DNA of 64,000 bases from Methylophaga nitratireducenticrescens (GTDB lineage: Bacteria > Pseudomonadota > Gammaproteobacteria > Nitrosococcales > Methylophagaceae): NCBI RefSeq assembly GCF_000260985.4, contig NC_017857.3, positions 2,046,001 through 2,110,000 on the forward strand. Reading direction: 5' to 3'. Every line of letters starts with the position of its first letter. Within the stretch, counting starts at the first letter, position 1. The notes beneath the pieces were generated by a model. That model saw only the letters and a program-made list of their open reading frames with translations. It made no database searches and was not told where the DNA came from. The translations under genes were made by a program, and so were the position numbers. Positions 1-64,000 of this stretch are shown here, in pieces.

Positions 1-252
1 ACATTAACTCGTACGGTATTTACGTCAGTGACCACTTTTCTGGCATTGATCCCTATGGCTGTTGCCGGTGGCAGTGCTGTCGCCAGCTTTGCTTTGCCAA
101 TGCTATTTGGCATTGTGATTGGCACCAGTTCATCGGTGTTTATCGCAGCACCTATTGTGTTCTGGATGGGGCAACATCGCATGCGTAAAGGTCTGTCACA
201 GCTACGTCCTTCTGCTGAAGAAATGCAAAAGAAACTGGACGCCATTATGTAG
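1..252 (+). CDS. secF: SecF, protein-export membrane protein (C-terminal fragment)
   Basis: This is the last 83 codons of a reading frame open from the first base of the window, so the gene begins upstream. The visible part starts with TLTRTVFTSVTT, contains two hydrophobic segments joined by a Gly/Ala-rich turn, and ends in a short charged tail (MRKGLSQLRPSAEE). This matches the final transmembrane helices of SecF, the inner-membrane partner of SecD that uses the proton gradient to help proteins leave the SecYEG channel. SecD should lie just upstream, outside the window. The GTG at 28 is an internal valine codon, not the start. The family call rests on a short fragment, but the TLTRT segment is typical. 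Confidence 0.85.
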   Translation, partial: TLTRTVFTSVTTFLALIPMAVAGGSAVASFALPMLFGIVIGTSSSVFIAAPIVFWMGQHRMRKGLSQLRPSAEEMQKKLDAIM

Positions 253-337
253 ATAAATCGAGAATTGGCTTGTAACTTATTAATAATTATGACTTTATGG
301 TGAGGTAACTCACCATAAGGCATTTAAAGGAAAAAAG

Positions 338-1393
338 ATGACGTGGTTGATGTTGGGTGCAGGATTAATTCTGCTGATCGTTGGTGCCGAATTACTGGTA
401 AAAGGCGCCTCACGTTTAGCGACCAGTTTCGGGATCCCGGCTTTAGTAGTTGGTTTAACGGTGGTTGCGTTCGGCACCAGTGCCCCCGAAATGGCCGTCA
501 GTGTCAAAGCGGCTTTTTCCGGGCAGGCTGAACTGGCAATAGCCAATGTAGTGGGCAGTAATATTTTTAATATTTTGTTTATTCTCGGTCTCGCAGCCTT
601 AATCATGCCGTTGATGGTTTCACAACAATTGATCCGTCAGGACGTACCGATAATGATTGGCATCAGTTTTGTCGCTTTGTGGATGATTCAGGATGGCACC
701 ATTGGCAAACTTGAAGCAGCCTTTTTGTTAACAGGCGTCATTTTGTACACGGTGTTTCTGTTTTATCAGGGCAAAAAAACTGGGATTGATGCAACAGTTG
801 AGGTAGAAAAGAATCCGGCACCGACCTGGCAAAATATATTGCTGATCGTAATCGGGCTTGCTTTACTGGTTCTGGGCGCGCGCTGGTTGGTTCAGAGTGC
901 AGTGACGATTGCTTCGTCATTTGGTGTCAGTGAAGCCGTTATTGGCTTGACTATTATCGCTGCGGGTACATCACTACCAGAGGTCATGACTTCTGTCGTT
1001 GCGACCATCAAAGGTGAACGGGATATCGCGATTGGGAATGTGGTTGGCAGCAATATCTTTAATATTCTGGCCGTCTTAGGTTTGTCGGGTTTATTTTCAC
1101 CTATCCCATTAGTGGCCAGCGAACAGCTAATGCAAATAGATATACCGGTGATGTTAGGTGTAGCGATTTTATGTTTGCCATTATTCTTTTTGGGAAGCAC
1201 ATTAAATCGATTTGAAGGTTTCTTATTCCTGGTGTTATACGTCGCCTATGTCTGGTTTACCATTGCAATGGCGCTTTCATTACCCTACCTGCCTCAATTG
1301 CAGGCCGGGCTAATCTATGGATTAGCACCACTGGTCTGCTTGTATGTCTTTTTCTGTCTGGTAAACGATTTATTACGCAGACGCTATAAATAG
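338..1393 (+). CDS. CaxA/YrbG-type calcium/sodium antiporter
   Basis: This is a 351-residue inner-membrane exchanger of the Ca2+/cation antiporter superfamily. Two inverted homologous halves are visible. Each carries an alpha-repeat: GTSAPEMAVS followed by NVVGSNIFNILFILG in the first half (about residues 45-90), and GTSLPEVMTS followed by NVVGSNIFNILAVLG in the second half (about 210-255). The acidic residues in GTSxPE line the cation site in structurally known relatives. About ten hydrophobic helices cover the protein, with a polar loop near residues 145-165. The ATG is preceded by an AAAGGA ribosome site. It is a single gene, convergent with the htpX/lemA pair. Ion specificity (Ca2+ against Na+, possibly K+) cannot be read from the sequence. 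Confidence 0.9.
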   Translation: MTWLMLGAGLILLIVGAELLVKGASRLATSFGIPALVVGLTVVAFGTSAPEMAVSVKAAFSGQAELAIANVVGSNIFNILFILGLAALIMPLMVSQQLIRQDVPIMIGISFVALWMIQDGTIGKLEAAFLLTGVILYTVFLFYQGKKTGIDATVEVEKNPAPTWQNILLIVIGLALLVLGARWLVQSAVTIASSFGVSEAVIGLTIIAAGTSLPEVMTSVVATIKGERDIAIGNVVGSNIFNILAVLGLSGLFSPIPLVASEQLMQIDIPVMLGVAILCLPLFFLGSTLNRFEGFLFLVLYVAYVWFTIAMALSLPYLPQLQAGLIYGLAPLVCLYVFFCLVNDLLRRRYK

Positions 1394-1406
1394 TTTATGG
1401 CCGATT

Positions 1407-1445
1407 CTCTCTCATTTCAAATACGAATGGTTTGGAGTGAGAGAG
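1407..1445. terminator. possible bidirectional terminator between the antiporter and htpX
   Basis: An 8-bp inverted repeat (CTCTCTCA at 1407-1414, TGAGAGAG at 1438-1445) lies in the 57-bp gap between two convergent genes. The 23-nt loop is long and there is no strong T-run, so this is a weak call that rests largely on position. Confidence 0.35.
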
Positions 1446-1450
1446 GATTA

Positions 1451-2476
1451 TTATTGAGCAATCTGTTCTATCTCCGGCCAGCCGTTAATCTCCGGATCAA
1501 ACCCGGGTTCCAATGCCTGAATTCGTTTTACCAAAGGGGGATGCGTTGACAGCATTCCAGACATTTTATTTGAAAGCTCGGCAAACATCATATGTCTGGC
1601 CTCTTCCAGTTCATCATGGTTGGCTTTGTTAGCACCTTGTTGACTGAGTGTACCTATTTTTTTTAACGCACCCGCTAACGCGACCGGATCTCCGGTATAG
1701 CGTGTGGCATCTGCATCAGCAAGATATTCACGTTGACGAGAGATAGCCGCCTGCATGATTTTGCCCATAAAAGCCCCCAGTAATCCCAACAGAATCAGAG
1801 CAATACCGATTAGCAATACCTGAGCACCGCTTTTTCTGCTGCCTCCACCAGAATGCATCAGAATCCGCCCGACAACGTAAAGCGCCATCAAGCCGTGGAT
1901 TAAACCAATTACACGAAGATTGAGCCGCATATCGAGGTTTCGGATATGCGCAAATTCATGAGCGACTACCGCCGTCAATTCATCGCGATCTAATAATGTC
2001 AACGCGCCACGTGTCACGGCAATAGCCGCATTGTCAGGTGAACTACCCGCCGCGAAGGCATTAATTCCGGGTTCGTTTTCAATGATAAAAATCTGCGGTG
2101 TCTGAATGCTGGCGCCCAGCGCCACTTCCTCAACGATGTTTTGATAACGTGTAACCATGGGATCACCAGTTATCTCGTCAATATTGGTAGCTCCCAAAGC
2201 AACTGCAACCTTTGCTCCTTCACCGCCCATGGTGATAATTTTCCACACAGAGGTCAGAACAATTACCGTTGCAACGCCGGCAGCAACCAGCGCAAATAAT
2301 TGCCAGTTAACCATTATCTGTTCGGTCTGATTAATGCTGTCGCCGGTCATTCTGACCGATGCCAGCGCGGCAATTACAGCGGCAATCAACGCCACAGAAA
2401 AAACAAACAAAGTCATCATCAGCCGACTTTGTTTACGGGCATTTGCACCAAGTTGATAGCTGCTCATTGCAGCCAT
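1451..2476 (-). CDS. htpX: M48-family membrane zinc metalloprotease, HtpX-like
   Basis: This is a 341-residue predicted membrane protease. Two N-terminal hydrophobic helices (about 20-45 and 60-85) are followed by a cytoplasmic catalytic part with the zinc motif HEFAH near residue 168. The downstream glutamate lies in the REYLADADA segment, and two further hydrophobic stretches sit between them. This order is that of HtpX, which degrades damaged membrane proteins. The gene follows lemA by 2 nt and is surely co-transcribed with it; a LemA-M48 peptidase pair is a recurring arrangement. ATG codons at residues 1 and 4 are both possible starts. The protein is longer than E. coli HtpX (293 residues), so it may be a LemA-associated M48 paralogue rather than the strict orthologue. 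Confidence 0.85.
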   Translation of the reverse strand: MAAMSSYQLGANARKQSRLMMTLFVFSVALIAAVIAALASVRMTGDSINQTEQIMVNWQLFALVAAGVATVIVLTSVWKIITMGGEGAKVAVALGATNIDEITGDPMVTRYQNIVEEVALGASIQTPQIFIIENEPGINAFAAGSSPDNAAIAVTRGALTLLDRDELTAVVAHEFAHIRNLDMRLNLRVIGLIHGLMALYVVGRILMHSGGGSRKSGAQVLLIGIALILLGLLGAFMGKIMQAAISRQREYLADADATRYTGDPVALAGALKKIGTLSQQGANKANHDELEEARHMMFAELSNKMSGMLSTHPPLVKRIQALEPGFDPEINGWPEIEQIAQ

Positions 2477-2478
2477 CG

Positions 2479-3057
2479 TTAAAACTCAACCTTGGGGGCG
2501 TCTTGAATCGCTTCACGGTCATCAAACTCAAGTTCTGAGGCACGAGTAAAGCTGAACATATTGGCTAGAATATTGGTCGGAAAGGTTTCCAGAACATTGT
2601 TATATTCAAGCACCGTATTATTGTAGCCGCGGCGCGAGGCTGCCACTTTGTTTTCAATACTGGTCAGCTGTTCCATCAAATCACGGAAAGCACCATCTGC
2701 TTTCAGATCCGGATAGGCTTCTGATAACGCAAAGATACCACCCATTGCTTTTCCTAACACGCCTTCAGCCTGTCCAAGCGCCAGCATTGACTTTGCATCG
2801 CCCGAGTCAGTTTGATCACGCATTTTTTCTGCTTGATTGCGAGCTTCAATTACCCCATTAAGCGTTTCCTGTTCATGTTTGGCATAGCCTTTAACGGTGC
2901 TGACCAGCTGCGGAATCATGTCGTGACGTTGCTTAAGTGTAACGTCTATCTGTTTGAATGCATTTTGAAAGATATTGCGATGCCGGACCAATTTATTGTA
3001 TTCAATAATCACATATAAAATCAGTAAGCCGACAATCCCTAGTAATACCCATTCCAT
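2479..3057 (-). CDS. lemA: LemA family membrane protein
   Basis: This 192-residue protein has one N-terminal membrane helix (about residues 3-20), then a cytoplasmic or periplasmic helical bundle beginning YNKLVRHRNIFQNAFKQIDV. It ends in the family's conserved block with ANMFSFTRASELEFDDREA near the C terminus. The N-x-(F/I)-x-QIDVxLKxRxDLIPxLV pattern typical of LemA is readable at about 30-60. The molecular role of LemA proteins is poorly known. Pairing with an M48 peptidase suggests a membrane-quality or protease-regulating role, which is inference. It is the first gene of a two-gene operon, and an AGGAGC ribosome site precedes the ATG. Confidence 0.92.
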   Translation of the reverse strand: MEWVLLGIVGLLILYVIIEYNKLVRHRNIFQNAFKQIDVTLKQRHDMIPQLVSTVKGYAKHEQETLNGVIEARNQAEKMRDQTDSGDAKSMLALGQAEGVLGKAMGGIFALSEAYPDLKADGAFRDLMEQLTSIENKVAASRRGYNNTVLEYNNVLETFPTNILANMFSFTRASELEFDDREAIQDAPKVEF

Positions 3058-3380
3058 ATCTGTGCTCCTTTTTGGCTCTAACGAATTGATGGATCATCAA
3101 TATGACAATCCACATTATCAAACAGCCTACTTTCTGGGAAATCTATAGTCTGCTCAGAATCAGTAAACCTGCATAATTATATTAATGCTGGCAACTATAG
3201 CAGATGAAACAGCTGCAAAATGGTAGTGGTTACGAAGCTGTTGATCAGGTGTATCTTGCTCCCCAAACCGGCAAGCTGATTTTAGGTGATGACTGCTTTT
3301 TCATCTCAGCCTGCCAATCCAAACCTATTTTCAGGTAGAATCACCGCTTCTACTGAACTCCTGTTTTATTGGATTTTAAA
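3058..3380. other. divergent intergenic region between lemA and ettA
   Basis: These 323 bp separate two divergent genes and should hold both promoters. A TATAAT-like box on the minus strand (3176-3181) could serve lemA, but no convincing -35 box faces it. Nothing on the plus strand matches a sigma-70 promoter well. I see no RNA gene, long repeat or additional reading frame. Confidence 0.4.
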
Positions 3381-5039
3381 ATGGCTCAATACGTATATAG
3401 CATGAACCGCGTTGGCAAAATCGTGCCGCCCAAACGCGAAATTTTAAAAGATATTTCCCTGTCCTTTTTCCCTGGTGCCAAAATTGGTGTATTGGGTTTA
3501 AATGGCTCTGGTAAGTCTACCCTGCTTCGCATTATGGCTGGTGAAGATAAAGATTATATTGGCGAAGCCAGACCAATGCCGAATATGAAGGTCGGGTATC
3601 TGCCTCAGGAACCTGAGCTGGATGACAACAAAACCGTTCGGGAAATCGTTGAAGAATCAGTATCTGATGTTAAAGCCGCTTTGGATGAATTGGATGCGAT
3701 TTATGCAGCTTACGCCGAACCGGATGCAGACTTTGATGCGTTAGCCAAAAAACAGGGCGAGCTGGAAAACCTGATCACCGCCAAAGATGGTCATAATCTG
3801 GACAATGCCCTGGAACGTGCAGCGGATGCGTTACGCCTGCCACCCTGGGATGCCAAAGTCGCTGTGTTATCCGGTGGTGAGCGTCGTCGTGTTGCGTTAT
3901 GCCGTTTATTACTCGATCACCCGGACATGTTATTGCTTGATGAGCCGACTAACCATCTCGATGCTGAATCGATTGCGTGGATTGAACGCTTTCTGCAGGA
4001 ATATCCTGGTACTGTTGTTGCCATTACCCATGATCGTTATTTCCTTGATAACGCGGCTGGCTGGATTCTGGAACTGGATCGTGGTCGTGGTATTCCTTAT
4101 GAAGGCAATTACTCTTCCTGGCTGGAACAGAAAGATCAACGTCTGGCCCAGGAATCCAAACAGGAAGCCTCACATAATAAAGCCATTCAGGCTGAATTAG
4201 AGTGGGTTCGTCAGGGAGCCAAAGGCCGTCAGGCAAAATCCAAGGCGCGTTTGAAACAGTTTGAAGAAATGAATTCAAAAGAATTTCAAAAGCGTAATGA
4301 AACCCAGGAAATCTATATTCCACCTGGCCCGCGTCTGGGCGATAAGGTCATTGAACTGCATAACGTCACTAAATCCTATGGCGACAAACTGTTGTTTGAA
4401 GATCTCAGTCTGACGATTCCACCGGGTGCAATTGTCGGCATTATCGGTCCTAATGGCGCGGGTAAATCTACCTTGTTCCGCATGATTACTGGTGAAGAAA
4501 AACCTGATTCCGGTGAAATCGAAATTGGCAGCACAGTGCAACTGGCTTATGTAAACCAGGCACGTGAACTGGATGGCAAAAAAACCGTATTTGAAGAAAT
4601 AGCCGATGGTGCAGATATTATTACCGTCGGAAATTATCAAACCCTTTCTCGTGCTTATTGCGGCCGATTTAACTTTAAAGGTTCAGATCAGCAGAAGTTT
4701 GTGAAGGATCTCTCCGGCGGTGAGCGTAATCGTCTGCATATGGCGAAACTGCTTAAAGAAGGCGGCAACGTTTTATTACTCGACGAACCGACCAATGACC
4801 TGGACGTTGAAACTTTGCGGGCATTGGAAGAAGCCATATTGGCCTTCCCGGGCTCAGCTGTAGTCATTTCGCATGATCGCTGGTTTTTAGATCGGGTATG
4901 TACCCATATGATTGCCTACGAAGGTGATTCCAGTGTGGTGTTCTTTGAAGGTAATTACAGCGATTACGCCGAAGATTACCGTAAACGCTTCGGCAAGGAT
5001 CATCAGCCGGAACGGATTAAATATCGTCGTATGAATTAG
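3381..5039 (+). CDS. ettA: EttA, energy-dependent translational throttle (ABC-F ATPase)
   Basis: EttA is a soluble tandem ABC ATPase that binds the ribosomal E site and gates the first elongation steps according to the ADP/ATP ratio. The 552 residues have two nucleotide-binding domains. The first has Walker A GLNGSGKST (about residue 38), signature LSGGERRR and Walker B LLLDEPTNHLD. The second has GPNGAGKST (about 355), LSGGERNR and LLLDEPTNDLD. The charged inter-domain linker and the EttA arm region lie as in E. coli EttA (555 residues). I place the start at the ATG giving MAQYVYSMNRVGK, because E. coli EttA begins almost identically. A TTG four codons upstream is less likely. The gene is monocistronic. 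Confidence 0.95.
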   Translation: MAQYVYSMNRVGKIVPPKREILKDISLSFFPGAKIGVLGLNGSGKSTLLRIMAGEDKDYIGEARPMPNMKVGYLPQEPELDDNKTVREIVEESVSDVKAALDELDAIYAAYAEPDADFDALAKKQGELENLITAKDGHNLDNALERAADALRLPPWDAKVAVLSGGERRRVALCRLLLDHPDMLLLDEPTNHLDAESIAWIERFLQEYPGTVVAITHDRYFLDNAAGWILELDRGRGIPYEGNYSSWLEQKDQRLAQESKQEASHNKAIQAELEWVRQGAKGRQAKSKARLKQFEEMNSKEFQKRNETQEIYIPPGPRLGDKVIELHNVTKSYGDKLLFEDLSLTIPPGAIVGIIGPNGAGKSTLFRMITGEEKPDSGEIEIGSTVQLAYVNQARELDGKKTVFEEIADGADIITVGNYQTLSRAYCGRFNFKGSDQQKFVKDLSGGERNRLHMAKLLKEGGNVLLLDEPTNDLDVETLRALEEAILAFPGSAVVISHDRWFLDRVCTHMIAYEGDSSVVFFEGNYSDYAEDYRKRFGKDHQPERIKYRRMN

Positions 5040-5143
5040 TTTGAATGATTAACCACAGAGACACAGAGATTTTTTATCCGCAGATTACGCAGATTTTCGC
5101 AGATATAAATATGCGCTTTAATGCGAACGTAGATTTGTTCCAG

Positions 5144-5181
5144 TAGTAGGTCGGCTTACGCTACGATAACTCGACCTACTA
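5144..5181. repeat. REP-like palindrome (GTAGGTCG family)
   Basis: A 10-bp inverted repeat, TAGTAGGTCG at 5144-5153 and CGACCTACTA at 5172-5181, encloses a loop with GCTTACGCTACG. This is the form of the common GTAGGTCGG-type extragenic palindromes of proteobacteria. It lies inside the larger inverted-repeat element. Confidence 0.6.
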
Positions 5182-5322
5182 TTTTATTGAATGGTAATCT
5201 GCAGGTTTGACAGATTCTCGCAGATTTTATTCGAAAGGGAATATCGGTTACTGAAACGTGCAGAGCTAAAAAGTTGATAGCAGGATAGTAGTCGAGAGAC
5301 TCTAGCTATGATTATCAACCTT

Positions 5323-5357
5323 AAAGTCGGGTTACTTGCCTAAGCTAACCCGACTTT
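5323..5357 (+). terminator. strong hairpin with T-rich tail inside the repeat element
   Basis: A perfect 12-bp stem (AAAGTCGGGTTA at 5323-5334, TAACCCGACTTT at 5346-5357) with an 11-nt loop is followed by CTTTTCT. It could terminate transcripts leaving ettA, although it may instead be a second REP-like palindrome. The stem is clear; the function is inferred. Confidence 0.55.
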
Positions 5358-5459
5358 CTTTTCTATATCTTCTATCTATTAATCTGCGAAAATCTGCGTA
5401 ATCTGCGGATAGGTTTCTTTCAAACCTCTGTGCCCTCTGTGTCTTATATGGACTCCCTC

Positions 5460-5670
5460 AATGTTGTCAATTAAGTTACGCGATTAAACGAGAATAGATG
5501 CGAGCTTATATACGGGCTCTGATTGAGTAGCGAACTCGGCCCTATCATGTATTCGCCCCTTCATGACTCATCTCTGTGGCGGCATGTATTGCCTTGACAC
5601 AAAACAGTCTCTTGAAGGTCGGTCTTACCCGTTCACTAACGCCTTAATTGACCAACATATCCTGGACTTT
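5460..5670 (-). ncRNA. candidate bridge RNA/seekRNA of the IS110-family element
   Basis: This non-coding tail of the insertion sequence folds by eye into two stem-loops when read on the minus strand. Target loop: an outer stem (5613-5618 with 5558-5563, then 5606-5609 with 5565-5568), a 12 x 12-nt internal loop (5594-5605 and 5569-5580) and an apical hairpin GGCA/UGCC (5590-5593, 5581-5584). One loop strand holds UUUUGUGUC and matches the flank at 5435-5443 with two G-U wobbles. The other holds CCACAGAGA, complementary to the flank at 6788-6796. Donor loop: stem GCGA/UCGC (5553-5556, 5500-5503), a 10 x 10-nt loop and apical stem GGGC/GCCC. Its strands hold AUACAU (as 6783-6788) and AUAUAAG (complement of 5443-5449), i.e. 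both element ends. The bridge RNA role is established for IS110 relatives; its boundaries here are not defined. Confidence 0.75.
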
Positions 5671-6708
5671 CTATCCAGCCAGCAAAGCTGGCTGGTAGTC
5701 GGTATTCTTTTTCAGCATGGCATAAGCCGTTCTGACGGTCTTGTTAGCCAAGGCTATCGCCGTGACCTTCTTACCTCGGCGGTGGATTAATTGCTTTAAC
5801 CATTGCTCTTTGATGGTTTTTGCTTCTCGCTTGTCCAAGCTTCGGATAACCGCTAATGCCCCTTCAAATAGGACACTACGCAGCTTTTTATCACCCGCCA
5901 ACTTGCTAATAGAGCCGAGCTTTTCCTTTCCTCCAGAGCTGTGCTGTACTGGGGTGACCCCCACGCAGGCGGCCGCCTGTCGGGCATTGTTAAAATGCCC
6001 CGGCTGGCTCAGTGCCAGTTTCAACAGCATGGCGCCAACCGGACCGACGCCTTCTAAAGCGCTTAAACGACGGCACACCGGATCTTGCCTGACCGCTTCT
6101 TTGAAACGTTTCTCTAAGGCATCAACATGGGCGAAAAACGCTCTCAGTTGCTGGTATTGGTGGTAAAGCGCTTCACGGTAAAAATCCGGCAATCCATTTT
6201 CGGCGTCTTCTACTATTTCAGGCACACGTCGTAGCAACGCGGCATCGCCTTTATTGATCGGATGGCCTAGCTCCAGTAACTGATCGCGCAATTGCTTGGC
6301 CAGGGCAACTTTTTGCCGAACCGCCAAGTCGCGCATCATCGTGATACCTTGCTGACATTGCTCTTCCAGTGTGATGGTTCGGCTCGATTTGACTGCCGGT
6401 TGCAAGGCGGCCAGGCCAATCGCTATCGCATCATTGGCATCTGTTTTATGGCCTTGCAAAAACGCTTTTACCCGTCGTGCAGACATCGCTTTAATGCTGT
6501 GCCCGCATGTCTTGGCGAAACGTGCCCAGTAATGGGTTCCACCGCAGGACTCCATCGCTACTAGCGAGACAGGTTCGTTGACTAATAGCGCTATCAGCTT
6601 TGAGCGGTTAACTTGCTTATTCCAAATGACCTGTCCTCTGGAGGACAACTTGCACACCTGAAAAACATTTTTTGCGAGGTCTATCGCGATTACATTAGAC
6701 TCAATCAT
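5671..6708 (-). CDS. IS110-family transposase (DEDD recombinase)
   Basis: This 345-residue recombinase has an N-terminal RuvC-like DEDD domain. The first acidic residue is in IAIDLAKNVFQV (about residue 8), the glutamate in MESCGG (about 53), and the last aspartates in KTDANDA (about 90). A helical linker follows, then the C-terminal IS116/IS110/IS902 domain, with GVGPVGA at about 222 and the serine-containing HSSGGKEKLGSISK near 265, where the family's catalytic serine lies. Both active-site halves are present and the frame is intact, so the enzyme may be functional. I chose the ATG giving MIESNVIAIDLAKN; an upstream start would add nine unlikely residues. Relatives move DNA as a circular intermediate guided by an RNA from the element. 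Confidence 0.93.
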   Translation of the reverse strand: MIESNVIAIDLAKNVFQVCKLSSRGQVIWNKQVNRSKLIALLVNEPVSLVAMESCGGTHYWARFAKTCGHSIKAMSARRVKAFLQGHKTDANDAIAIGLAALQPAVKSSRTITLEEQCQQGITMMRDLAVRQKVALAKQLRDQLLELGHPINKGDAALLRRVPEIVEDAENGLPDFYREALYHQYQQLRAFFAHVDALEKRFKEAVRQDPVCRRLSALEGVGPVGAMLLKLALSQPGHFNNARQAAACVGVTPVQHSSGGKEKLGSISKLAGDKKLRSVLFEGALAVIRSLDKREAKTIKEQWLKQLIHRRGKKVTAIALANKTVRTAYAMLKKNTDYQPALLAG

Positions 6709-6802
6709 GTATGGACTCCTTATGTGTAAAAGCAAGCTGCTAACTCGCTTATTACGTTATCCCCCCTAGGGGGAGGGAGTCCATACATCTCTGTGGTTTA
6801 TG

Positions 6803-8503
6803 TCAATCTTTCAAAGGTTTATGCATCATCTCAGGTGTACGTTCAGCACCGAGAATGCCGACACGGATTAGAAAGTCGCCAAAATGCTCATCTTGCTCAC
6901 GTTCGGCAGCAAACTGTTCGATCATCGGTTTCAGCGTATTCAGGATGGTGGTTTCATCCACATTTTCCAGATACAGTCGATTCATTCGCTGCCCACTGAA
7001 ATCTGCTCCCAGATTGAGATTATAGCGACCTATCGCCTTGCCTGTTAACGCGATTTCACCCAGATAAGGTCTGGCACAGCCATTAGGACAGCCGGTAATT
7101 CGGATATTAATGAATTCTTCCGGCAAGCCGGCATCACTCATAATTTTTTCCAGTTTACTCAGAAATTCCGGAAGATAACGCTCTGACTCAGCCATTGCCA
7201 GGCCACAGGTAGGAAGAGCAACACAAGCCATCGAATTTAAACGTAATGCTGGACGTCGCTCTCCAATATCAAGTTGATACTGTTCGACCAGTTGCTCAAT
7301 AACCGATTTTTGCTCAGGACTGATATTGGCAATGATCAAGTTCTGGTTACACGTCATACGAAACTCACCAGTATGAATTTTGGCAATTTCACGCAGGGCC
7401 GTTCGTAATTGCAGCGTTTCATTATCCACAATCCGCCCACTGTAAAGATATAAGGTCAAGTGCCATTGACCATCTTCACCCTGAATCCAGCCAAATCGAT
7501 CTCCATTACGCAATAATTCATAAGGTCTGGCAGCTGCCATAGCTTCCCCATGATATTCGGTAAATTTTTCGTTAAACCAGTCAATACCGTGGTCATCGAT
7601 GGTGTATTTAAAACGGGCGTGACCTCTGTTATTACGATCACCATAATCACGCTGAATAGCGGCAATCGCTTCACACACTTCAACAATTTTATCCTTGGTT
7701 ACAAAACCTGCCATGGTGGCCAGGCGCGGAAAGGTTGCCGTTTCACCGTACGTCATCCCCATGCCACCACCAACAGCAACGTTAAAGCCAACTAACTCTT
7801 CATTTTCGATAATGGCAATTAACGCAATATCATTAGCCAACACGTCGCAATCATTTTCCGGAGGAATGGCGATGGCGATTTTAAATTTCCGGGGTAGATA
7901 ACGCTCTCCGTAAAATGGCTCTTCGGCTTTTTCAGGTTGATAAACGCATTGCTCACCCAGCCAGACTTCAGCATAGGCTCCAGACTGCCAGCACAAATGA
8001 TCACTGATAGCCTTTGAAATTTGATGAACTTCCGCATGTACTGACGATTGATGAGGATTGACGTTGGTCACCACATTACGGTTTACGTCGCCACAAGCTC
8101 CTTTGGTATCCAAATGCAAGGCATTGATCTGCTGCATTAGAGAACGCATATCTTGTTTCAGCACTTCATGATATTGAAATGTCTGGCGGGTGGTAATTCG
8201 TAGCGTACCATTTGAACAATCATCAGTAATCGCATCTAACCCCAGCCATTGCTGTGGTGTGACAACCCCACCAGGAATGCGTAGCCGAACCATAAAAGAA
8301 TATAACGGTTCCAGCTTTTGCCGACGACGTTCATCACGTAGATCCCGATGATCCTGCATATAAGTGCCATGGAACTTGGTCAGTTTGGTGTCATCATCCG
8401 AAATTGCACCGGTGACGTTATCATCCAATCCTTCGGAAATAGTGCCACGAAGGTAGCGACTGTCGAGTTTGAGTTGTTCAGCTTCAGGTAATTTTGTATT
8501 CAT
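6803..8503 (-). CDS. cysI: Assimilatory sulfite reductase (NADPH), hemoprotein beta subunit
   Basis: CysI reduces sulfite to sulfide with six electrons at a siroheme coupled to a [4Fe-4S] cluster. The 566 residues match E. coli CysI (570) in length. The four cluster cysteines appear as CVALPTC (about 425-431) and CPNGC (about 470-474), and the siroheme-binding arginine-rich segments (RITTRQTFQYHEV, ACGDVNRNVV) are in place. It follows cysJ with the overlapping TAATG, so the two subunits are translationally coupled. No cysH or siroheme gene is in the window. The stop codon lies only about 5 bp from the repeat element with the insertion sequence, which is on the same strand and may receive read-through. 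Confidence 0.96.
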   Translation of the reverse strand: MNTKLPEAEQLKLDSRYLRGTISEGLDDNVTGAISDDDTKLTKFHGTYMQDHRDLRDERRRQKLEPLYSFMVRLRIPGGVVTPQQWLGLDAITDDCSNGTLRITTRQTFQYHEVLKQDMRSLMQQINALHLDTKGACGDVNRNVVTNVNPHQSSVHAEVHQISKAISDHLCWQSGAYAEVWLGEQCVYQPEKAEEPFYGERYLPRKFKIAIAIPPENDCDVLANDIALIAIIENEELVGFNVAVGGGMGMTYGETATFPRLATMAGFVTKDKIVEVCEAIAAIQRDYGDRNNRGHARFKYTIDDHGIDWFNEKFTEYHGEAMAAARPYELLRNGDRFGWIQGEDGQWHLTLYLYSGRIVDNETLQLRTALREIAKIHTGEFRMTCNQNLIIANISPEQKSVIEQLVEQYQLDIGERRPALRLNSMACVALPTCGLAMAESERYLPEFLSKLEKIMSDAGLPEEFINIRITGCPNGCARPYLGEIALTGKAIGRYNLNLGADFSGQRMNRLYLENVDETTILNTLKPMIEQFAAEREQDEHFGDFLIRVGILGAERTPEMMHKPLKD

Positions 8504-10302
8504 TAGTACACATCACGTTGGTAACGTTTATCACGAGTCAGTTGACGCAGATATTCAGTAGCGTCTTCACGGTTTTTATTGCCCTGTTGACTGATAATAT
8601 CAATCAAGGCTTCATTGACATCCGGTGCCATATTATCGGCGTCACCACAGACATAGATATGCGCACCGTCCTGCAACCAGTTCCAAATCTCAATGGATTT
8701 TTCACGAATGCGGTGTTGTACGTATATTTTCTCGGTCTGGTCGCGGGAAAAAGCGACGTCCAGGTGAGTTAACAAACCGGATTTACGCCAGGACAGCCAT
8801 TCGGTCTGATAGAGAAAATCAGTCAGGAAATGCTGATCGCCAAAGAACAGCCAGTTAGGGCCACGAGCCCCTCGTTCTTCCCGTTCCTGCATAAAACTTC
8901 TAAATGGTGCTACACCGGTACCAGGTCCAATCATAATAATTGGTGCATCATCGTCTGCAGGCAATTTAAAGTTTTTATTTGCATCAATATAAACTGGAAG
9001 CATCGCATCTTCAGCTAAACGATCGGCCAACCAGGTTGAGGCTACCCCGCCTCGCTCACGGTTATGGGCGTTATAACGAACCGTTGCCACGGTAATATGG
9101 ACTTCTTCATCTACCGCTGCCTGACTTGACGCAATGGAATATAATCTTGGCGGAAGTTTACGTAGCAATTTGGTAAAGCCGTTAGCATCGATTTCTGATA
9201 ATGGGTAGTTTTGTACCAAATCCAGAACATCACGGCCACGGATCCAATCCGTCACAGCAGCTTTACTTTCCATCAGTTTATTGAGTTCATCAGACTGGGC
9301 CAACTCAGCCCATTTCTCGACAAGTGGGCGAGTTAATACGGTAATTTCCCGATGATGCAACAGGGCGTTCGTAAACGTTTCTGTTTGCTCATCAATTTCA
9401 ACCGGACTATCCGCATCGAATCCCAGCTCATCAATCAGCATTGACACCAGATTGGGATCATTTTGTGGATAAACCCCTAAGGCATCACCCGGCTGGTATT
9501 GCAGTCCAGATCCTTCCAATGAAATTTCAATATGACGCACTTCCTTGCTGGAGCCACGGCCGCTAAGAAGTTGATTTTCAAGTAACGGTGCCGGAAATGG
9601 GTGTTTACGGTCATATTGTAAAGTCGAGACAGACGGGCTCATTCCAACAGAGGCAGAAGGCGGGGCAGCATTTGCCTGCATAGCGCTGGTTAGCGATGTG
9701 ACAAAGTCTGCGATCCATTTCTCTGCTAAATCATCATAATCTACATCACAATCGACTCGTGGAATAATAGCCGTTGCTCCAAGTTTTTGTAAACGTTCGT
9801 CAAAGTCTTTTCCAGTCTGACAGAAATATTCATAACTGGAGTCTCCCAATGAAAGTACGCTGTATTTCAAGCCTTTTAAACCGGGTGCCTTACGACTATT
9901 GAGAAACTCATACATATCCATAGCATTATCAGGTGGCTCTCCCTCACCATGCGTAGAGGTTAATATGGCAAGATAATGTTCATTCTTCAGTTCCCTTGGC
10001 TTATACTCCGCCAGATCCCATACCGTGGCGTCGATACCATTACTATTTGCTTTTTCTGCAAGTTGTCCGGCGACTGCCTCAGTATTACCTGTTTGCGATC
10101 CGTAAAGGATTGTGAGCTTAATCGTTTGTTCGGACAATGATTGTGTGATTTCCGCAACAGCTGTTTTATTCTGGGCAGCACGATAGCCTGACAAATAACC
10201 GGAAAGCCAGTCCACCTGCCAACCTTCCATTCCTTGAAGAAGGTTATTCAGTTGCTGTAATTGTTCATCAGTTAATGGCGCGTTTGGCAACCTGATATTC
10301 AT
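8503..10302 (-). CDS. cysJ: Sulfite reductase (NADPH), flavoprotein alpha subunit
   Basis: CysJ passes electrons from NADPH through FAD and FMN to CysI. Domains run in the usual order across 599 residues: a short N-terminal helical part, a flavodoxin-like FMN domain (LYGSQTGNTEA about residue 68, STHGEGEPPDN about 115), a linker, the FAD-binding domain (RLYSIASS about 385) and the NADPH domain (MIGPGTGVAPFRSF about 455, YVCGDA about 550, ending in RYQRDVY). This is the length of E. coli CysJ (599). It is the first gene of cysJI. In the AT-rich upstream region, ATATAGCA occurs twice in direct orientation (10394-10401, 10409-10416). That could be part of an activator site, but I cannot assign it to CysB. 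Confidence 0.96.
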   Translation of the reverse strand: MNIRLPNAPLTDEQLQQLNNLLQGMEGWQVDWLSGYLSGYRAAQNKTAVAEITQSLSEQTIKLTILYGSQTGNTEAVAGQLAEKANSNGIDATVWDLAEYKPRELKNEHYLAILTSTHGEGEPPDNAMDMYEFLNSRKAPGLKGLKYSVLSLGDSSYEYFCQTGKDFDERLQKLGATAIIPRVDCDVDYDDLAEKWIADFVTSLTSAMQANAAPPSASVGMSPSVSTLQYDRKHPFPAPLLENQLLSGRGSSKEVRHIEISLEGSGLQYQPGDALGVYPQNDPNLVSMLIDELGFDADSPVEIDEQTETFTNALLHHREITVLTRPLVEKWAELAQSDELNKLMESKAAVTDWIRGRDVLDLVQNYPLSEIDANGFTKLLRKLPPRLYSIASSQAAVDEEVHITVATVRYNAHNRERGGVASTWLADRLAEDAMLPVYIDANKNFKLPADDDAPIIMIGPGTGVAPFRSFMQEREERGARGPNWLFFGDQHFLTDFLYQTEWLSWRKSGLLTHLDVAFSRDQTEKIYVQHRIREKSIEIWNWLQDGAHIYVCGDADNMAPDVNEALIDIISQQGNKNREDATEYLRQLTRDKRYQRDVY

Positions 10303-10576
10303 ATTAGGGGGTTATCTCTTAAATTATTAACTGGAAAGACGGCATAAAATAACAAAAAAAACATATAAATAGAAACTATATATTTGTATTTTCATATAGC
10401 AAAAACAAATATAGCAACTGATTTCAAGCTCAGTTTAACGAAAAGTGGCTCAATGATAGTTTGTCCGGATTGAAAACAGATATATGCGTAAGTTATTCTG
10501 AATCAGAAAAAATTAACTGTGAACAACACCTTTTTATCTTCAGAGCAATAAACCCGGATGATTCTATAAATAACAC
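10303..10576. other. AT-rich intergenic region upstream of cysJ
   Basis: These 274 bp hold the 5' region of cysJ and the 3' flank of the upstream regulator gene, both on the minus strand. It is notably AT-rich, with the 8-bp direct repeat ATATAGCA at 10394 and 10409. No clear terminator or RNA structure is seen. Confidence 0.4.
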
Positions 10577-12721
10577 TTAATCGCCTTTATACTGGATAAG
10601 ATCAGTGTCGGCGTAAATGTACAAAGATTGTAGATCAACGTTAGTCATTAACTGGCTGGATGCCGTGCCGACAGTATATTCAATATTCAAATGAGGACTG
10701 ACGGTAACATTATAATTTTTTACGGCTTTTGCCAGTATATCGAGATTATTATCACGAGGTTCGCAAAGAGTTAATATCACAAACTCGTTATCTACCAGTC
10801 TAGCGACTAACTCTGAATCGGTAAAAGTTTCTTTTAACAACTGAGAAAAATTAACCAACGCATCATCCCCTGCAGAAATGCCGTGCTTATGGATGATCTC
10901 CTTATAGTTAATCAAATCAAAGTAAAGCATAGTGATACCGATTTGTTGTGACACACAAATATTGATAAGTTTTGGTGCCCTACGCTCAAAAGCTTCACGG
11001 TTCAATAATCCAGTCAGCCTATCTTCATCAAGCAAGGGATTATAGTTAATTTCTTCTTCTGCCATTTCTGTCAGCTGTTTCAATAAGACCTTATCTTTCT
11101 CGGTAAAGGCTCTCGGTGTTGAGTGTTTCAAACATAAGACACCCAACTTCTCGCCTGACTTTGTACGAATTGTGTAGCCGGCATAAAAGCGTACATACGG
11201 TGCTGATGTCACCATAATGTTCTGCGCATAGTGTTTATCAACTAACGTATCGGAAATAACAAAAACATCTTCCAGCGCAATGGTTTGGTTACAAAACGCA
11301 ATTGAACGCTCTGCTTGTCGTTGATTGATCCCTTGTGAAGATTTTATCCATTGTCGATTTTCATCAATCAGCGAAATCAGACTGATGTCCACATTAAATA
11401 AGTGCATAGCAAGCTTGGTCAATCTGTCATATCGATACTCCGGCTCACAATCCCGAAGCCCCACGCTATGCAGATGTTTGAGTCTTTGCAAATCAATATG
11501 TTCAGAAGCATTTTTTGACCATTCAATAAAAACTTCCGGAAGCATAGGGCGACCAATATAATAGCCTTGAGCTTGATCACAGCCCATTTTCCGTAATAAC
11601 TCCAGCGCAGTATTATCTTCAATACCTTCTGCAGCCACCTGCATATTCAGACTGTGGGCAAGCTCAATAATAGCCTTGATAACCAGTCTTGATTCGCGTG
11701 AATCCGCAGAAGTCATAACAAAGGTTTTATCCACTTTGACTTCTGAAAAAGGCATACGAACCAAAGCCAACATCGACGAAAAACCGGTGCCAAAATCATC
11801 TATGGATAAGCGAAAGCCTCGAAGACGTAGCTGGGTCAGAATATCCAGAGACATCACTGGATCGTCCATCGCAGCCGTTTCAGTTAACTCCAGAATTAAT
11901 TGTTCGGGTCTGATATGGTGGGTATCACAGAGTGCCTCAATTTGCTTAAACAACTTGAGATTCTTCAGTGAAGCAGCAGAAATATTCACTGAAAGTAATA
12001 AATCACGATTTTGATTACTTACCGCATAATCAACTGCTTGCAGTTGATTTAGAAAAGGCAAAGCCTGTTCAAAAACCTGCAAGGTTAATCTGTCAATAAG
12101 TCCATTCTGCTCGGCTAAAGGAATAAATTTTTCCGGGGAAATAAAGCCCTTTTCTGCGTGCTGCCAGCGTGCAAGCGCTTCAAGGCCAGTTAGCGTGCCA
12201 CTGATACAGGACACTTTTGGTTGATATACCAGATAAAGTTCACCTGCGTTAATCGCTTGTTCCAGCTCATTGACGGTAAGGGTATTAGCCTCGTTTTCGG
12301 CACGCAACTGTTGACCAAATTTGTTATCAGCTGTATCAGCTGTGTTGATGGATTCAGCGTTGATCAAATCCCGGAAAGCTTTGGGATTAAAAGGCTTGGG
12401 AAGGATCCCCAGAACATTAAGACCATGTGCACCAGCCGAACGTGCTGCAGCATGTAATAGCTGCTGCCCGGCACCACTGGTGATAATTAACTGGGCATCG
12501 ATTTGCATACGGCCCAGTTCCCCAAGCACTTCTACACCATCCATATCCGGCATAATCAAATCAATAATCAGATATTGTGGTTTCCAGTCACTGATGATCT
12601 CCAGAAAACTTTGAAAGTCGGAGGTTATTTTGGCTGACAGACCGATAAATTCAGCGACATTGGCAATTGCTCTTGCAGTGAGATTGTTGTCATCCAGAAT
12701 GAGTACTTTTAATTCGGTCAT
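10577..12721 (-). CDS. Response regulator with REC, EAL, GAF and degenerate GGDEF domains
   Basis: This is a 714-residue cytoplasmic signalling protein. A receiver domain (1-125; phospho-acceptor Asp in LIIDLIMPDMDG) is followed by an EAL domain (about 150-400) with the catalytic signatures LEALARW, LELTETA and IDDFGTGFSS, so cyclic-di-GMP phosphodiesterase activity is likely. Then come a GAF-type domain (about 430-560) and a C-terminal GGDEF domain (about 575-714). In the latter the signature is VDNEF instead of GGDEF, so cyclase activity is probably lost. A GAF and a degenerate cyclase after the EAL domain is not the usual order. It lies 57 bp downstream of the hybrid kinase on the same strand, its likely phosphodonor (inference). 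Confidence 0.9.
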   Translation of the reverse strand: MTELKVLILDDNNLTARAIANVAEFIGLSAKITSDFQSFLEIISDWKPQYLIIDLIMPDMDGVEVLGELGRMQIDAQLIITSGAGQQLLHAAARSAGAHGLNVLGILPKPFNPKAFRDLINAESINTADTADNKFGQQLRAENEANTLTVNELEQAINAGELYLVYQPKVSCISGTLTGLEALARWQHAEKGFISPEKFIPLAEQNGLIDRLTLQVFEQALPFLNQLQAVDYAVSNQNRDLLLSVNISAASLKNLKLFKQIEALCDTHHIRPEQLILELTETAAMDDPVMSLDILTQLRLRGFRLSIDDFGTGFSSMLALVRMPFSEVKVDKTFVMTSADSRESRLVIKAIIELAHSLNMQVAAEGIEDNTALELLRKMGCDQAQGYYIGRPMLPEVFIEWSKNASEHIDLQRLKHLHSVGLRDCEPEYRYDRLTKLAMHLFNVDISLISLIDENRQWIKSSQGINQRQAERSIAFCNQTIALEDVFVISDTLVDKHYAQNIMVTSAPYVRFYAGYTIRTKSGEKLGVLCLKHSTPRAFTEKDKVLLKQLTEMAEEEINYNPLLDEDRLTGLLNREAFERRAPKLINICVSQQIGITMLYFDLINYKEIIHKHGISAGDDALVNFSQLLKETFTDSELVARLVDNEFVILTLCEPRDNNLDILAKAVKNYNVTVSPHLNIEYTVGTASSQLMTNVDLQSLYIYADTDLIQYKGD

Positions 12722-12778
12722 CGCCCCAGACTAATCTTGGTTATTCAATAAAAATAAACTCTGTAGACACTTTGTCAT

Positions 12779-15700
12779 TTATGACTCATTCTGCAAAGAC
12801 TTTCGGATTTTCGTGGTGAGTTCATCTCGACTATATGGCTTGCTCAGTAACATTACCCCAGGGTCCAACCGACCATGATGGACGATAGAGTTTTCGGTAT
12901 ATCCTGAAGTGAACAAAACTTTTAATTGTGATCGGATTCGCTGTGCCTTATCAGACAGCTCTCTTCCACTCATGCCACCTGGCATCACCACATCGGTGAA
13001 TAATAAGTCAATATCTGCATCACTTTGAATGACTTCCATTGCTTCACGTCCATTTGATGCACTTATTACTTTATATCCCATAAACTCCAATTGCGAAATA
13101 ACATAATTGCGAACCAATTCATCGTCTTCAACAACAAGTATGGTTTCATTGCCGATCTGCGGTTGAATATGCAGTACAGAAGCATTTTCTGCCGCCGCAA
13201 CCTCCTCCGGTGATCGGGGTAAATACAGTCTAATGGTGGTTCCCTGCCCGACTTCCGAATAAACATTTATATGACCATAACTCTGTCGGGCAAATCCATA
13301 GACCATCGCCAAACCAAGACCGGTCCCTTTATCTTTGCTTTTCGTGGTGTAGAAAGGTTCAAACACTTTATCCAGGTTTTCTGGAGCAATACCCACCCCA
13401 GTATCAGACACACAAATAATGACATAATCACCCGGGGTAACATCATGTTGTGAACCATAGTCTTCGGAGAGTGAAACATTGAGTGTTTCAATTAATAATC
13501 TTCCCCCTGATGGCATCGCATCACGCGCATTAATGGCGAGATTTAACATGGCATTTTCCAGTTGTCCTGGATCTACTTGAGCCAGCCAAAGATCTGGCTG
13601 TAAGACCAGTTCCAATTGAATAGATTCACCCAGTGATCGTTTCAGCAATGCATTAAAGTTATTCAGTAAGGCATTGATATCAAGATGCTTTGGCTCCAAT
13701 GGCTGACGTTTGGCAAATGCCAATAAGCTGCGAATTAATTCTGCTCCACGGTCTGCTGCCACCTGGATCATTTCGGACAGGTTACGTAATTTTGAATCGC
13801 TGGGGAGTGACTCAGTAATAATTTCGGCATTGCCGACAATCACCGTCAACAAGTTATTAAAGTCGTGTGCAACACCACCAGTTAGCTGTCCAACGGCTTC
13901 CAGACGTTGAGATTGGCGTAACTTCTCTTCAATTTCAAGTCGTTCCGAAATATCAGTAATACTGCCAATCATACGAATAGCTTCGTTATCACTATTGTAA
14001 ATCACATAACCGCGATCAATAACGTCAGCGTAACTGCCATCCTGTCGTTCAAATTTATAATTTTCCGACCAACTCTGCTGATACGTTTTAAATACTTGGT
14101 CAAGATTATTGACTACTCTGTTTCTTTCATCGGGATGAATGTGTTTTTTCCAGTCTGAAAAGGTAAACTCTGAACTATATGAGTTGAGACCTAACAATGT
14201 TGCGAAGCTATCGCTCCACCAAAGTTTGTCGTTCACGAGATCCCAGTCCCAAATCACATCATTGGTGGCTTTGGACAGTAATTGAAACCGATATTCGCTC
14301 TCTTGAATACGGACATTTGCTTCTTTTTGGGGCGTAATGTCAGTGATGTATCCCTCCAGGGCAATAATGGTCCCATCTTTGTCTCTCACAGCACTTCCCT
14401 GCTCCCAGAACCAGCGGATTTCCCCATTTTTATGAACCGTTCGATATTCAATCTGAAAGGCTTGATTTTGCTTCAATGCTTCAGCCACTTTTGTCGCTGG
14501 AATATGGCGATCATCGGGAAGGATCAGGCTTGCAAAAGTAATTACTTTATTTTCGATAACTTCATCTGCTTCATACCCGGTCAGTTTTTTAAAGGCTTCA
14601 CTGACATACAACATAGTCCAGTTTTCATCATATAAACAGCGGTAAGCGACTCCTGGTAAATTTCGAAGTAATTGCATCAACGATCTTTCTACTTCAAAAC
14701 GCTGGGCCTCGGCAAGCTTGGTATTGGTAATATTTTCAGTGATGGCAATAAGATGTAGCGGATTGCCATTATCATCACGTTGCAAGGTGACACTTAATCG
14801 TGCCCAGACCGTTTCTCCGGTCTTGCTGATATAGCGTTTTTCCAGAATACGGCTATCAATGATACCTAGTAGAATATCGCTGATTTCCTGCTGGTTCTGT
14901 TCTTTATCATCGGGATGGGTAAGCTGATGAAAATCCAGTTGAGTCAGTTCTTCAGCAGAATATCCCAGCATTTCACAATAAGCTTGATTGCATTCCAGGA
15001 AACGACCGTCTGTTGTGGCTATGGCCACACCGGTAGCCGCATCCTGAAATGCCTCACGAAAGCGGCTTTCACTCCGATGAATACGTTCTTCATTGCGGTG
15101 CTTGGAAATGGCAATAGAAATAATTTTTGTAATACGTTCGATGGTATCAAGCTGCTCAGGTTCTGGTTTTTTTACCGTCTTGTGATAAACGGAAAAAGTC
15201 GCGATAACGTTTTGTTTTTCATCAAATATTGGGTGAGACCAGCAAGCACGTAAATCAGATGCCAATGCAATTTCACGATACTTTTCCCATAATCGGTCAT
15301 GTTCAATATCCGAAACAATGATTGGTTTTTTAAGAAAAGCTGCTGTACCACAGGAGCCTGCTGCCGGACCTATCACTTCGCCATGAATAGCGTCGTTATA
15401 ACTGCTCGGCAGATTCGGTGCCGCACCGTGAAGCATGTGTTTACCTTCATCATCAAGCAATAAAACCGAAGCGGTGGTATTCGGTATTATTGCTTCGATG
15501 CCCAGCACAATTCTTTCCATTATTCGCGGCAATTCCAAAGATGACGCAACCGCTTCTATCATGCTGGATTCGAGCTGTTGAATCATTTCAAGGCGTTTTC
15601 GTTCAGTAATATCGATGATCATGCCCAAACGTCGAATTTCCTCTCCATTGGCACTGAAAACTGATTTACCGCATTCTAGTAACCAGCGAATTGAAGCATC

Positions 15701-16687
15701 ATTTTTACGAATAACTCGGTATTCTGCTTCTATTATGCCGCTATTACTTGGTTTTGCTCGGATTGACTCTAGATTTGTTTTATCTTCTGGCAAAATAAAT
15801 TGAAGAACCCCCTCAATTGTTCCATCAAACTCTTCCAGTTTCAATCCAAATAATTCGGCAGTTTGCTCAGTCCAGAGCACCTTGTTGTTTAACAAATCAA
15901 TTTCCCAACTGCCCATATGTCCGATCCGCTGTGTTTCATCCATTAAACGTAACAGGTGATCGGTATGACCTATATGTTGACGAATATCTGTCAAATCCAG
16001 CACTGTGCCAAATAATTCATTTTTATCCGGCTGCCAGGTGGCGCGTTGTAGAATAAACCTTAATTCATTATCAGCCGTTAATATCCGGTGACACACATCA
16101 AGACTGTCCTGCTTTTCAATCGCATTATTGAACGCCCGTGTAACGTCAGCTTTATCATCTGGATGTACCAACTGTAAGTGATTTTCCAGTGTCGGAGAAA
16201 ACTCTTCTGATGATTTTGCGAAGATTTCAAACGCCTGTTTTCCCCACCACAAATGTGACGTTTCAGGGGTATAGACCCAGTGACCTATTAGTGTTGGAGA
16301 AGCCCCAAGGCCAGTAGCCATCCATTGCTGTGCCGGACCTGGGAGAATTTCGCTGGATAAGATAACCAACAATTTGTTGTCATCATCATCAAGAACTAAA
16401 GTTGCCGGATAGCGCTGAGCCTCGCTTCTGCCAATAAGGGTTAAAGGAGATTGAAATGGGGATCTTGGATTGAATGTATTTTTGTCCAGTTCTTCGGCAA
16501 AAAATGCTTCAAATGGCAAGCCAATGATATCGTTTTCGTCAGAAGCTTTAATTAAGCGCAAGGCCTCAGAGTTTGCTGTTAACAGTAAATTCTCGCGAAA
16601 GATAAAAACAGCTTGATTGTGCTGGTTCATTAGCACGGTTAACAGATAATCATGAGCCCCAGAGTTATTACTCAATTTGTCACCCAC
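12779..16687 (-). CDS. Large soluble hybrid sensor histidine kinase (multi-PAS, GAF, HisKA, HATPase, REC)
   Basis: This 1302-residue protein has no obvious membrane helix. By eye it has three N-terminal PAS-like domains (about 10-120, 130-235, 245-365), a GAF domain (about 375-525), three further PAS/PAC domains (about 540-655, 665-790, 795-920), a HisKA dimerisation domain with the phospho-histidine in GGVAHDFNNLL (about 945), and an ATPase with NLAINARDAM, DTGVGI and GTGLGLAMV. A C-terminal receiver has its Asp in LLFTDVVMPGG (about 1230). Repeated WxWD/ITDITERK-type ends mark each PAS. Such kinases usually sense redox state, gases or small ligands in the cytoplasm. The ligand cannot be told from sequence. 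The neighbouring EAL/GGDEF regulator and chemoreceptor suggest control of motility or attachment. Confidence 0.92.
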   Translation of the reverse strand: MGDKLSNNSGAHDYLLTVLMNQHNQAVFIFRENLLLTANSEALRLIKASDENDIIGLPFEAFFAEELDKNTFNPRSPFQSPLTLIGRSEAQRYPATLVLDDDDNKLLVILSSEILPGPAQQWMATGLGASPTLIGHWVYTPETSHLWWGKQAFEIFAKSSEEFSPTLENHLQLVHPDDKADVTRAFNNAIEKQDSLDVCHRILTADNELRFILQRATWQPDKNELFGTVLDLTDIRQHIGHTDHLLRLMDETQRIGHMGSWEIDLLNNKVLWTEQTAELFGLKLEEFDGTIEGVLQFILPEDKTNLESIRAKPSNSGIIEAEYRVIRKNDASIRWLLECGKSVFSANGEEIRRLGMIIDITERKRLEMIQQLESSMIEAVASSLELPRIMERIVLGIEAIIPNTTASVLLLDDEGKHMLHGAAPNLPSSYNDAIHGEVIGPAAGSCGTAAFLKKPIIVSDIEHDRLWEKYREIALASDLRACWSHPIFDEKQNVIATFSVYHKTVKKPEPEQLDTIERITKIISIAISKHRNEERIHRSESRFREAFQDAATGVAIATTDGRFLECNQAYCEMLGYSAEELTQLDFHQLTHPDDKEQNQQEISDILLGIIDSRILEKRYISKTGETVWARLSVTLQRDDNGNPLHLIAITENITNTKLAEAQRFEVERSLMQLLRNLPGVAYRCLYDENWTMLYVSEAFKKLTGYEADEVIENKVITFASLILPDDRHIPATKVAEALKQNQAFQIEYRTVHKNGEIRWFWEQGSAVRDKDGTIIALEGYITDITPQKEANVRIQESEYRFQLLSKATNDVIWDWDLVNDKLWWSDSFATLLGLNSYSSEFTFSDWKKHIHPDERNRVVNNLDQVFKTYQQSWSENYKFERQDGSYADVIDRGYVIYNSDNEAIRMIGSITDISERLEIEEKLRQSQRLEAVGQLTGGVAHDFNNLLTVIVGNAEIITESLPSDSKLRNLSEMIQVAADRGAELIRSLLAFAKRQPLEPKHLDINALLNNFNALLKRSLGESIQLELVLQPDLWLAQVDPGQLENAMLNLAINARDAMPSGGRLLIETLNVSLSEDYGSQHDVTPGDYVIICVSDTGVGIAPENLDKVFEPFYTTKSKDKGTGLGLAMVYGFARQSYGHINVYSEVGQGTTIRLYLPRSPEEVAAAENASVLHIQPQIGNETILVVEDDELVRNYVISQLEFMGYKVISASNGREAMEVIQSDADIDLLFTDVVMPGGMSGRELSDKAQRIRSQLKVLFTSGYTENSIVHHGRLDPGVMLLSKPYSRDELTTKIRKSLQNES

Positions 16688-16699
16688 TTCTAATATTTA

Positions 16700-16738
16700 A
16701 GGCCAACTCTGTTTATCAAGATATACCAGAGTTGGCCT
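16700..16738 (-). terminator. terminator-like hairpin after the chemoreceptor gene
   Basis: A perfect 12-bp inverted repeat (AGGCCAACTCTG at 16700-16711, CAGAGTTGGCCT at 16727-16738) with a 15-nt loop fills most of the gap between the chemoreceptor stop and the kinase start. The following T content is modest, so it may only partly separate the two genes. Confidence 0.6.
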
Positions 16739-16755
16739 GACCGGCTAGTGAAATA

Positions 16756-18630
16756 TTAAATTTTGAACTGACTGATTTGTGTTTCCAGTCCATTTGCCAG
16801 TCTGGCCAGTTCCTGACTGGTCAAAGTGGTTTGATTGGTACTTTCAGCATTTTCCTCAGCCACCTGAGCAATACTCACAATGTTTCGGTTTATCTCTTCA
16901 GCAACGGCTGACTGTTCCTCTGCCGCACTGGCAATATGCGTATTCATATCGCGAATCGAAGCAACTGACTCAGCAATGACATCCAGAGATTGGCCAGCTT
17001 TCTCTGCTTTTTCAACACTGCGGTTAGCCTGTTCAAGTTCTTCATCCATTACCTGAACCGATTTTTCAGCTTCTTTTTGCAGGCGTTCAATTATTTTTTT
17101 GATTTCTTCTGTTGAGTCGTGGCTGCGTTTGGCAAGTGTTCTTACTTCATCAGCCACTACCGCAAAACCTCTGCCGGATTCTCCGGCTCTAGCCGCTTCA
17201 ATTGCTGCATTCAATGCCAATAAGTTAGTTTGTTCCGCAATACTCTGTATAACAGTCAAAACCGTCCCAATATTTTCACTTTCTTTTTGCAGCCCCTTAA
17301 TCGACACGGCTCCCATTTCTACTTGTTTAGACAATTGTTTAATACCCTCTATGGCATCAACAACTACCTGTTTACCTGCTTTTGTTTCTGCATCTGCTGT
17401 CCGGGACGCATCAGCAGCCTGAGAAGCATACCGTGCCACTTCCTGTACCGTTGCGGCCATTTCATTCATCGCCGTAGCGACCTGTTCGCTATCACTTTGC
17501 TGACGCAGTACCCCGCGACTGGACTGGCCAGTGGTCACGGTTAATTCTTCGGCTGCTACATTAAGCTGTTTGGATGAATCAAACACTTCCTGAATCAGGT
17601 TACTGAAAACGCCCATCATCTGATTAAAGACATGCGCCATCTGTACTATTTCATCTTTACCCTCTACATCTGCACGCTCTGTGAGATCCTTGTTTTGCTG
17701 TGCACGCTTCATCACTTCAGCGAGCAAATTGATGGGGTTCACTACACTACTACTAATGAATCTGGATAACAAAATCAAGATGGCTAAAATCAACACAATT
17801 GAAATAATAGCCGTAATAAAAATGGATTTTTCGTGCGCTAGAACTTCATCAGTTATTTGATCAGAAGAAGTCTGAAGATTATCTTGTATTTGATAAACAA
17901 TCGCTCGCATTTCACCAATTTTGCCTAAATTTTCATTTAATCCAAACACTTCTTCTGCTTTGACCAGCCGAGTGAAATCATCGCTGTATTTCGTCATCAA
18001 ATTTGATATTTGGTCTTGCTCAATGTCATTTAAATAGCTTTGCTGCAAAGTTTGATAAAAAACGCTGAGATTATTATTAAAGGTTTCGAAGTAACTCCCA
18101 TCTCTCCGTAACATAAAATCTTTTTCATTACGGCGTAACATCAACATATCTTTCAATAAAGTATCGTTTTGAAAATCGGCAAGCATCTTTTCTGCTTCTT
18201 GAACTGAGCGGCGAAGATTGCCATATAATCCTTCTTTATGACTTAATCCGATTGTTTGTCGTAAAACGACAATCCCACTAAAAGCCGAGTGGTACTGTTC
18301 GAGTAAATCGAGTAAATGTGGAATGTTTTCAATGTAAATATTCTCTTCTTTAAGGTCAGAAACCAGCTGAGAGAGTTGTTGTTTTATAAGGCTGTGATTG
18401 TCATTAAAAGCGACTTGATATTTTAGATCTTGTCGATCCAAAAAGTCTTTTTCATTAATCCTTAAATTTCGCATCGTGGTTTCAGCTTCAAGACTAAGTG
18501 TTGCAGACTGTCCAATTTGTACAAGTGAATGCATTCCTAGACCAAGCATCACAGTCAAAATAACAATCCCAACAACCATAAGACTGATTAAAAGCAACAT
18601 TTTTGCTTTGACTGATAATGACTTAAACAT
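16756..18630 (-). CDS. Methyl-accepting chemotaxis protein
   Basis: This is a 624-residue transmembrane chemoreceptor. One helix spans about residues 11-33. A long helical periplasmic sensor follows (about 34-270) with two repeats of the [12 protein letters not shown]/[12 protein letters not shown] type, suggesting a helical bimodular (HBM-like) ligand domain. The second helix is at about 272-292, a HAMP domain at about 295-350, and the conserved cytoplasmic hairpin has the tip [19 protein letters not shown] near residue 480. No CheR-binding pentapeptide is visible at the C terminus (ends ETQISQFKI). HBM receptors known elsewhere sense organic acids; the ligand here is unknown. The gene stands upstream of the hybrid kinase on the same strand with a hairpin between them. 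Confidence 0.93.
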
Positions 18631-18730
18631 GCTGACTCCAAAAGGCTGTAGGATTATTTCATAGCTGTTCCTGTAGCGTCTTTCTAAGATAAAACTTTAG
18701 AAAACCACCATACTAAAACAGCTACTTGAA

Positions 18731-19366
18731 TTAAGGGTTTATAGCACCAGAGTCAATGAGTAAACGATGTATTGATTGAGCAAACTGTTGATATCCAAGC
18801 GCATTCGGATGCACATGATCAGCTTTTAATGATGAGTCAATTAACACCTCACTGAGGATAGTGGGTTCGATGGGTATGCCTTTTGATTCAGCAACATCAA
18901 GATAAAGTGGTAATGGCACTAAATTGAGACCTAATGCCGGTACGGCAATTAATATTACCTGTGAACCAGAAGCGAGAATTTCATCCACCATCGTTTGAAG
19001 GTTGGCTTGTAGTTGTGTTCTGCTCTGCTTACGCAATAGATCATTGCCACCATGACACAGCACAACCAGATCAGGTTTGGTTTCTTCGAGAAGCTTTGTT
19101 AAACGCTTTTTACCATCATTGCTGACTTCACCGGGAACACCGGCATTAATCACTTTACGATTAGTCATATCGGCAAGCAAGGCGGGATAACTCTGTTCTG
19201 GCGCGGCACCGGTTCCAAAGGTCAGGCTGTCACCAAAAGCCAGGATGACGGCATCCTGGCTAAGTGGTTTCAGTTTGGCAGAAGGCTGATCACAGCCAAC
19301 CAGTGTAGAAACTCCAATACAAACAATTAAAAAATATTTAAAGGCAGCGATGAAATTTCTTTTCAT
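18731..19366 (-). CDS. SGNH/GDSL-family esterase, predicted lipoprotein (TesA-like)
   Basis: This 211-residue protein starts with a lipoprotein signal (hydrophobic residues 10-23, lipobox LVGC with Cys at about 25), so it is probably anchored to a membrane facing the periplasm. The hydrolase blocks are clear: block I FGDSLTFGTGA with the catalytic serine (about 46), block II glycine in NAGVPGE, block III GGND (about 107) and block V DHVHPNALGY with Asp and His (about 185). TesA-type enzymes hydrolyse acyl esters or thioesters; the substrate is not determined here. It abuts the 3' end of tatD, and so may be the last gene of the fatty-acid cluster, but it may equally be an independent passenger. 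Confidence 0.88.
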   Translation of the reverse strand: MKRNFIAAFKYFLIVCIGVSTLVGCDQPSAKLKPLSQDAVILAFGDSLTFGTGAAPEQSYPALLADMTNRKVINAGVPGEVSNDGKKRLTKLLEETKPDLVVLCHGGNDLLRKQSRTQLQANLQTMVDEILASGSQVILIAVPALGLNLVPLPLYLDVAESKGIPIEPTILSEVLIDSSLKADHVHPNALGYQQFAQSIHRLLIDSGAINP

Positions 19367-20145
19367 TAAGCAGCCAGTCTAGCAGAGGGAAACAAACGGT
19401 AAAAATTTTCGGTGGTCACAGCAGCAACCTCTTCTATTGACTCACCCCTTAATTCAGCCAGAAAGGCGGCAACATGTTTAACATACGCTGGCTGATTGGT
19501 TTTACCACGATGAGGAACCGGTGCCAGATAAGGGGCATCCGTTTCAATCAGAATTCGATCCAGAGGCAGTTTTTGGGCAACTTCCTGTAACTCACGGGCA
19601 CTTTTAAATGTCACGATACCGGATAACGAAATATAAAAACCGATATCCAACGCGCGTTTTGCCGTTTCCCAGTTTTCGGTAAAACAATGAATAATGCCGC
19701 CTGCATCTTTGGCATTCTCATTTTCCAGCATTCTCATGGTATCTGCACGTGCTTCACGGGTATGAATAATCAATGGTTTTTTAGTCTGTCTGGCGGCTTC
19801 GATATGGTAACTGAAACGATCCCGTTGCCAGCTTAAATCACCTTCACTACGAAAGTAATCCAAACCTGTTTCACCGATAGCAATCACTTTTGGATGGTTC
19901 GCGAGTTTGATTAGTTGTTCTGTACTGAGTGTGCCAGCCTGATCAACATTCGGGTGGATTCCCACACTGGCTGTGAGCTGTGGATATTGCTCAGCGAGCT
20001 GACGGACTTCAGCAATACTGTCCTGATCAATGGCAATACAAAGGATGTGTTCAATTTGGTTTTCGCTGGCCTCGCTAACCATTGCGGCAACACCGCCAGG
20101 TTGGTCAGCCAGTAAATTCAGATGACAATGAGAGTCAATATACAT
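19366..20145 (-). CDS. TatD-family metal-dependent hydrolase (YcfH-like)
   Basis: This 259-residue TIM-barrel hydrolase has metal ligands in MYIDSHCHLN at the N terminus, the glutamate in AIGETGLDY (about 92), histidines in PLIIHTREA (about 128) and GIIHCFTEN (about 153), and the aspartate in LIETDAPYLAP (about 205). This is the YcfH branch of TatD proteins, which are Mg2+-dependent DNases or related phosphodiesterases. Physiological substrates are not settled. Its position downstream of holB and pilZ is conserved in many gammaproteobacteria (tmk-holB-pilZ-tatD), so it belongs to the same transcription unit. Confidence 0.93.
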   Translation of the reverse strand: MYIDSHCHLNLLADQPGGVAAMVSEASENQIEHILCIAIDQDSIAEVRQLAEQYPQLTASVGIHPNVDQAGTLSTEQLIKLANHPKVIAIGETGLDYFRSEGDLSWQRDRFSYHIEAARQTKKPLIIHTREARADTMRMLENENAKDAGGIIHCFTENWETAKRALDIGFYISLSGIVTFKSARELQEVAQKLPLDRILIETDAPYLAPVPHRGKTNQPAYVKHVAAFLAELRGESIEEVAAVTTENFYRLFPSARLAA

Positions 20146-20182
20146 AAATTACCTGGTTAGTGACGGTTTCTCCGTCATTATC

Positions 20183-20536
20183 TTACATCGTATAAGTGGC
20201 TTTATCCGACTTCAATTTATCAACCAGATGATTTTCAATTTTGCCACGAACTACATTCGCACCGCCGTCACCTTCACTAAAGTGCACACCGATGCCTGCT
20301 GCCTGATTACCTTGGGCCGCCTTTGGTGTGATCCAGGCAATATTACCAGCAACCGGGATTTTTTCCGGCTCATCCAGTAAGGTCAGCAGAATGAAAACTT
20401 CTTCTCCCATTTCGTAAGTTTTGTTAGTGGGAATAAATAAACCACCATTTTTAAGAAAAGGCATAAAAGAGTGATACAGCATATTCTGATCGCTTATTTT
20501 CAGCGAGAGGATACCTTTGCGTGGATTCATGCTCAT
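20183..20536 (-). CDS. pilZ: PilZ-domain protein (type IV pilus PilZ type)
   Basis: This is a 117-residue single-domain protein. The body has the beta-barrel features of PilZ, including GGLFIPTNKTYEMGEEV (about 31-47), AGNIAWITPK and GIGVHFSEGD (about 83-92). The N-terminal RxxxR motif that binds cyclic-di-GMP is not evident. This agrees with the Pseudomonas/Xanthomonas PilZ proteins encoded beside holB, which do not bind the nucleotide and instead act through partners in type IV pilus assembly. The location between holB and tatD supports that assignment over a generic cyclic-di-GMP receptor. Confidence 0.85.
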   Translation of the reverse strand: MSMNPRKGILSLKISDQNMLYHSFMPFLKNGGLFIPTNKTYEMGEEVFILLTLLDEPEKIPVAGNIAWITPKAAQGNQAAGIGVHFSEGDGGANVVRGKIENHLVDKLKSDKATYTM

Positions 20537-20569
20537 AAAAAACTCTTTAATTATTTGCTGATGGCGAGA

Positions 20570-21535
20570 TTAATGAATGGCTGATCTGGTATGAGTAATA
20601 CGCATTACAGAAACCATAAAGTCTTCAATTAACAATGTCTTGTTGTAGTTATTTGAAGATGATATTAGCTTTATTGTATTCACTATGCAATCAGCGATAT
20701 GCCAGTAATGCTGCGTTACACTGGTTTCAGCATACTCCAAATACTGTTGCTGAAGTCGGGATTTAACAGCCGATAACAATTGATGCATTACTTTAACCAG
20801 ATCCAGCTGTTGCCATTGGCTGGCAAGTTGCACGGGATTTGCCTGCTGTTGTATCAATTGATCAAAATCCTGCTGAATCTGTTGATATGACTGCCACTCA
20901 TTGGTTTCGAGCGCATGGACGATAGCAAAAGGAGCGTCCAGCGTTAATGAGGAAATTTTTCGCAACTGATCTGCATCAGTAGCAACGCCCTGAGAATCCA
21001 GCCAATTTAATGTCATCGAATAATCAGGGGTTGACAGATGCATCTGCTGACAACGACTGCGAATAGTCACTGGCAGCCGATGTACTGCATTGGTGGTTAA
21101 GATTAAAATAGTATTGTTCTGTGGTTCTTCAAGCAGTTTCAATAAACTGTTTGCTGCACTATTGGTCATTAAATCTGCTGACTCAATCACTACGGTTTTC
21201 CATTTGGCAACGCTTGGAGTAAGGGATTGTTTTTCTTTTAGCGCACGAATTTGGTCGATTTTGATCGATTTACCGGCCTCCTCCGAACGAATAGTCAGGT
21301 GATCCGGGTGATTCCCTGCCTGCATTATCTGGCAACTGTGACACACACCACAGGCGTTAAAGTGTTTGTCAGCAGCAAGACATAATAAACTCTCAGCCAT
21401 TTTGACGGCTAACTGCTTTTTCCCCAGTCCGGCGACACCCGTCAACAAGACAGCATGCGGCATACGTTGTTGCTCAACTCTGTCAACAATATGTTGCCAG
21501 ACCGTCTGTTGCCATGGGAAAAGCGCCGTCATCAA
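20570..21535 (-). CDS. holB: DNA polymerase III delta-prime subunit
   Basis: HolB is the stator of the clamp loader that places the beta clamp on DNA. The 321 residues show the AAA+ fold with a modified P-loop (GVAGLGKKQ, about residue 33), as is usual for this non-ATPase subunit. Four zinc-binding cysteines lie in CLAADKHFNACGVCHSC (about 52-68), and the SRC motif of the arginine-finger loop is in IRSRCQQM (about 160). The C-terminal third is the helical oligomerisation domain. It overlaps the end of tmk by 4 nt, matching the conserved tmk-holB coupling. Confidence 0.93.
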   Translation of the reverse strand: MMTALFPWQQTVWQHIVDRVEQQRMPHAVLLTGVAGLGKKQLAVKMAESLLCLAADKHFNACGVCHSCQIMQAGNHPDHLTIRSEEAGKSIKIDQIRALKEKQSLTPSVAKWKTVVIESADLMTNSAANSLLKLLEEPQNNTILILTTNAVHRLPVTIRSRCQQMHLSTPDYSMTLNWLDSQGVATDADQLRKISSLTLDAPFAIVHALETNEWQSYQQIQQDFDQLIQQQANPVQLASQWQQLDLVKVMHQLLSAVKSRLQQQYLEYAETSVTQHYWHIADCIVNTIKLISSSNNYNKTLLIEDFMVSVMRITHTRSAIH

Positions 21536-22164
21536 AGTGTTGCTTCCAGTAATGGAGCCAGCTGATGTTTGAGTTGTTGCTGAATCGCTTCAATATTCTG
21601 GCTGGCATCAATTCGTTTGATCCGCTTCGGTTCTACTTCAGCTCGTGCAAGATAACAGTTCCTGACACGTTCAAAAAACACCTGTTTTTCCTGCTCAAAC
21701 CGATCTTTTTGTTGTTGCCGCTGCTCTACCCGGGTTTGGCCTAAAGCCACGGGCAAATCAAATAAAAATGTGACATCCGTATTGCAGCCTTGCAATGTCC
21801 AGTCAGCGAGCTGTTTTATCCGTTGTTCATTAATTCCTCGCCCGCCACCTTGATAGGCAAACGTGGCATCAACAAAACGATCGGAAACAACCCAATCACC
21901 ACGTTTTAATGCTGGCAGAATTACCTGCTGGAGATGTTCAGCACGAGCAGCAAACATCAACAATAACTCAGTATCTTCAGCCATCGCCTGTTCTGTTGAC
22001 TTGAGTAACACTTCACGGATTTCTTCTCCCAAAGAGGTGCCACCGGGCTCGCGGGTCACAACAACCTGTTTACCGTGTGAGCGAATATAATCGGCAATAA
22101 ACTGCAGTTGGGTCGATTTACCGGCGCCTTCAATGCCTTCGATACTGATAAATTTTCCATTCAT
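21532..22164 (-). CDS. tmk: Thymidylate kinase
   Basis: Tmk phosphorylates dTMP to dTDP for DNA synthesis. The 210-residue form starts MNGKFISIEGIEGAGKST, with the P-loop GIEGAGKST, the DRF motif in VSDRFVDATFAYQGGGRG (about 92-100) and the lid segment RVEQRQQQKDRFE (about 145). I prefer the ATG at 22164 because it overlaps the mltG stop as ATGA, typical of coupled genes. An upstream codon would add eight residues. It sits between mltG and holB, as in E. coli. Confidence 0.95.
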   Translation of the reverse strand: MNGKFISIEGIEGAGKSTQLQFIADYIRSHGKQVVVTREPGGTSLGEEIREVLLKSTEQAMAEDTELLLMFAARAEHLQQVILPALKRGDWVVSDRFVDATFAYQGGGRGINEQRIKQLADWTLQGCNTDVTFLFDLPVALGQTRVEQRQQQKDRFEQEKQVFFERVRNCYLARAEVEPKRIKRIDASQNIEAIQQQLKHQLAPLLEATL

Positions 22165-23186
22165 TGTGTTATCTGCTTGTTTTTCCAATATTTTCTAACC
22201 GCTCGATTATGATCTTCCAGATTGTCCGAGAAAACATGACCACCATTTTCCGCTCCGGCAACAAAATACAGGCTGTTACCTTCGGCTGGATTCATTGCCG
22301 CTTCAATGGATTCTTTACTGGGTAAACAGATTGGTGTCGGAGGCAAACCAAACCGGGTGTAGGTATTGTAAGGCGTATCTGTTTGCAGATCTTTTTTACG
22401 GATATTGCCATCGTAGCTGTCACCCATGCCATAAATCACAGTCGGATCAGTCTGTAACCGCATACCTTTATCCAGACGGCGAACAAATACACCAGCAATT
22501 TCGGGACGTTCTTCGGGTATGGCACTCTCTTTTTCGATGATGGACGCCATGATCAGTACTTCATAGGCTGAATCATAAGGTAACTCTTCTGTCATCAGTT
22601 GCCAGGAATTCTCCAGCTGATCCTGCATATTATGGTAAGCACGGCTTAAAAACTGCACATCAGTTGTATTGGCTGGAAAATGATACGTCTCAGGTAAAAA
22701 TAAACCTTCAACCCGTTCATTTTCGATTGATAACGCTTCACGAACTGTTTCATTGTTTAATTCGGGTAATGTCTTTTTAATTTTTGGATGCGTCTGCACT
22801 TTTTCAAATAGCTGTTTGGCTGTCATTCCTTCCACGATGGTTATCGAGTATTGAACGACTTTGCCACTGATAAAGAGATTTAATAAATCCGGTAAAGTGG
22901 CATCAGCTTCAACCCGATATTCACCGGCTTTAATCTGTTGGGCATTGCCTTGCATTCGGGCATAAATATCCAGATAAACACTGGGTACCGGGCTCAACCC
23001 ACTTTCGTATAAACGCTGGCTGACTTTACTGATGTTATCACCAGGATAAATGGTAAATATCGTGTCATCTTCTATTAAATTAACCGGCTGATGCAGAAAT
23101 CGCTGATATTCGTTCCAGACAACTAACGCGATGATCGCGGCAAGTACGACTAAAAAAAGCAATTTGATAGTTAAAGGTATTTTCAT
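22161..23186 (-). CDS. mltG: Endolytic murein transglycosylase MltG (YceG)
   Basis: MltG is an inner-membrane enzyme that cleaves nascent glycan strands and so sets their length. The 341-residue protein has one N-terminal helix (about residues 7-24), a LysM-like segment (about 40-95, IYPGDNISKVSQ), and the YceG domain with the catalytic glutamate in IMASIIEKES (about 218). The family block DPTVIYGMG and YNTYTRFGLPPTPICLPS follow. It overlaps pabC upstream and tmk downstream by 4 nt each, the usual pabC-mltG-tmk-holB order. Confidence 0.94.
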   Translation of the reverse strand: MKIPLTIKLLFLVVLAAIIALVVWNEYQRFLHQPVNLIEDDTIFTIYPGDNISKVSQRLYESGLSPVPSVYLDIYARMQGNAQQIKAGEYRVEADATLPDLLNLFISGKVVQYSITIVEGMTAKQLFEKVQTHPKIKKTLPELNNETVREALSIENERVEGLFLPETYHFPANTTDVQFLSRAYHNMQDQLENSWQLMTEELPYDSAYEVLIMASIIEKESAIPEERPEIAGVFVRRLDKGMRLQTDPTVIYGMGDSYDGNIRKKDLQTDTPYNTYTRFGLPPTPICLPSKESIEAAMNPAEGNSLYFVAGAENGGHVFSDNLEDHNRAVRKYWKNKQITQ

Positions 23187-24013
23187 GCGTTTCTGTTCTG
23201 TGAAGTTAAAGCCCGCTGCAACGTTTGAGTAAGTGGGCCATGGCTGTAATGCATATCAAGATCAGTAATACGAGTTACTGGCCATATGCCAATTAAACTG
23301 TTGCAGACAAACACTTCATCCGCTGACTTGAGATCATCAATGGTCAGCGATGTGATATGCAGGGGAATTGACAGTCTGTCAGCAATTTTAATCAGTTGTT
23401 GACGCATAATACCAGCGATTCCTGAACCTGAAAGCTCAGCTGTGGATAATTGGTTATTTTGCACCAGAAACACATTCGACATTGTTCCCTCTATCAATTG
23501 ATCCTGATAATCAAGCATCAAACCTTCTACAATACTGTCGTCCTGCCATTCATTACGGGCAAGCACTTGTTCCAGACGATTAAGATGTTTGATTCCAGCC
23601 AATGTGGGGTTGATCGCCAAACGCTGTTGGCAGAGGCGTACGGTAATGCCGGATTGATGGGAGTCGGGATATATTGGCATAGAATGCGTGCTGATAATTC
23701 GGCTGGTTTGCATATCAGTTTGATAGCGATACCCTCGCCCTCCGGAACCACGGGTAACCATGATTTTAATAACCGCATCATTATTCAATTGGCGACAAAC
23801 AGCGTTGACTTCTTTCGTGAGAGATTGCTGTTGCGCAACAGGAAAGGCAATTTTCAGCCGTTGACAGCCTTCAACCAATCTGGAGAGATGTTGGGCGAAA
23901 TATTCAAGTTGCCCATTACGATAGGCGATGGTTTCAAATAAACCATCGCCATATTGCAAACCACGATCAGTAATTTCGATTCTGTTTTCGGGGTGGCCGT
24001 TAATCAGAATCAT
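23183..24013 (-). CDS. pabC: Aminodeoxychorismate lyase
   Basis: PabC is a PLP enzyme that turns 4-amino-4-deoxychorismate into p-aminobenzoate and pyruvate for folate synthesis. The 276-residue protein is a fold-type IV aminotransferase relative. Visible are RGLQYGDGLFET near residue 17, the PLP lysine in GIKHLNRLEQVLARNEW (about 142) and the glutamate-bearing EGTMSNVFLV (about 175). It lies 10 nt downstream of fabF, as in E. coli, within the fatty-acid operon. A branched-chain or D-amino-acid transaminase is excluded mainly by context and by HLNRLEQVLAR. Confidence 0.92.
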   Translation of the reverse strand: MILINGHPENRIEITDRGLQYGDGLFETIAYRNGQLEYFAQHLSRLVEGCQRLKIAFPVAQQQSLTKEVNAVCRQLNNDAVIKIMVTRGSGGRGYRYQTDMQTSRIISTHSMPIYPDSHQSGITVRLCQQRLAINPTLAGIKHLNRLEQVLARNEWQDDSIVEGLMLDYQDQLIEGTMSNVFLVQNNQLSTAELSGSGIAGIMRQQLIKIADRLSIPLHITSLTIDDLKSADEVFVCNSLIGIWPVTRITDLDMHYSHGPLTQTLQRALTSQNRNA

Positions 24014-24023
24014 CTGTCACCGA

Positions 24024-25265
24024 CTAATCGAGTTTTTTGAAAATAACAGTACCGTTGGTGCCGCCAAAGCCAAATGAATTCGACATGGAAATATCGATAG
24101 GTATTTGTCGAGCCGTATGTGGAACATAATCAAGATCACAAGCTTCATCCGGGTTATCCAGATTGATGGTAGGTGGTGCAACCTGATCACGAATTGCCAG
24201 AATACTGAATACTGCTTCAACCCCACCTGCAGCACCTAACAAGTGCCCGATCATTGATTTGGTTGAACTGACAGCAACTTTTTGTGCGGCGTTGCCCAGA
24301 GCCGTTTTAATCGCCTGCGTTTCTGCGACATCGCCTGCGGGTGTCGAAGTACCGTGCGCATTAATATAATGAATATCTTCTGCATTAATACCAGCATCAT
24401 TCATCGCATTAACCATACAGCGTGCCGCACCCTCACCACCTTGTGATGGCATGGTCATATGATAAGCATCACTGCTCATACCAGAACCAATCAATTCCGC
24501 GTAAATGGAAGCGCCACGTTTTTTTGCGTGTTCATATTCTTCCAGGACAATGACACCGGCACCATCTCCCAACACAAAACCATCACGATCTTTATCCCAC
24601 GGACGACTTGCAGCAAGTGGATCATCATTACGGGTCGACAGAGCGCGTGCCGCAGCAAATCCACCTAACCCAGTTTTGGAGGTAGCCATCTCGGCGCCGC
24701 CGGCGATCATCACATCGGCATCACCATATTGAATCATGCGTCCAGCAGCCGAAATACAGTGTGTTCCGGTAGAACAAGCCGTGACAATGGCGGTATTCGG
24801 ACCTTTCATACCAAACATAATCGATAAATTACCGGATATCATGTTAATGATATTACTGGGCACAAAAAATGGCGAAATTTTACGTGGTCCACCGTTTAAA
24901 AAGCTGTCATAGCCAGCTTCGATACCAGGTAATCCACCAATTCCGGAACCAATAGCCACACCAATCCGTTCAGCATTGGCATCGGTCACTTCCAAGCCGG
25001 AATCCTTAATGGCTTCAACTGCTGCCGCAATACCGTAATGGATGAAAGTATCCATTTTTTTAGCGTCTTTACGAGAAATAACTGTCTCAACATCAAAGTC
25101 TTTGACGCTAGCACCAAAACGAACCGGGAAATCAGTTACATCAAAAGATGTAATCGGCGCCACACCACTTTTGCCAGCCAGGATATTTTCCCAGCTTTCT
25201 GCTACCGATAAACCGACCGGTGTTACCGCGCCCAGCCCGGTAACCACAATGCGTCTTTTAGACAT
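24024..25265 (-). CDS. fabF: 3-oxoacyl-ACP synthase II
   Basis: FabF condenses malonyl-ACP with growing acyl-ACP and is important for long and unsaturated chains. The 413-residue protein (E. coli 413) has the catalytic cysteine in [10 protein letters not shown] (about 164), histidines in [11 protein letters not shown] (about 303) and [11 protein letters not shown] (about 340), and the glycine-rich end [10 protein letters not shown]. It follows acpP across a 94-bp gap that contains a perfect 12-bp hairpin, which may set its expression relative to acpP. Confidence 0.97.
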
Positions 25266-25303
25266 CAGTTTTCCTCATGCAAATCTTCTCTATAGATACG
25301 ACA

Positions 25304-25338
25304 TAGCCGTCTAGCATGACCTGCACGCTAGACGGCTA
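25304..25338. promoter_or_regulatory. perfect 12-bp hairpin between acpP and fabF
   Basis: TAGCCGTCTAGC (25304-25315) and GCTAGACGGCTA (25327-25338) form a perfect stem with an 11-nt loop in the acpP-fabF gap. No T-run follows on the minus strand, so it is not a standard terminator. A partial terminator or an RNA-stabilising/processing element that raises acpP over fabF message is plausible. Confidence 0.55.
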
Positions 25339-25359
25339 CATCTGAAGCAATCTGTAATA

Positions 25360-25596
25360 TTAAGACTGAACAGAATTAATATAAGCGACGGCTTCTTTAA
25401 CGGTGGTGATCTTTTCCGCTTCTTCGTCAGGAATTTCACATTCAAATGCTTCTTCCAGTGCCATAACCAGCTCAACAGTGTCCAGCGAGTCAGCACCCAG
25501 ATCATCAATAAATGAAGCATCTGCAGTTACTTCATCGGCATTTACACCTAATTGTTCAACAACAATTTCTTTCACACGAGCTTCAATATCACTCAT
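25360..25596 (-). CDS. acpP: Acyl carrier protein
   Basis: AcpP carries acyl chains as thioesters on a 4'-phosphopantetheine arm. The 78-residue acidic protein has the attachment serine in [12 protein letters not shown] (Ser at about 37) and the recognition helix that follows. Length and sequence are close to E. coli AcpP (78). It stands between fabG and fabF, separated by gaps of 137 and 94 bp. These are the two largest gaps within the fab genes and suggest its own promoter and transcript, as known in E. coli. Confidence 0.98.
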
Positions 25597-25733
25597 AACA
25601 TCTGTTTCCTTTGGTGGTTAAGTACAAACAACGTGCTGGCATTTTATAGTGCGAGCACTGTGGAGACAAGCTGGAAGCCTTGTCCTAAAAATATCTCCAC
25701 AATAAAAAGCCTGAGTCCTGTTAGATTCAGCCC

Positions 25734-26477
25734 TTAATTCATATACATGCCGCCATTTACGTGCAGCGTTTCGCCTGTAATATATCCGGCTAAAGGACTG
25801 GCCAAAAAGCTGACAGCAGCGGCGATTTCTTCTGCTTCACCGAGGCGTTTAACCGGAACTTGTTCCAGTAGTGCAGTTTTATGTGCTTCAGGTAGCCCAC
25901 TGGTCATATCTGTATCAATAAAGCCGGGCGCAACACTGTTTACCGTAATGCCACGAGCACCAACTTCACGGGCCAATGACTTGCTGAAACCAATCACACC
26001 GGCTTTAGCAGCAGCATAATTGGTTTGACCTGCATTACCCATTACACCAACAACTGATGTGATATTGATAATGCGACCCCAACGGGCTTTGGTCATAGCA
26101 CGCACACAACGTTTGCTTAATTTGAAGATTGGCGTGAGATTGGTGTCGATAATATCGTCCCATTCTTCATCCTTCATCCGCATCAGCAGATTGTCACGGG
26201 TGATACCAGCATTGTTGACCAGAATATCCGGCGCGGCGAATTCGGCTTCGATCGCCGTAACAGTTTCATCAATGGCATTTTCCTGTGTCACGTTCAATAC
26301 CAGACCTTTTCCCTGAATACCGGCTGCCTGCAGGTATTCACTGATGGTAGCAGCACCCTTTTCTGAGGTGGCTGTGCCAATCACGGTCGCACCCTGTTCA
26401 CCGAGACTTAATGCAATAGCACGGCCGATACCGCGAGTTGCCCCGGTTACCAAAGCAACTTTACCTTGTAGGCTCAT
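25734..26477 (-). CDS. fabG: 3-oxoacyl-ACP reductase
   Basis: FabG is the NADPH-dependent reductase of fatty-acid elongation and a short-chain dehydrogenase. In 247 residues it shows the cofactor glycines in VTGATRGIGRAIA (about 10-20), NNAGITRDN (about 88), the catalytic serine in NITSVVGVMG (about 140) and the YxxxK pair in NYAAAKAG (about 153-157). It overlaps the fabD stop by 4 nt. Confidence 0.97.
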   Translation of the reverse strand: MSLQGKVALVTGATRGIGRAIALSLGEQGATVIGTATSEKGAATISEYLQAAGIQGKGLVLNVTQENAIDETVTAIEAEFAAPDILVNNAGITRDNLLMRMKDEEWDDIIDTNLTPIFKLSKRCVRAMTKARWGRIINITSVVGVMGNAGQTNYAAAKAGVIGFSKSLAREVGARGITVNSVAPGFIDTDMTSGLPEAHKTALLEQVPVKRLGEAEEIAAAVSFLASPLAGYITGETLHVNGGMYMN

Positions 26478-27415
26478 GATGGTTCTCCTAATACTTCTTG
26501 AGTTTTTTGCAATGTGGCCGAATCAAATACGGGTAAGGCCTGCAAAGATTTATCAATACGTTTGGTTAAACCGGCCAGAACTTTACCCGGTCCGCATTCA
26601 ACCAGAATCTCAACGCCCTGGGCAGCAAACCACTCGACGGTTTCTACCCAACGCACAGGATTGTATAACTGTTGTGCCAGTAATTGGCGAATTTGGTCTG
26701 AATCGGATGTAGCAGTGACACTGGTATTATGGATCACTGGAATGAGCGGTGTTTGAATAGAGACAGATTCCAGCTCTGCTGATAACTTCTCGGCAGCTGG
26801 CCGCATCAGAGCGCAATGCGAAGGTACACTAACCGGCAATAACAAGGCACGTTTGGCACCTTTCTCCGTGGCAATTGTGACGGCTTTATCAACTGCTGAT
26901 TTGCTGCCGGCAATAACCACCTGACCAGGCGAATTAAAATTTACTGCTTCAACGATTCCGGCATCACTCGCCTGCTGACAGACAGCTTTTACAGTGTCAT
27001 CATCAAGACCAAGGATGGCCGCCATAGCACCTTCACCCGCAGGAACGGCCTGCTGCATGAACTGGCCACGTTTTTCCACCAGTTTGATAGCTGTTTTAAA
27101 ATCCAAAGCGCCAGCCGCAACCAGTGCCGTATATTCACCCAGGCTATGGCCGGCCAGATACGCTGGCTTATCGTCACTAACGGATTCCCAGCAACGCCAG
27201 ACAGCAATGCCTGCGGCCAGCATGGCTGGTTGAGTTTTATCGGTTTGATTAAGTTCGGCTTCAGGCCCATTTTGCACAAGTGCCCATAAATCATAGCCAA
27301 GCGCTTCACTGGCTTCTGCAAATGTCTGCTGCACTTGCGGAAAGGATTCAGATAACTCGGCTAACATGGAAACAGATTGTGAACCCTGGCCGGGAAAGAC
27401 AAAAGCTGAATGCAT
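26474..27415 (-). CDS. fabD: Malonyl-CoA:ACP transacylase
   Basis: FabD loads malonyl groups from CoA onto ACP. The 313-residue protein begins FVFPGQGSQS, has the nucleophile in GHSLGEYTAL (Ser at about 92), the substrate-binding arginine in VEKRGQFMQ (about 117) and the histidine in PSHCALM (about 201). Length agrees with E. coli FabD (309). It lies between fabH (18 nt) and fabG (4-nt overlap). Confidence 0.96.
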   Translation of the reverse strand: MHSAFVFPGQGSQSVSMLAELSESFPQVQQTFAEASEALGYDLWALVQNGPEAELNQTDKTQPAMLAAGIAVWRCWESVSDDKPAYLAGHSLGEYTALVAAGALDFKTAIKLVEKRGQFMQQAVPAGEGAMAAILGLDDDTVKAVCQQASDAGIVEAVNFNSPGQVVIAGSKSAVDKAVTIATEKGAKRALLLPVSVPSHCALMRPAAEKLSAELESVSIQTPLIPVIHNTSVTATSDSDQIRQLLAQQLYNPVRWVETVEWFAAQGVEILVECGPGKVLAGLTKRIDKSLQALPVFDSATLQKTQEVLGEPS

Positions 27416-27433
27416 TGGTAAAAATACCTCAGA

Positions 27434-28393
27434 TTAAAATTTGATGAGCGCTGAGCCCCAGGTAAAACCACCACCAAACGCTTCAAACAATAATGTTTCT
27501 CCACGATTGATACGACCATCACGCACGGCAACATCCAGTGCCAGCGGAATAGATGCCGCAGAGGTATTACCATGGTCCTGAACCGTGACAACAACTCTAT
27601 CCATCGACATGCTCAACTTTTTGGCTGTCGCAGCGATAATACGAATATTCGCCTGATGTGGTATCAGCCAGTCAATATCATGTTTATTTAACTGGTTAGC
27701 CGTCAGTGTTTCGTCGACAATTTTACTCAGAGTTTTTACAGCGATTTTGAAAACGTCATTACCCTGCATTTCAATATAGGCAGGATCTTCAGTAATAGCG
27801 CTTCCGGGACCTGTTGGGACATGTAACAGTTCATTGAAACTACCGTCACAATAAATATGGGTCGACATAATGCCGGGTTCGGCAGATGCCTGTAACACGA
27901 CCGCACCGGCGCCATCGCCAAATAAGACACAGGTATTGCGATCAGTCCAGTCGACAATACGGGATAACGTTTCTGCACCTATAACCAAAACATTTTTGGC
28001 ACTGCCAGACTTAATAAATTTGTCCGCAACAGTCAGTGCGTAAACAAATCCTGTACAAACGGCCTGGATATCAAATGCCGGACAGCCATGAATTCCCAGC
28101 TTTTGCTGGACCAATGCTGCTGTACTGGGAAAAATCAGTGTTGGCGTGGTTGTCGCAACAATGATCATGTCTATATCACGAGGCTTTATACCGGCAGCAG
28201 AAATCGCATTTTTAGCGGCAAAATAAGCTAAATCTGTTGTCGTTTCGTTTTCACCGGCAATATGGCGTTTTTTAATTCCAGTGCGATCGGTAATCCATTC
28301 GTCACTGGTTTCAACCATTGACTCGAGGTCAATATTGGTCAGAAATTTTTCCGGCAAATAGCTGCCCGTTCCGGCAATTCTGGAATAAATCAC
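27434..28393 (-). CDS. fabH: 3-oxoacyl-ACP synthase III
   Basis: FabH starts fatty-acid synthesis by condensing acetyl-CoA with malonyl-ACP. The 319-residue thiolase-fold enzyme has the catalytic triad visible as Cys in DIQAVCTGF (about 113), His in IPHQANIRI (about 245) and Asn in DHGNTSAAS (about 275). It overlaps plsX by 4 nt. Length is that of E. coli FabH (317). Confidence 0.97.
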
Positions 28394-29409
28394 AACATCT
28401 GTTCCTCTAAAAGAGTTTCAAGATGTTTAGTAATATTCTTTGGAACGTCTTTTCGGGCTTCTAAAATGGCGATATTAATAGCATTGGCGAAAGCAAATGC
28501 GTCTGCGCCACCATGACTTTTTATCACAATACCTTGTAATCCAATCAGGTTCGCGCCATTAAATGCACGAGGATCAAGCTCTTTACTAAAGCTTTTCAAA
28601 ACAGGATAGGCAATTAATCCGGCAATTTTAGTTAGCCAGTTACGATTGAATCCCTGCCGCAGATAATGCCGGATCATATGTGCAACACCTTCACTGGCTT
28701 TCAGTGCAACATTCCCCACAAAGCCATCACAGACCAGTACATCGACCTCGCCATGATAAAGCCCATCACCTTCGACATAGCCGTAATAATTCAGATCTGT
28801 TTTGGTTAATAATCGAGCAGCCTCTTTGACCCGTTCATTACCTTTGATTTCCTCTGCGCCAACATTCAGCAGGCCAACAGTTGGATTCGGCTTGCCATCA
28901 ATCAACTCAGCTAACACAGACCCCATTAATGCGAACTGCACCAGATGTTCTGCAGTTGAGTCCACGTTTGCCCCCAGGTCGAGAACATAGGTATGACCCC
29001 GCATGGTGGGTAAGGCCGTAATGATTGCAGGACGCTCAATTCCCGGCAGCGTCTTCAGCACGAACCGCGCAGTGGCCATTAAGGCACCGGTATTACCGGC
29101 ACTGACACAAGCAGCTGCTTGCCCCTCTTTCACCAGGTTAATAGCTACCCGCATGGAAGAATCTTTTTTGCCGCGAAGTGCCGAAGAAGGAGGTTCATCC
29201 ATACCAACCGTTTGGGAGGCATGCTGAATTTTCATCCGGTGTTTATCATTGAACTGATGTTTAGCTATTTCTGCTGAAATTATGGCTTCATCGCCAACTA
29301 AAATAAGCTCTATATCAGAATGCCTTTGCAGCGTTGATATAGCAGCGGGGATCACGACTTGAGGTCCGTGATCCCCGCCCATAGCGTCAATCGAAATTGT
29401 TAAAGTCAA
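28390..29409 (-). CDS. plsX: Phosphate acyltransferase PlsX
   Basis: PlsX makes acyl-phosphate from acyl-ACP, the donor for the first acylation of glycerol-3-phosphate. The 339-residue protein begins with the family signature [12 protein letters not shown], and has [11 protein letters not shown] near residue 77 and [11 protein letters not shown] near 102. It is peripheral to the inner membrane in studied species. The position after rpmF and overlapping fabH by 4 nt is the canonical arrangement that links phospholipid and fatty-acid synthesis. Confidence 0.96.
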
Positions 29410-29422
29410 TTTCTGTTAAGCC

Positions 29423-29602
29423 TTATTCACTCTTATCAGCAATGACTTTACGGCCACGATAGTAACCGTCAGCAGTAACATGATGACGACGGTGTAATTC
29501 ACCTGAAGTCGAATCAACTGCTAATGTTGACTCGGTTAATGCATCATGTGAACGACGCATACCGCGACGTGAAGGACTCTTTTTACTCTTTTGAACAGCC
29601 AT
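29423..29602 (-). CDS. rpmF: 50S ribosomal protein L32
   Basis: This is a 59-residue basic protein starting [20 protein letters not shown] and ending KVIADKSE. The N terminus is nearly identical to L32 of other gammaproteobacteria. No zinc-binding cysteines are present, so it is the Zn-independent form. It lies 13 nt upstream of plsX and 34 nt downstream of yceD, as in most gammaproteobacteria, where it is co-transcribed with the fab genes. Confidence 0.97.
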
Positions 29603-29636
29603 GGCTTAAACTCCTAAACCCAAAACGACAAATAAA

Positions 29637-30155
29637 TTATTTCTTCAATTTCAACGAAGATAAAACGGCAAACGGTGAGACTGGTTTTTCAGGCTCAATT
29701 TCTTCCTCTCCTGCTTGCCATAATTCTTCCGGCAAACATGGATAATCATGTTTTGGCACAATCGGTAAAGCGAGTATTAACTCATCTTCCACTATCTGTG
29801 CCGGATCAACTTGTTTTGCATCATTCAAGATCCATGGCTCGTATTGCTCAGCAAGACCTTCAATTTTCCCTTCGTGCCGAACCAGTGCCAATATCGTTGT
29901 GATGTTCATTGAATGAGTCATCGGCTCCATACAACGTTCACATAACAGATTGACCGTGACAGCAAACTGTCCACGCATATAGGGCGTGCCGGTTGTATCA
30001 ATATCAAACTGCATATCGACCGACACTGTCCCTGAATTGTCGTGCAACATTTCGCTCAGCCGCGACATTTTACTGACCGGGATTTCCCCCGCTATCTGTA
30101 AACCGCTGTGAGCAAAACGAAACGGATCAATCTCTTTTGGCAATTGCTGATGCAT
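29637..30155 (-). CDS. yceD: YceD/DUF177 protein (23S rRNA accumulation protein)
   Basis: This 172-residue cytoplasmic protein of the DUF177 family affects 23S rRNA levels in E. coli, where its homologue (173 residues) is also encoded before rpmF. Visible signatures are the CxxC-containing LLCERCMEPMTHS (about 95) and the C-terminal LILALPIVPKHD followed by PFAVLSSLKLKK. I choose the ATG giving MHQQLPKEIDPFRFA, which aligns with the E. coli start. A TTG 39 bp upstream is possible. Neither has a Shine-Dalgarno sequence, and a perfect TATAAT ends only about 11 bp before the chosen start. Confidence 0.88.
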   Translation of the reverse strand: MHQQLPKEIDPFRFAHSGLQIAGEIPVSKMSRLSEMLHDNSGTVSVDMQFDIDTTGTPYMRGQFAVTVNLLCERCMEPMTHSMNITTILALVRHEGKIEGLAEQYEPWILNDAKQVDPAQIVEDELILALPIVPKHDYPCLPEELWQAGEEEIEPEKPVSPFAVLSSLKLKK

Positions 30156-30165
30156 AATCGACGGG

Positions 30166-30194
30166 ATTATATAAGAATTGGTATCAAACAGCAA
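30166..30194 (-). promoter_or_regulatory. predicted sigma-70 promoter for yceD-rpmF-plsX-fab
   Basis: On the minus strand TTGCTG (30189-30194) and TATAAT (30166-30171) are separated by exactly 17 bp. The -35 box lies inside the second hairpin of the purF terminator region. A start about 7 nt after the -10 box would leave only a few nucleotides before the yceD ATG at 30155. Confidence 0.5.
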
Positions 30195-30228
30195 AAAGCT
30201 GTTTATTCCTGCTGATTTCAGCAGGAAT
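30186..30228 (-). terminator. tandem hairpins downstream of purF
   Basis: Two adjoining hairpins follow the purF stop. The first is ATTCCTGCTGA/TCAGCAGGAAT, an 11-bp perfect stem with a 2-nt loop (30205-30228). The second is AAACAGC/GCTGTTT, 7 bp with a loop of five T on the minus strand (30186-30204). Together they probably end the purF transcript. Confidence 0.65.
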
Positions 30229-30262
30229 CAAACATTTGAAATTAGTATGATAACTATGCAGT

Positions 30263-31771
30263 TTAAACGTCATTATGCAGCTCAATAGTAACGTTACCTT
30301 CTTCTTCAGTCTGTTTGGACATGTCATTACGCAGCGCATCAATGTAATACAAATAGGTTTCATCAATATCGCCGGTAATGTAATCACCATCAAAACAGGA
30401 CGTATCAAAACGTTTAACGTCACTTTTCTTGTTAATGGCTTCAACCAAATCGTTTAAATCCTGATAAATCAACCAGTCAACACCGAGTTCTTCTGCAATT
30501 TGCTTAACATTGCGATTATGCGCAACAAATTCAGATGGTGAAGGCATATCAATACCATACACATTGGGGAAGCGAACTGGTGGTGCAGCGGAAGCCAGAT
30601 AAACTTTTTTAGCGCCCGCATCTCGAGCCATTTGCACAATTTGCTGGGAAGTTGTACCACGGACGATTGAATCATCGACCAGCAACACATTTTTATCACG
30701 AAACTCAAGATCTATGGCATTGAGCTTTTGTCTCACTGATTTTTTACGTTGCTGTTGTCCGGGCATAATAAACGTCCGGCCAATATATCTGTTTTTAATA
30801 AAGCCTTCGCGGTAAACCACACCTAAATCATATGAAAGTTGTAATGCAGCACTGCGACTGGTATCGGGAATTGGAATGACCACATCAATGTCATGATCAG
30901 GAAATTCGCGCTTAATTTTCTCAGCCAGTTTAGTGCCCATGCGCATACGGCTTTTGTGAACAGAGATACCGTCCATCATTGAATCAGGACGGGCAAAATA
31001 AACGTATTCAAATATACAGGGTGATTTAACAGGGTTTTCTGCACATTGCTGACTATGAAAACCACCTTCCATATCAATAAAAACACACTCCCCAGGCTGA
31101 ACATCACGCATCAAATCAAAATCGAGAGTATCAATTGCAACACTCTCTGAAGCTACAACATATTCTGTTCCCTGCGATGTATCACGCTTACCAATGACGG
31201 CAGGCCGGATACCATAGGGATCCCGGAAAGCTAGCATACCAACACCAGCAATCATGGCTACTGCGGCATAAGCACCTTTACAACGTTTATGTACTTCAGC
31301 AACCGCTTTAAAAATATCTTCGGGTTGTGGTTTTAGTTTTCCGGAAGTTTGTAATTCGTGAGCAAGTACATTTAATAAAACTTCTGAATCAGAGCCGGTA
31401 TTGAGGTGGCGACGATCACTTTTAAACAATTGATCTGATAACAGCTGTGTGTTGGTCAAGTTACCATTGTGGGCCAGGGCAATCCCAAATGGCGAGTTGA
31501 CATAAAATGGTTGGGATTCAGCGGAGTTGGAACACCCCGCGGTAGGATAGCGTATATGGCCTATGCCCATTGAACCTTTCAGACGAATCATATGACGGGT
31601 GTGAAAAACATCTTTAACCAGTCCATTATCTTTGCGAAGATAAAACCGTCCAGTGTGATCACACGTCATAATACCAGCGGCATCCTGACCACGGTGTTGT
31701 TGAACGGTCAGTCCGTCATAGAGTGCCTGATTAACCTCTGTATGACCTACGATTCCGATAATTCCACACAT
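30263..31771 (-). CDS. purF: Amidophosphoribosyltransferase
   Basis: PurF makes 5-phosphoribosylamine from PRPP and glutamine, the first committed step of purine synthesis. The 502-residue protein starts [10 protein letters not shown], so Cys2 is the N-terminal nucleophile of the glutaminase domain with no propeptide. The PRPP loop [15 protein letters not shown] is at about 360. Length is as in E. coli (505). It follows cvpA by 20 nt in the conserved dedD-cvpA-purF order and is followed by tandem hairpins. No purR operator was recognised. Confidence 0.96.
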
Positions 31772-31791
31772 ATATTAAGACCCTGTCAGGA

Positions 31792-32283
31792 TTAGTTGAA
31801 GTTAACGTGTTCGGCAACATCAGCTGGCAAAAGCTGTTTGACCCAAACCGCCAGATCTTCAAAGTGTTGTAACAATAAAGAATTTTGCCACCAACTGTCA
31901 GATGGCATGGGTGTTACTCCAGCAGCCAACACTAATATAGTGACGATTGCGACACCTCTAAGAATACCAAAAATCACTCCCAGAGCACGGTCCGTGCCGC
32001 TGAGACCAGTTTTTTCAACCAATTGTGAAATCAAATGATTAACCAGTGCCCCGAGTATTAATGTGACAACAAATAAGACAAAGAATGCAATAAACAGGCG
32101 TAGTGTAGCTGTATCGATATAGGGCGTTAACAAACTGGCGAAGTTTGCAAAAAACATGAATGCAACCCAAATCGCTACTATCCAACTAATTAACGAAAGA
32201 ACTTCTTTTATAAAACCGCGAACGATACTGATGCCCGACGAAATCAAAATAATGCCGATTATTAAATAATCTACCCAGTTCAT
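31792..32283 (-). CDS. cvpA: CvpA family membrane protein
   Basis: This is a 163-residue inner-membrane protein with four hydrophobic helices (about 4-22, 28-48, 63-85, 102-122) and the family start NWVDYLIIGIILISSGISIVRG. In E. coli CvpA is needed for colicin V production and is linked to envelope stress tolerance; its biochemical role is unclear. It directly precedes purF and is probably co-transcribed with it. Confidence 0.92.
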   Translation of the reverse strand: MNWVDYLIIGIILISSGISIVRGFIKEVLSLISWIVAIWVAFMFFANFASLLTPYIDTATLRLFIAFFVLFVVTLILGALVNHLISQLVEKTGLSGTDRALGVIFGILRGVAIVTILVLAAGVTPMPSDSWWQNSLLLQHFEDLAVWVKQLLPADVAEHVNFN

Positions 32284-32390
32284 TATGACTCCGCGTCGAG
32301 CAGCGTAAAAGGAGAATTTTATCAGAATTGCACAAACGAACCCAATATATTTACTTTAAATGAACAGTTAATTGAGTTCTTTGTGATGTA

Positions 32391-33086
32391 TTACTGATAG
32401 GGGAAAACCTGGGTATTTATATTCAATTGGTTACGTATTGACTCAGCGGTTTTTTCCAGAGCAGATCTATCTGCATTCGGTTGCAATCTCACTCGATAAA
32501 TAACAGTTCCACCTGAACGAGTTTGCTCAATCGTTGGTTTATAACCCAGCTCTTCCAACTGCTTTTTCCGACTGATTGCATTCGCTTCCAATGAAAAACT
32601 GCCTAACTGAAGAATCCAGCGCGAATTTGCTTCAGCAGGAGCAGGAGTCGATTCTGTTTCAGGTTCGGGTTGACTTACCTTGGGAGCTGGGGCCTCTGCT
32701 GCCGGTTCAGGTTCGGGAGCTTTTGGCGCGGGAGCAGGTTTGGGAGCTTCAGGTACCGCAGCTGGTGCTACATTTTCAGGCTCCGGTGTGACAGGTTCTG
32801 ACACAAAAGCGTCAGGCAACTGCGGAGCAGTATCGTCTGTAACTTCAGGATCGATATCGACAAAAGCTTCCGGGGCAGAAGAAGCTGTTTCCAACTCGGA
32901 GTCATCGCCTGCCTCTTCCTGTAAAGGCTCAATTACCGATGAAAACTGAATAGGTTCTTCTTCGACTTCCTGTCTGCCGGACTCTGTCTGACTAACTTTG
33001 GATAAAACGATATAAGCGAGCACGGCGATGAAAAAGACAAGCAATAGCGTCCCGATTAAACGCTGTTGTTGTTTTTGGGTCATCAT
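32391..33086 (-). CDS. dedD: SPOR-domain protein, DedD-like
   Basis: This 231-residue bitopic protein has a short cytoplasmic N terminus, one membrane helix (about residues 11-29), a low-complexity periplasmic linker rich in Pro, Glu and Ala (about 35-150, with repeated PEP/PAPAP units) and a C-terminal SPOR domain (about 155-231, beginning RWILQLGSFSLEANA). SPOR domains bind glycan strands stripped of stem peptides, and DedD is a non-essential septal protein. The position before cvpA-purF is conserved. The usual upstream neighbours folC and accD are absent here; lon takes that place. Confidence 0.9.
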   Translation of the reverse strand: MMTQKQQQRLIGTLLLVFFIAVLAYIVLSKVSQTESGRQEVEEEPIQFSSVIEPLQEEAGDDSELETASSAPEAFVDIDPEVTDDTAPQLPDAFVSEPVTPEPENVAPAAVPEAPKPAPAPKAPEPEPAAEAPAPKVSQPEPETESTPAPAEANSRWILQLGSFSLEANAISRKKQLEELGYKPTIEQTRSGGTVIYRVRLQPNADRSALEKTAESIRNQLNINTQVFPYQ

Positions 33087-33113
33087 AAATCTCCGCTGCT
33101 CGCTTTTATCAGA

Positions 33114-35549
33114 TTAGTGCCGGTTTTGTGTATTGACTTCATGAAAACTGGCCTGTTCTGGCGGCAGAACAGTTGCAGTATCCGGAGTCGGCAACACTTT
33201 TGTTGGCATATGTTGCAAGGCTTTTTCCAGAACTTCATTAATCCAGCGTACCGGAATAATTTCCAAACCGGATTTTACATTATCTGGAATTTCCCGTAAG
33301 TCTTTCACGTTATCTTTGGGAATTAAAACCGTATCAATACCACCGCGATGTGCAGCAAGTAATTTTTCTTTCAAACCACCTATTGCCAACACCTCACCAC
33401 GCAACGTGATTTCACCAGTCATCGCCACATTGGATTTAACCGGAATTCCGGTAATCGCAGATACCAGCGCTGTACACATACCGATACCTGCACTTGGACC
33501 ATCTTTAGGTGTAGCACCTTCAGGGACGTGGATATGTAAATCGTGACTTTGCAGATAATCCTCAGCAATGCCCCACTCTACTGCTCTTGAACGAACAACA
33601 GTGGTCGCCGCCTGGATAGATTCCTGCATCACATCACCCAGTTTACCGGTATAACTCGCTTTACCTTTTCCTGGCATCACTGCCGACTCAATAGTCAGTA
33701 ACTCCCCACCTACTTCGGTCCAGGCCAGACCAGTGACCTGACCAATACGATCATCTTCCTCGGCAACACCATATTGATAGTGATAAACACCAAGATAGTC
33801 TTCCAGATTATCTGCTGTTACAACCACTGTCTCGGTAGGTGATTCACGAAGGATCTGTTTAACCAGTTTGCGACAGATTTTCGAGATTTCGCGTTGCAGA
33901 TTACGCACACCCGCTTCGCGTGTATAACGGCGAATGATTTCCATCACCGCAGCTTCGGTGATCTCAATTTCTCCGGCCTTTAAACCATTGTCTTTAATGG
34001 CTTTTGGAAGCAGATACTGTAATGCAATATTCAGTTTTTCATCTTCGGTATAACCCGCCAGACGAATGATTTCCATCCGGTCACGCAATGCATCCGGAAT
34101 ATTGAGTGTATTTGCTGTACAAACAAACATCACATCTGACAAATCATATTCAACTTCCAGGTAATGATCGGCAAATGTCGAATTTTGCTCAGGGTCAAGG
34201 ACTTCCAGCAATGCAGATGCCGGATCGCCTCGGAAATCCTGTGCCATCTTGTCGATTTCATCTAAAAGAAACAATGGGTTACGCACACCAGTTTTGGAGA
34301 TATTCTGAATCACTTTACCCGGCATTGAACCAATGTATGTACGACGATGTCCACGAATTTCCGCTTCATCACGTACCCCACCCAGCGCCATACGACTGAA
34401 CTTACGATTAGTCGAACGAGCTATGGATTGAGCAATCGATGTTTTACCTACACCAGGTGGACCAACCAAACAAAGAATCGGGCCTTTCAGTTTTTTTACC
34501 CGTTTCTGGACAGCGAGATATTCAATAATGCGTTCTTTAACTTTTTCCAGACCATAATGATCTTCATCCAGCACTTGCTGAGCATGGTCCAGATTCAGAG
34601 TGACACGTGAACGTTTTTTCCACGGCACTTCAAGCAGATATTCGATATAGTTGCGAACCACTGTGGCTTCAGCAGACATCGGCGACATCATTTTTAATTT
34701 TTTCAGCTCAGATTCGGCTTTGTCACGTGCTTCAGGGCTCATGCCCGCTGTGGTAATTTTTTCAGCTAATTCTTCAACTTCATTACCAGTGTCATCCAAT
34801 TCGCCAAGCTCTTTCTGAACGGCTTTAAGCTGTTCGTTCAGGTAATATTCGCGCTGACTTTTTTCCATCTGCTTTTTGACGCGATTACGGATGCGTTTTT
34901 CAATCTGCTGAATATCGATTTCTGATTCCAGAAAAGCCATCAATTTTTCAATGCGATCTTTTACGTCCGCCATTTCCAGTAAAAGCTGCTTGTCTTCAAG
35001 TTTCAATGTCATGTGCGCCGCAACGGTATCAGCCATGCGCGCAAGATCTTCAATGCTCGATAAAGAAGCAATAACTTCAGGTGGAATTTTTTTGTTGAGT
35101 TTGACGTATTGTTCAAACTGACTGAGCAACGTACGCATCAGTACATCGGCTTCACGTTGATCAGGGTGTTCATCGATAAAACTGGCTACTTCTGCTTCGC
35201 AAAATGCATTGGTATTATCATACAAAGCCACTTTGGCACGCTGAGTCCCCTCAACCAATACTTTTACGGTGCCATCGGGCAACTTTAATAATTGCAGAAT
35301 ATTGGCAAGCGTGCCGGTTTCATACAGATTTTCTGGTGCAGGAGAGTCCTCACCAGAATCTTTTTGGGCAACCAGCAGGATTTGTTTGTTTTCATCCGTA
35401 GCATGTTCCAATGCTTTGATGGATTTTTCACGTCCAACAAATAAAGGAATAACCATATGTGGATATACAACTACATCACGCAGTGGCAATACCGGTACTT
35501 TTTGTAGTGCATTGCCATCAGTTAATGCAGTTTCAATTTGTTTTTCCAT
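33114..35549 (-). CDS. lon: ATP-dependent protease La
   Basis: Lon degrades misfolded and regulatory proteins in the cytoplasm. The 811-residue protein has the N-terminal substrate-recognition domain (about 15-210, from PVLPLRDVVVYPHM), a coiled-coil region, an AAA+ module with Walker A GPPGVGKTS (about 360) and Walker B LFLLDEIDKM (about 423), and a C-terminal protease domain. There the catalytic serine is in PKDGPSAGIGM (about 683) and the lysine in AIGGLKEKLLAA (about 726). It is downstream of clpX on the same strand, as in E. coli. A heat-shock-type promoter lies about 55-80 bp before the start. Confidence 0.97.
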   Translation of the reverse strand: MEKQIETALTDGNALQKVPVLPLRDVVVYPHMVIPLFVGREKSIKALEHATDENKQILLVAQKDSGEDSPAPENLYETGTLANILQLLKLPDGTVKVLVEGTQRAKVALYDNTNAFCEAEVASFIDEHPDQREADVLMRTLLSQFEQYVKLNKKIPPEVIASLSSIEDLARMADTVAAHMTLKLEDKQLLLEMADVKDRIEKLMAFLESEIDIQQIEKRIRNRVKKQMEKSQREYYLNEQLKAVQKELGELDDTGNEVEELAEKITTAGMSPEARDKAESELKKLKMMSPMSAEATVVRNYIEYLLEVPWKKRSRVTLNLDHAQQVLDEDHYGLEKVKERIIEYLAVQKRVKKLKGPILCLVGPPGVGKTSIAQSIARSTNRKFSRMALGGVRDEAEIRGHRRTYIGSMPGKVIQNISKTGVRNPLFLLDEIDKMAQDFRGDPASALLEVLDPEQNSTFADHYLEVEYDLSDVMFVCTANTLNIPDALRDRMEIIRLAGYTEDEKLNIALQYLLPKAIKDNGLKAGEIEITEAAVMEIIRRYTREAGVRNLQREISKICRKLVKQILRESPTETVVVTADNLEDYLGVYHYQYGVAEEDDRIGQVTGLAWTEVGGELLTIESAVMPGKGKASYTGKLGDVMQESIQAATTVVRSRAVEWGIAEDYLQSHDLHIHVPEGATPKDGPSAGIGMCTALVSAITGIPVKSNVAMTGEITLRGEVLAIGGLKEKLLAAHRGGIDTVLIPKDNVKDLREIPDNVKSGLEIIPVRWINEVLEKALQHMPTKVLPTPDTATVLPPEQASFHEVNTQNRH

Positions 35550-35604
35550 CTATGCGGACCTCTTTAGGCAGTCAACAGACACGGTTATCGTGTACTTGAA
35601 AACA

Positions 35605-35632
35605 ATATGGGGACAGGCATGAAGAAATCAAG
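35605..35632 (-). promoter_or_regulatory. predicted heat-shock (sigma-32) promoter of lon
   Basis: Read on the minus strand, CTTGAT (35627-35632) and CCCCATAT (35605-35612) are separated by 14 bp. The RpoH consensus is CTTGAA, a spacer of about 13-17 bp, then CCCCAT-T. The -10 matches fully and the -35 at five of six positions. lon is a classical sigma-32 gene in gammaproteobacteria. Confidence 0.75.
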
Positions 35633-35839
35633 CACCATAGAGTTTGTTGATCAATCATCGCCAGCTAGCCTGCAAGACTGGGCTAATTTCATAAAATTAC
35701 GCTGTAACTGATATATGCTGAACAACTACATTGCATCACTTCCATGCTTATTGGACAGAATCCAGCTGAAGGATCAACAGACCCTAAAAGTAGGACGCAT
35801 TGTTATCAGCCTAATGTATAACGATCAAGCAGGTAAAAC

Positions 35840-37111
35840 CTATTTATCCCCTGAAGCAAGATCAGCAGGCTGATCTTCATAAATCAAAATAGGTGTATTT
35901 TCCCCATTGATAACACTTTCATCGACAACCACTTTGGTCACATTATCCAATGATGGCAAATCAAACATAGTATCCAGAAGAACATTTTCGATAATAGATC
36001 GTAATCCACGTGCACCCGTTTTACGTTCCATTGCTTTGCGAGCGATGGCACGTAAAGCGTCCGCCCTGAACTCCAGTTCACAGTTTTCAAGTTCAAACAA
36101 CTTTTCGTATTGTTTGGTCAACGCATTTTTTGGCTCAGTTAAAATTTGCACTAATGCAGCTTCATCCAGCTCTTCAAGTGTGGCAACTACAGGTAAACGA
36201 CCAACAAATTCAGGAATCAAACCATACTGAATCAAATCTTCTGGTTCGACTCCCCGTAAAGCTTCACTTGAGGGTGATTTGGTGTCAACACTCTTCACCT
36301 CCGCAGAAAATCCAATCCCACCTTTATGGGTACGATTGCGGATAACTTTATCCAATCCGGCAAATGCACCTCCACAGATAAACAGGATCTTACTTGTGTC
36401 AACCTGTAAAAACTCCTGTTGAGGATGTTTTCTGCCACCTTGAGGTGGTACAGAAGCAATGGTGCCTTCAATCAACTTCAATAAAGCCTGCTGAACACCC
36501 TCACCTGACACATCACGCGTAATGGAAGGATTGTCAGACTTTTTAGAAATTTTGTCGATTTCATCGATATAGACAATACCGGTTTCAGCCTTTTCGACAT
36601 CATAATCACATTTCTGCAGCAATTTTTGGATAATGTTCTCAACATCTTCACCAACATATCCCGCTTCAGTCAGTGTCGTTGCATCAGCCATTGTGAAAGG
36701 CACATTTAGCTGTCTTGCCAAGGTTTCAGCCAGTAGCGTTTTACCACTTCCGGTCGGTCCGATTAACAAAATATTACTTTTGGATAACTCTACATCATCA
36801 TTTTTAGTGCCATGACGTAATCGTTTGTAGTGATTATAAACCGCAACCGATAATACTCGTTTAGCTTTCGCTTGACCGATAACATAATTGTTTAGCGCTG
36901 AATCAATCTCATGAGGTGATGGCAATCTGGAATCAGCTGCCTCATCGGTTTTTTCTTGTAGCTCTTCACGAATAATATCATTGCAAAGTTCAACGCATTC
37001 ATCACAGACAAATACTGAAGGTCCAGCGATCAGTTTTTTAACTTCATGCTGGCTTTTACCGCAGAATGAACAGTATAGTAATTTGTCATCGTTTTTTTTG
37101 TCGTCGCTCAT
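35840..37111 (-). CDS. clpX: ClpX, ATP-binding unfoldase of ClpXP
   Basis: ClpX recognises tagged substrates, unfolds them and feeds them to ClpP. The 423-residue protein has an N-terminal C4 zinc domain (CSFCGK and CDECVELC, about 14-43), Walker [16 protein letters not shown] (about 118), Walker B VYIDEIDK (about 182) and the pore and RKH loops (GGRKHPQQE, about 228). It lies 29 bp downstream of clpP, giving the standard clpP-clpX-lon order. Confidence 0.97.
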
Positions 37112-37140
37112 CGCACTACTTTCCTAACGTTTGGGATTGC

Positions 37141-37776
37141 TTAAGACTTTTCTTCAGGTCGGCTTTTCATTACAGAATCAATTAAACCATATTCTGCTGC
37201 CTGTTCACCATTCATGAAATTATCACGATCGGTATCACGTTCAATTTTATTAATATCTTGACCAGTGTGATGGGCCATAATTCCATTCAGCCGATCACGA
37301 ATACTTAAAATTTCTTTTGCATGGATATCGATATCCGATGCCTGCCCCTGAAATCCGCCTAACGGCTGGTGCACCATAATCCGTGAATTTGGCAAGGCAA
37401 AACGTTTGTCTTTAGCACCTGCAGTAAGCAATAATGCGCCCATGCTGGCAGCCTGACCAATACACAAAGTGCTGACTTGAGGTTTAATAAACTGCATTGT
37501 GTCATAGATTGCCAGACCTGCGGTCACTGCACCACCCGGTGAATTAATATAAAGATGAATATCTTTGTCCGGGTTTTCAGATTCCAGGAACAGCATCTGG
37601 GCGACAATCAGATTTGCCATATGGTCTTCAACCTGACCGACTAAAAAAATAATACGTTCTTTCAGCAGACGGGAATAGATATCGTAAGAACGTTCACCAC
37701 GCGCAGTCTGTTCAACTACGATTGGAACCAATGCATTTTGAACTGGATTGAGTTGCTCAGAAAAAATATTGCTCAT
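37141..37776 (-). CDS. clpP: ClpP, ATP-dependent protease proteolytic subunit
   Basis: ClpP forms the tetradecameric serine protease chamber used with ClpX or ClpA. The 211-residue protein includes a short N-terminal extension that is probably processed. It has the catalytic Ser in [11 protein letters not shown] (about 109), His in MVHQPLGG (about 134) and Asp in [11 protein letters not shown] (about 183). It is separated from tig by a strong terminator, so clpP-clpX likely start from their own promoter in the 88-bp gap; I cannot place that promoter with certainty. Confidence 0.97.
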
Positions 37777-37806
37777 AGCGGTCCTGTTTTAACGCTTAAT
37801 AAAAAT

Positions 37807-37836
37807 AGCCCGTGCCCAAAAGTTTGAGCACGGGCT
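37807..37836 (-). terminator. Rho-independent terminator of tig
   Basis: AGCCCGTGC (37807-37815) and GCACGGGCT (37828-37836) form a perfect 9-bp GC-rich stem, followed on the minus strand by ATTTTTATT. It sits between the tig stop and the clpP start and separates the two transcripts. Confidence 0.85.
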
Positions 37837-37864
37837 GTCTTTGTAAAAAAACTTGCTAGTGCCT

Positions 37865-39163
37865 TTAGGCTACAGCATTCATCACTTCAGAAAATGAAGA
37901 TGCTTTTTCTTCAACTTTAACATTATCGTAGATCCATTCAACTACCGTGTCTTCAACTACCATCATTTGGATTTCAGATAATTTATCCTGATTTGTCATG
38001 TAATAGTTCATTACATCTTCTGGGTCTTCGTAGCTGGCTGCAATAGCTTCGATTGCTTCACGAACTCGTTTCTCTTCTGGTTGAATGTTGTTATCGGAAA
38101 TTATTTTACCGATAAGTAAGCTCAGTTTGACACGTTTTTCGGCATTTTCTTTGAAGTTACTCAGCTCAAAGGGCAGGCCCTCAACGTTAACGCCCTGACT
38201 TCGCAGATTATTCTTAGCCTGCTCCATCAGATAATTCGCTTCACGTTGAACCGGAGCATCAGGTAAAGTAATATCATTATTCGCAGCAACACTATCCATT
38301 GCTTTGCGCTTGTTCACACTTTTCAAAGCAGCTTCAAGTTCACGTTCCATATTGGAACGAACTTCTTTTTTCAAAGCAGCCAGCCCTCCCTCTACACCAC
38401 ACATCTCAGCAAATTCTTTATCTAGTTTTGGCAATTTCTTTTTTGCCACTTGTTTAACTGTCACTGCAAAATCGGCTTTTTTGCCACGCAGGTGCTCTGC
38501 ACGATAATCTTCAGGAAACGTCATCGAGATAGTCAATTCTTGATTTTGTTTGACGCCAACCAGTTGTTGTTCAAATTCTGGCAGCATACTGCCGTTACCA
38601 ATCACAACCAGAACGTCCTGGCCTTTACCACCCTGGAATTCTTCACCATCAATGCTGCCGACAAAATCGATGGTGACACCGTCTTCTTCTTTCGCTGCGC
38701 GCTTAAGGGGCTCCCAAGTCATTCGCTGTTCACGCAAGGTTTCAAGCATTTTGTCAACATCTTCATCCGTTACTTCAGCAACTGTTTGTTCTAATTTAAT
38801 GTCGTCTAGTTTTACCGTGCCAAGCTCAGGAAAAACTTCATAATTTAATGTATAGATTAGTGCCGAATCTTCCTCTTTCATGCTATCGATATTTGGAGGG
38901 CTTACAGGATTGACGTTCTCCTGGGTAAATGCTTCGCGCATACTGTCTTGAACAATCTGATCAATAACATCACGACGTGCTGAGGGTCCATGCGTTTTAA
39001 CCAGCATTTTCATCGGAACTTTACCAGGACGGAAGCCGGCCATCCGAACTGTTGGACGGATAGATACCAAGCGTTTTTCAACAGCCTGTTCAATATTCGC
39101 ATCTTCTACAGTGATGGTCATTTTACGACCGAGTTCGCTGACATTTTCTACAGTTACTTGCAT
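37865..39163 (-). CDS. tig: Trigger factor
   Basis: Trigger factor is the ribosome-bound chaperone and prolyl isomerase that meets nascent chains at the exit tunnel. The 432-residue protein (E. coli 432) has the ribosome-binding loop GFRPGKVPMKML (about 44-55), the FKBP-like domain beginning near residue 150 (EEDGVTIDFVGSIDGEEF) and the long helical C-terminal arms. It is expressed alone, with a terminator before clpP and a tRNA-Leu gene upstream, which is the common local order. Confidence 0.97.
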   Translation of the reverse strand: MQVTVENVSELGRKMTITVEDANIEQAVEKRLVSIRPTVRMAGFRPGKVPMKMLVKTHGPSARRDVIDQIVQDSMREAFTQENVNPVSPPNIDSMKEEDSALIYTLNYEVFPELGTVKLDDIKLEQTVAEVTDEDVDKMLETLREQRMTWEPLKRAAKEEDGVTIDFVGSIDGEEFQGGKGQDVLVVIGNGSMLPEFEQQLVGVKQNQELTISMTFPEDYRAEHLRGKKADFAVTVKQVAKKKLPKLDKEFAEMCGVEGGLAALKKEVRSNMERELEAALKSVNKRKAMDSVAANNDITLPDAPVQREANYLMEQAKNNLRSQGVNVEGLPFELSNFKENAEKRVKLSLLIGKIISDNNIQPEEKRVREAIEAIAASYEDPEDVMNYYMTNQDKLSEIQMMVVEDTVVEWIYDNVKVEEKASSFSEVMNAVA

Positions 39164-39226
39164 TCTTTAAACCTCAAACACGGGGATTAAGCGCATTGCT
39201 GGCGTCTTTGCGCCGACAATTGTAAA

Positions 39227-39311
<85 letters not shown>

Positions 39312-39352
39312 AAATCGTTATTAATATGCATTCATATCAAATCAAGTCGGCC

Positions 39353-39358
39353 ATTATA
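39353..39358 (-). promoter_or_regulatory. -10 box of the tRNA-Leu promoter
   Basis: A perfect TATAAT on the minus strand lies about 42 bp before the mature tRNA 5' end and is followed by GGCCGA. That is a GC-rich discriminator of the kind found at stringently controlled stable-RNA promoters. The -35 region is weak. Confidence 0.5.
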
Positions 39359-39378
39359 GCCAGATAAACTAACCAAAA

Positions 39379-40821
39379 CTAGCCTTGTATTGTCAAAAAG
39401 GTGAATGCCAGGGATGCCTGCTGGCAAAATTGACGAAAAGCAATCAGATCCTGTCGATTTAATCGCCGGTCAGAAGCATGTCTGTCAGCCAGAAATAAGC
39501 CCACCGGTTTGTTGGACTTTTTTAACGGCATAGCCAGCATCGGTTTGTCTGCCATTAGTTGATTACTTTCCTTGTGCAATTTTTTTAACAGCGAAGGTTG
39601 TGAGTCGTCAATCAATACGGCATCTTCAGCTGAAAGTAAGTCTTTAAAAAGGGTTTGAGCATTGCTCTCCATTGATATCTGAAACAACTCGCAAAACTGC
39701 TCATTTTGATTACCAAGCACATAACGGCAATTCAGTTGCTTTTTATCTGCGGATAATACGGCAAAAATCACTCTATCCATTCCTGCGCCGCGATATATGC
39801 CCTCCATCACCATTTCCAATATCAGATTGATACCACAATGTTCCTGGATGGCTTGGGAAATGTCTTGCAGAATGCGTAACTGTATGGATTGATCCGGTGC
39901 TGGATAATCTGCTGATGCTTCTAAATCGCTGGAAAAATCTTGCTGTTCCCCTTCAGCTTTTATTTCTGGAGGTAGCGAAATCAAACCTCTCACATGTTCA
40001 CTACCTGTAAGATTAAGTAACTTTTGTGCCGACAATGCACTGTCATATACAGAGGGTTTTAAGGTTTCCAGTTTTTGGTGTGTCAACAACACAACTTTCT
40101 CAAACCATGGGGTTAGTTTATCGGCTTTCCAGCCTTTACTGGTTTCAATCGCCAGCTGACCAGCATATCTAATGATTAGAACGGGTTCAGATTTCACATT
40201 CGGCCGAAAACTATCGATTAATAAGTCATTTAACGACCAGGCTTCCGCCAGGCCCTGAGTAAGTTGCTGAAGCGTAAAGCCCAACACGTCACTCTCGGCA
40301 GTAACACTGCAATCCTGGTTTTCAAAAGCGGTTACGGTTTTTTCATCAGCAAACGCCCAAAAAGTTAAATGTCCCAAACGTGATAACAATGCAGCGATAA
40401 AGATATCCTCAGGTGTTTCGGAATGACAGAGGATTGCCATATTTTGTGCCTGAACAGCGGCATGTAGTGAAACAGCCATTTCTTTAAGTACTTTGTCGTG
40501 ACGTTTGGTGGCCTTTAGAGAGTCAATCAAAACCAGTGTCAGCGCGAGCACTTTGACTTGTTCAAACCCCAACAACATCAATGCCCGCGATACGGTATTG
40601 ATATGGTGGCCCTGCGGATTGTAATAAACACTGTTGGCCATTTTTAGCAGACGACTGGTTAATGCTGCATCACGAAGAATGACCTGAGCAACATCAACCG
40701 CCGCGCTATCTTCCTGCTCGAGGATCTGGTTAATCTCCAACATGGTATTTGGAAATACCGGCATGTGTTTATTGGTCAGTTGATGGATAAACCGTTGTGC
40801 GGCAACAGGAATTGGCGTCAT
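39379..40821 (-). CDS. HDOD-domain signalling protein with C-terminal GAF domain
   Basis: This is a 480-residue cytoplasmic protein. The N-terminal half (about 10-210) is an HDOD domain, a relative of HD-type phosphohydrolases: LTSRLLKMANSVYYNPQG and VSRALMLLGFEQVK are typical blocks. The HD metal residues appear to be missing, as usual in HDOD. The C-terminal part (about 310-475) looks like a GAF ligand-binding domain. HDOD proteins act in stress, motility and biofilm signalling without known catalysis. The start overlaps the stop of the upstream nucleotidase gene by 4 nt, which implies coupled translation. Function is not established. Confidence 0.85.
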   Translation of the reverse strand: MTPIPVAAQRFIHQLTNKHMPVFPNTMLEINQILEQEDSAAVDVAQVILRDAALTSRLLKMANSVYYNPQGHHINTVSRALMLLGFEQVKVLALTLVLIDSLKATKRHDKVLKEMAVSLHAAVQAQNMAILCHSETPEDIFIAALLSRLGHLTFWAFADEKTVTAFENQDCSVTAESDVLGFTLQQLTQGLAEAWSLNDLLIDSFRPNVKSEPVLIIRYAGQLAIETSKGWKADKLTPWFEKVVLLTHQKLETLKPSVYDSALSAQKLLNLTGSEHVRGLISLPPEIKAEGEQQDFSSDLEASADYPAPDQSIQLRILQDISQAIQEHCGINLILEMVMEGIYRGAGMDRVIFAVLSADKKQLNCRYVLGNQNEQFCELFQISMESNAQTLFKDLLSAEDAVLIDDSQPSLLKKLHKESNQLMADKPMLAMPLKKSNKPVGLFLADRHASDRRLNRQDLIAFRQFCQQASLAFTFLTIQG

Positions 40822-41741
40822 TCGTTATTATCTTTCAATATAAGCTGATTGGCAATGCCATGCGGAACATGGCCTGTTGCTACGTGATCTCTTGCAGATA
40901 TGCAATGTCGTTCCTGATCATCAAAAAAGATATCAGCACCAAACGATTTAAGGAAAGGGCCTTTTTCCATTCCCCCCAGAAAAATAGCCTCATCAATACG
41001 AATACCCCACTCCCTTAGGGTGCGGATAACCCGTTCATGAGCCGGAGCAGAACGTGCAGTGACCAAGGCAGTCCGAATCGGTGAACTGTTTTCTGGATAT
41101 TCAGTTTGAATTTTATTCAGGGCCATTAAAAAGTCTTTAAAGGGACCACCCGATAGCGCCTGTCTGGCTGTTTGCTGCTCATTTTCGGTGAAGGCTTCAA
41201 GACCGCGTTCTTTAAATATTCTTTCAGATTCATCCGAAAAGATGACTGCGTCCCCATCAAAGGCGATGCGTAATTGTTCTGATTCAGAGTTATGTCCCAG
41301 ATTTGATGGCAGGATAGTCGCAGCGGCAATACCTGCCTCAAGGGCCATACGAACATCTTCCGGGCTGGTAGACAAAAACAGGTTGGCGCTAAATGGCGCA
41401 ACGTACCGATAAGGACTGCTGCCGGAGGTAAACACGGCGCGGATGATGCCTAAATTATGATGTTGAATTGAATTGAAAACCCGTAATCCGGTATCCGCAC
41501 TGTTACGTGACAATAATATAATTTCAACCCGCGGTGTTTTGGGGTTATTGTCGTTTAAGGCAAGTAACTTTTTGACCAGATTAAATGCACCGCCTGGTTC
41601 CAGAGGCACATCTTCATTTTCTATCTGAAAGCGGCAATAGGCCTCTGTGCCCTGCTCTTCGTAGATACGATGGCTTTCATCCAAATCAAACAAAGCACGT
41701 GATGAAATAGCCACTACCAATGGTTTTGTCGCCGTGTCCAC
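40818..41741 (-). CDS. Cytosolic 5'-nucleotidase (NT5C1-like family)
   Basis: This 307-residue protein of the 5'-nucleotidase family is related to the animal cytosolic 1A enzyme. The HAD-like motif I appears as ISSRALFDLDESHRIYEEQG (about 13-32). The segment LSRNSADTGLRVFNSIQHH (about 78-96) and a second acidic site LRIAFDGDAVIFSDESERI (about 156-175) are also typical, with IFLGGMEKGPFL and DIFFDDQ (about 277) near the end. Such enzymes dephosphorylate nucleoside monophosphates. It sits between the NERD protein (5-bp gap) and the HDOD protein (4-nt overlap), so the three form one transcription unit. Confidence 0.82.
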   Translation of the reverse strand: MDTATKPLVVAISSRALFDLDESHRIYEEQGTEAYCRFQIENEDVPLEPGGAFNLVKKLLALNDNNPKTPRVEIILLSRNSADTGLRVFNSIQHHNLGIIRAVFTSGSSPYRYVAPFSANLFLSTSPEDVRMALEAGIAAATILPSNLGHNSESEQLRIAFDGDAVIFSDESERIFKERGLEAFTENEQQTARQALSGGPFKDFLMALNKIQTEYPENSSPIRTALVTARSAPAHERVIRTLREWGIRIDEAIFLGGMEKGPFLKSFGADIFFDDQERHCISARDHVATGHVPHGIANQLILKDNNE

Positions 41742-41746
41742 GTTTA

Positions 41747-42334
41747 TTACTCCCTGATCAATGATTGAACGTCGTTACAGATATTTTGTTTAATCACGTT
41801 CCACATTTTTTCTCGGCTCTCTGCTGGCAATTTCGGGCTATTAAACAGCCTCTGCATATCCTGTTCAAAACTCGTCAATACTGAAACGGATGCAGGCTTA
41901 CCTTTGGGAAAATTACTCTCTGCAGTAAAAACCACATGACAGAATACCGGCATTTTTGGAATCAGCGATCGAATTGTCTGCCGTGAATGTTCAAGATGGT
42001 GCAGCGGATTGGTAAATTTGTAGCTGCGTCCGTCAACAATCTGTGTCCACTGTTCAATTTTATCTGCCCCATATAAATGACCGCTGATGGGGTATTCCCG
42101 TAAAATCAAAACTCCCTGCTCCAACAAAAAAACGCTTTCAATTTCTAGTAAACCGCCTAATCCGTCAGGGAGAATGATATTTTTAAGTTCATCCAGTTTG
42201 TAGGGTGTTAGCACTTGCTCAATTTGAGCCTGTGCAGAACTTTTTCGAAAAAACAATCGAAAGACTAACCAGATTACCAATACGGCAAATACGCCTCCCC
42301 CTGCAGTCAACTCCACAGAAAATTCTTCAAGCAA
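41747..42334 (-). CDS. NERD-domain membrane-anchored protein
   Basis: This 195-residue protein has one N-terminal membrane helix (about residues 12-30), then a region that resembles the nuclease-related domain (NERD): [29 protein letters not shown] (about 63-90) and [24 protein letters not shown] (about 94-117) keep the usual I-E-x-D-x-(V/L), W and NPL pattern. NERD proteins are predicted nucleases of the restriction-endonuclease fold but few have been tested. It is the first gene of the NERD-nucleotidase-HDOD unit. The family call is by pattern only. Confidence 0.75.
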
Positions 42335-42371
42335 ACGAATAGTACTCCCGAAAATTTATAGTATACGGCGA

Positions 42372-43280
42372 TCAGGCATGGCCTTGTTGAATTGACTGGT
42401 CATTTGAAGGATCCTGATGAATAATCACTTCTGCTTCTTCAAATAACCCTTGTATATTCTGACTCGTTTTAGCAGAAACATCATGTGCCTGTTGTAAACT
42501 CAATTCAGGATCCAACTCCAGATGCAATTGTATGAAAATTGTTGTGCCAGAACGTCTGGTGCGCAAATCATGAATCCCTTTCACTTGGGAATGCTTTAAA
42601 GCTGTCTGAATTATCAGCTGTCTTTCACTTTCAGTAATTTCATGATCCATCAGTAAATCAATAGCATCTCTTAAAATCTTCCAGGCACTTAGTAAAACAT
42701 AAAGCGCTATGAAAATAGCCATTATTGGATCAAGCCAAATTAAACCGATGTGAGTTAAAAACAATGCAATGATGACACTGAAATTGATTAACAGATCTGA
42801 CCGATAATGCAGTGAATCGGCACGGATAGCAGCCGAGTTGGTTTTTATGATTACATAGCGTTGCAAAACTAACAGTCCAATAGTTGCGAACATTGAAAAC
42901 AGCATTACGGCTATTCCCAATTCAATACCACTACTTAATGGTTGAGGATTTATCAGTCGATCGCTTGCCTGAAACAACAGCATAATAGCTGAACCAGCAA
43001 TAAACATTGATTGCCCTAATGCAGCCAGAGGTTCAGCTTTGCCATGACCAAAACGATGCTCTTTATCGGCTGGTTGCAGTGCATGGCGTATGGCAAGTAA
43101 ATTCACCAACGAGGCGAGCAAGTCCAGACTTGAATCGATAAGGCTAGCCAGAATACTGATGGAATCAGAATGATACCAAGCAGTTAATTTAGCAAAAATA
43201 AGTACTAATGCAATAATAACCGATGCATAACTTGCAATTCGCATTAATACCGCATTACTGAAGTGTTGAGGCCGTAACAT
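42372..43280 (-). CDS. Cation diffusion facilitator, FieF-like
   Basis: This is a divalent-metal/H+ antiporter of about 302 residues in the inner membrane. Six transmembrane helices are visible. The metal-site aspartates lie in ASLIDSSLDLLASL (helix 2, DxxxD), with HRFGHGKAEPLAALGQ after helix 2. The second site is on helix 5 (HYRSDLLINFSVI), and the cytoplasmic C-terminal domain has histidines in HDLRTRRSGTTIFIQLHLEL. This matches FieF, an exporter of Zn2+ and Fe2+. I take the ATG at 43280, giving a length like E. coli FieF (300). An ATG at 43301 or a TTG at 43319 are alternatives. It is divergent from pgm. Confidence 0.9.
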   Translation of the reverse strand: MLRPQHFSNAVLMRIASYASVIIALVLIFAKLTAWYHSDSISILASLIDSSLDLLASLVNLLAIRHALQPADKEHRFGHGKAEPLAALGQSMFIAGSAIMLLFQASDRLINPQPLSSGIELGIAVMLFSMFATIGLLVLQRYVIIKTNSAAIRADSLHYRSDLLINFSVIIALFLTHIGLIWLDPIMAIFIALYVLLSAWKILRDAIDLLMDHEITESERQLIIQTALKHSQVKGIHDLRTRRSGTTIFIQLHLELDPELSLQQAHDVSAKTSQNIQGLFEEAEVIIHQDPSNDQSIQQGHA

Positions 43281-43346
43281 GTTCTCAGTATAGTGAGACA
43301 TCACCACAGTGGAAAGCAAAATTGTATTGTATTAGTTAACCATTAA

Positions 43347-45002
<1,656 letters not shown>

Positions 45003-45016
45003 GTTAACCACAGCGC

Positions 45017-45622
45017 ATGCAAACATTAATTTTAGGTTCCAGCTCCCCTTTTCGTGCTGAACTGCTTGCTAAATTACATTTGAACTTTCTGACGGCTTCA
45101 CCGGATATTGATGAAAGCCCAAAACCCAATGAAACGCCAGACCAGCTGGTAAGACGACTGGCAGAAAGCAAAGCCCGTAAAATTGCTGAACAGTATCCAG
45201 ACAGCCTTATTATTGGCTCTGATCAAGTCGCCGTATTGAATGGTCAAGTAATGGGTAAACCAGGAAATCATCTCAAAGCGATTGAACAGCTTTCTGCAGC
45301 CTCAGGTAATACCGTTACGTTTATGACCGGACTGGCTTTGTTTAATGCTGCCACAGGTAATATGCAATCCGACGTCGACTATTTTGAAGTGGTTTTCAGA
45401 ACACTTTCAGCTGAGCAGATTGAGTTTTATCTAACAACTGAACAGCCCTATCAATGCGCTGGAAGTTTTAAATCGGAAGGATTTGGAATCAGTCTGTTTA
45501 AGGAATTACGCGGCCGGGATCCTAATAGTTTGGTTGGTTTGCCTTTGATTCGATTGATAGAGCTGCTGGCCAACGAAAATATTGATGTGTTGGTCAGCAG
45601 TCCACTTAGAGCCAGTTATTGA
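45017..45622 (+). CDS. Maf-family nucleotide pyrophosphatase, YceF-like
   Basis: This 201-residue protein hydrolyses non-canonical nucleoside triphosphates. The YceF branch prefers 7-methyl-GTP. The phosphate-binding start LILGSSSPFRAELLAKL (about 3-19), DESPKPNETPDQLVRRLAESKA (about 36-57), SDQVAVLNGQVMGKPG (about 69-84) and the late GSFKSEGFGISLFKELRGRDPNSLVGLPL are all Maf signatures. In E. coli yceF lies next to yceD-rpmF; here it is about 15 kb away, behind pgm. Its stop overlaps the end of the convergent small secreted-protein gene by 7 bp. Confidence 0.92.
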   Translation: MQTLILGSSSPFRAELLAKLHLNFLTASPDIDESPKPNETPDQLVRRLAESKARKIAEQYPDSLIIGSDQVAVLNGQVMGKPGNHLKAIEQLSAASGNTVTFMTGLALFNAATGNMQSDVDYFEVVFRTLSAEQIEFYLTTEQPYQCAGSFKSEGFGISLFKELRGRDPNSLVGLPLIRLIELLANENIDVLVSSPLRASY

Positions 45623-46017
45623 TTACTTTTTTCAACGTTTTCCAATGCAGCAGCCTGTGCCGCCATATTGTTCATTGCCTGCCCCATCAATTTCCGTGCA
45701 GCTTTTGAACGTAAAGATCTGGCCATGCCCTCGACAAGCCCCGGATTAACATCATTAGCGGTTAACAATTCTTTTAGTTCATCAAGTTTAGGGTCGCACG
45801 AGTGGAGAATATCATCAGCATTTTGTGTTGCAGCCTTACTGGTTTTATTTGCATTTAAGCGCGATTCCATCATGCATTTGTTATAAGCAGTAATATTATT
45901 TGTCATTTGATGAATCGCATTCTGGGGCATATCCCAAGGTGTCAGCATTGACTGTTCTGCCGTTGCCAAAGTACTGAATAATGCCAGTGAGCCCGCTACC
46001 AAATAGTGCTTAATCAT
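45616..46017 (-). CDS. small secreted protein of unknown function
   Basis: This is a 133-residue protein with a good Sec signal peptide (hydrophobic core about 8-18, cleavage probably after ATA at about 20). The mature part is mostly helical and has two cysteines, at about 49 (NKCMMESR) and 75 (HSCDPK), which could form a disulfide in the periplasm. A Met/Ala/Gln-rich helix near the end (LMGQAMNNMAAQAAALENVE) is striking. I recognise no family. The gene is convergent with the Maf gene and divergent from amgK. Confidence 0.7.
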   Translation of the reverse strand: MIKHYLVAGSLALFSTLATAEQSMLTPWDMPQNAIHQMTNNITAYNKCMMESRLNANKTSKAATQNADDILHSCDPKLDELKELLTANDVNPGLVEGMARSLRSKAARKLMGQAMNNMAAQAAALENVEKSNQ

Positions 46018-46178
46018 TACATCCTCTCCAGATATTTATAGTTTTTTTGTTGCCATGCTGAGACTGCGCTTCTTGGGCAAATTATCCCATTCAATGCGAG
46101 TACGCTACAATCTGCCATCACTTTAAATTCAGTGACCACTTGTGAGCCTGATTTCTCAAACTTATAACCACATCCCAG

Positions 46179-47168
46179 ATGAACAATAAACAAGATATAC
46201 GCTTTCAACAGTTGCAACAATGGTTGCAAGGCTTTGTGACCGATAAAAACCATTCGTTAACACCTGCCTCCAGTGATGCCAGCTTTCGACGTTATTTTCG
46301 ATTACAGCAAATGGATGACAGTTTTATCGTTATGGATTCACCACCCGAGCATGAAGATAACCAGTCATTTATCAAGGTCGCAACCGTATTAGAGCAATTC
46401 GGGTTGAATGTTCCGCATATCTATCAACAGGATCTACAGCAGGGGTTTCTAATACTGAGCGATCTGGGTAATACCCCTTACCTTTCACAGCTATCCATTG
46501 AAACCGCTGATGAGCTTTATAAAAAAGCCATTGACAGTCTGCTAACCCTGCAGCAGATTCCCTGCGAAAACCAGCCATTGCCTCAATATGATGCCGCATT
46601 ATTACAACGTGAAATGCTACTGTTTGATGACTGGTTTTTGCAGCGCCATTTGGAATTACATCCACCCGAATGGTTAACTGCAACATTCGAATTTTTGACG
46701 CAAAACGCTTTGGAGCAACCTCAGGTTATTGTGCATCGGGATTTTCATTCACGAAATCTGATGTACCTGCAGGGACAAAAACCGGGGATAATTGATTTTC
46801 AGGATGCCGTAATTGGCGCCATTAGTTATGACTTGGTTTCATTGTTGCGTGATGTGTATATCCAATGGTCTCCGGCTGAACAACAGCAGTGGGTTGGATA
46901 TTATATTGAGCAGGCACAACAGTATGGATTGTTAACATTAGAGCAAGCAGAAAAATTTCCTCGCTGGTTTGATTTAATGGGCTTACAACGCCATCTTAAA
47001 ATACTCGGGATCTTCTGCCGCCTGAATTATCGCGACAATAAACCTAATTATATGAATGATTTAGCATTGACTTTAACTTATGTTTATCAAGTTTGTGAGC
47101 GCTATCCAGAGCTACAGAAATTCTATCAATATCTTATTGAACAACCCAAAATTGCGGGTATAAAATGA
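46179..47168 (+). CDS. amgK: N-acetylmuramate/N-acetylglucosamine kinase
   Basis: AmgK phosphorylates MurNAc and GlcNAc at the anomeric carbon in the cell-wall recycling route that bypasses MurA and so gives intrinsic fosfomycin tolerance in Pseudomonas. The 329-residue protein has the aminoglycoside-phosphotransferase fold: N-terminal FRRYFRLQ (about 32), the catalytic loop VIVHRDFHSRNLM (about 185) and the metal-binding IIDFQDAVIG (about 204). It overlaps murU by 4 nt, and that pairing makes AmgK much more likely than an antibiotic kinase. Confidence 0.92.
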   Translation: MNNKQDIRFQQLQQWLQGFVTDKNHSLTPASSDASFRRYFRLQQMDDSFIVMDSPPEHEDNQSFIKVATVLEQFGLNVPHIYQQDLQQGFLILSDLGNTPYLSQLSIETADELYKKAIDSLLTLQQIPCENQPLPQYDAALLQREMLLFDDWFLQRHLELHPPEWLTATFEFLTQNALEQPQVIVHRDFHSRNLMYLQGQKPGIIDFQDAVIGAISYDLVSLLRDVYIQWSPAEQQQWVGYYIEQAQQYGLLTLEQAEKFPRWFDLMGLQRHLKILGIFCRLNYRDNKPNYMNDLALTLTYVYQVCERYPELQKFYQYLIEQPKIAGIK

Positions 47169-47860
47169 AAGTAATGATTCTCGCAGCAGGTCGCGGTGAA
47201 CGGCTTAGACCACTCACCGATCACACACCCAAACCTTTGCTGCATGCTGGTCCAAAACGCTTGATTGAATATCTGATTGATAAGCTGGTCGCTGCTGGGT
47301 TTGATAATATTGTGATTAATCATGCTCATCTTGGTGAGCAATTTGAGCCAATATTGGGCAGCGGTGAACGCTACCATGCCCATTTTGAATATTCTGCAGA
47401 AGTCGCTGGCGGGCTGGAAACCGCTGGTGGAATAATTCAGGCATTACCACTGTTAGGCAATGAACCTTTTCTGGTGGTAAATGGTGATATCTGGACAGAT
47501 TTTCCGTTTGATGAACTCGCCAAGATGGATTTAGCTAAAGAGCAACTATGTCACCTGGTTATGGTGAATAATCCTGCGCATAATCCTGCTGGGGATTTTT
47601 ATCTTGATAGCGATGGTTTGCTATCACTTGATGGTGAACCCAAACTGACCTTCAGTGGTATTGCAATTTATCGACCAGAAATGTTTGCAGAGCATCCAGT
47701 TACCAAACTGGCCTTAAAGCCTTTTTTTGTTGAGGCTATGAAGCAGCGAAAAGCGAGCGGGCAACATTATCAGGGTCAGTGGTCTGATATTGGAACGGTC
47801 GAGCGCTTAACCGCGTTGGCCAAGCAACTCGGCATTTCAGGCGCAAAGAAACTCCAGTAA
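47165..47860 (+). CDS. murU: N-acetylmuramate alpha-1-phosphate uridylyltransferase
   Basis: MurU converts MurNAc-1-phosphate and UTP into UDP-MurNAc, completing the AmgK-MurU recycling route. The 231-residue protein shows the nucleotidyltransferase start [23 protein letters not shown] (about 4-26), [14 protein letters not shown] (about 86) and VNGDIWTDF (about 105) with the metal-binding Asp. The end [10 protein letters not shown] is typical. Its 3' end overlaps the end of the opposing argF gene by 24 bp. Confidence 0.92.
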
Positions 47861-48733
47861 GGCTTTTTGCGCATGTAGTCGATTTTCAGCTTCATCCCAA
47901 ACGACACTTTGATGACCGTCAATTACATCTGCCGTCACTTCTTCACCGCGATGTGCTGGCAGACAATGCATAAATAATGCATCTGTTGCGGCTTGTTGCA
48001 TGACCTTTTTATCCACCTGAAACGAAGCAAATGCGGCTTCACGTTTTCGCTGTTCCTCTTCCTGGCCCATGCTGGCCCAGACATCCGTTACCACTAAATC
48101 AGCATGCTCAGCAGCCTGTATAGGGTCATTAAACAGCCGAATCTGTGCATCTACTGCATTGATAACCTCTGTTTTTGGCTCATAGCCTTCAGGGGTGGCA
48201 ATATTTAAATTAAAACCAAACTGCTGCGCAGCATTGATATAGGAGTGGCACATATTATTGCCATCACCAATCCACACGACCGTTTTGCCGCGAATATCAC
48301 CACGATGTTCCTGATAAGTTTGCATATCAGCCAGTAATTGGCAGGGATGGTAATCATCGGTCAATGCATTAATCACCGGAACTGCTGAATATTTAGCGAA
48401 GATTTCAATTTTGCTATGCTCGAAGGTTCTGATCATTACGGCATCAACCATGCTGGAAATAACTCTGGCGGAGTCTTCAATCGGCTCGCCTCTACCCAGC
48501 TGAGTATCATCCGGAGACAAAAAAATTGCTCCCCCCCCAAACTGCACCATCGCTGATTCAAACGATACACGGGTACGGGTGGAGGATTTTTCAAAAATCA
48601 TCGCCAGTACTTTGTTTTTCAAAGGCTGATAACTTTTACCTGCCTTATGCATTTTTTTCAGTTCAGAAGCTCGATTAATCAGTTGGGTGAGCTCTGCTGG
48701 TGATAAATCTTTGAGCGTTAGAAAATGCCTCAT
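47837..48733 (-). CDS. argF: Ornithine carbamoyltransferase
   Basis: This enzyme makes citrulline from ornithine and carbamoyl phosphate. The 298-residue protein has the carbamoyl-phosphate motif [10 protein letters not shown] (about 50-59), HPCQLLADM (about 127) and the ornithine-loop [12 protein letters not shown] (about 263). It follows argD by 1 nt, so the two form an arginine biosynthesis operon. No arginine repressor box was identified upstream. Confidence 0.96.
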
Positions 48734-48734
48734 A

Positions 48735-49934
48735 TCACGCTACGCTCTCTACAGATCGTGTCGCCAAAAAGGTTTTGACCAATTGACTAACCTTGTTAAC
48801 AATCAGTTCAGATTCATCTGAATTAATAATCAGTGGTGGCAACAAACGAATAACTTTTTCGGAAGTCACATTAATCAGAATATTCTCCTGCAAAGCGGCT
48901 TTAACCAGCTCTGTACATGATGTGGTCAATTCGATGCCAAACATGAATCCTAAATGACGAATCTGTTTAACGCCTTCAGTCTTACCCAGTTGTTGTTTGA
49001 AATTCTGGTACATCTTCTCACCAAGCCTGGTGACATAATCCAGTAACTGCTCTTTTTCAATAGTGTTTAATACCGCTAAGGCAGCGCTGCAGGATAAAGG
49101 ATTGCCGCCAAAGGTTGAAGCGTGATTTCCAGCTTGTAACACGTCTTTCCCCAAACCAGCAACCAGACATGCGCCAATCGGCATTCCATTGCCCAGACCT
49201 TTCGCCAGCGTCATTACATCTGGCAATAAACCTGGTTTATGTTGAAAAGCAAACCATTTGCCGGTCCGCCCGATACCCGTCTGAACTTCATCAAGCATCA
49301 TCAGTAATTTGCGTTGTGTACATAAATCCCGGATTGCAGAGAGATATTCACTGTCAGGGATTTTTATACCTCCCTCACCCTGAACGGGTTCAACTAAAAC
49401 AGCAACCGCTTCCGGCCAGTGACTGGCCGCCATACGCACAGCATCAATATCATTGTATGGAACCCGCACAAATCCAGACACCAGGGGTTCAAAACCAACT
49501 TGAACCTTCGTGTTACCTGTTGCGGTCAATGTTGCCATAGTCCTACCATGAAAGCTGCCGTCCATGACAATAATAACTGGCTTATCAATACCTTTATTAT
49601 GTCCATACTTGCGTGCAATCTTGATCGCTGCCTCATTGGCCTCGGCGCCGGAATTACAGAAAAAAGCCTGATCCATCCCTGAAAGTTGCGTCAGCTTATC
49701 CGCCAATAACTGTTGTTTTTCAATGTGATAAACATTGGAGGTGTGTACCAGTGTTGCAGCCTGCTCAGAAATAGCTCGCGTTACGGCAGGGTGACAATGA
49801 CCAAGATTACAAACCGCAATTCCACTTAATGCATCAAGATATCGCTCGCCACGGGTATCCGTCAGCCAGGCTCCTTCGCCTTTTGCAAATGTAATATCTA
49901 AACGTCTATAAGTAGGCATGACAGATTCGGTCAT
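48735..49934 (-). CDS. argD: Acetylornithine aminotransferase
   Basis: ArgD is a PLP enzyme of arginine synthesis that may also serve lysine synthesis as succinyldiaminopimelate transaminase. The 399-residue protein has [17 protein letters not shown] (about 92-108), GSFHGRT (about 127), the PLP aspartate in [16 protein letters not shown] (about 212) and the Schiff-base lysine in [14 protein letters not shown] (about 246). It is the first gene of argD-argF. Confidence 0.95.
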
Positions 49935-50004
49935 GGTATTAAACTCCCTGCCTGTTTTTCAAGGCGACTGCTCAGCAGTTATTTCTGCTGGAATGAAACG
50001 AAAA

Positions 50005-50031
50005 ATGGCAGTTTCAAAAGAAAACTGCCAT
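50005..50031 (-). terminator. Rho-independent terminator of sodB
   Basis: A 10-bp perfect stem (ATGGCAGTTT at 50005-50014, AAACTGCCAT at 50022-50031) is followed on the minus strand by TTTTTCGTTT. It lies in the gap after sodB. A second inverted repeat, TTAGTCAG/CTGACTAA (50061-50090), lies closer to the sodB stop and may add to it. Confidence 0.8.
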
Positions 50032-50099
50032 ATTCCAAAAACCATAAATTATATAACGAATTAGTCAGCAGTCATAAGACTACTGACTAATCTTAACGT

Positions 50100-50681
50100 T
50101 TATGCTGCGAAATTAGCCGCAACAAAATCCCAATTTACCAGTGTCCAGAATGATTCCAGATATTTAGGACGGGCATTTCGGTAATCAATGTAGTAGGCAT
50201 GTTCCCAAACATCACAGGTCAATAATGGTGTCTGGCCTGCTGTAAGCGGGCAACCAGCATTGCTGGTATTCACAATCTCAATGCTGCCATCAGCATTTTT
50301 TACCAGCCAGGTCCAGCCTGAACCGAAATTAGTGGTAGCCGACTTGGTAAATTGATCTTTGAATTCTGCAAATGAACCAAACTTGGCATCAATTGCAGCG
50401 GCCAGATCACCAGAAACAGCATCTTTGCCATTCGGTGTCAGGCAGTTCCAGTAGAAAGTGTGATTCCAAACCTGTGCAGCATTATTGAAAACACCACCAC
50501 TGGATTTAGTGATAATGGTTTCCAGCGGTTGACCTTCAAATTCGGTTCCAGGAACCAGATTGTTCAGGTTGTTTACATATGTTTGGTGATGTTTACCGTA
50601 ATGGTATTCAAGAGTCTCTGCAGAGATGTGTGGTTCCAAAGCATCTTTTGCATAAGGAAGTGGTGGCAATTCAAAAGCCAT
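50100..50681 (-). CDS. sodB: Superoxide dismutase [Fe]
   Basis: This cytoplasmic enzyme dismutates superoxide. The 193-residue protein (E. coli SodB 193) begins [19 protein letters not shown]. Metal ligands are visible as His in [13 protein letters not shown] (about 27), His in [10 protein letters not shown] (about 74), and Asp and His in [13 protein letters not shown] (about 157 and 161). Overall similarity favours Fe over Mn. It is flanked by terminators and by the rimI gene, and its own promoter is presumably upstream; rimI-holD run in the same direction before it. No Fur box was recognised. Confidence 0.95.
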
Positions 50682-50742
50682 AAAAAATCTCCTTGATTGA
50701 AAATAACCAACGTAAACCCGTTAGTCTAAGTGAGGGCATGTC

Positions 50743-51222
50743 TTATAGCAAGTTTTGACCAAGCTGCGCGAACATGCCAAGTTCCAGTCCCATCAACACG
50801 CCATCTTCCCTGCCCTGTTCAGCAGGATAATAACCTCGACGCACTGACATTTCATTAAAACCGGTTGATAAATAAAGCTGTTGAGCCCTGATGTTACTTG
50901 CTCGAACTTCTAATACGATAATTGCAGCAGATTGTTCAAGTGCAGTCTCAATGACATGATTCAGAATCTGTCTACCAAAGCCTTTACCCTGATGACCGGG
51001 GTTGACGCAAATATTCAGTAAATGAACTTCGTCCAGAACAGATTGTACAACGCTGTAGCCAATTATTTCATTATCTTTTGCGTAGAGAAAAGTTCGATAA
51101 CCGCTTTTCAGACAGTCTTCAAAATTACCTTTGGACCAGGGAAAACGGTTTGACTGTTTTTCAATCTGCCAAACTTTTTCTATATCCGCCGGTTGCATTT
51201 GACTAATTGCTAATTCAGTCAC
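50743..51222 (-). CDS. rimI: Ribosomal protein S18 alanine N-acetyltransferase
   Basis: RimI is a GNAT acetyltransferase that acetylates the N-terminal alanine of ribosomal protein S18. The 159-residue protein shows the acetyl-CoA loop VNPGHQGKGFGRQIL (about 75-90), ARAxxL-like VRASNIRAQQLYLSTGF (about 109-125) and the end RRGYYPAEQGREDGVLMGLEL, which is typical of RimI. It overlaps the putative holD gene by 8 bp, matching the holD-rimI order of E. coli. Confidence 0.92.
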   Translation of the reverse strand: MTELAISQMQPADIEKVWQIEKQSNRFPWSKGNFEDCLKSGYRTFLYAKDNEIIGYSVVQSVLDEVHLLNICVNPGHQGKGFGRQILNHVIETALEQSAAIIVLEVRASNIRAQQLYLSTGFNEMSVRRGYYPAEQGREDGVLMGLELGMFAQLGQNLL

Positions 51223-51709
51223 TCAGGTAAGCTCTTAAGTTCCGAAGTTGCTGGATGGTTTGCCACATCTCGAACTTCAGCAGTGGTTGCTCCAGCAATG
51301 TTCGCAGACTTGGACCAACCAACGTTTGCAAATTATTTTCGAGTTGCTGGCAGGATAATGTTTCATGGGGCTTTACGTTCAGTTTCGCTACCAATTCTGA
51401 ACCTAATACCAATGCTACGGTTTTATCAGCCGAAAACATCTTTAAAACGTTTAAATGCTGCTTATCCATCACTGTCACATCGTCCAGACTGATACCAATA
51501 CTACCAAAAAGGGCTCGTAGCAGACGATTTTCCACGGCGGTTAGCGCTTTTTCAGTAACAACTAGCCACGAATTTGTATAGTCAATATGATTAACAACTT
51601 CACTTTCCAAAGTGGTTAAATCAGATTTAACAACATCATCTTGTCGTTGCACCCAGACAGGAATACCCATCTGTTCAAGTGCAAAATATTGTTCAGCAGA
51701 TAAACGCAT
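51215..51709 (-). CDS. holD: putative DNA polymerase III psi subunit (HolD-like)
   Basis: This 164-residue protein is of weak overall similarity to anything I know with certainty. The start RLSAEQYFALEQMGIPVWVQRQ resembles HolD (psi), which starts with a peptide that binds the clamp loader and contains an LxxMGIxxW-like pattern. The middle has an alternating beta/alpha character, in keeping with the psi fold. The strongest argument is position directly before rimI, as in E. coli holD-rimI. Psi links the clamp loader to chi and SSB. It overlaps the leuA stop by 3 nt (ATGA). Confidence 0.65.
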   Translation of the reverse strand: MRLSAEQYFALEQMGIPVWVQRQDDVVKSDLTTLESEVVNHIDYTNSWLVVTEKALTAVENRLLRALFGSIGISLDDVTVMDKQHLNVLKMFSADKTVALVLGSELVAKLNVKPHETLSCQQLENNLQTLVGPSLRTLLEQPLLKFEMWQTIQQLRNLRAYLSD

Positions 51710-53241
51710 CAGACTTGCGGATGTGCCCGATCAGAGGGTAATAACATTTTATTGAGGGCATTAATGTAAGCTTTGGCGGAAGCGATAACGATATCAGTGT
51801 CAGTACCCTGGCCACTGACAATACGGCCACCTTTTTCCAGCCGGACGCTGACTTCTCCCTGAGAATCAGTGCCACTAGTGATATTGCTTACTGAATATAA
51901 TTGTAGCTCGGTATGACTCTGCACCATTGATTCAATCGCTTTAAAAGCGGCATCAACTGGGCCACTGCCCTTCATCTCAGTTTTAACTTCGCTATCGTCA
52001 ACCGCAAGGGTGACATTGGCCACCGGAATCTCTCCTGTTTCACTGCAGACCCGCATTGAAATCAGGCGAATCCGCTCGTTATCTTCCGTTAAAGTATCAC
52101 TGACAAGTGCTTGAATATCTTCATCAAATACTTCGTGTTTTTTATCTGCCAATTCTTTAAAGCGCATAAATGCTGTGTTTAAATCCTCTTCGGACTCCAG
52201 TTCAATTCCCAACTCTTTTAATCGTGAACGAAAGGCGTTGCGTCCGGAATGTTTGCCAAGAACCATACGATTTGTGTTCCAGCCCACATCTTCAGCACGC
52301 ATGATTTCATACGTTTCGCGATTTTTCAGTACACCATCCTGATGAATACCAGATTCATGGGCAAAGGCATTGGCACCGACAATTGCTTTGTTCGGTTGCA
52401 CTATAAAACCGGTGACACCTGAAACCAGACGTGAAGCAGCCAATATTTGTGTGGTATCCAGGCGGGTATCACAATCAAACATATCCTGACGTGTTCGCAC
52501 GGCCATCACCACCTCTTCTAAAGAAGCATTGCCGGCTCTTTCGCCCAGTCCATTAATGGTACATTCAACTTGTCGGGCACCATTCATAACGGCTGAGAGC
52601 GAATTAGCTACCGCCAGACCCAAATCGTTATGACAATGCACCGAGAAAATAGCTTTATCCGAGTTTGGAATACGTTCACGCAGGTTTTTGATTAACTCGC
52701 CAAACTGATGCGGCAGGTTATAGCCAACCGTATCAGGAATATTTAATGTTCTGGCTCCAGCATCAATAACCGCTTCCAGCACCCGGCAGAGAAAATCCAA
52801 ATCACTACGCCCCGCATCCTCAGGCGAAAACTCAACATCATCAGTATATTGGTGTGCCCGTTTCACAGCCTTCACAGCATTTTCAATCACTTCATCCGGT
52901 TGCATTCGCAATTTCATCTGCATATGGATTGGTGAGGTGGCAATAAAAGTATGGATACGAGAGGCATTGGCTGGTTTAAGCGCTTCACCGGCCCGATCAA
53001 TATCTTTGTCCAGGGCACGAGCCAAACCACAGATACGGCTGTCCTTCACCGCTTTAGCAACAGCTTGTACCGCTTCAAAATCACCAATACTGGCAATCGG
53101 AAAACCAGCCTCAATAATATCGACACGCATACGCTCCAGAGATTTGGCAATCCGCACCTTTTCATCTTTGGTCATCGATGCGCCAGGACTCTGCTCCCCA
53201 TCACGCAATGTGGTATCAAATATTATTAACTGGTCTTTCAT
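51709..53241 (-). CDS. leuA: 2-isopropylmalate synthase
   Basis: LeuA condenses acetyl-CoA with 2-ketoisovalerate, the first step of leucine synthesis. The 510-residue protein begins [20 protein letters not shown], with the metal-binding Asp and catalytic Arg in the TTLRDGEQ motif. It has HCHNDLGLA (about 204) and [10 protein letters not shown] (about 230), and a C-terminal regulatory domain (about 390-510) that binds leucine for feedback. The start at 53241 is supported by GGAG upstream and by homology; the frame extends 13 codons further. leuBCD are not in the window. Confidence 0.95.
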
Positions 53242-53291
53242 TTCGTTCGCTCCGAACATTCTGCTCATCGCTGAGCACATTTTTTATGGTC

Positions 53292-53320
53292 ATTATAATG
53301 AGGTTAAATGAGGGTTGCAG
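53292..53320 (-). promoter_or_regulatory. predicted sigma-70 promoter of leuA
   Basis: On the minus strand CTGCAA (53315-53320) and a perfect TATAAT (53292-53297) are spaced by 17 bp. Initiation near 53285 would give a leader of about 45 nt. No leucine-rich leader peptide or attenuator is visible in it. Confidence 0.55.
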
Positions 53321-53407
53321 AAAGAATTGCAAGATTATTTCCCTCATAAACATCCATTTCTCGCACTGATGTGAAAAATGGTTCGTCTTGCCATCCTTCC
53401 GTTCGTT

Positions 53408-54151
53408 TTATTTTGATTGTGCGCGTTCGTTACGATGCTTACGCAATTGAATCAGTGTAAAAACCGGTCCGGAAATCGCATAGAGTAAAAATGCGGTGAA
53501 AAGAACAATTGGCGGATCTGTTGCAATAAGTGCAAAAACCAAAACCAAGCCCAGCATTACCATAAAGGGTACTTTGCCACGCAAATCCAGCTCTTTAAAA
53601 CTGTGGTAGCGCACCGTGCTAACCATAAGGATAGCTGTAGCAAACGTCAGTGGCACACCTACAAATGATAATAATGAGGGATCCAGTTGATTGTTATGTC
53701 CTACCCAGACCCAGCCAGCGATACAGGCTGCGGCGGCAGGACTTGGCAGTCCTTGAAAATAGCGTTTATCGGCAATTCCCACCTGAGTATTAAAGCGTGC
53801 CAGTCGTAAAGCACCACAAGCAGCGTAAATAAATGCCACCATCCAACCAAACTTACCTAAGCCATTCAAAGCCCACTCGAACATGACCAAAGCAGGAGCC
53901 AGCCCAAAGGCAACCATATCAGCAAGGCTGTCATACTCTGCTCCAAAAGCGCTTTGGGTATTGGTTAAACGAGCAATGCGACCATCCAGCCCATCCATAA
54001 CCATCGCAACAAAGATTGCGACTGCTGCAGTGGTGAAGTCGCCTCTTATTGCAGCAACAATGGCGTAGAAACCCGCAAATAGACAGGCTGTGGTAAATAG
54101 ATTCGGTAACAGATAAATGCCACGTTTTTGTTGTTCTTCATGGTTATCCAT
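53408..54151 (-). CDS. pssA: CDP-diacylglycerol-serine O-phosphatidyltransferase
   Basis: This integral membrane enzyme makes phosphatidylserine, the precursor of phosphatidylethanolamine. The 247-residue protein carries the CDP-alcohol phosphotransferase motif DGLDGRIARLTNTQSAFGAEYDSLAD (about 52-77, pattern DG-x2-AR-x8-G-x3-D-x3-D; given in pieces: DGLDGRIAR, then GAEYDSLAD) and about seven to eight hydrophobic helices. It is the membrane type, unlike the soluble E. coli PssA. It sits between ilvC and leuA on the same strand, separated from ilvC by a terminator. Confidence 0.92.
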   Translation of the reverse strand: MDNHEEQQKRGIYLLPNLFTTACLFAGFYAIVAAIRGDFTTAAVAIFVAMVMDGLDGRIARLTNTQSAFGAEYDSLADMVAFGLAPALVMFEWALNGLGKFGWMVAFIYAACGALRLARFNTQVGIADKRYFQGLPSPAAAACIAGWVWVGHNNQLDPSLLSFVGVPLTFATAILMVSTVRYHSFKELDLRGKVPFMVMLGLVLVFALIATDPPIVLFTAFLLYAISGPVFTLIQLRKHRNERAQSK

Positions 54152-54213
54152 AAATGTCCTGTATTCAGAGAAGAAGTGATTTCATTATGACATCCGTACC
54201 TTCATAAACAAAA

Positions 54214-54244
54214 TAAGGGCAGACTGCCAAGCAGTCTACCCTTA
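54214..54244 (-). terminator. terminator of the ilvI-ilvH-ilvC transcript
   Basis: TAAGGGCAGACTG (54214-54226) and CAGTCTACCCTTA (54232-54244) form a 13-bp stem with one mismatch and a 5-nt loop. On the minus strand TTTTGTTT follows. It lies 25 bp beyond the ilvC stop. Confidence 0.8.
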
Positions 54245-54268
54245 CCTGAGGACAACCAAAAATTGTGA

Positions 54269-55804
<1,536 letters not shown>

Positions 55805-55805
<1 letters not shown>

Positions 55806-57547
55806 TATGACAGCTCCCGCTCTGGATCTTGTGGTAAATCGCAATAGGGCGACATATGCATTTCATTATGCGCTTTACCTTGAGCGATCATCGGATACAC
55901 GTTTTCAGTTTGATCGGTCACAATATCCAGAAATACCAAACGATCTTTCATCGCAAAGGCTTCTTCCAGTTTGGGACGCAAATCTTCAACCCGTTCAATA
56001 CGAATACCCACATGACCATAACTTTCTGCCAGTTTGACAAAGTCAGGCAAGGATTCCATATAGGAATGTGAATAACGATTCTGATAGAAAAACTCCTGCC
56101 ACTGACGCACCATGCCAAGATAACGATTATTCAACGCTACAATTTTTACCGGCAAACCGTATTGCAGACAGGTAGATAGCTCCTGAATACACATCTGGAT
56201 ACTACCTTCACCTGTGATACAGATGACCGTTTCCTCAGGAAATGCCAATTGAACACCCATCGCTGCAGGTAACCCAAAGCCCATCGTTCCCAAACCACCT
56301 GAATTAATCCAGCGATTGGGTTTGCTGAAACCATAGTATTGAGCCGCCCACATCTGATGCTGACCAACATCTGAGGTTACATAGGCATCACCATTAGTGA
56401 TTTCATGAACCATCTCCACAACTGCCTGTGGTTTTATCTGATCGCTATTGCGATCATAGGACATACATTTTTTGGCACGCCAGCCGTTGATTATATCCCA
56501 CCAGTCGGTCAAAGCTGCTTGATCTGGTTTGGTCTTGTTCACTGAAAGCAATTGATTCATATCACTCAGGACCTCAGCTACATCGCCAACAATCGGAATA
56601 TCTACAGAAATTGTCTTGGATATGGATGACGGATCAATATCAATATGAATGATCTTGGCATGCGGACAGAATTCAGCAATTTTTCCAGTTACCCGATCAT
56701 CGAATCGTGCACCAATCGCAATCAGCACATCACAATCATGCATCGCCATATTAGCTTCATAGGTTCCATGCATACCTAGCATGCCAAGAAACTGTTGATC
56801 ATCCCAGGGAATTGAACCAAGTCCCATTAAAGTCGAGGTAACCGGGTAACCCAAGGTACTGACAAACGTCCGTAATGGTTCAGCAGCGTTACCTAACACA
56901 ACGCCACCACCAGTATAAATCATTGGTTTTTTTGCCGTCAGCATCAACTCAACTGCACGCTTTATCTGTCCCGGATGACCTTTAGTAACAGGTTGATAAG
57001 AGCGCATTTGAACGCTCTGCGGATAAATATACGGAATTTTGATATTGGGATCGGTGATATCTTTCGGCACGTCAACTACAACTGGACCTGGACGGCCTGT
57101 GGTCGCTACATAAAAAGCTTTTTTAATGGTTTCTGCCAGATCGTTAATATCTTTAACTAAAAAGTTATGTTTAACGCATGGACGTGTAATCCCCACCGAG
57201 TCAACTTCTTGAAAAGCATCACTGCCAATATTTGCCGTGGCTACCTGACCAGTAATAACAATCATAGGAACTGAGTCCATGTAGGCAGTGGCAATACCGG
57301 TAAGAGCATTTGTCGCTCCAGGACCTGACGTCACCAGAACCACACCCGGTTTACCCGTGGCACGCGCATAACCATCAGCAGCATGAGTTGCCGCCTGTTC
57401 ATGGCGCACAAGAATGTGCTTGACCTCTTCCTGGTTATACAGTGCATCGTATATATGCAGCACTGCACCACCCGGATAGCCAAACAAATACTCAACCCCT
57501 TCGTCTTTTAAACAATGGACCAGAATCTCGGCGCCGCTTAATTCCAC
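55805..57547 (-). CDS. ilvI: Acetolactate synthase large subunit
   Basis: This ThDP enzyme condenses two pyruvates, or pyruvate with 2-ketobutyrate, for branched-chain amino acids. The 580-residue protein has the ThDP glutamate in [16 protein letters not shown] (about 20-35), the FAD-binding middle domain, and the ThDP-Mg motif [29 protein letters not shown] in the C-terminal part (Asp position replaced by GEGS, about 450, as in IlvI/IlvB proteins). The start is GTG with GAGAGGAAG upstream. It leads the operon ilvI-ilvH-ilvC. The naming against ilvB is by similarity to the valine-sensitive IlvI/IlvH pair. Confidence 0.93.
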
Positions 57548-57600
57548 GTCTTCCTCTCTCGTATCGCTAACGCGATCTGCTTCAAAATATCAAACGGGTA

Positions 57601-57629
57601 AAGTTACTGTGAATGCCCGTCAAGGTCAA
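57601..57629 (-). promoter_or_regulatory. possible sigma-70 promoter of ilvI
   Basis: On the minus strand TTGACC (57624-57629) and TAACTT (57601-57606) are separated by 17 bp, about 55 bp before the GTG start. The -35 is good and the -10 is weak. No attenuator peptide rich in branched-chain codons is seen in the short leader. Confidence 0.4.
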
Positions 57630-57718
57630 GAAAAACTGCCTTCTGATGCAGTATCGCTGATTTGTCAGAAACAATTTTTTCATCTGCAAAGCTAAAGAGC
57701 TATGGCATAATCTGCTTC

Positions 57719-58765
57719 ATGAAGAAATCATCATTAAATTCTATTACCATTAGCCAGCCTGACGATTGGCATCTCCACTTGCGTGATAATAATGCCTTAA
57801 AGCGTACTGTTACAGATAGCGCAAGATGTTTCAAACGCGCAATTATTATGCCTAACCTGCGTCCTCCAGTGACCAATGTAGAACAAGCTAAGGCCTATCG
57901 CCAACGCATTCTTGATGCGCGTCCGACAGAGTCTGACTTTGAGCCATTGATGACGTTGTATCTGACTGATAATACGACTCCTGAAGATATTGTTGCGGCC
58001 AAGCAAGCCGGATTTATTAAAGCAGTCAAACTGTACCCGGCGGGTGCAACAACAAATTCAGATGCTGGTGTAACGGATATTACTCACTGTTATAAAACAC
58101 TGGAAATGATGCAAAAGGCTGGTATGCCTTTATTGTTGCATGGTGAAGTGACTCATCATGAAACCGATATTTTTGATCGTGAAAAGGCATTCATCGACGA
58201 AAAACTGATTCCACTGTTAAGAGACTTTCCAGAACTGAAAATTGTTTTTGAACATATTACGACCAAAGATGCTGCAGACTTTGTCGCCCAGGCCAGCAAC
58301 TTTGTGGCAGCAACGATAACCCCCCATCATTTATTACTGAATCGCAACGATATGCTGGTGGGCGGGATTCGGCCTCATCATTTCTGCCTGCCGGTGCTGA
58401 AACGGAATACCCATCAGAAAGCGTTGATTGCTGCCGCAACCAGCAGTAATCCGAAGTTCTTTCTGGGAACCGACAGTGCGCCACATACCAGAGACAGTAA
58501 AGAAAATGCCTGTGGCTGTGCAGGGATCTACAGCGCACATGCCGCTATAGAGCTGTATGCCGAAGTGTTTGACAGCTATGAATGTCTGGATAAACTCGAA
58601 GGGTTTGCCAGTTTCTATGGTGCAGATTTTTATGGGTTACCCAGAAACGAGCAGCAAATTACTTTGCAAAAAACCGATTGGCAGGTTGCTGAAACATTGG
58701 CATTTGGCGATGAAACACTGGTACCCATGCGCGCAGGTGAAACCATTCACTGGAAACTGGTTTAA
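57719..58765 (+). CDS. pyrC: Dihydroorotase
   Basis: PyrC cyclises carbamoyl aspartate to dihydroorotate in pyrimidine synthesis. The 348-residue protein (E. coli 348) is the short class II type: [10 protein letters not shown] with two zinc histidines (about 17-21), the carboxylated lysine in [13 protein letters not shown] (about 103), histidines in [10 protein letters not shown] (about 139) and FEHITT (about 177), and the aspartate in [15 protein letters not shown] (about 250). I start at the ATG of [13 protein letters not shown]; an upstream TTG would add 19 unlikely residues. A CATAAT box lies only a few bases before the ATG. Confidence 0.96.
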
Positions 58766-58769
58766 AAGT

Positions 58770-58791
58770 CCCGGCCTGCGTACAGGCCGGG
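58770..58791. terminator. bidirectional terminator between pyrC and metY
   Basis: CCCGGCCTG (58770-58778) and CAGGCCGGG (58783-58791) form a perfect 9-bp GC stem with a 4-nt loop. ATTATTTATTT follows on the plus strand and ACTTTTAAA on the minus strand, so it can serve both convergent genes. Confidence 0.85.
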
Positions 58792-58800
58792 ATTATTTAT

Positions 58801-60087
<1,287 letters not shown>

Positions 60088-60222
60088 TTATTATTGTGTT
60101 CCGAGTTTACGACGATGGGAATGAAATGCAATATCGCTTGAATTTTTATCGTCGTATCTCCATATGATATATAAGCGTCACCAAATAATTCCACAAAACC
60201 ACAAATTTCAGGAGACACAACC

Positions 60223-60900
60223 ATGAAAATATTAGTGGTATTAACTTCGCACGATAAGCTTGGCAATACCGGTGAAAAAACCGATTTCTGGTTAGAAGAA
60301 CTTGCAGCACCGTATTACGCAATGAAAGATGCCGGGGTAGAAATCACACTGGCCTCACCCAAAGGCGGGCAACCGCCACTGGATCCGAAAAGCAATCAGC
60401 CTGACTTTCAAACAGACGCTACCCGGCGTTTTGAAAATGATACTGAAGCTAAAAACCGATTGGCAAACACAGTTAAATTAGCCGACGTACACGCCGCTGA
60501 TTATGATGCAGTGTTTTACCCAGGCGGACATGGTCCGTTATGGGATTTAACCGAAGACAAACAGTCAATTGCGTTAATTGACAGTTTCGTTCTCGCCAAT
60601 AAACCAGTGGCGGCAGTCTGTCATGCCCCGGCAGTTTTATTACACGTTAAAACCATTGGGGATGATCCATGGATTAAAGGTAAACAGTTGACTGCATTTT
60701 CAAATAGTGAAGAAGATGCGGTAGGCTTATCTGATGTTGTACCCTTTTTACTTGAAGATGCTCTTAAACAACATGGTGCAATCTTTAAGAAAGGGGACGA
60801 CTGGAGTTCATTCGTGGTTACGGATGGCATTTTGATTACAGGACAAAATCCGGCTTCGTCAGAAGCCACGGCCAAAACCCTGTTAAAACAGCTGGCATAA
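60223..60900 (+). CDS. DJ-1/PfpI superfamily protein, Hsp31-like
   Basis: This is a 225-residue cytoplasmic protein of the type 1 glutamine-amidotransferase-like fold. The nucleophile-elbow cysteine is in AAVCHAPAVLL (about 130), a glutamate lies in the early ELAAPYYAMKDAGVEITLASPKGG region, and YPGGHGPLWDL (about 106-116) precedes the elbow. This is the Hsp31/HchA-like branch, whose members act as glutathione-independent glyoxalase and deglycase-like stress proteins. Which activity applies here is not settled. It has a GGAGACACAACC leader before the ATG and is divergent from the broken metY. Confidence 0.88.
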   Translation: MKILVVLTSHDKLGNTGEKTDFWLEELAAPYYAMKDAGVEITLASPKGGQPPLDPKSNQPDFQTDATRRFENDTEAKNRLANTVKLADVHAADYDAVFYPGGHGPLWDLTEDKQSIALIDSFVLANKPVAAVCHAPAVLLHVKTIGDDPWIKGKQLTAFSNSEEDAVGLSDVVPFLLEDALKQHGAIFKKGDDWSSFVVTDGILITGQNPASSEATAKTLLKQLA

Positions 60901-60933
60901 GTCGGCAATTTACAAATCAATTACGGAACTATT

Positions 60934-61215
60934 ATGGCTAGAGCAACCGCACGACACATCCTGGTGGACAGTGAAGAAATCTGTCTGGAATTGAAACGCG
61001 AAATCGAAGAAGGCGCAGACTTTGCTGCCGTCGCCAAAGAACATTCTTCCTGTCCATCCAGTCGCCAAGGTGGCGATCTGGGCGAATTTGGCCCTGGCAT
61101 GATGGTGCCGGAATTCGATAAAGTTGTTTTCTCCGCCCCGGTAAACACTGTTCAGGGCCCGGTTAAAACTCAATTTGGTTATCATTTGCTGGAAGTCACC
61201 AGCCGCACTGAATAA
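60934..61215 (+). CDS. ppiC: Parvulin-type peptidyl-prolyl cis-trans isomerase C
   Basis: PpiC is a small cytoplasmic rotamase. The 93 residues equal E. coli PpiC in length and form a single parvulin domain: ARHILVDSEEICLELKREIEEGADF (first part ARHILVDSEE, about 5-14), HSSCPSSRQGGDLGEFGPGMMVPEFDKVVF as the central block with the conserved Gly-Gly-Asp-Leu-Gly, and TQFGYHLLEV near the end. There is no signal peptide. It is followed by a strong terminator. Confidence 0.94.
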   Translation: MARATARHILVDSEEICLELKREIEEGADFAAVAKEHSSCPSSRQGGDLGEFGPGMMVPEFDKVVFSAPVNTVQGPVKTQFGYHLLEVTSRTE

Positions 61216-61233
61216 GGTCGTTGATACACCCCG

Positions 61234-61256
61234 AAAGCCCGGTCTTGCCGGGCTTT
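61234..61256 (+). terminator. Rho-independent terminator of ppiC
   Basis: AAAGCCCGG (61234-61242) and CCGGGCTTT (61248-61256) form a 9-bp stem with a 5-nt loop and a T-run to 61260. The T-run covers the stop codon of the convergent dinG gene. Confidence 0.9.
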
Positions 61257-61258
61257 TT

Positions 61259-63337
61259 TTATTCGGTTATTACTTGATAATCCGGTAAATGCGAGAGTAA
61301 TTGTTTGCCATAATTTTTAGTCAACAACCGACGATCCAGAATGGTTATTTGTCCGGAATCAGTTTCTTTTCGTAACAATCGACCACAGGCTTGAATCAAC
61401 TTCACGCTGACCGCCGGTAATGACAAACTGATAAACGGCTGACCGCCACGTTTTATGATCCACTCCTGACGTGCCTGTTCAATCGGGCGGGTAAATACCG
61501 GAAATGGTAGTTTAGTAATGATGACATGGGTGCATAAATTACCGGGCAAATCGACTCCTTCTGCAAACCGATCCATCCCAAAAATAATGCTGCCCCGTCC
61601 CGCTTCAATCCGCTGTATATGTTTGACAATCATATTTTTGGGCGACAGCTGATCGCCTTGTAAAAGAATCAAATTTTTCAATGACAATGGCAATTGCTTA
61701 TACACCTGCAACATCACCTGCCTTGAAGTGAATAGCACCAGCGTCGCCGCTTGAATGTCAATAATTAATTTGAGTTGGTTGGCAACTTCCTGCTGCCATT
61801 GCGGCAGATTTTCATTGGGTAAATACTGCATCATCGGCAGTTTTAACACCGCCTGTTGCTGATATTTAAACGGTGACGGTAGCGCCAGAAAGTGTTTTTC
61901 ATCGTAACGTTGCAAGCCACAATCAGCCCGGAAACGTTGAAACAATCCCATGCCCCGTAAAGTGGCTGATGTCATCACCACTCCATAAGCACGTTGCCAT
62001 AAACTGCGATCCAGAAAACCTGCCGCTGTCATCGGCCCGGCATGAATCACAAGCGTTTGCTGTTTGGCAAACTGTTCCTGTGCCAGCCAGCGCACATTGG
62101 GTGGACGTTCGGCTTTATCCTCATCGAGAAACAGCGCCATAAAATCAATCAGATAACCAAAAATATTCTGTACCGTTCCCACCTGTGGTAGCAGTGCTTC
62201 ACCGACTTTATTACTTAACTGGGTTTTCTCCAGTCCTTCTTTAATCCATTTGCCAATCAGCGAAAAATGTTTATAGATGGAATTGGCGTGCTGTAACAGC
62301 TTCTGGCAGGGAATAAACAAGGCATTAAGTAATGGACTGCCCCAGAAAATACGTGGCTCACTGATACGACCTTCCAGCATTTCATTTACTGTGGCATCAC
62401 TGCCAAGGATATCCAACAGCTGTTGCAGCAGATTGATGATGGCAGGTAAATCCTGACGAATTTCCTTAAACATATAGCCAAAATCATGTTGCCGGAAAGC
62501 CAAAGCAGTGGGCAGCTTTTTCATTAGACTGTCAGCGGTTTCGACGGTTTGATATAGCTGGACAAAGTTCAAGGCTTTGGCAGCATGTCCCAGCGCCTTT
62601 TGTGGCAGATTATGTGCTTCATCAAACACCAGGATCAGCTCTTCAGGATTGGGCAAAACCAGCCCGCCGCCCAAATCAGCATCACTGAGCAATAAATCGT
62701 GATTGACCACTACAACCTGCGCCAGCTGCATTTCTTTACGCAGCAAATAATAAGGACAGCTTATAAAATACCGACAACTCTTACCTGCACAGCCTTCTGA
62801 ATCAGTGGATACTTCATGCCAGAGAGCCGGATCAATGGCATCGGTACGGCTATCCCGATCACCATCCCAGCGATGTTCATCCCAATCCTGGAACAGATTC
62901 TTCGCTTGGGTTTGCCTCAATACCTGCTGATACTTTTGATCCACATCCAGCGTTAAATCCTGCTGTTCTGGTGTGGTCGCCAGTTGTGCCAGTTTACTCG
63001 GACAGACATAACGGCGACGGCCTTTGATCTGCATAAAACGGATCGGTTGTGGCAAAGCCGCTGAAAACTGTGGCAGATCTTTCTGAATCAATTGCTGTTG
63101 CAGATTAACGGTTGCGGTACTGATAACCAGCAATTTTTTACTGTTCAAAGCTGTTTCGATTGCACCGCTGAGATATGCCAGCGTTTTCCCCACGCCGGTT
63201 GGTGCTTCCACTACCGCCATTCTATTTTGCGACTGTTGCAGCCGCTGATGGATAAAGCGACTCATTTCGACTTGTTGCGGTCTGGCTTTAAAATCCGGCA
63301 TCAACTTATTGATGCTGGTGAAGATTTCATCAATCAC
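61259..63337 (-). CDS. dinG: ATP-dependent DNA helicase DinG
   Basis: DinG is an XPD-like 5'-3' helicase with an iron-sulfur cluster that resolves R-loops and other structures. The 692-residue protein has Walker A EAPTGVGKTLAYL (about 45), the four cluster cysteines in YVCPSKL (about 111) and CAGKSCRYFISC (about 179-190), the DEAH box VFDEAHNLP (about 240), and motif VI ACGRLLRKETDSG (about 650). Motif arrangement and the start near MPDFKARPQQ match E. coli DinG rather than YoaA. The start is GTG, directly abutting the ldhA stop (TAAGTG), which suggests co-transcription; no LexA box is seen next to it. Confidence 0.92.
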   Translation of the reverse strand: MIDEIFTSINKLMPDFKARPQQVEMSRFIHQRLQQSQNRMAVVEAPTGVGKTLAYLSGAIETALNSKKLLVISTATVNLQQQLIQKDLPQFSAALPQPIRFMQIKGRRRYVCPSKLAQLATTPEQQDLTLDVDQKYQQVLRQTQAKNLFQDWDEHRWDGDRDSRTDAIDPALWHEVSTDSEGCAGKSCRYFISCPYYLLRKEMQLAQVVVVNHDLLLSDADLGGGLVLPNPEELILVFDEAHNLPQKALGHAAKALNFVQLYQTVETADSLMKKLPTALAFRQHDFGYMFKEIRQDLPAIINLLQQLLDILGSDATVNEMLEGRISEPRIFWGSPLLNALFIPCQKLLQHANSIYKHFSLIGKWIKEGLEKTQLSNKVGEALLPQVGTVQNIFGYLIDFMALFLDEDKAERPPNVRWLAQEQFAKQQTLVIHAGPMTAAGFLDRSLWQRAYGVVMTSATLRGMGLFQRFRADCGLQRYDEKHFLALPSPFKYQQQAVLKLPMMQYLPNENLPQWQQEVANQLKLIIDIQAATLVLFTSRQVMLQVYKQLPLSLKNLILLQGDQLSPKNMIVKHIQRIEAGRGSIIFGMDRFAEGVDLPGNLCTHVIITKLPFPVFTRPIEQARQEWIIKRGGQPFISLSLPAVSVKLIQACGRLLRKETDSGQITILDRRLLTKNYGKQLLSHLPDYQVITE

Positions 63338-64000
63338 TTAACGTATGTCCACGCGGTTTTTCAGTGCATTACCCGTCATAAAATCATCAATGTTCTGCAA
63401 AGTTGTCTGAGCGATATGCTGCAATGCTTCCCGGGTGAAATAGGCCTGGTGACCGGTAACCAGCACATTCGGAAAGGTCAATAAACGCTGGAATATATCG
63501 TCCTGAATAATATCGGTGGAATGATCTTCAAAAAACAGACTGCCCTCCTGTTCGTAAACATCTATTCCCAGATAACCAATATGCAAAGCTTTCAGGGCAT
63601 CCAATACGGCAACTGTATCCAATAAGGCTCCACGACTGGTATTTATCAGCATTACGCCTGGTTTGGTCAGCCTGAGACTGGCAGCATTGATAATATGATG
63701 CGTTGCATCATTTAATGGACAATGGAGGCTGATAATATCGCTTTGACCGAGCAAGCTGTCGAGTGTCACTACGTCAAAACCTGCTTGTTTGGCCAGTATA
63801 GCGTTATGTGGTTCATAAATTAAAACCTGGCAACCAAATGCCCGCAATCGCTCAGCGACCAATAAACCAATTTTACCGCCACCGATAATGCCCGCGGTTT
63901 TACCGAAGAAATCAAACCCCAGCAAACCATCCAGAGAAAAATTACCATCGCGAACCCGATTATATGCCCGCGGTATTTTGCGACTTAATGCCAACATCAG
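63338..64000 (-). CDS. ldhA: D-lactate dehydrogenase (fermentative), C-terminal part
   Basis: The gene runs off the window end, so only about 220 C-terminal residues are present. It is a D-isomer 2-hydroxyacid dehydrogenase: NAD-binding GIIGGGKIGLLVAERL (about 36-51 of the visible part), catalytic Arg in NTSRGALLDT, Glu in YEQEGSLFFED and His in VTGHQAYFTREAL. The motif RAYNRVRDGNFSLDGLLGF (visible residues 10-28) and the FFEDHSTDIIQDD segment are specific to the LdhA group that reduces pyruvate to D-lactate. It overlaps nothing and is followed at zero distance by dinG. Confidence 0.9.
   Translation of the reverse strand: MMLALSRKIPRAYNRVRDGNFSLDGLLGFDFFGKTAGIIGGGKIGLLVAERLRAFGCQVLIYEPHNAILAKQAGFDVVTLDSLLGQSDIISLHCPLNDATHHIINAASLRLTKPGVMLINTSRGALLDTVAVLDALKALHIGYLGIDVYEQEGSLFFEDHSTDIIQDDIFQRLLTFPNVLVTGHQAYFTREALQHIAQTTLQNIDDFMTGNALKNRVDIR

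What the first reader, a model, noticed from the sequence alone, without database searches (positions are those of the whole stretch)
5500..5618. Hand-foldable bridge RNA/seekRNA with both target- and donor-binding loops in the tail of an IS110-family element
Read on the minus strand, the non-coding tail after the transposase stop forms two consecutive stem-loops. The first has a 12 x 12-nt internal loop. One strand (UUUUGUGUC, 5596-5604) pairs with the minus strand of the left flank (5435-5443, two G-U wobbles). The other (CCACAGAGA, 5571-5579) pairs with the plus strand of the right flank (6788-6796). The second has a 10 x 10-nt internal loop. One strand has AUACAU, identical to the element end at 6783-6788; the other has AUAUAAG, complementary to the opposite end at 5443-5449. 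Pairing of one guide with each DNA strand, for both target and donor, is the logic of IS110-family bridge RNAs. Here the RNA lies downstream of the transposase, as expected for the IS1111 branch. All matches were found by eye; chance matches of 6-7 nt are possible for the donor side.
Basis: partly seen in the sequence, partly recalled or inferred. Interest (0 to 1): 0.85.

Follow-up and report, generated by a model that had tools for sequence, protein, structure and literature searches.

The report
RNA-guided insertion sequence with four guides
A small mobile DNA element carries a short RNA whose two loops match both its landing site and its own ends; comparison with relatives shows the matches are real, which makes this a well-supported new example of a recently discovered kind of programmable DNA mover.

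Summary
Confirmed. An IS1111-branch element lies at about 5443-6788 (minus strand), transposase 5671-6708. Its tail RNA is 5498-5622: a covariance model built from 16 relatives, without the window, finds exactly that stretch (119 bits) and three places in the genome, all in copies of the IS. Decisive test: covariation. Over 58 distinct element/flank combinations the left target guide matches its own flank in one register with a sharp 8-nt footprint and the right guide pairs over 9 nt; 0 of 5000 permutations reach the observed scores. Two 98%-identical relatives differ by one guide base and the compensating target base. Likely mechanism: RNA-guided recombination at an AG core in the dispersed repeat CCACAG-AG-ACACAGAG. 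It is a new member of a published kind (IS1111 seekRNA / bridge RNA). Less familiar: covariation evidence for donor guides in the IS1111 branch, both loops mirrored relative to IS621. RNA production and protein binding are inferred, not shown.

The parts
5443..6788 (-). IS1111-branch insertion sequence, about 1346 bp including one copy of the AG core; boundary ambiguous by up to 3 nt because AGA is shared by both junctions
   Evidence: Three copies in the genome, two identical; ends conserved in relatives; AG at both junctions in 34 of 58 combinations
5671..6708 (-). transposase / recombinase, 345 aa (ATG start; the ORF can extend to TTG at 6735)
   Evidence: Pfam DEDD_Tnp_IS110 and Transposase_20; NCBIfam NF033542 'IS110 family RNA-guided transposase', 244 bits against cut-off 140
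5498..5622 (-). guide RNA unit (seekRNA / bridge RNA): target hairpin then donor hairpin
   Evidence: Covariance model built from 16 relatives without the window: 119 bits, E 5.8e-33 (rough); the only other listed match in the window has 8.1 bits, E 1.1. RNAalifold on 27 sequences: 17 pairs, 15 with double-sided changes
5596..5604 (-). right target guide (UUUUGUGUC), pairs with the top strand (transposase orientation) of the target right half, window 5435-5443, two G-U
   Evidence: covariation
5571..5579 (-). [quoted passage not shown]
   Evidence: best match lies at register -22 to -24 in 58 of 58 combinations, ties going to the 3'-most place
5547..5552 (-). right donor guide (AUACAU), pairs with the left end ATGTAT (6783-6788)
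   Evidence: the 94% copy L003 has AUACAUC, which would extend the pairing by one
5505..5511 (-). left donor guide (AUAUAAG), same sequence as the right end 5443-5449, so pairs with its bottom strand
   Evidence: 6-7 of 7 identical in 80 of 80 elements over ten right-end sequences
6773..6784 (-). left subterminal inverted repeat ATGGACTCCCTC
5448..5459 (-). right subterminal inverted repeat GAGGGAGTCCAT
6789..6796 (-). left half of the target, CCACAG plus AG core
   Evidence: intact CCACAGAGACACAGAG occurs 10 times in the genome
5435..5442 (-). right half of the target, ACACAGAG
5465..5470 (-). TTGACA, candidate -35 box; with TATAAG (16 nt on) or TAAGAT formed across the circle junction (18 nt on) a candidate junction promoter
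   Evidence: best TTGACA match 15-19 nt before the right-end TATAnn is 6/6 in 8 of 80 elements, 5/6 in 9, 4/6 in 26, 3/6 in 37; shifted control 5/6 in 1.9%, 4/6 in 14%, none 6/6. Function inferred from published IS1111 work

Best explanation
This is an autonomous IS1111-branch insertion sequence that chooses its site with an RNA. Inferred steps: (1) The transposase excises the element as a circle, joining right end to left end (CCATATA-AG-ATGTATGG), and a promoter at or near that junction transcribes the transposase and then the tail. (2) The roughly 125-nt tail RNA binds the transposase. [quoted passage not shown] (4) In its second hairpin, AUAUAAG and AUACAU pair in the same way with the element's own joined ends. 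(5) The recombinase exchanges strands at the shared AG core, without target duplication. Shown here by comparison: which bases are guides, that they change with target and with ends, the register and length of the target guides, the conserved target-hairpin fold, and the AG core of this lineage. Inferred from published IS110/IS1111 work: RNA production, binding, circle and strand exchange.
For: Target guides: 58 distinct combinations, LTG 7.60/9 against 4.34 permuted, RTG 7.64/9 against 6.03, 0 of 5000. In 27 clusters the LTG footprint is 8 nt (21-27 of 27 matched, then 12, 3, 8) and the RTG footprint 9 nt (19-26 of 27, then 8, 7, 10). 49 of 58 combinations have both LTG >= 6/8 and RTG >= 7/9. 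Single-base co-change: L021/L022 elements (1296 of 1320 aligned columns identical) have guides UUUGACGGU / UUUGAUGGU beside targets ACCGTCAAG / ACCATCAAA. Both guides change together in L063/L068. Donor guides: LDG 6.80/7 against 6.01 (35 distinct combinations), RDG 5.46/6 against 5.02 (52 combinations), 0 of 2000 each. Structure: 15 of 17 consensus pairs with double-sided changes. A model without the window finds 5498-5622 and, in the genome, only the three IS copies (150 of 470 first-look candidates were scored). All three copies lie in the same repeat. AG at both junctions in 34 of 58 combinations.
Against: Nine of 58 combinations fall below the thresholds: L065 and L072 on the left guide; L014, L018, L061, L073, L088, L090 and L097 on the right guide. 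L073 pairs poorly in each frame tried; L014, L018 and the three Pseudomonas copies have no explanation here. Permutations do not remove shared ancestry; the 27-cluster version only reduces it. The two target guides of the window element can pair with each other. The window's right donor guide has one base (AUACAUG) that many relatives and L003 do not have (AUACAUC). L003 has AA, not AG, at its left junction. The RNAalifold consensus did not keep the outer stems of the donor hairpin. No RNA or protein data.
Confidence: 0.93

Rival explanations
1. Only the first hairpin is a guide. The second hairpin is a structural or protein-binding part, and the ends are recognised by the protein through the subterminal inverted repeats; the donor-loop likeness is historical.
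For: Siddiquee et al. (PMC11187229, parts read) describe target matches for IS1111 and say that which domain binds the IS ends is not known; they report that the short seekRNA (70-100 nt) was sufficient for transposition of ISEc11. The subterminal repeats are long and conserved.
Against: LDG follows the right end through ten different end sequences in 80 of 80 elements, and RDG follows the left end (e.g. ATGTA/UACAU, ATGGTG/CGCCAU, ATGAGA/UCUCAU). Durrant et al. (PMC11208160, section 12) also report donor complementarity in IS110 and IS1111 elements by inspection.
Confidence: 0.12
2. The matches are an artefact: a hairpin whose arms are CACAGAG / CUUUGUG-like would match both sides of a direct-repeat target by chance or shared repeat ancestry.
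For: In the window element LTG and RTG do pair partly with each other in the minimum-energy fold, and the target is a direct repeat.
Against: Relatives whose targets are not direct repeats show the same register and lengths; single-base co-change in L021/L022.
Confidence: 0.01
3. It is a decayed or silent IS copy whose RNA no longer works.
For: One base of the right donor guide differs from the usual one; no expression data.
Against: Two copies are identical over 1344 bp at different places, which means recent movement or gene conversion; ORF open; fold and guides intact.
Confidence: 0.1

Closest known systems
IS1111-family elements with seekRNA (ISEc11, ISPa11, ISKpn4, ISPst6; Siddiquee et al. 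2024, PMC11187229)
   Same: 345-aa DEDD transposase, subterminal inverted repeats, non-coding region downstream of the transposase, top-strand guide 5' of bottom-strand guide, insertion into a defined target (ISPa11, like this one, in a dispersed repeat)
   Different: Different target (CCACAGAGACACAGAG). Donor guides identified here by covariation; that paper, in the parts read, reports target matches only. Which ISfinder entry it matches could not be checked.
IS621 and other IS110-group elements with bridge RNA (Durrant et al. PMC11208160; Hiraizumi et al. PMC11208158)
   Same: Two loops, four guides, overlapping the core; the CT core of IS621 reads AG on the other strand, which is the core found here
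   Different: RNA downstream, not upstream, of the recombinase; order of guides mirrored in both loops; long subterminal inverted repeats; the two solved relatives found by sequence (IS621, ISCro4) match weakly and over residues 130-338 only (E 1.7e-7 and 3.2e-8)
Nearest relatives found: Bowmanella L026 (63% aa), Amphritea MAG L062 (62%), Pseudoalteromonas L018/L019 (60%)
   Same: Ends, donor loop and hairpin fold nearly the same; L062 and L026 also sit in CCACAGAGA- or CCACGAAGA-type repeats
   Different: Guides differ with the target

Membership tests
IS1111 family (seekRNA type) | DEDD transposase with Transposase_20 C-terminal domain, 330-350 aa | tested here: met
   345 aa, both domains; D10, E53, D90, D93 invariant in the 7 aligned sequences (that these form the DEDD set is recalled)
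IS1111 family (seekRNA type) | GL-P----S(T)G motif in the C-terminal domain | tested here: met
   GVTPVQHSSG; V in place of L, five of the other six aligned sequences have GLTP
IS1111 family (seekRNA type) | subterminal inverted repeats, 7-17 bp | tested here: met
   ATGGACTCCCTC / GAGGGAGTCCAT, 12 of 12
IS1111 family (seekRNA type) | longer non-coding region downstream of the transposase, with the RNA in it | tested here: met
   RNA 5498-5622, transposase ends at 5671 on the same strand
IS1111 family (seekRNA type) | RNA strand pairing the target top strand lies 5' of the one pairing the bottom strand | tested here: met
   RTG 5596-5604 precedes LTG 5571-5579 on the minus strand; the registers used for the 58 combinations have the same order
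IS1111 family (seekRNA type) | guides change with the target | tested here: met
IS1111 family (seekRNA type) | RNA co-purifies with the transposase; circular intermediate | not testable with these tools
   needs experiments
IS110 group (IS621 type) | RNA in the left end, upstream of the recombinase; bottom-strand guide first | tested here: not met
   RNA is downstream and the order is reversed
Rfam families | match at gathering score | tested here: not met
   Only a tRNA elsewhere in the window

The most novel reading that the evidence does not exclude
In the IS1111 branch the same RNA guides both target choice and recognition of the element's own ends, and both loops are mirrored relative to IS621. 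In each, the 5' strand pairs with the right top half and the 3' strand with the left bottom half. Since the core of this lineage is AG (CT on the other strand, the IS621 core), the two families may use one ribonucleoprotein geometry with both DNA partners turned by 180 degrees. In both, the RNA gene then sits beside the end that the 3' strand of its donor loop reads. That would explain the reversed guide order reported for IS1111 without a second mechanism.
Probability: 0.5. Interest if true: 0.65.

Novelty: new member of a known kind. Interest (0 to 1): 0.46.

Why it matters
It shows that the guides of this class can be read from raw sequence and supported by comparison alone. It also supplies a series of naturally re-aimed elements, down to a one-base change in target and guide. 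The donor-guide covariation bears on a question left open for IS1111 in the paper read: how the IS ends are recognised. If IS1111 recombinases read both partners by RNA, they may be reprogrammable on both sides, like IS621.

Tried and rejected
Rfam gave no family for this RNA. The viral-contig scan found no relative. Among 58 genomes (the own genome and 57 relatives) only one relative had a match at E <= 1e-40, at 37% identity; among 369 genomes of the class four others had one at E <= 1e-70. The comparison therefore rests on plasmids (475 records matched, 8 fetched) and the species-genome collection. A first DNA alignment included a wrongly placed stretch of L013 and was redone without it. 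RNAalifold did not keep the outer stems of the donor hairpin that the single fold shows; the donor loop therefore rests on covariation with the ends, not on stem covariation. An always-on outward promoter at the right end was considered and not claimed: the spacing fits a -10 box across the circle junction as well. I first took the core as GA; the relatives show AG. A text search for CACAGAGACACAGAG in the paper library found 0 papers.

Rows left out: of 95 loci tested, 23 had no recognisable pair of ends by the first motif, 7 lay at contig edges, and of the remaining 65 four had no clean donor-loop anchor, leaving 61 elements (58 distinct combinations) for the target test. In one search ties for the best place went to the 3'-most one. 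For the donor test 19 of the 27 rejected loci (23 plus 4), with ends found by inverted repeat, were added (80 elements); eight were not used (L030, L031, L032, L059, L075, L076, L095, L102). For L079, L082, L086 and L094 a longer stretch of tail was searched, after I had looked at them. The search for related loci returned the best 80 of 182 relatives. The model search was given 41 loci, none of them used to build the model and not all of the loci held; 30 of 41 gave a match at E <= 0.1 (31 matches, L071 twice). The 11 without are L032, L059, L076, L081, L085, L095, L099, L101, L102, L104 and L105; six of these form one group with other ends (L081, L085, L099, L101, L104, L105).

Full report
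What is there. The stretch 5500-5618 is the tail of an insertion sequence on the minus strand. Its transposase (5671-6708, 345 aa) has the two IS110-type domains and scores 244 bits against a cut-off of 140 for NCBIfam NF033542, named 'IS110 family RNA-guided transposase'. It has a 12-bp perfect subterminal inverted repeat (6773-6784 and 5448-5459). The element lies between an ABC-F-like ATPase ORF that ends at 5039 and a sulfite reductase-like ORF (6803-8503, minus); these two names are by my reading of the ORF translations, no family search was run. Three copies are in the 3.135-Mb genome: the window copy, one identical over 1344 bp, and one with 1268 of 1344 aligned columns identical.

The observation. 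The RNA folds as two hairpins. One detail differs: in the minimum-energy fold the two target guides pair partly with each other, because the target is a direct repeat. So within this one element the two target matches are not independent, and relatives are needed. A random-site control on the window element alone gave 0.09% for the left match, 3% for the right match and none for both in 20000 draws.

Relatives. Of 95 loci tested, 72 had recognisable ends; after dropping seven at contig edges and four without an anchor, 61 elements remained, 58 of them distinct in guide region and flanks. The ends and the donor hairpin are nearly constant; the target hairpin changes.

Target guides. The best 9-base match of the left flank lies at the same place in the RNA, 22-24 nt before the donor hairpin, in 58 of 58 combinations (ties go to the 3'-most place, and the lowest score is 5 of 9). 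With registers fixed, mean scores are 7.60 of 9 (left) and 7.64 of 9 (right), against 4.34 and 6.03 when flanks and RNAs are permuted; 0 of 5000 permutations reach either. With 27 guide clusters the result is the same (7.63 against 4.24; 7.56 against 5.97; 0 of 5000). The clusters were made without gaps, so L021/L022 and L053/L056, which are near-identical, count apart. The footprint has sharp edges: 8 nt on the left, 9 nt on the right. 49 of 58 combinations satisfy both thresholds (LTG at least 6 of 8, RTG at least 7 of 9). Of the nine that do not, L065 and L072 fail on the left guide, and L014, L018, L061, L073, L088, L090 and L097 on the right. In the Vibrio group, right-guide pairing is better in a frame 3 nt further into the right end for L065, L066, L069, L070 and L072 (8 to 10 of 10 pairs), but L073 stays poor.

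Natural re-aiming. L021 and L022 are 98% identical (1296 of 1320 columns) and differ at one base of the right guide (UUUGACGGU / UUUGAUGGU); their right flanks are ACCGTCAAG and ACCATCAAA. L022 has a broken transposase gene. L063 and L068 differ in both guides and in both flanks. Conversely, the Vibrio breoganii copies L043-L051 share one guide region and sit in one motif at different places.

Donor guides. With 19 further elements, 80 were compared. In 67 of 80 the left donor guide is identical to the right end at 7 of 7 bases, and at 6 of 7 in the other 13, over ten different right-end sequences. The right donor guide follows the left end as well, for example UACAU with ATGTA, CGCCAU with ATGGTG, and UCUCAU with ATGAGA. 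Permutations over distinct combinations: 6.80 against 6.01 (35 combinations) and 5.46 against 5.02 (52 combinations), 0 of 2000 each. The right donor guide is the weaker: 6 of 6 pairs in 37 of 80 elements, 5 of 6 in 43, and in L092 the best-scoring place is out of register. The window copy has AUACAUG where the 94% copy L003 has AUACAUC.

Structure and specificity. RNAalifold on 27 sequences gives 17 pairs, 15 with changes on both sides; these are the stems of the target hairpin and the tip of the donor hairpin, not the stems next to the donor guides. A covariance model built from 16 relatives without the window finds 5498-5622 at 119 bits; the only other listed match in 64 kb has 8.1 bits. 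In the genome it gives three hits, all in the IS copies (150 of 470 first-look candidates were scored). Of 41 loci not used for the model, 30 gave a match, some with quite different ends; 11 gave none, among them one group of six with other ends.

Core and target. AG is found at both junctions in 34 of 58 combinations, that is in 34 of the 38 whose base after CCATATA is not C; the other four are AG/AA twice, AA/AG (L003) and AG/GG. The 20 others do not share a dinucleotide at these positions, apart from CG in two. For the window the target is therefore CCACAG-AG-ACACAGAG. It occurs uninterrupted 10 times in the genome, 14 times with up to two mismatches, against 0 for the reversed control. It is part of a dispersed repeat, often in inverted pairs. 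All three IS copies lie in it.

How it most likely works is set out under Best explanation. Guide identity, register, fold and core are shown by comparison; transcription, binding and strand exchange are inferred from published work. Papers seen: Siddiquee et al. PMC11187229 (abstract and outline, first two of four parts of Results, sections 13 and 14, and passages), Durrant et al. PMC11208160 (passages and section 12), Hiraizumi et al. PMC11208158 (passages). In Siddiquee et al. the order of guides in IS1111 is top-strand first, as here. Durrant et al. [quoted passage not shown] I found no covariation analysis of IS1111 donor guides in what I read of these papers, and the listings of the searches named no further paper on it; that is not proof that none exists.

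Mirrored order. In IS621 the 5' strand of each loop pairs with the left bottom half and the 3' strand with the right top half (PMC11208160). Here it is the reverse in both loops. Turning both DNA partners by 180 degrees makes the two cases alike, and turns the AG core into CT, the IS621 core. In IS621 the RNA lies in the left end, which the 3' strand of its donor loop reads; here the RNA lies in the right end, which again the 3' strand reads. This is an inference. Against it: other lineages in the set have other core bases, and in IS621 the discontinuous donor guide is the 3' strand, whereas here the 5' strand is the weaker one.

Verdict. The finding is real and correctly interpreted. It is a new, well-documented member of a known kind, not a new kind.

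Noticed in passing
window 5053-5068 (+) and 5435-5442/6789-6796; G000 sites: The target is one end of a mosaic dispersed repeat (CCACAGAGACACAGAGGGCACAGAG, often followed by ATCCGCAGATTACGCAGAT-like sequence), frequently as inverted pairs about 100-480 bp apart; 13 of 38 genomes searched, the own one included, hold the exact 16-mer.
   Followed up: partly
L129, L130, L131 (genome G011): In a same-genus genome the repeat forms direct arrays with units of about 190-240 bp. No paper in the library holds the text CACAGAGACACAGAG.
   Followed up: partly
L026, L029, L062: Relatives at 57-63% aa identity in other genera sit in the same or a sister repeat (CCACGAAGA..., CCACCGAGA..., CCACAGAGA...), with guides altered to match in part.
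   Followed up: partly
L057, L058, L061, L064: These relatives sit in what look like REP-type palindromes (GTAGCAGA or GTGGGAGA, then GCGnnnTTTAC-like arms); the clade may favour dispersed extragenic repeats of each host. Copy numbers were not counted.
   Followed up: no
L022, L024: Transposase gene broken, but ends and RNA are still recognisable; in L022 the guides still match the flanks. Such copies could be moved in trans. Described only.
   Followed up: no
L031 2432-5372; L071 5584-5711 (-): L031 has about 1.6 kb of extra DNA between transposase and RNA (possible nested insertion); L071 carries a second RNA of this family on the other strand.
   Followed up: no
window 5584-5589: The apical loop region of the target hairpin also contains AUACAU, a second copy of the donor-guide string; L003 has no such string there.
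   Followed up: no
window 39230-39311 (-): tRNA gene, the only Rfam match in the window.
   Followed up: no
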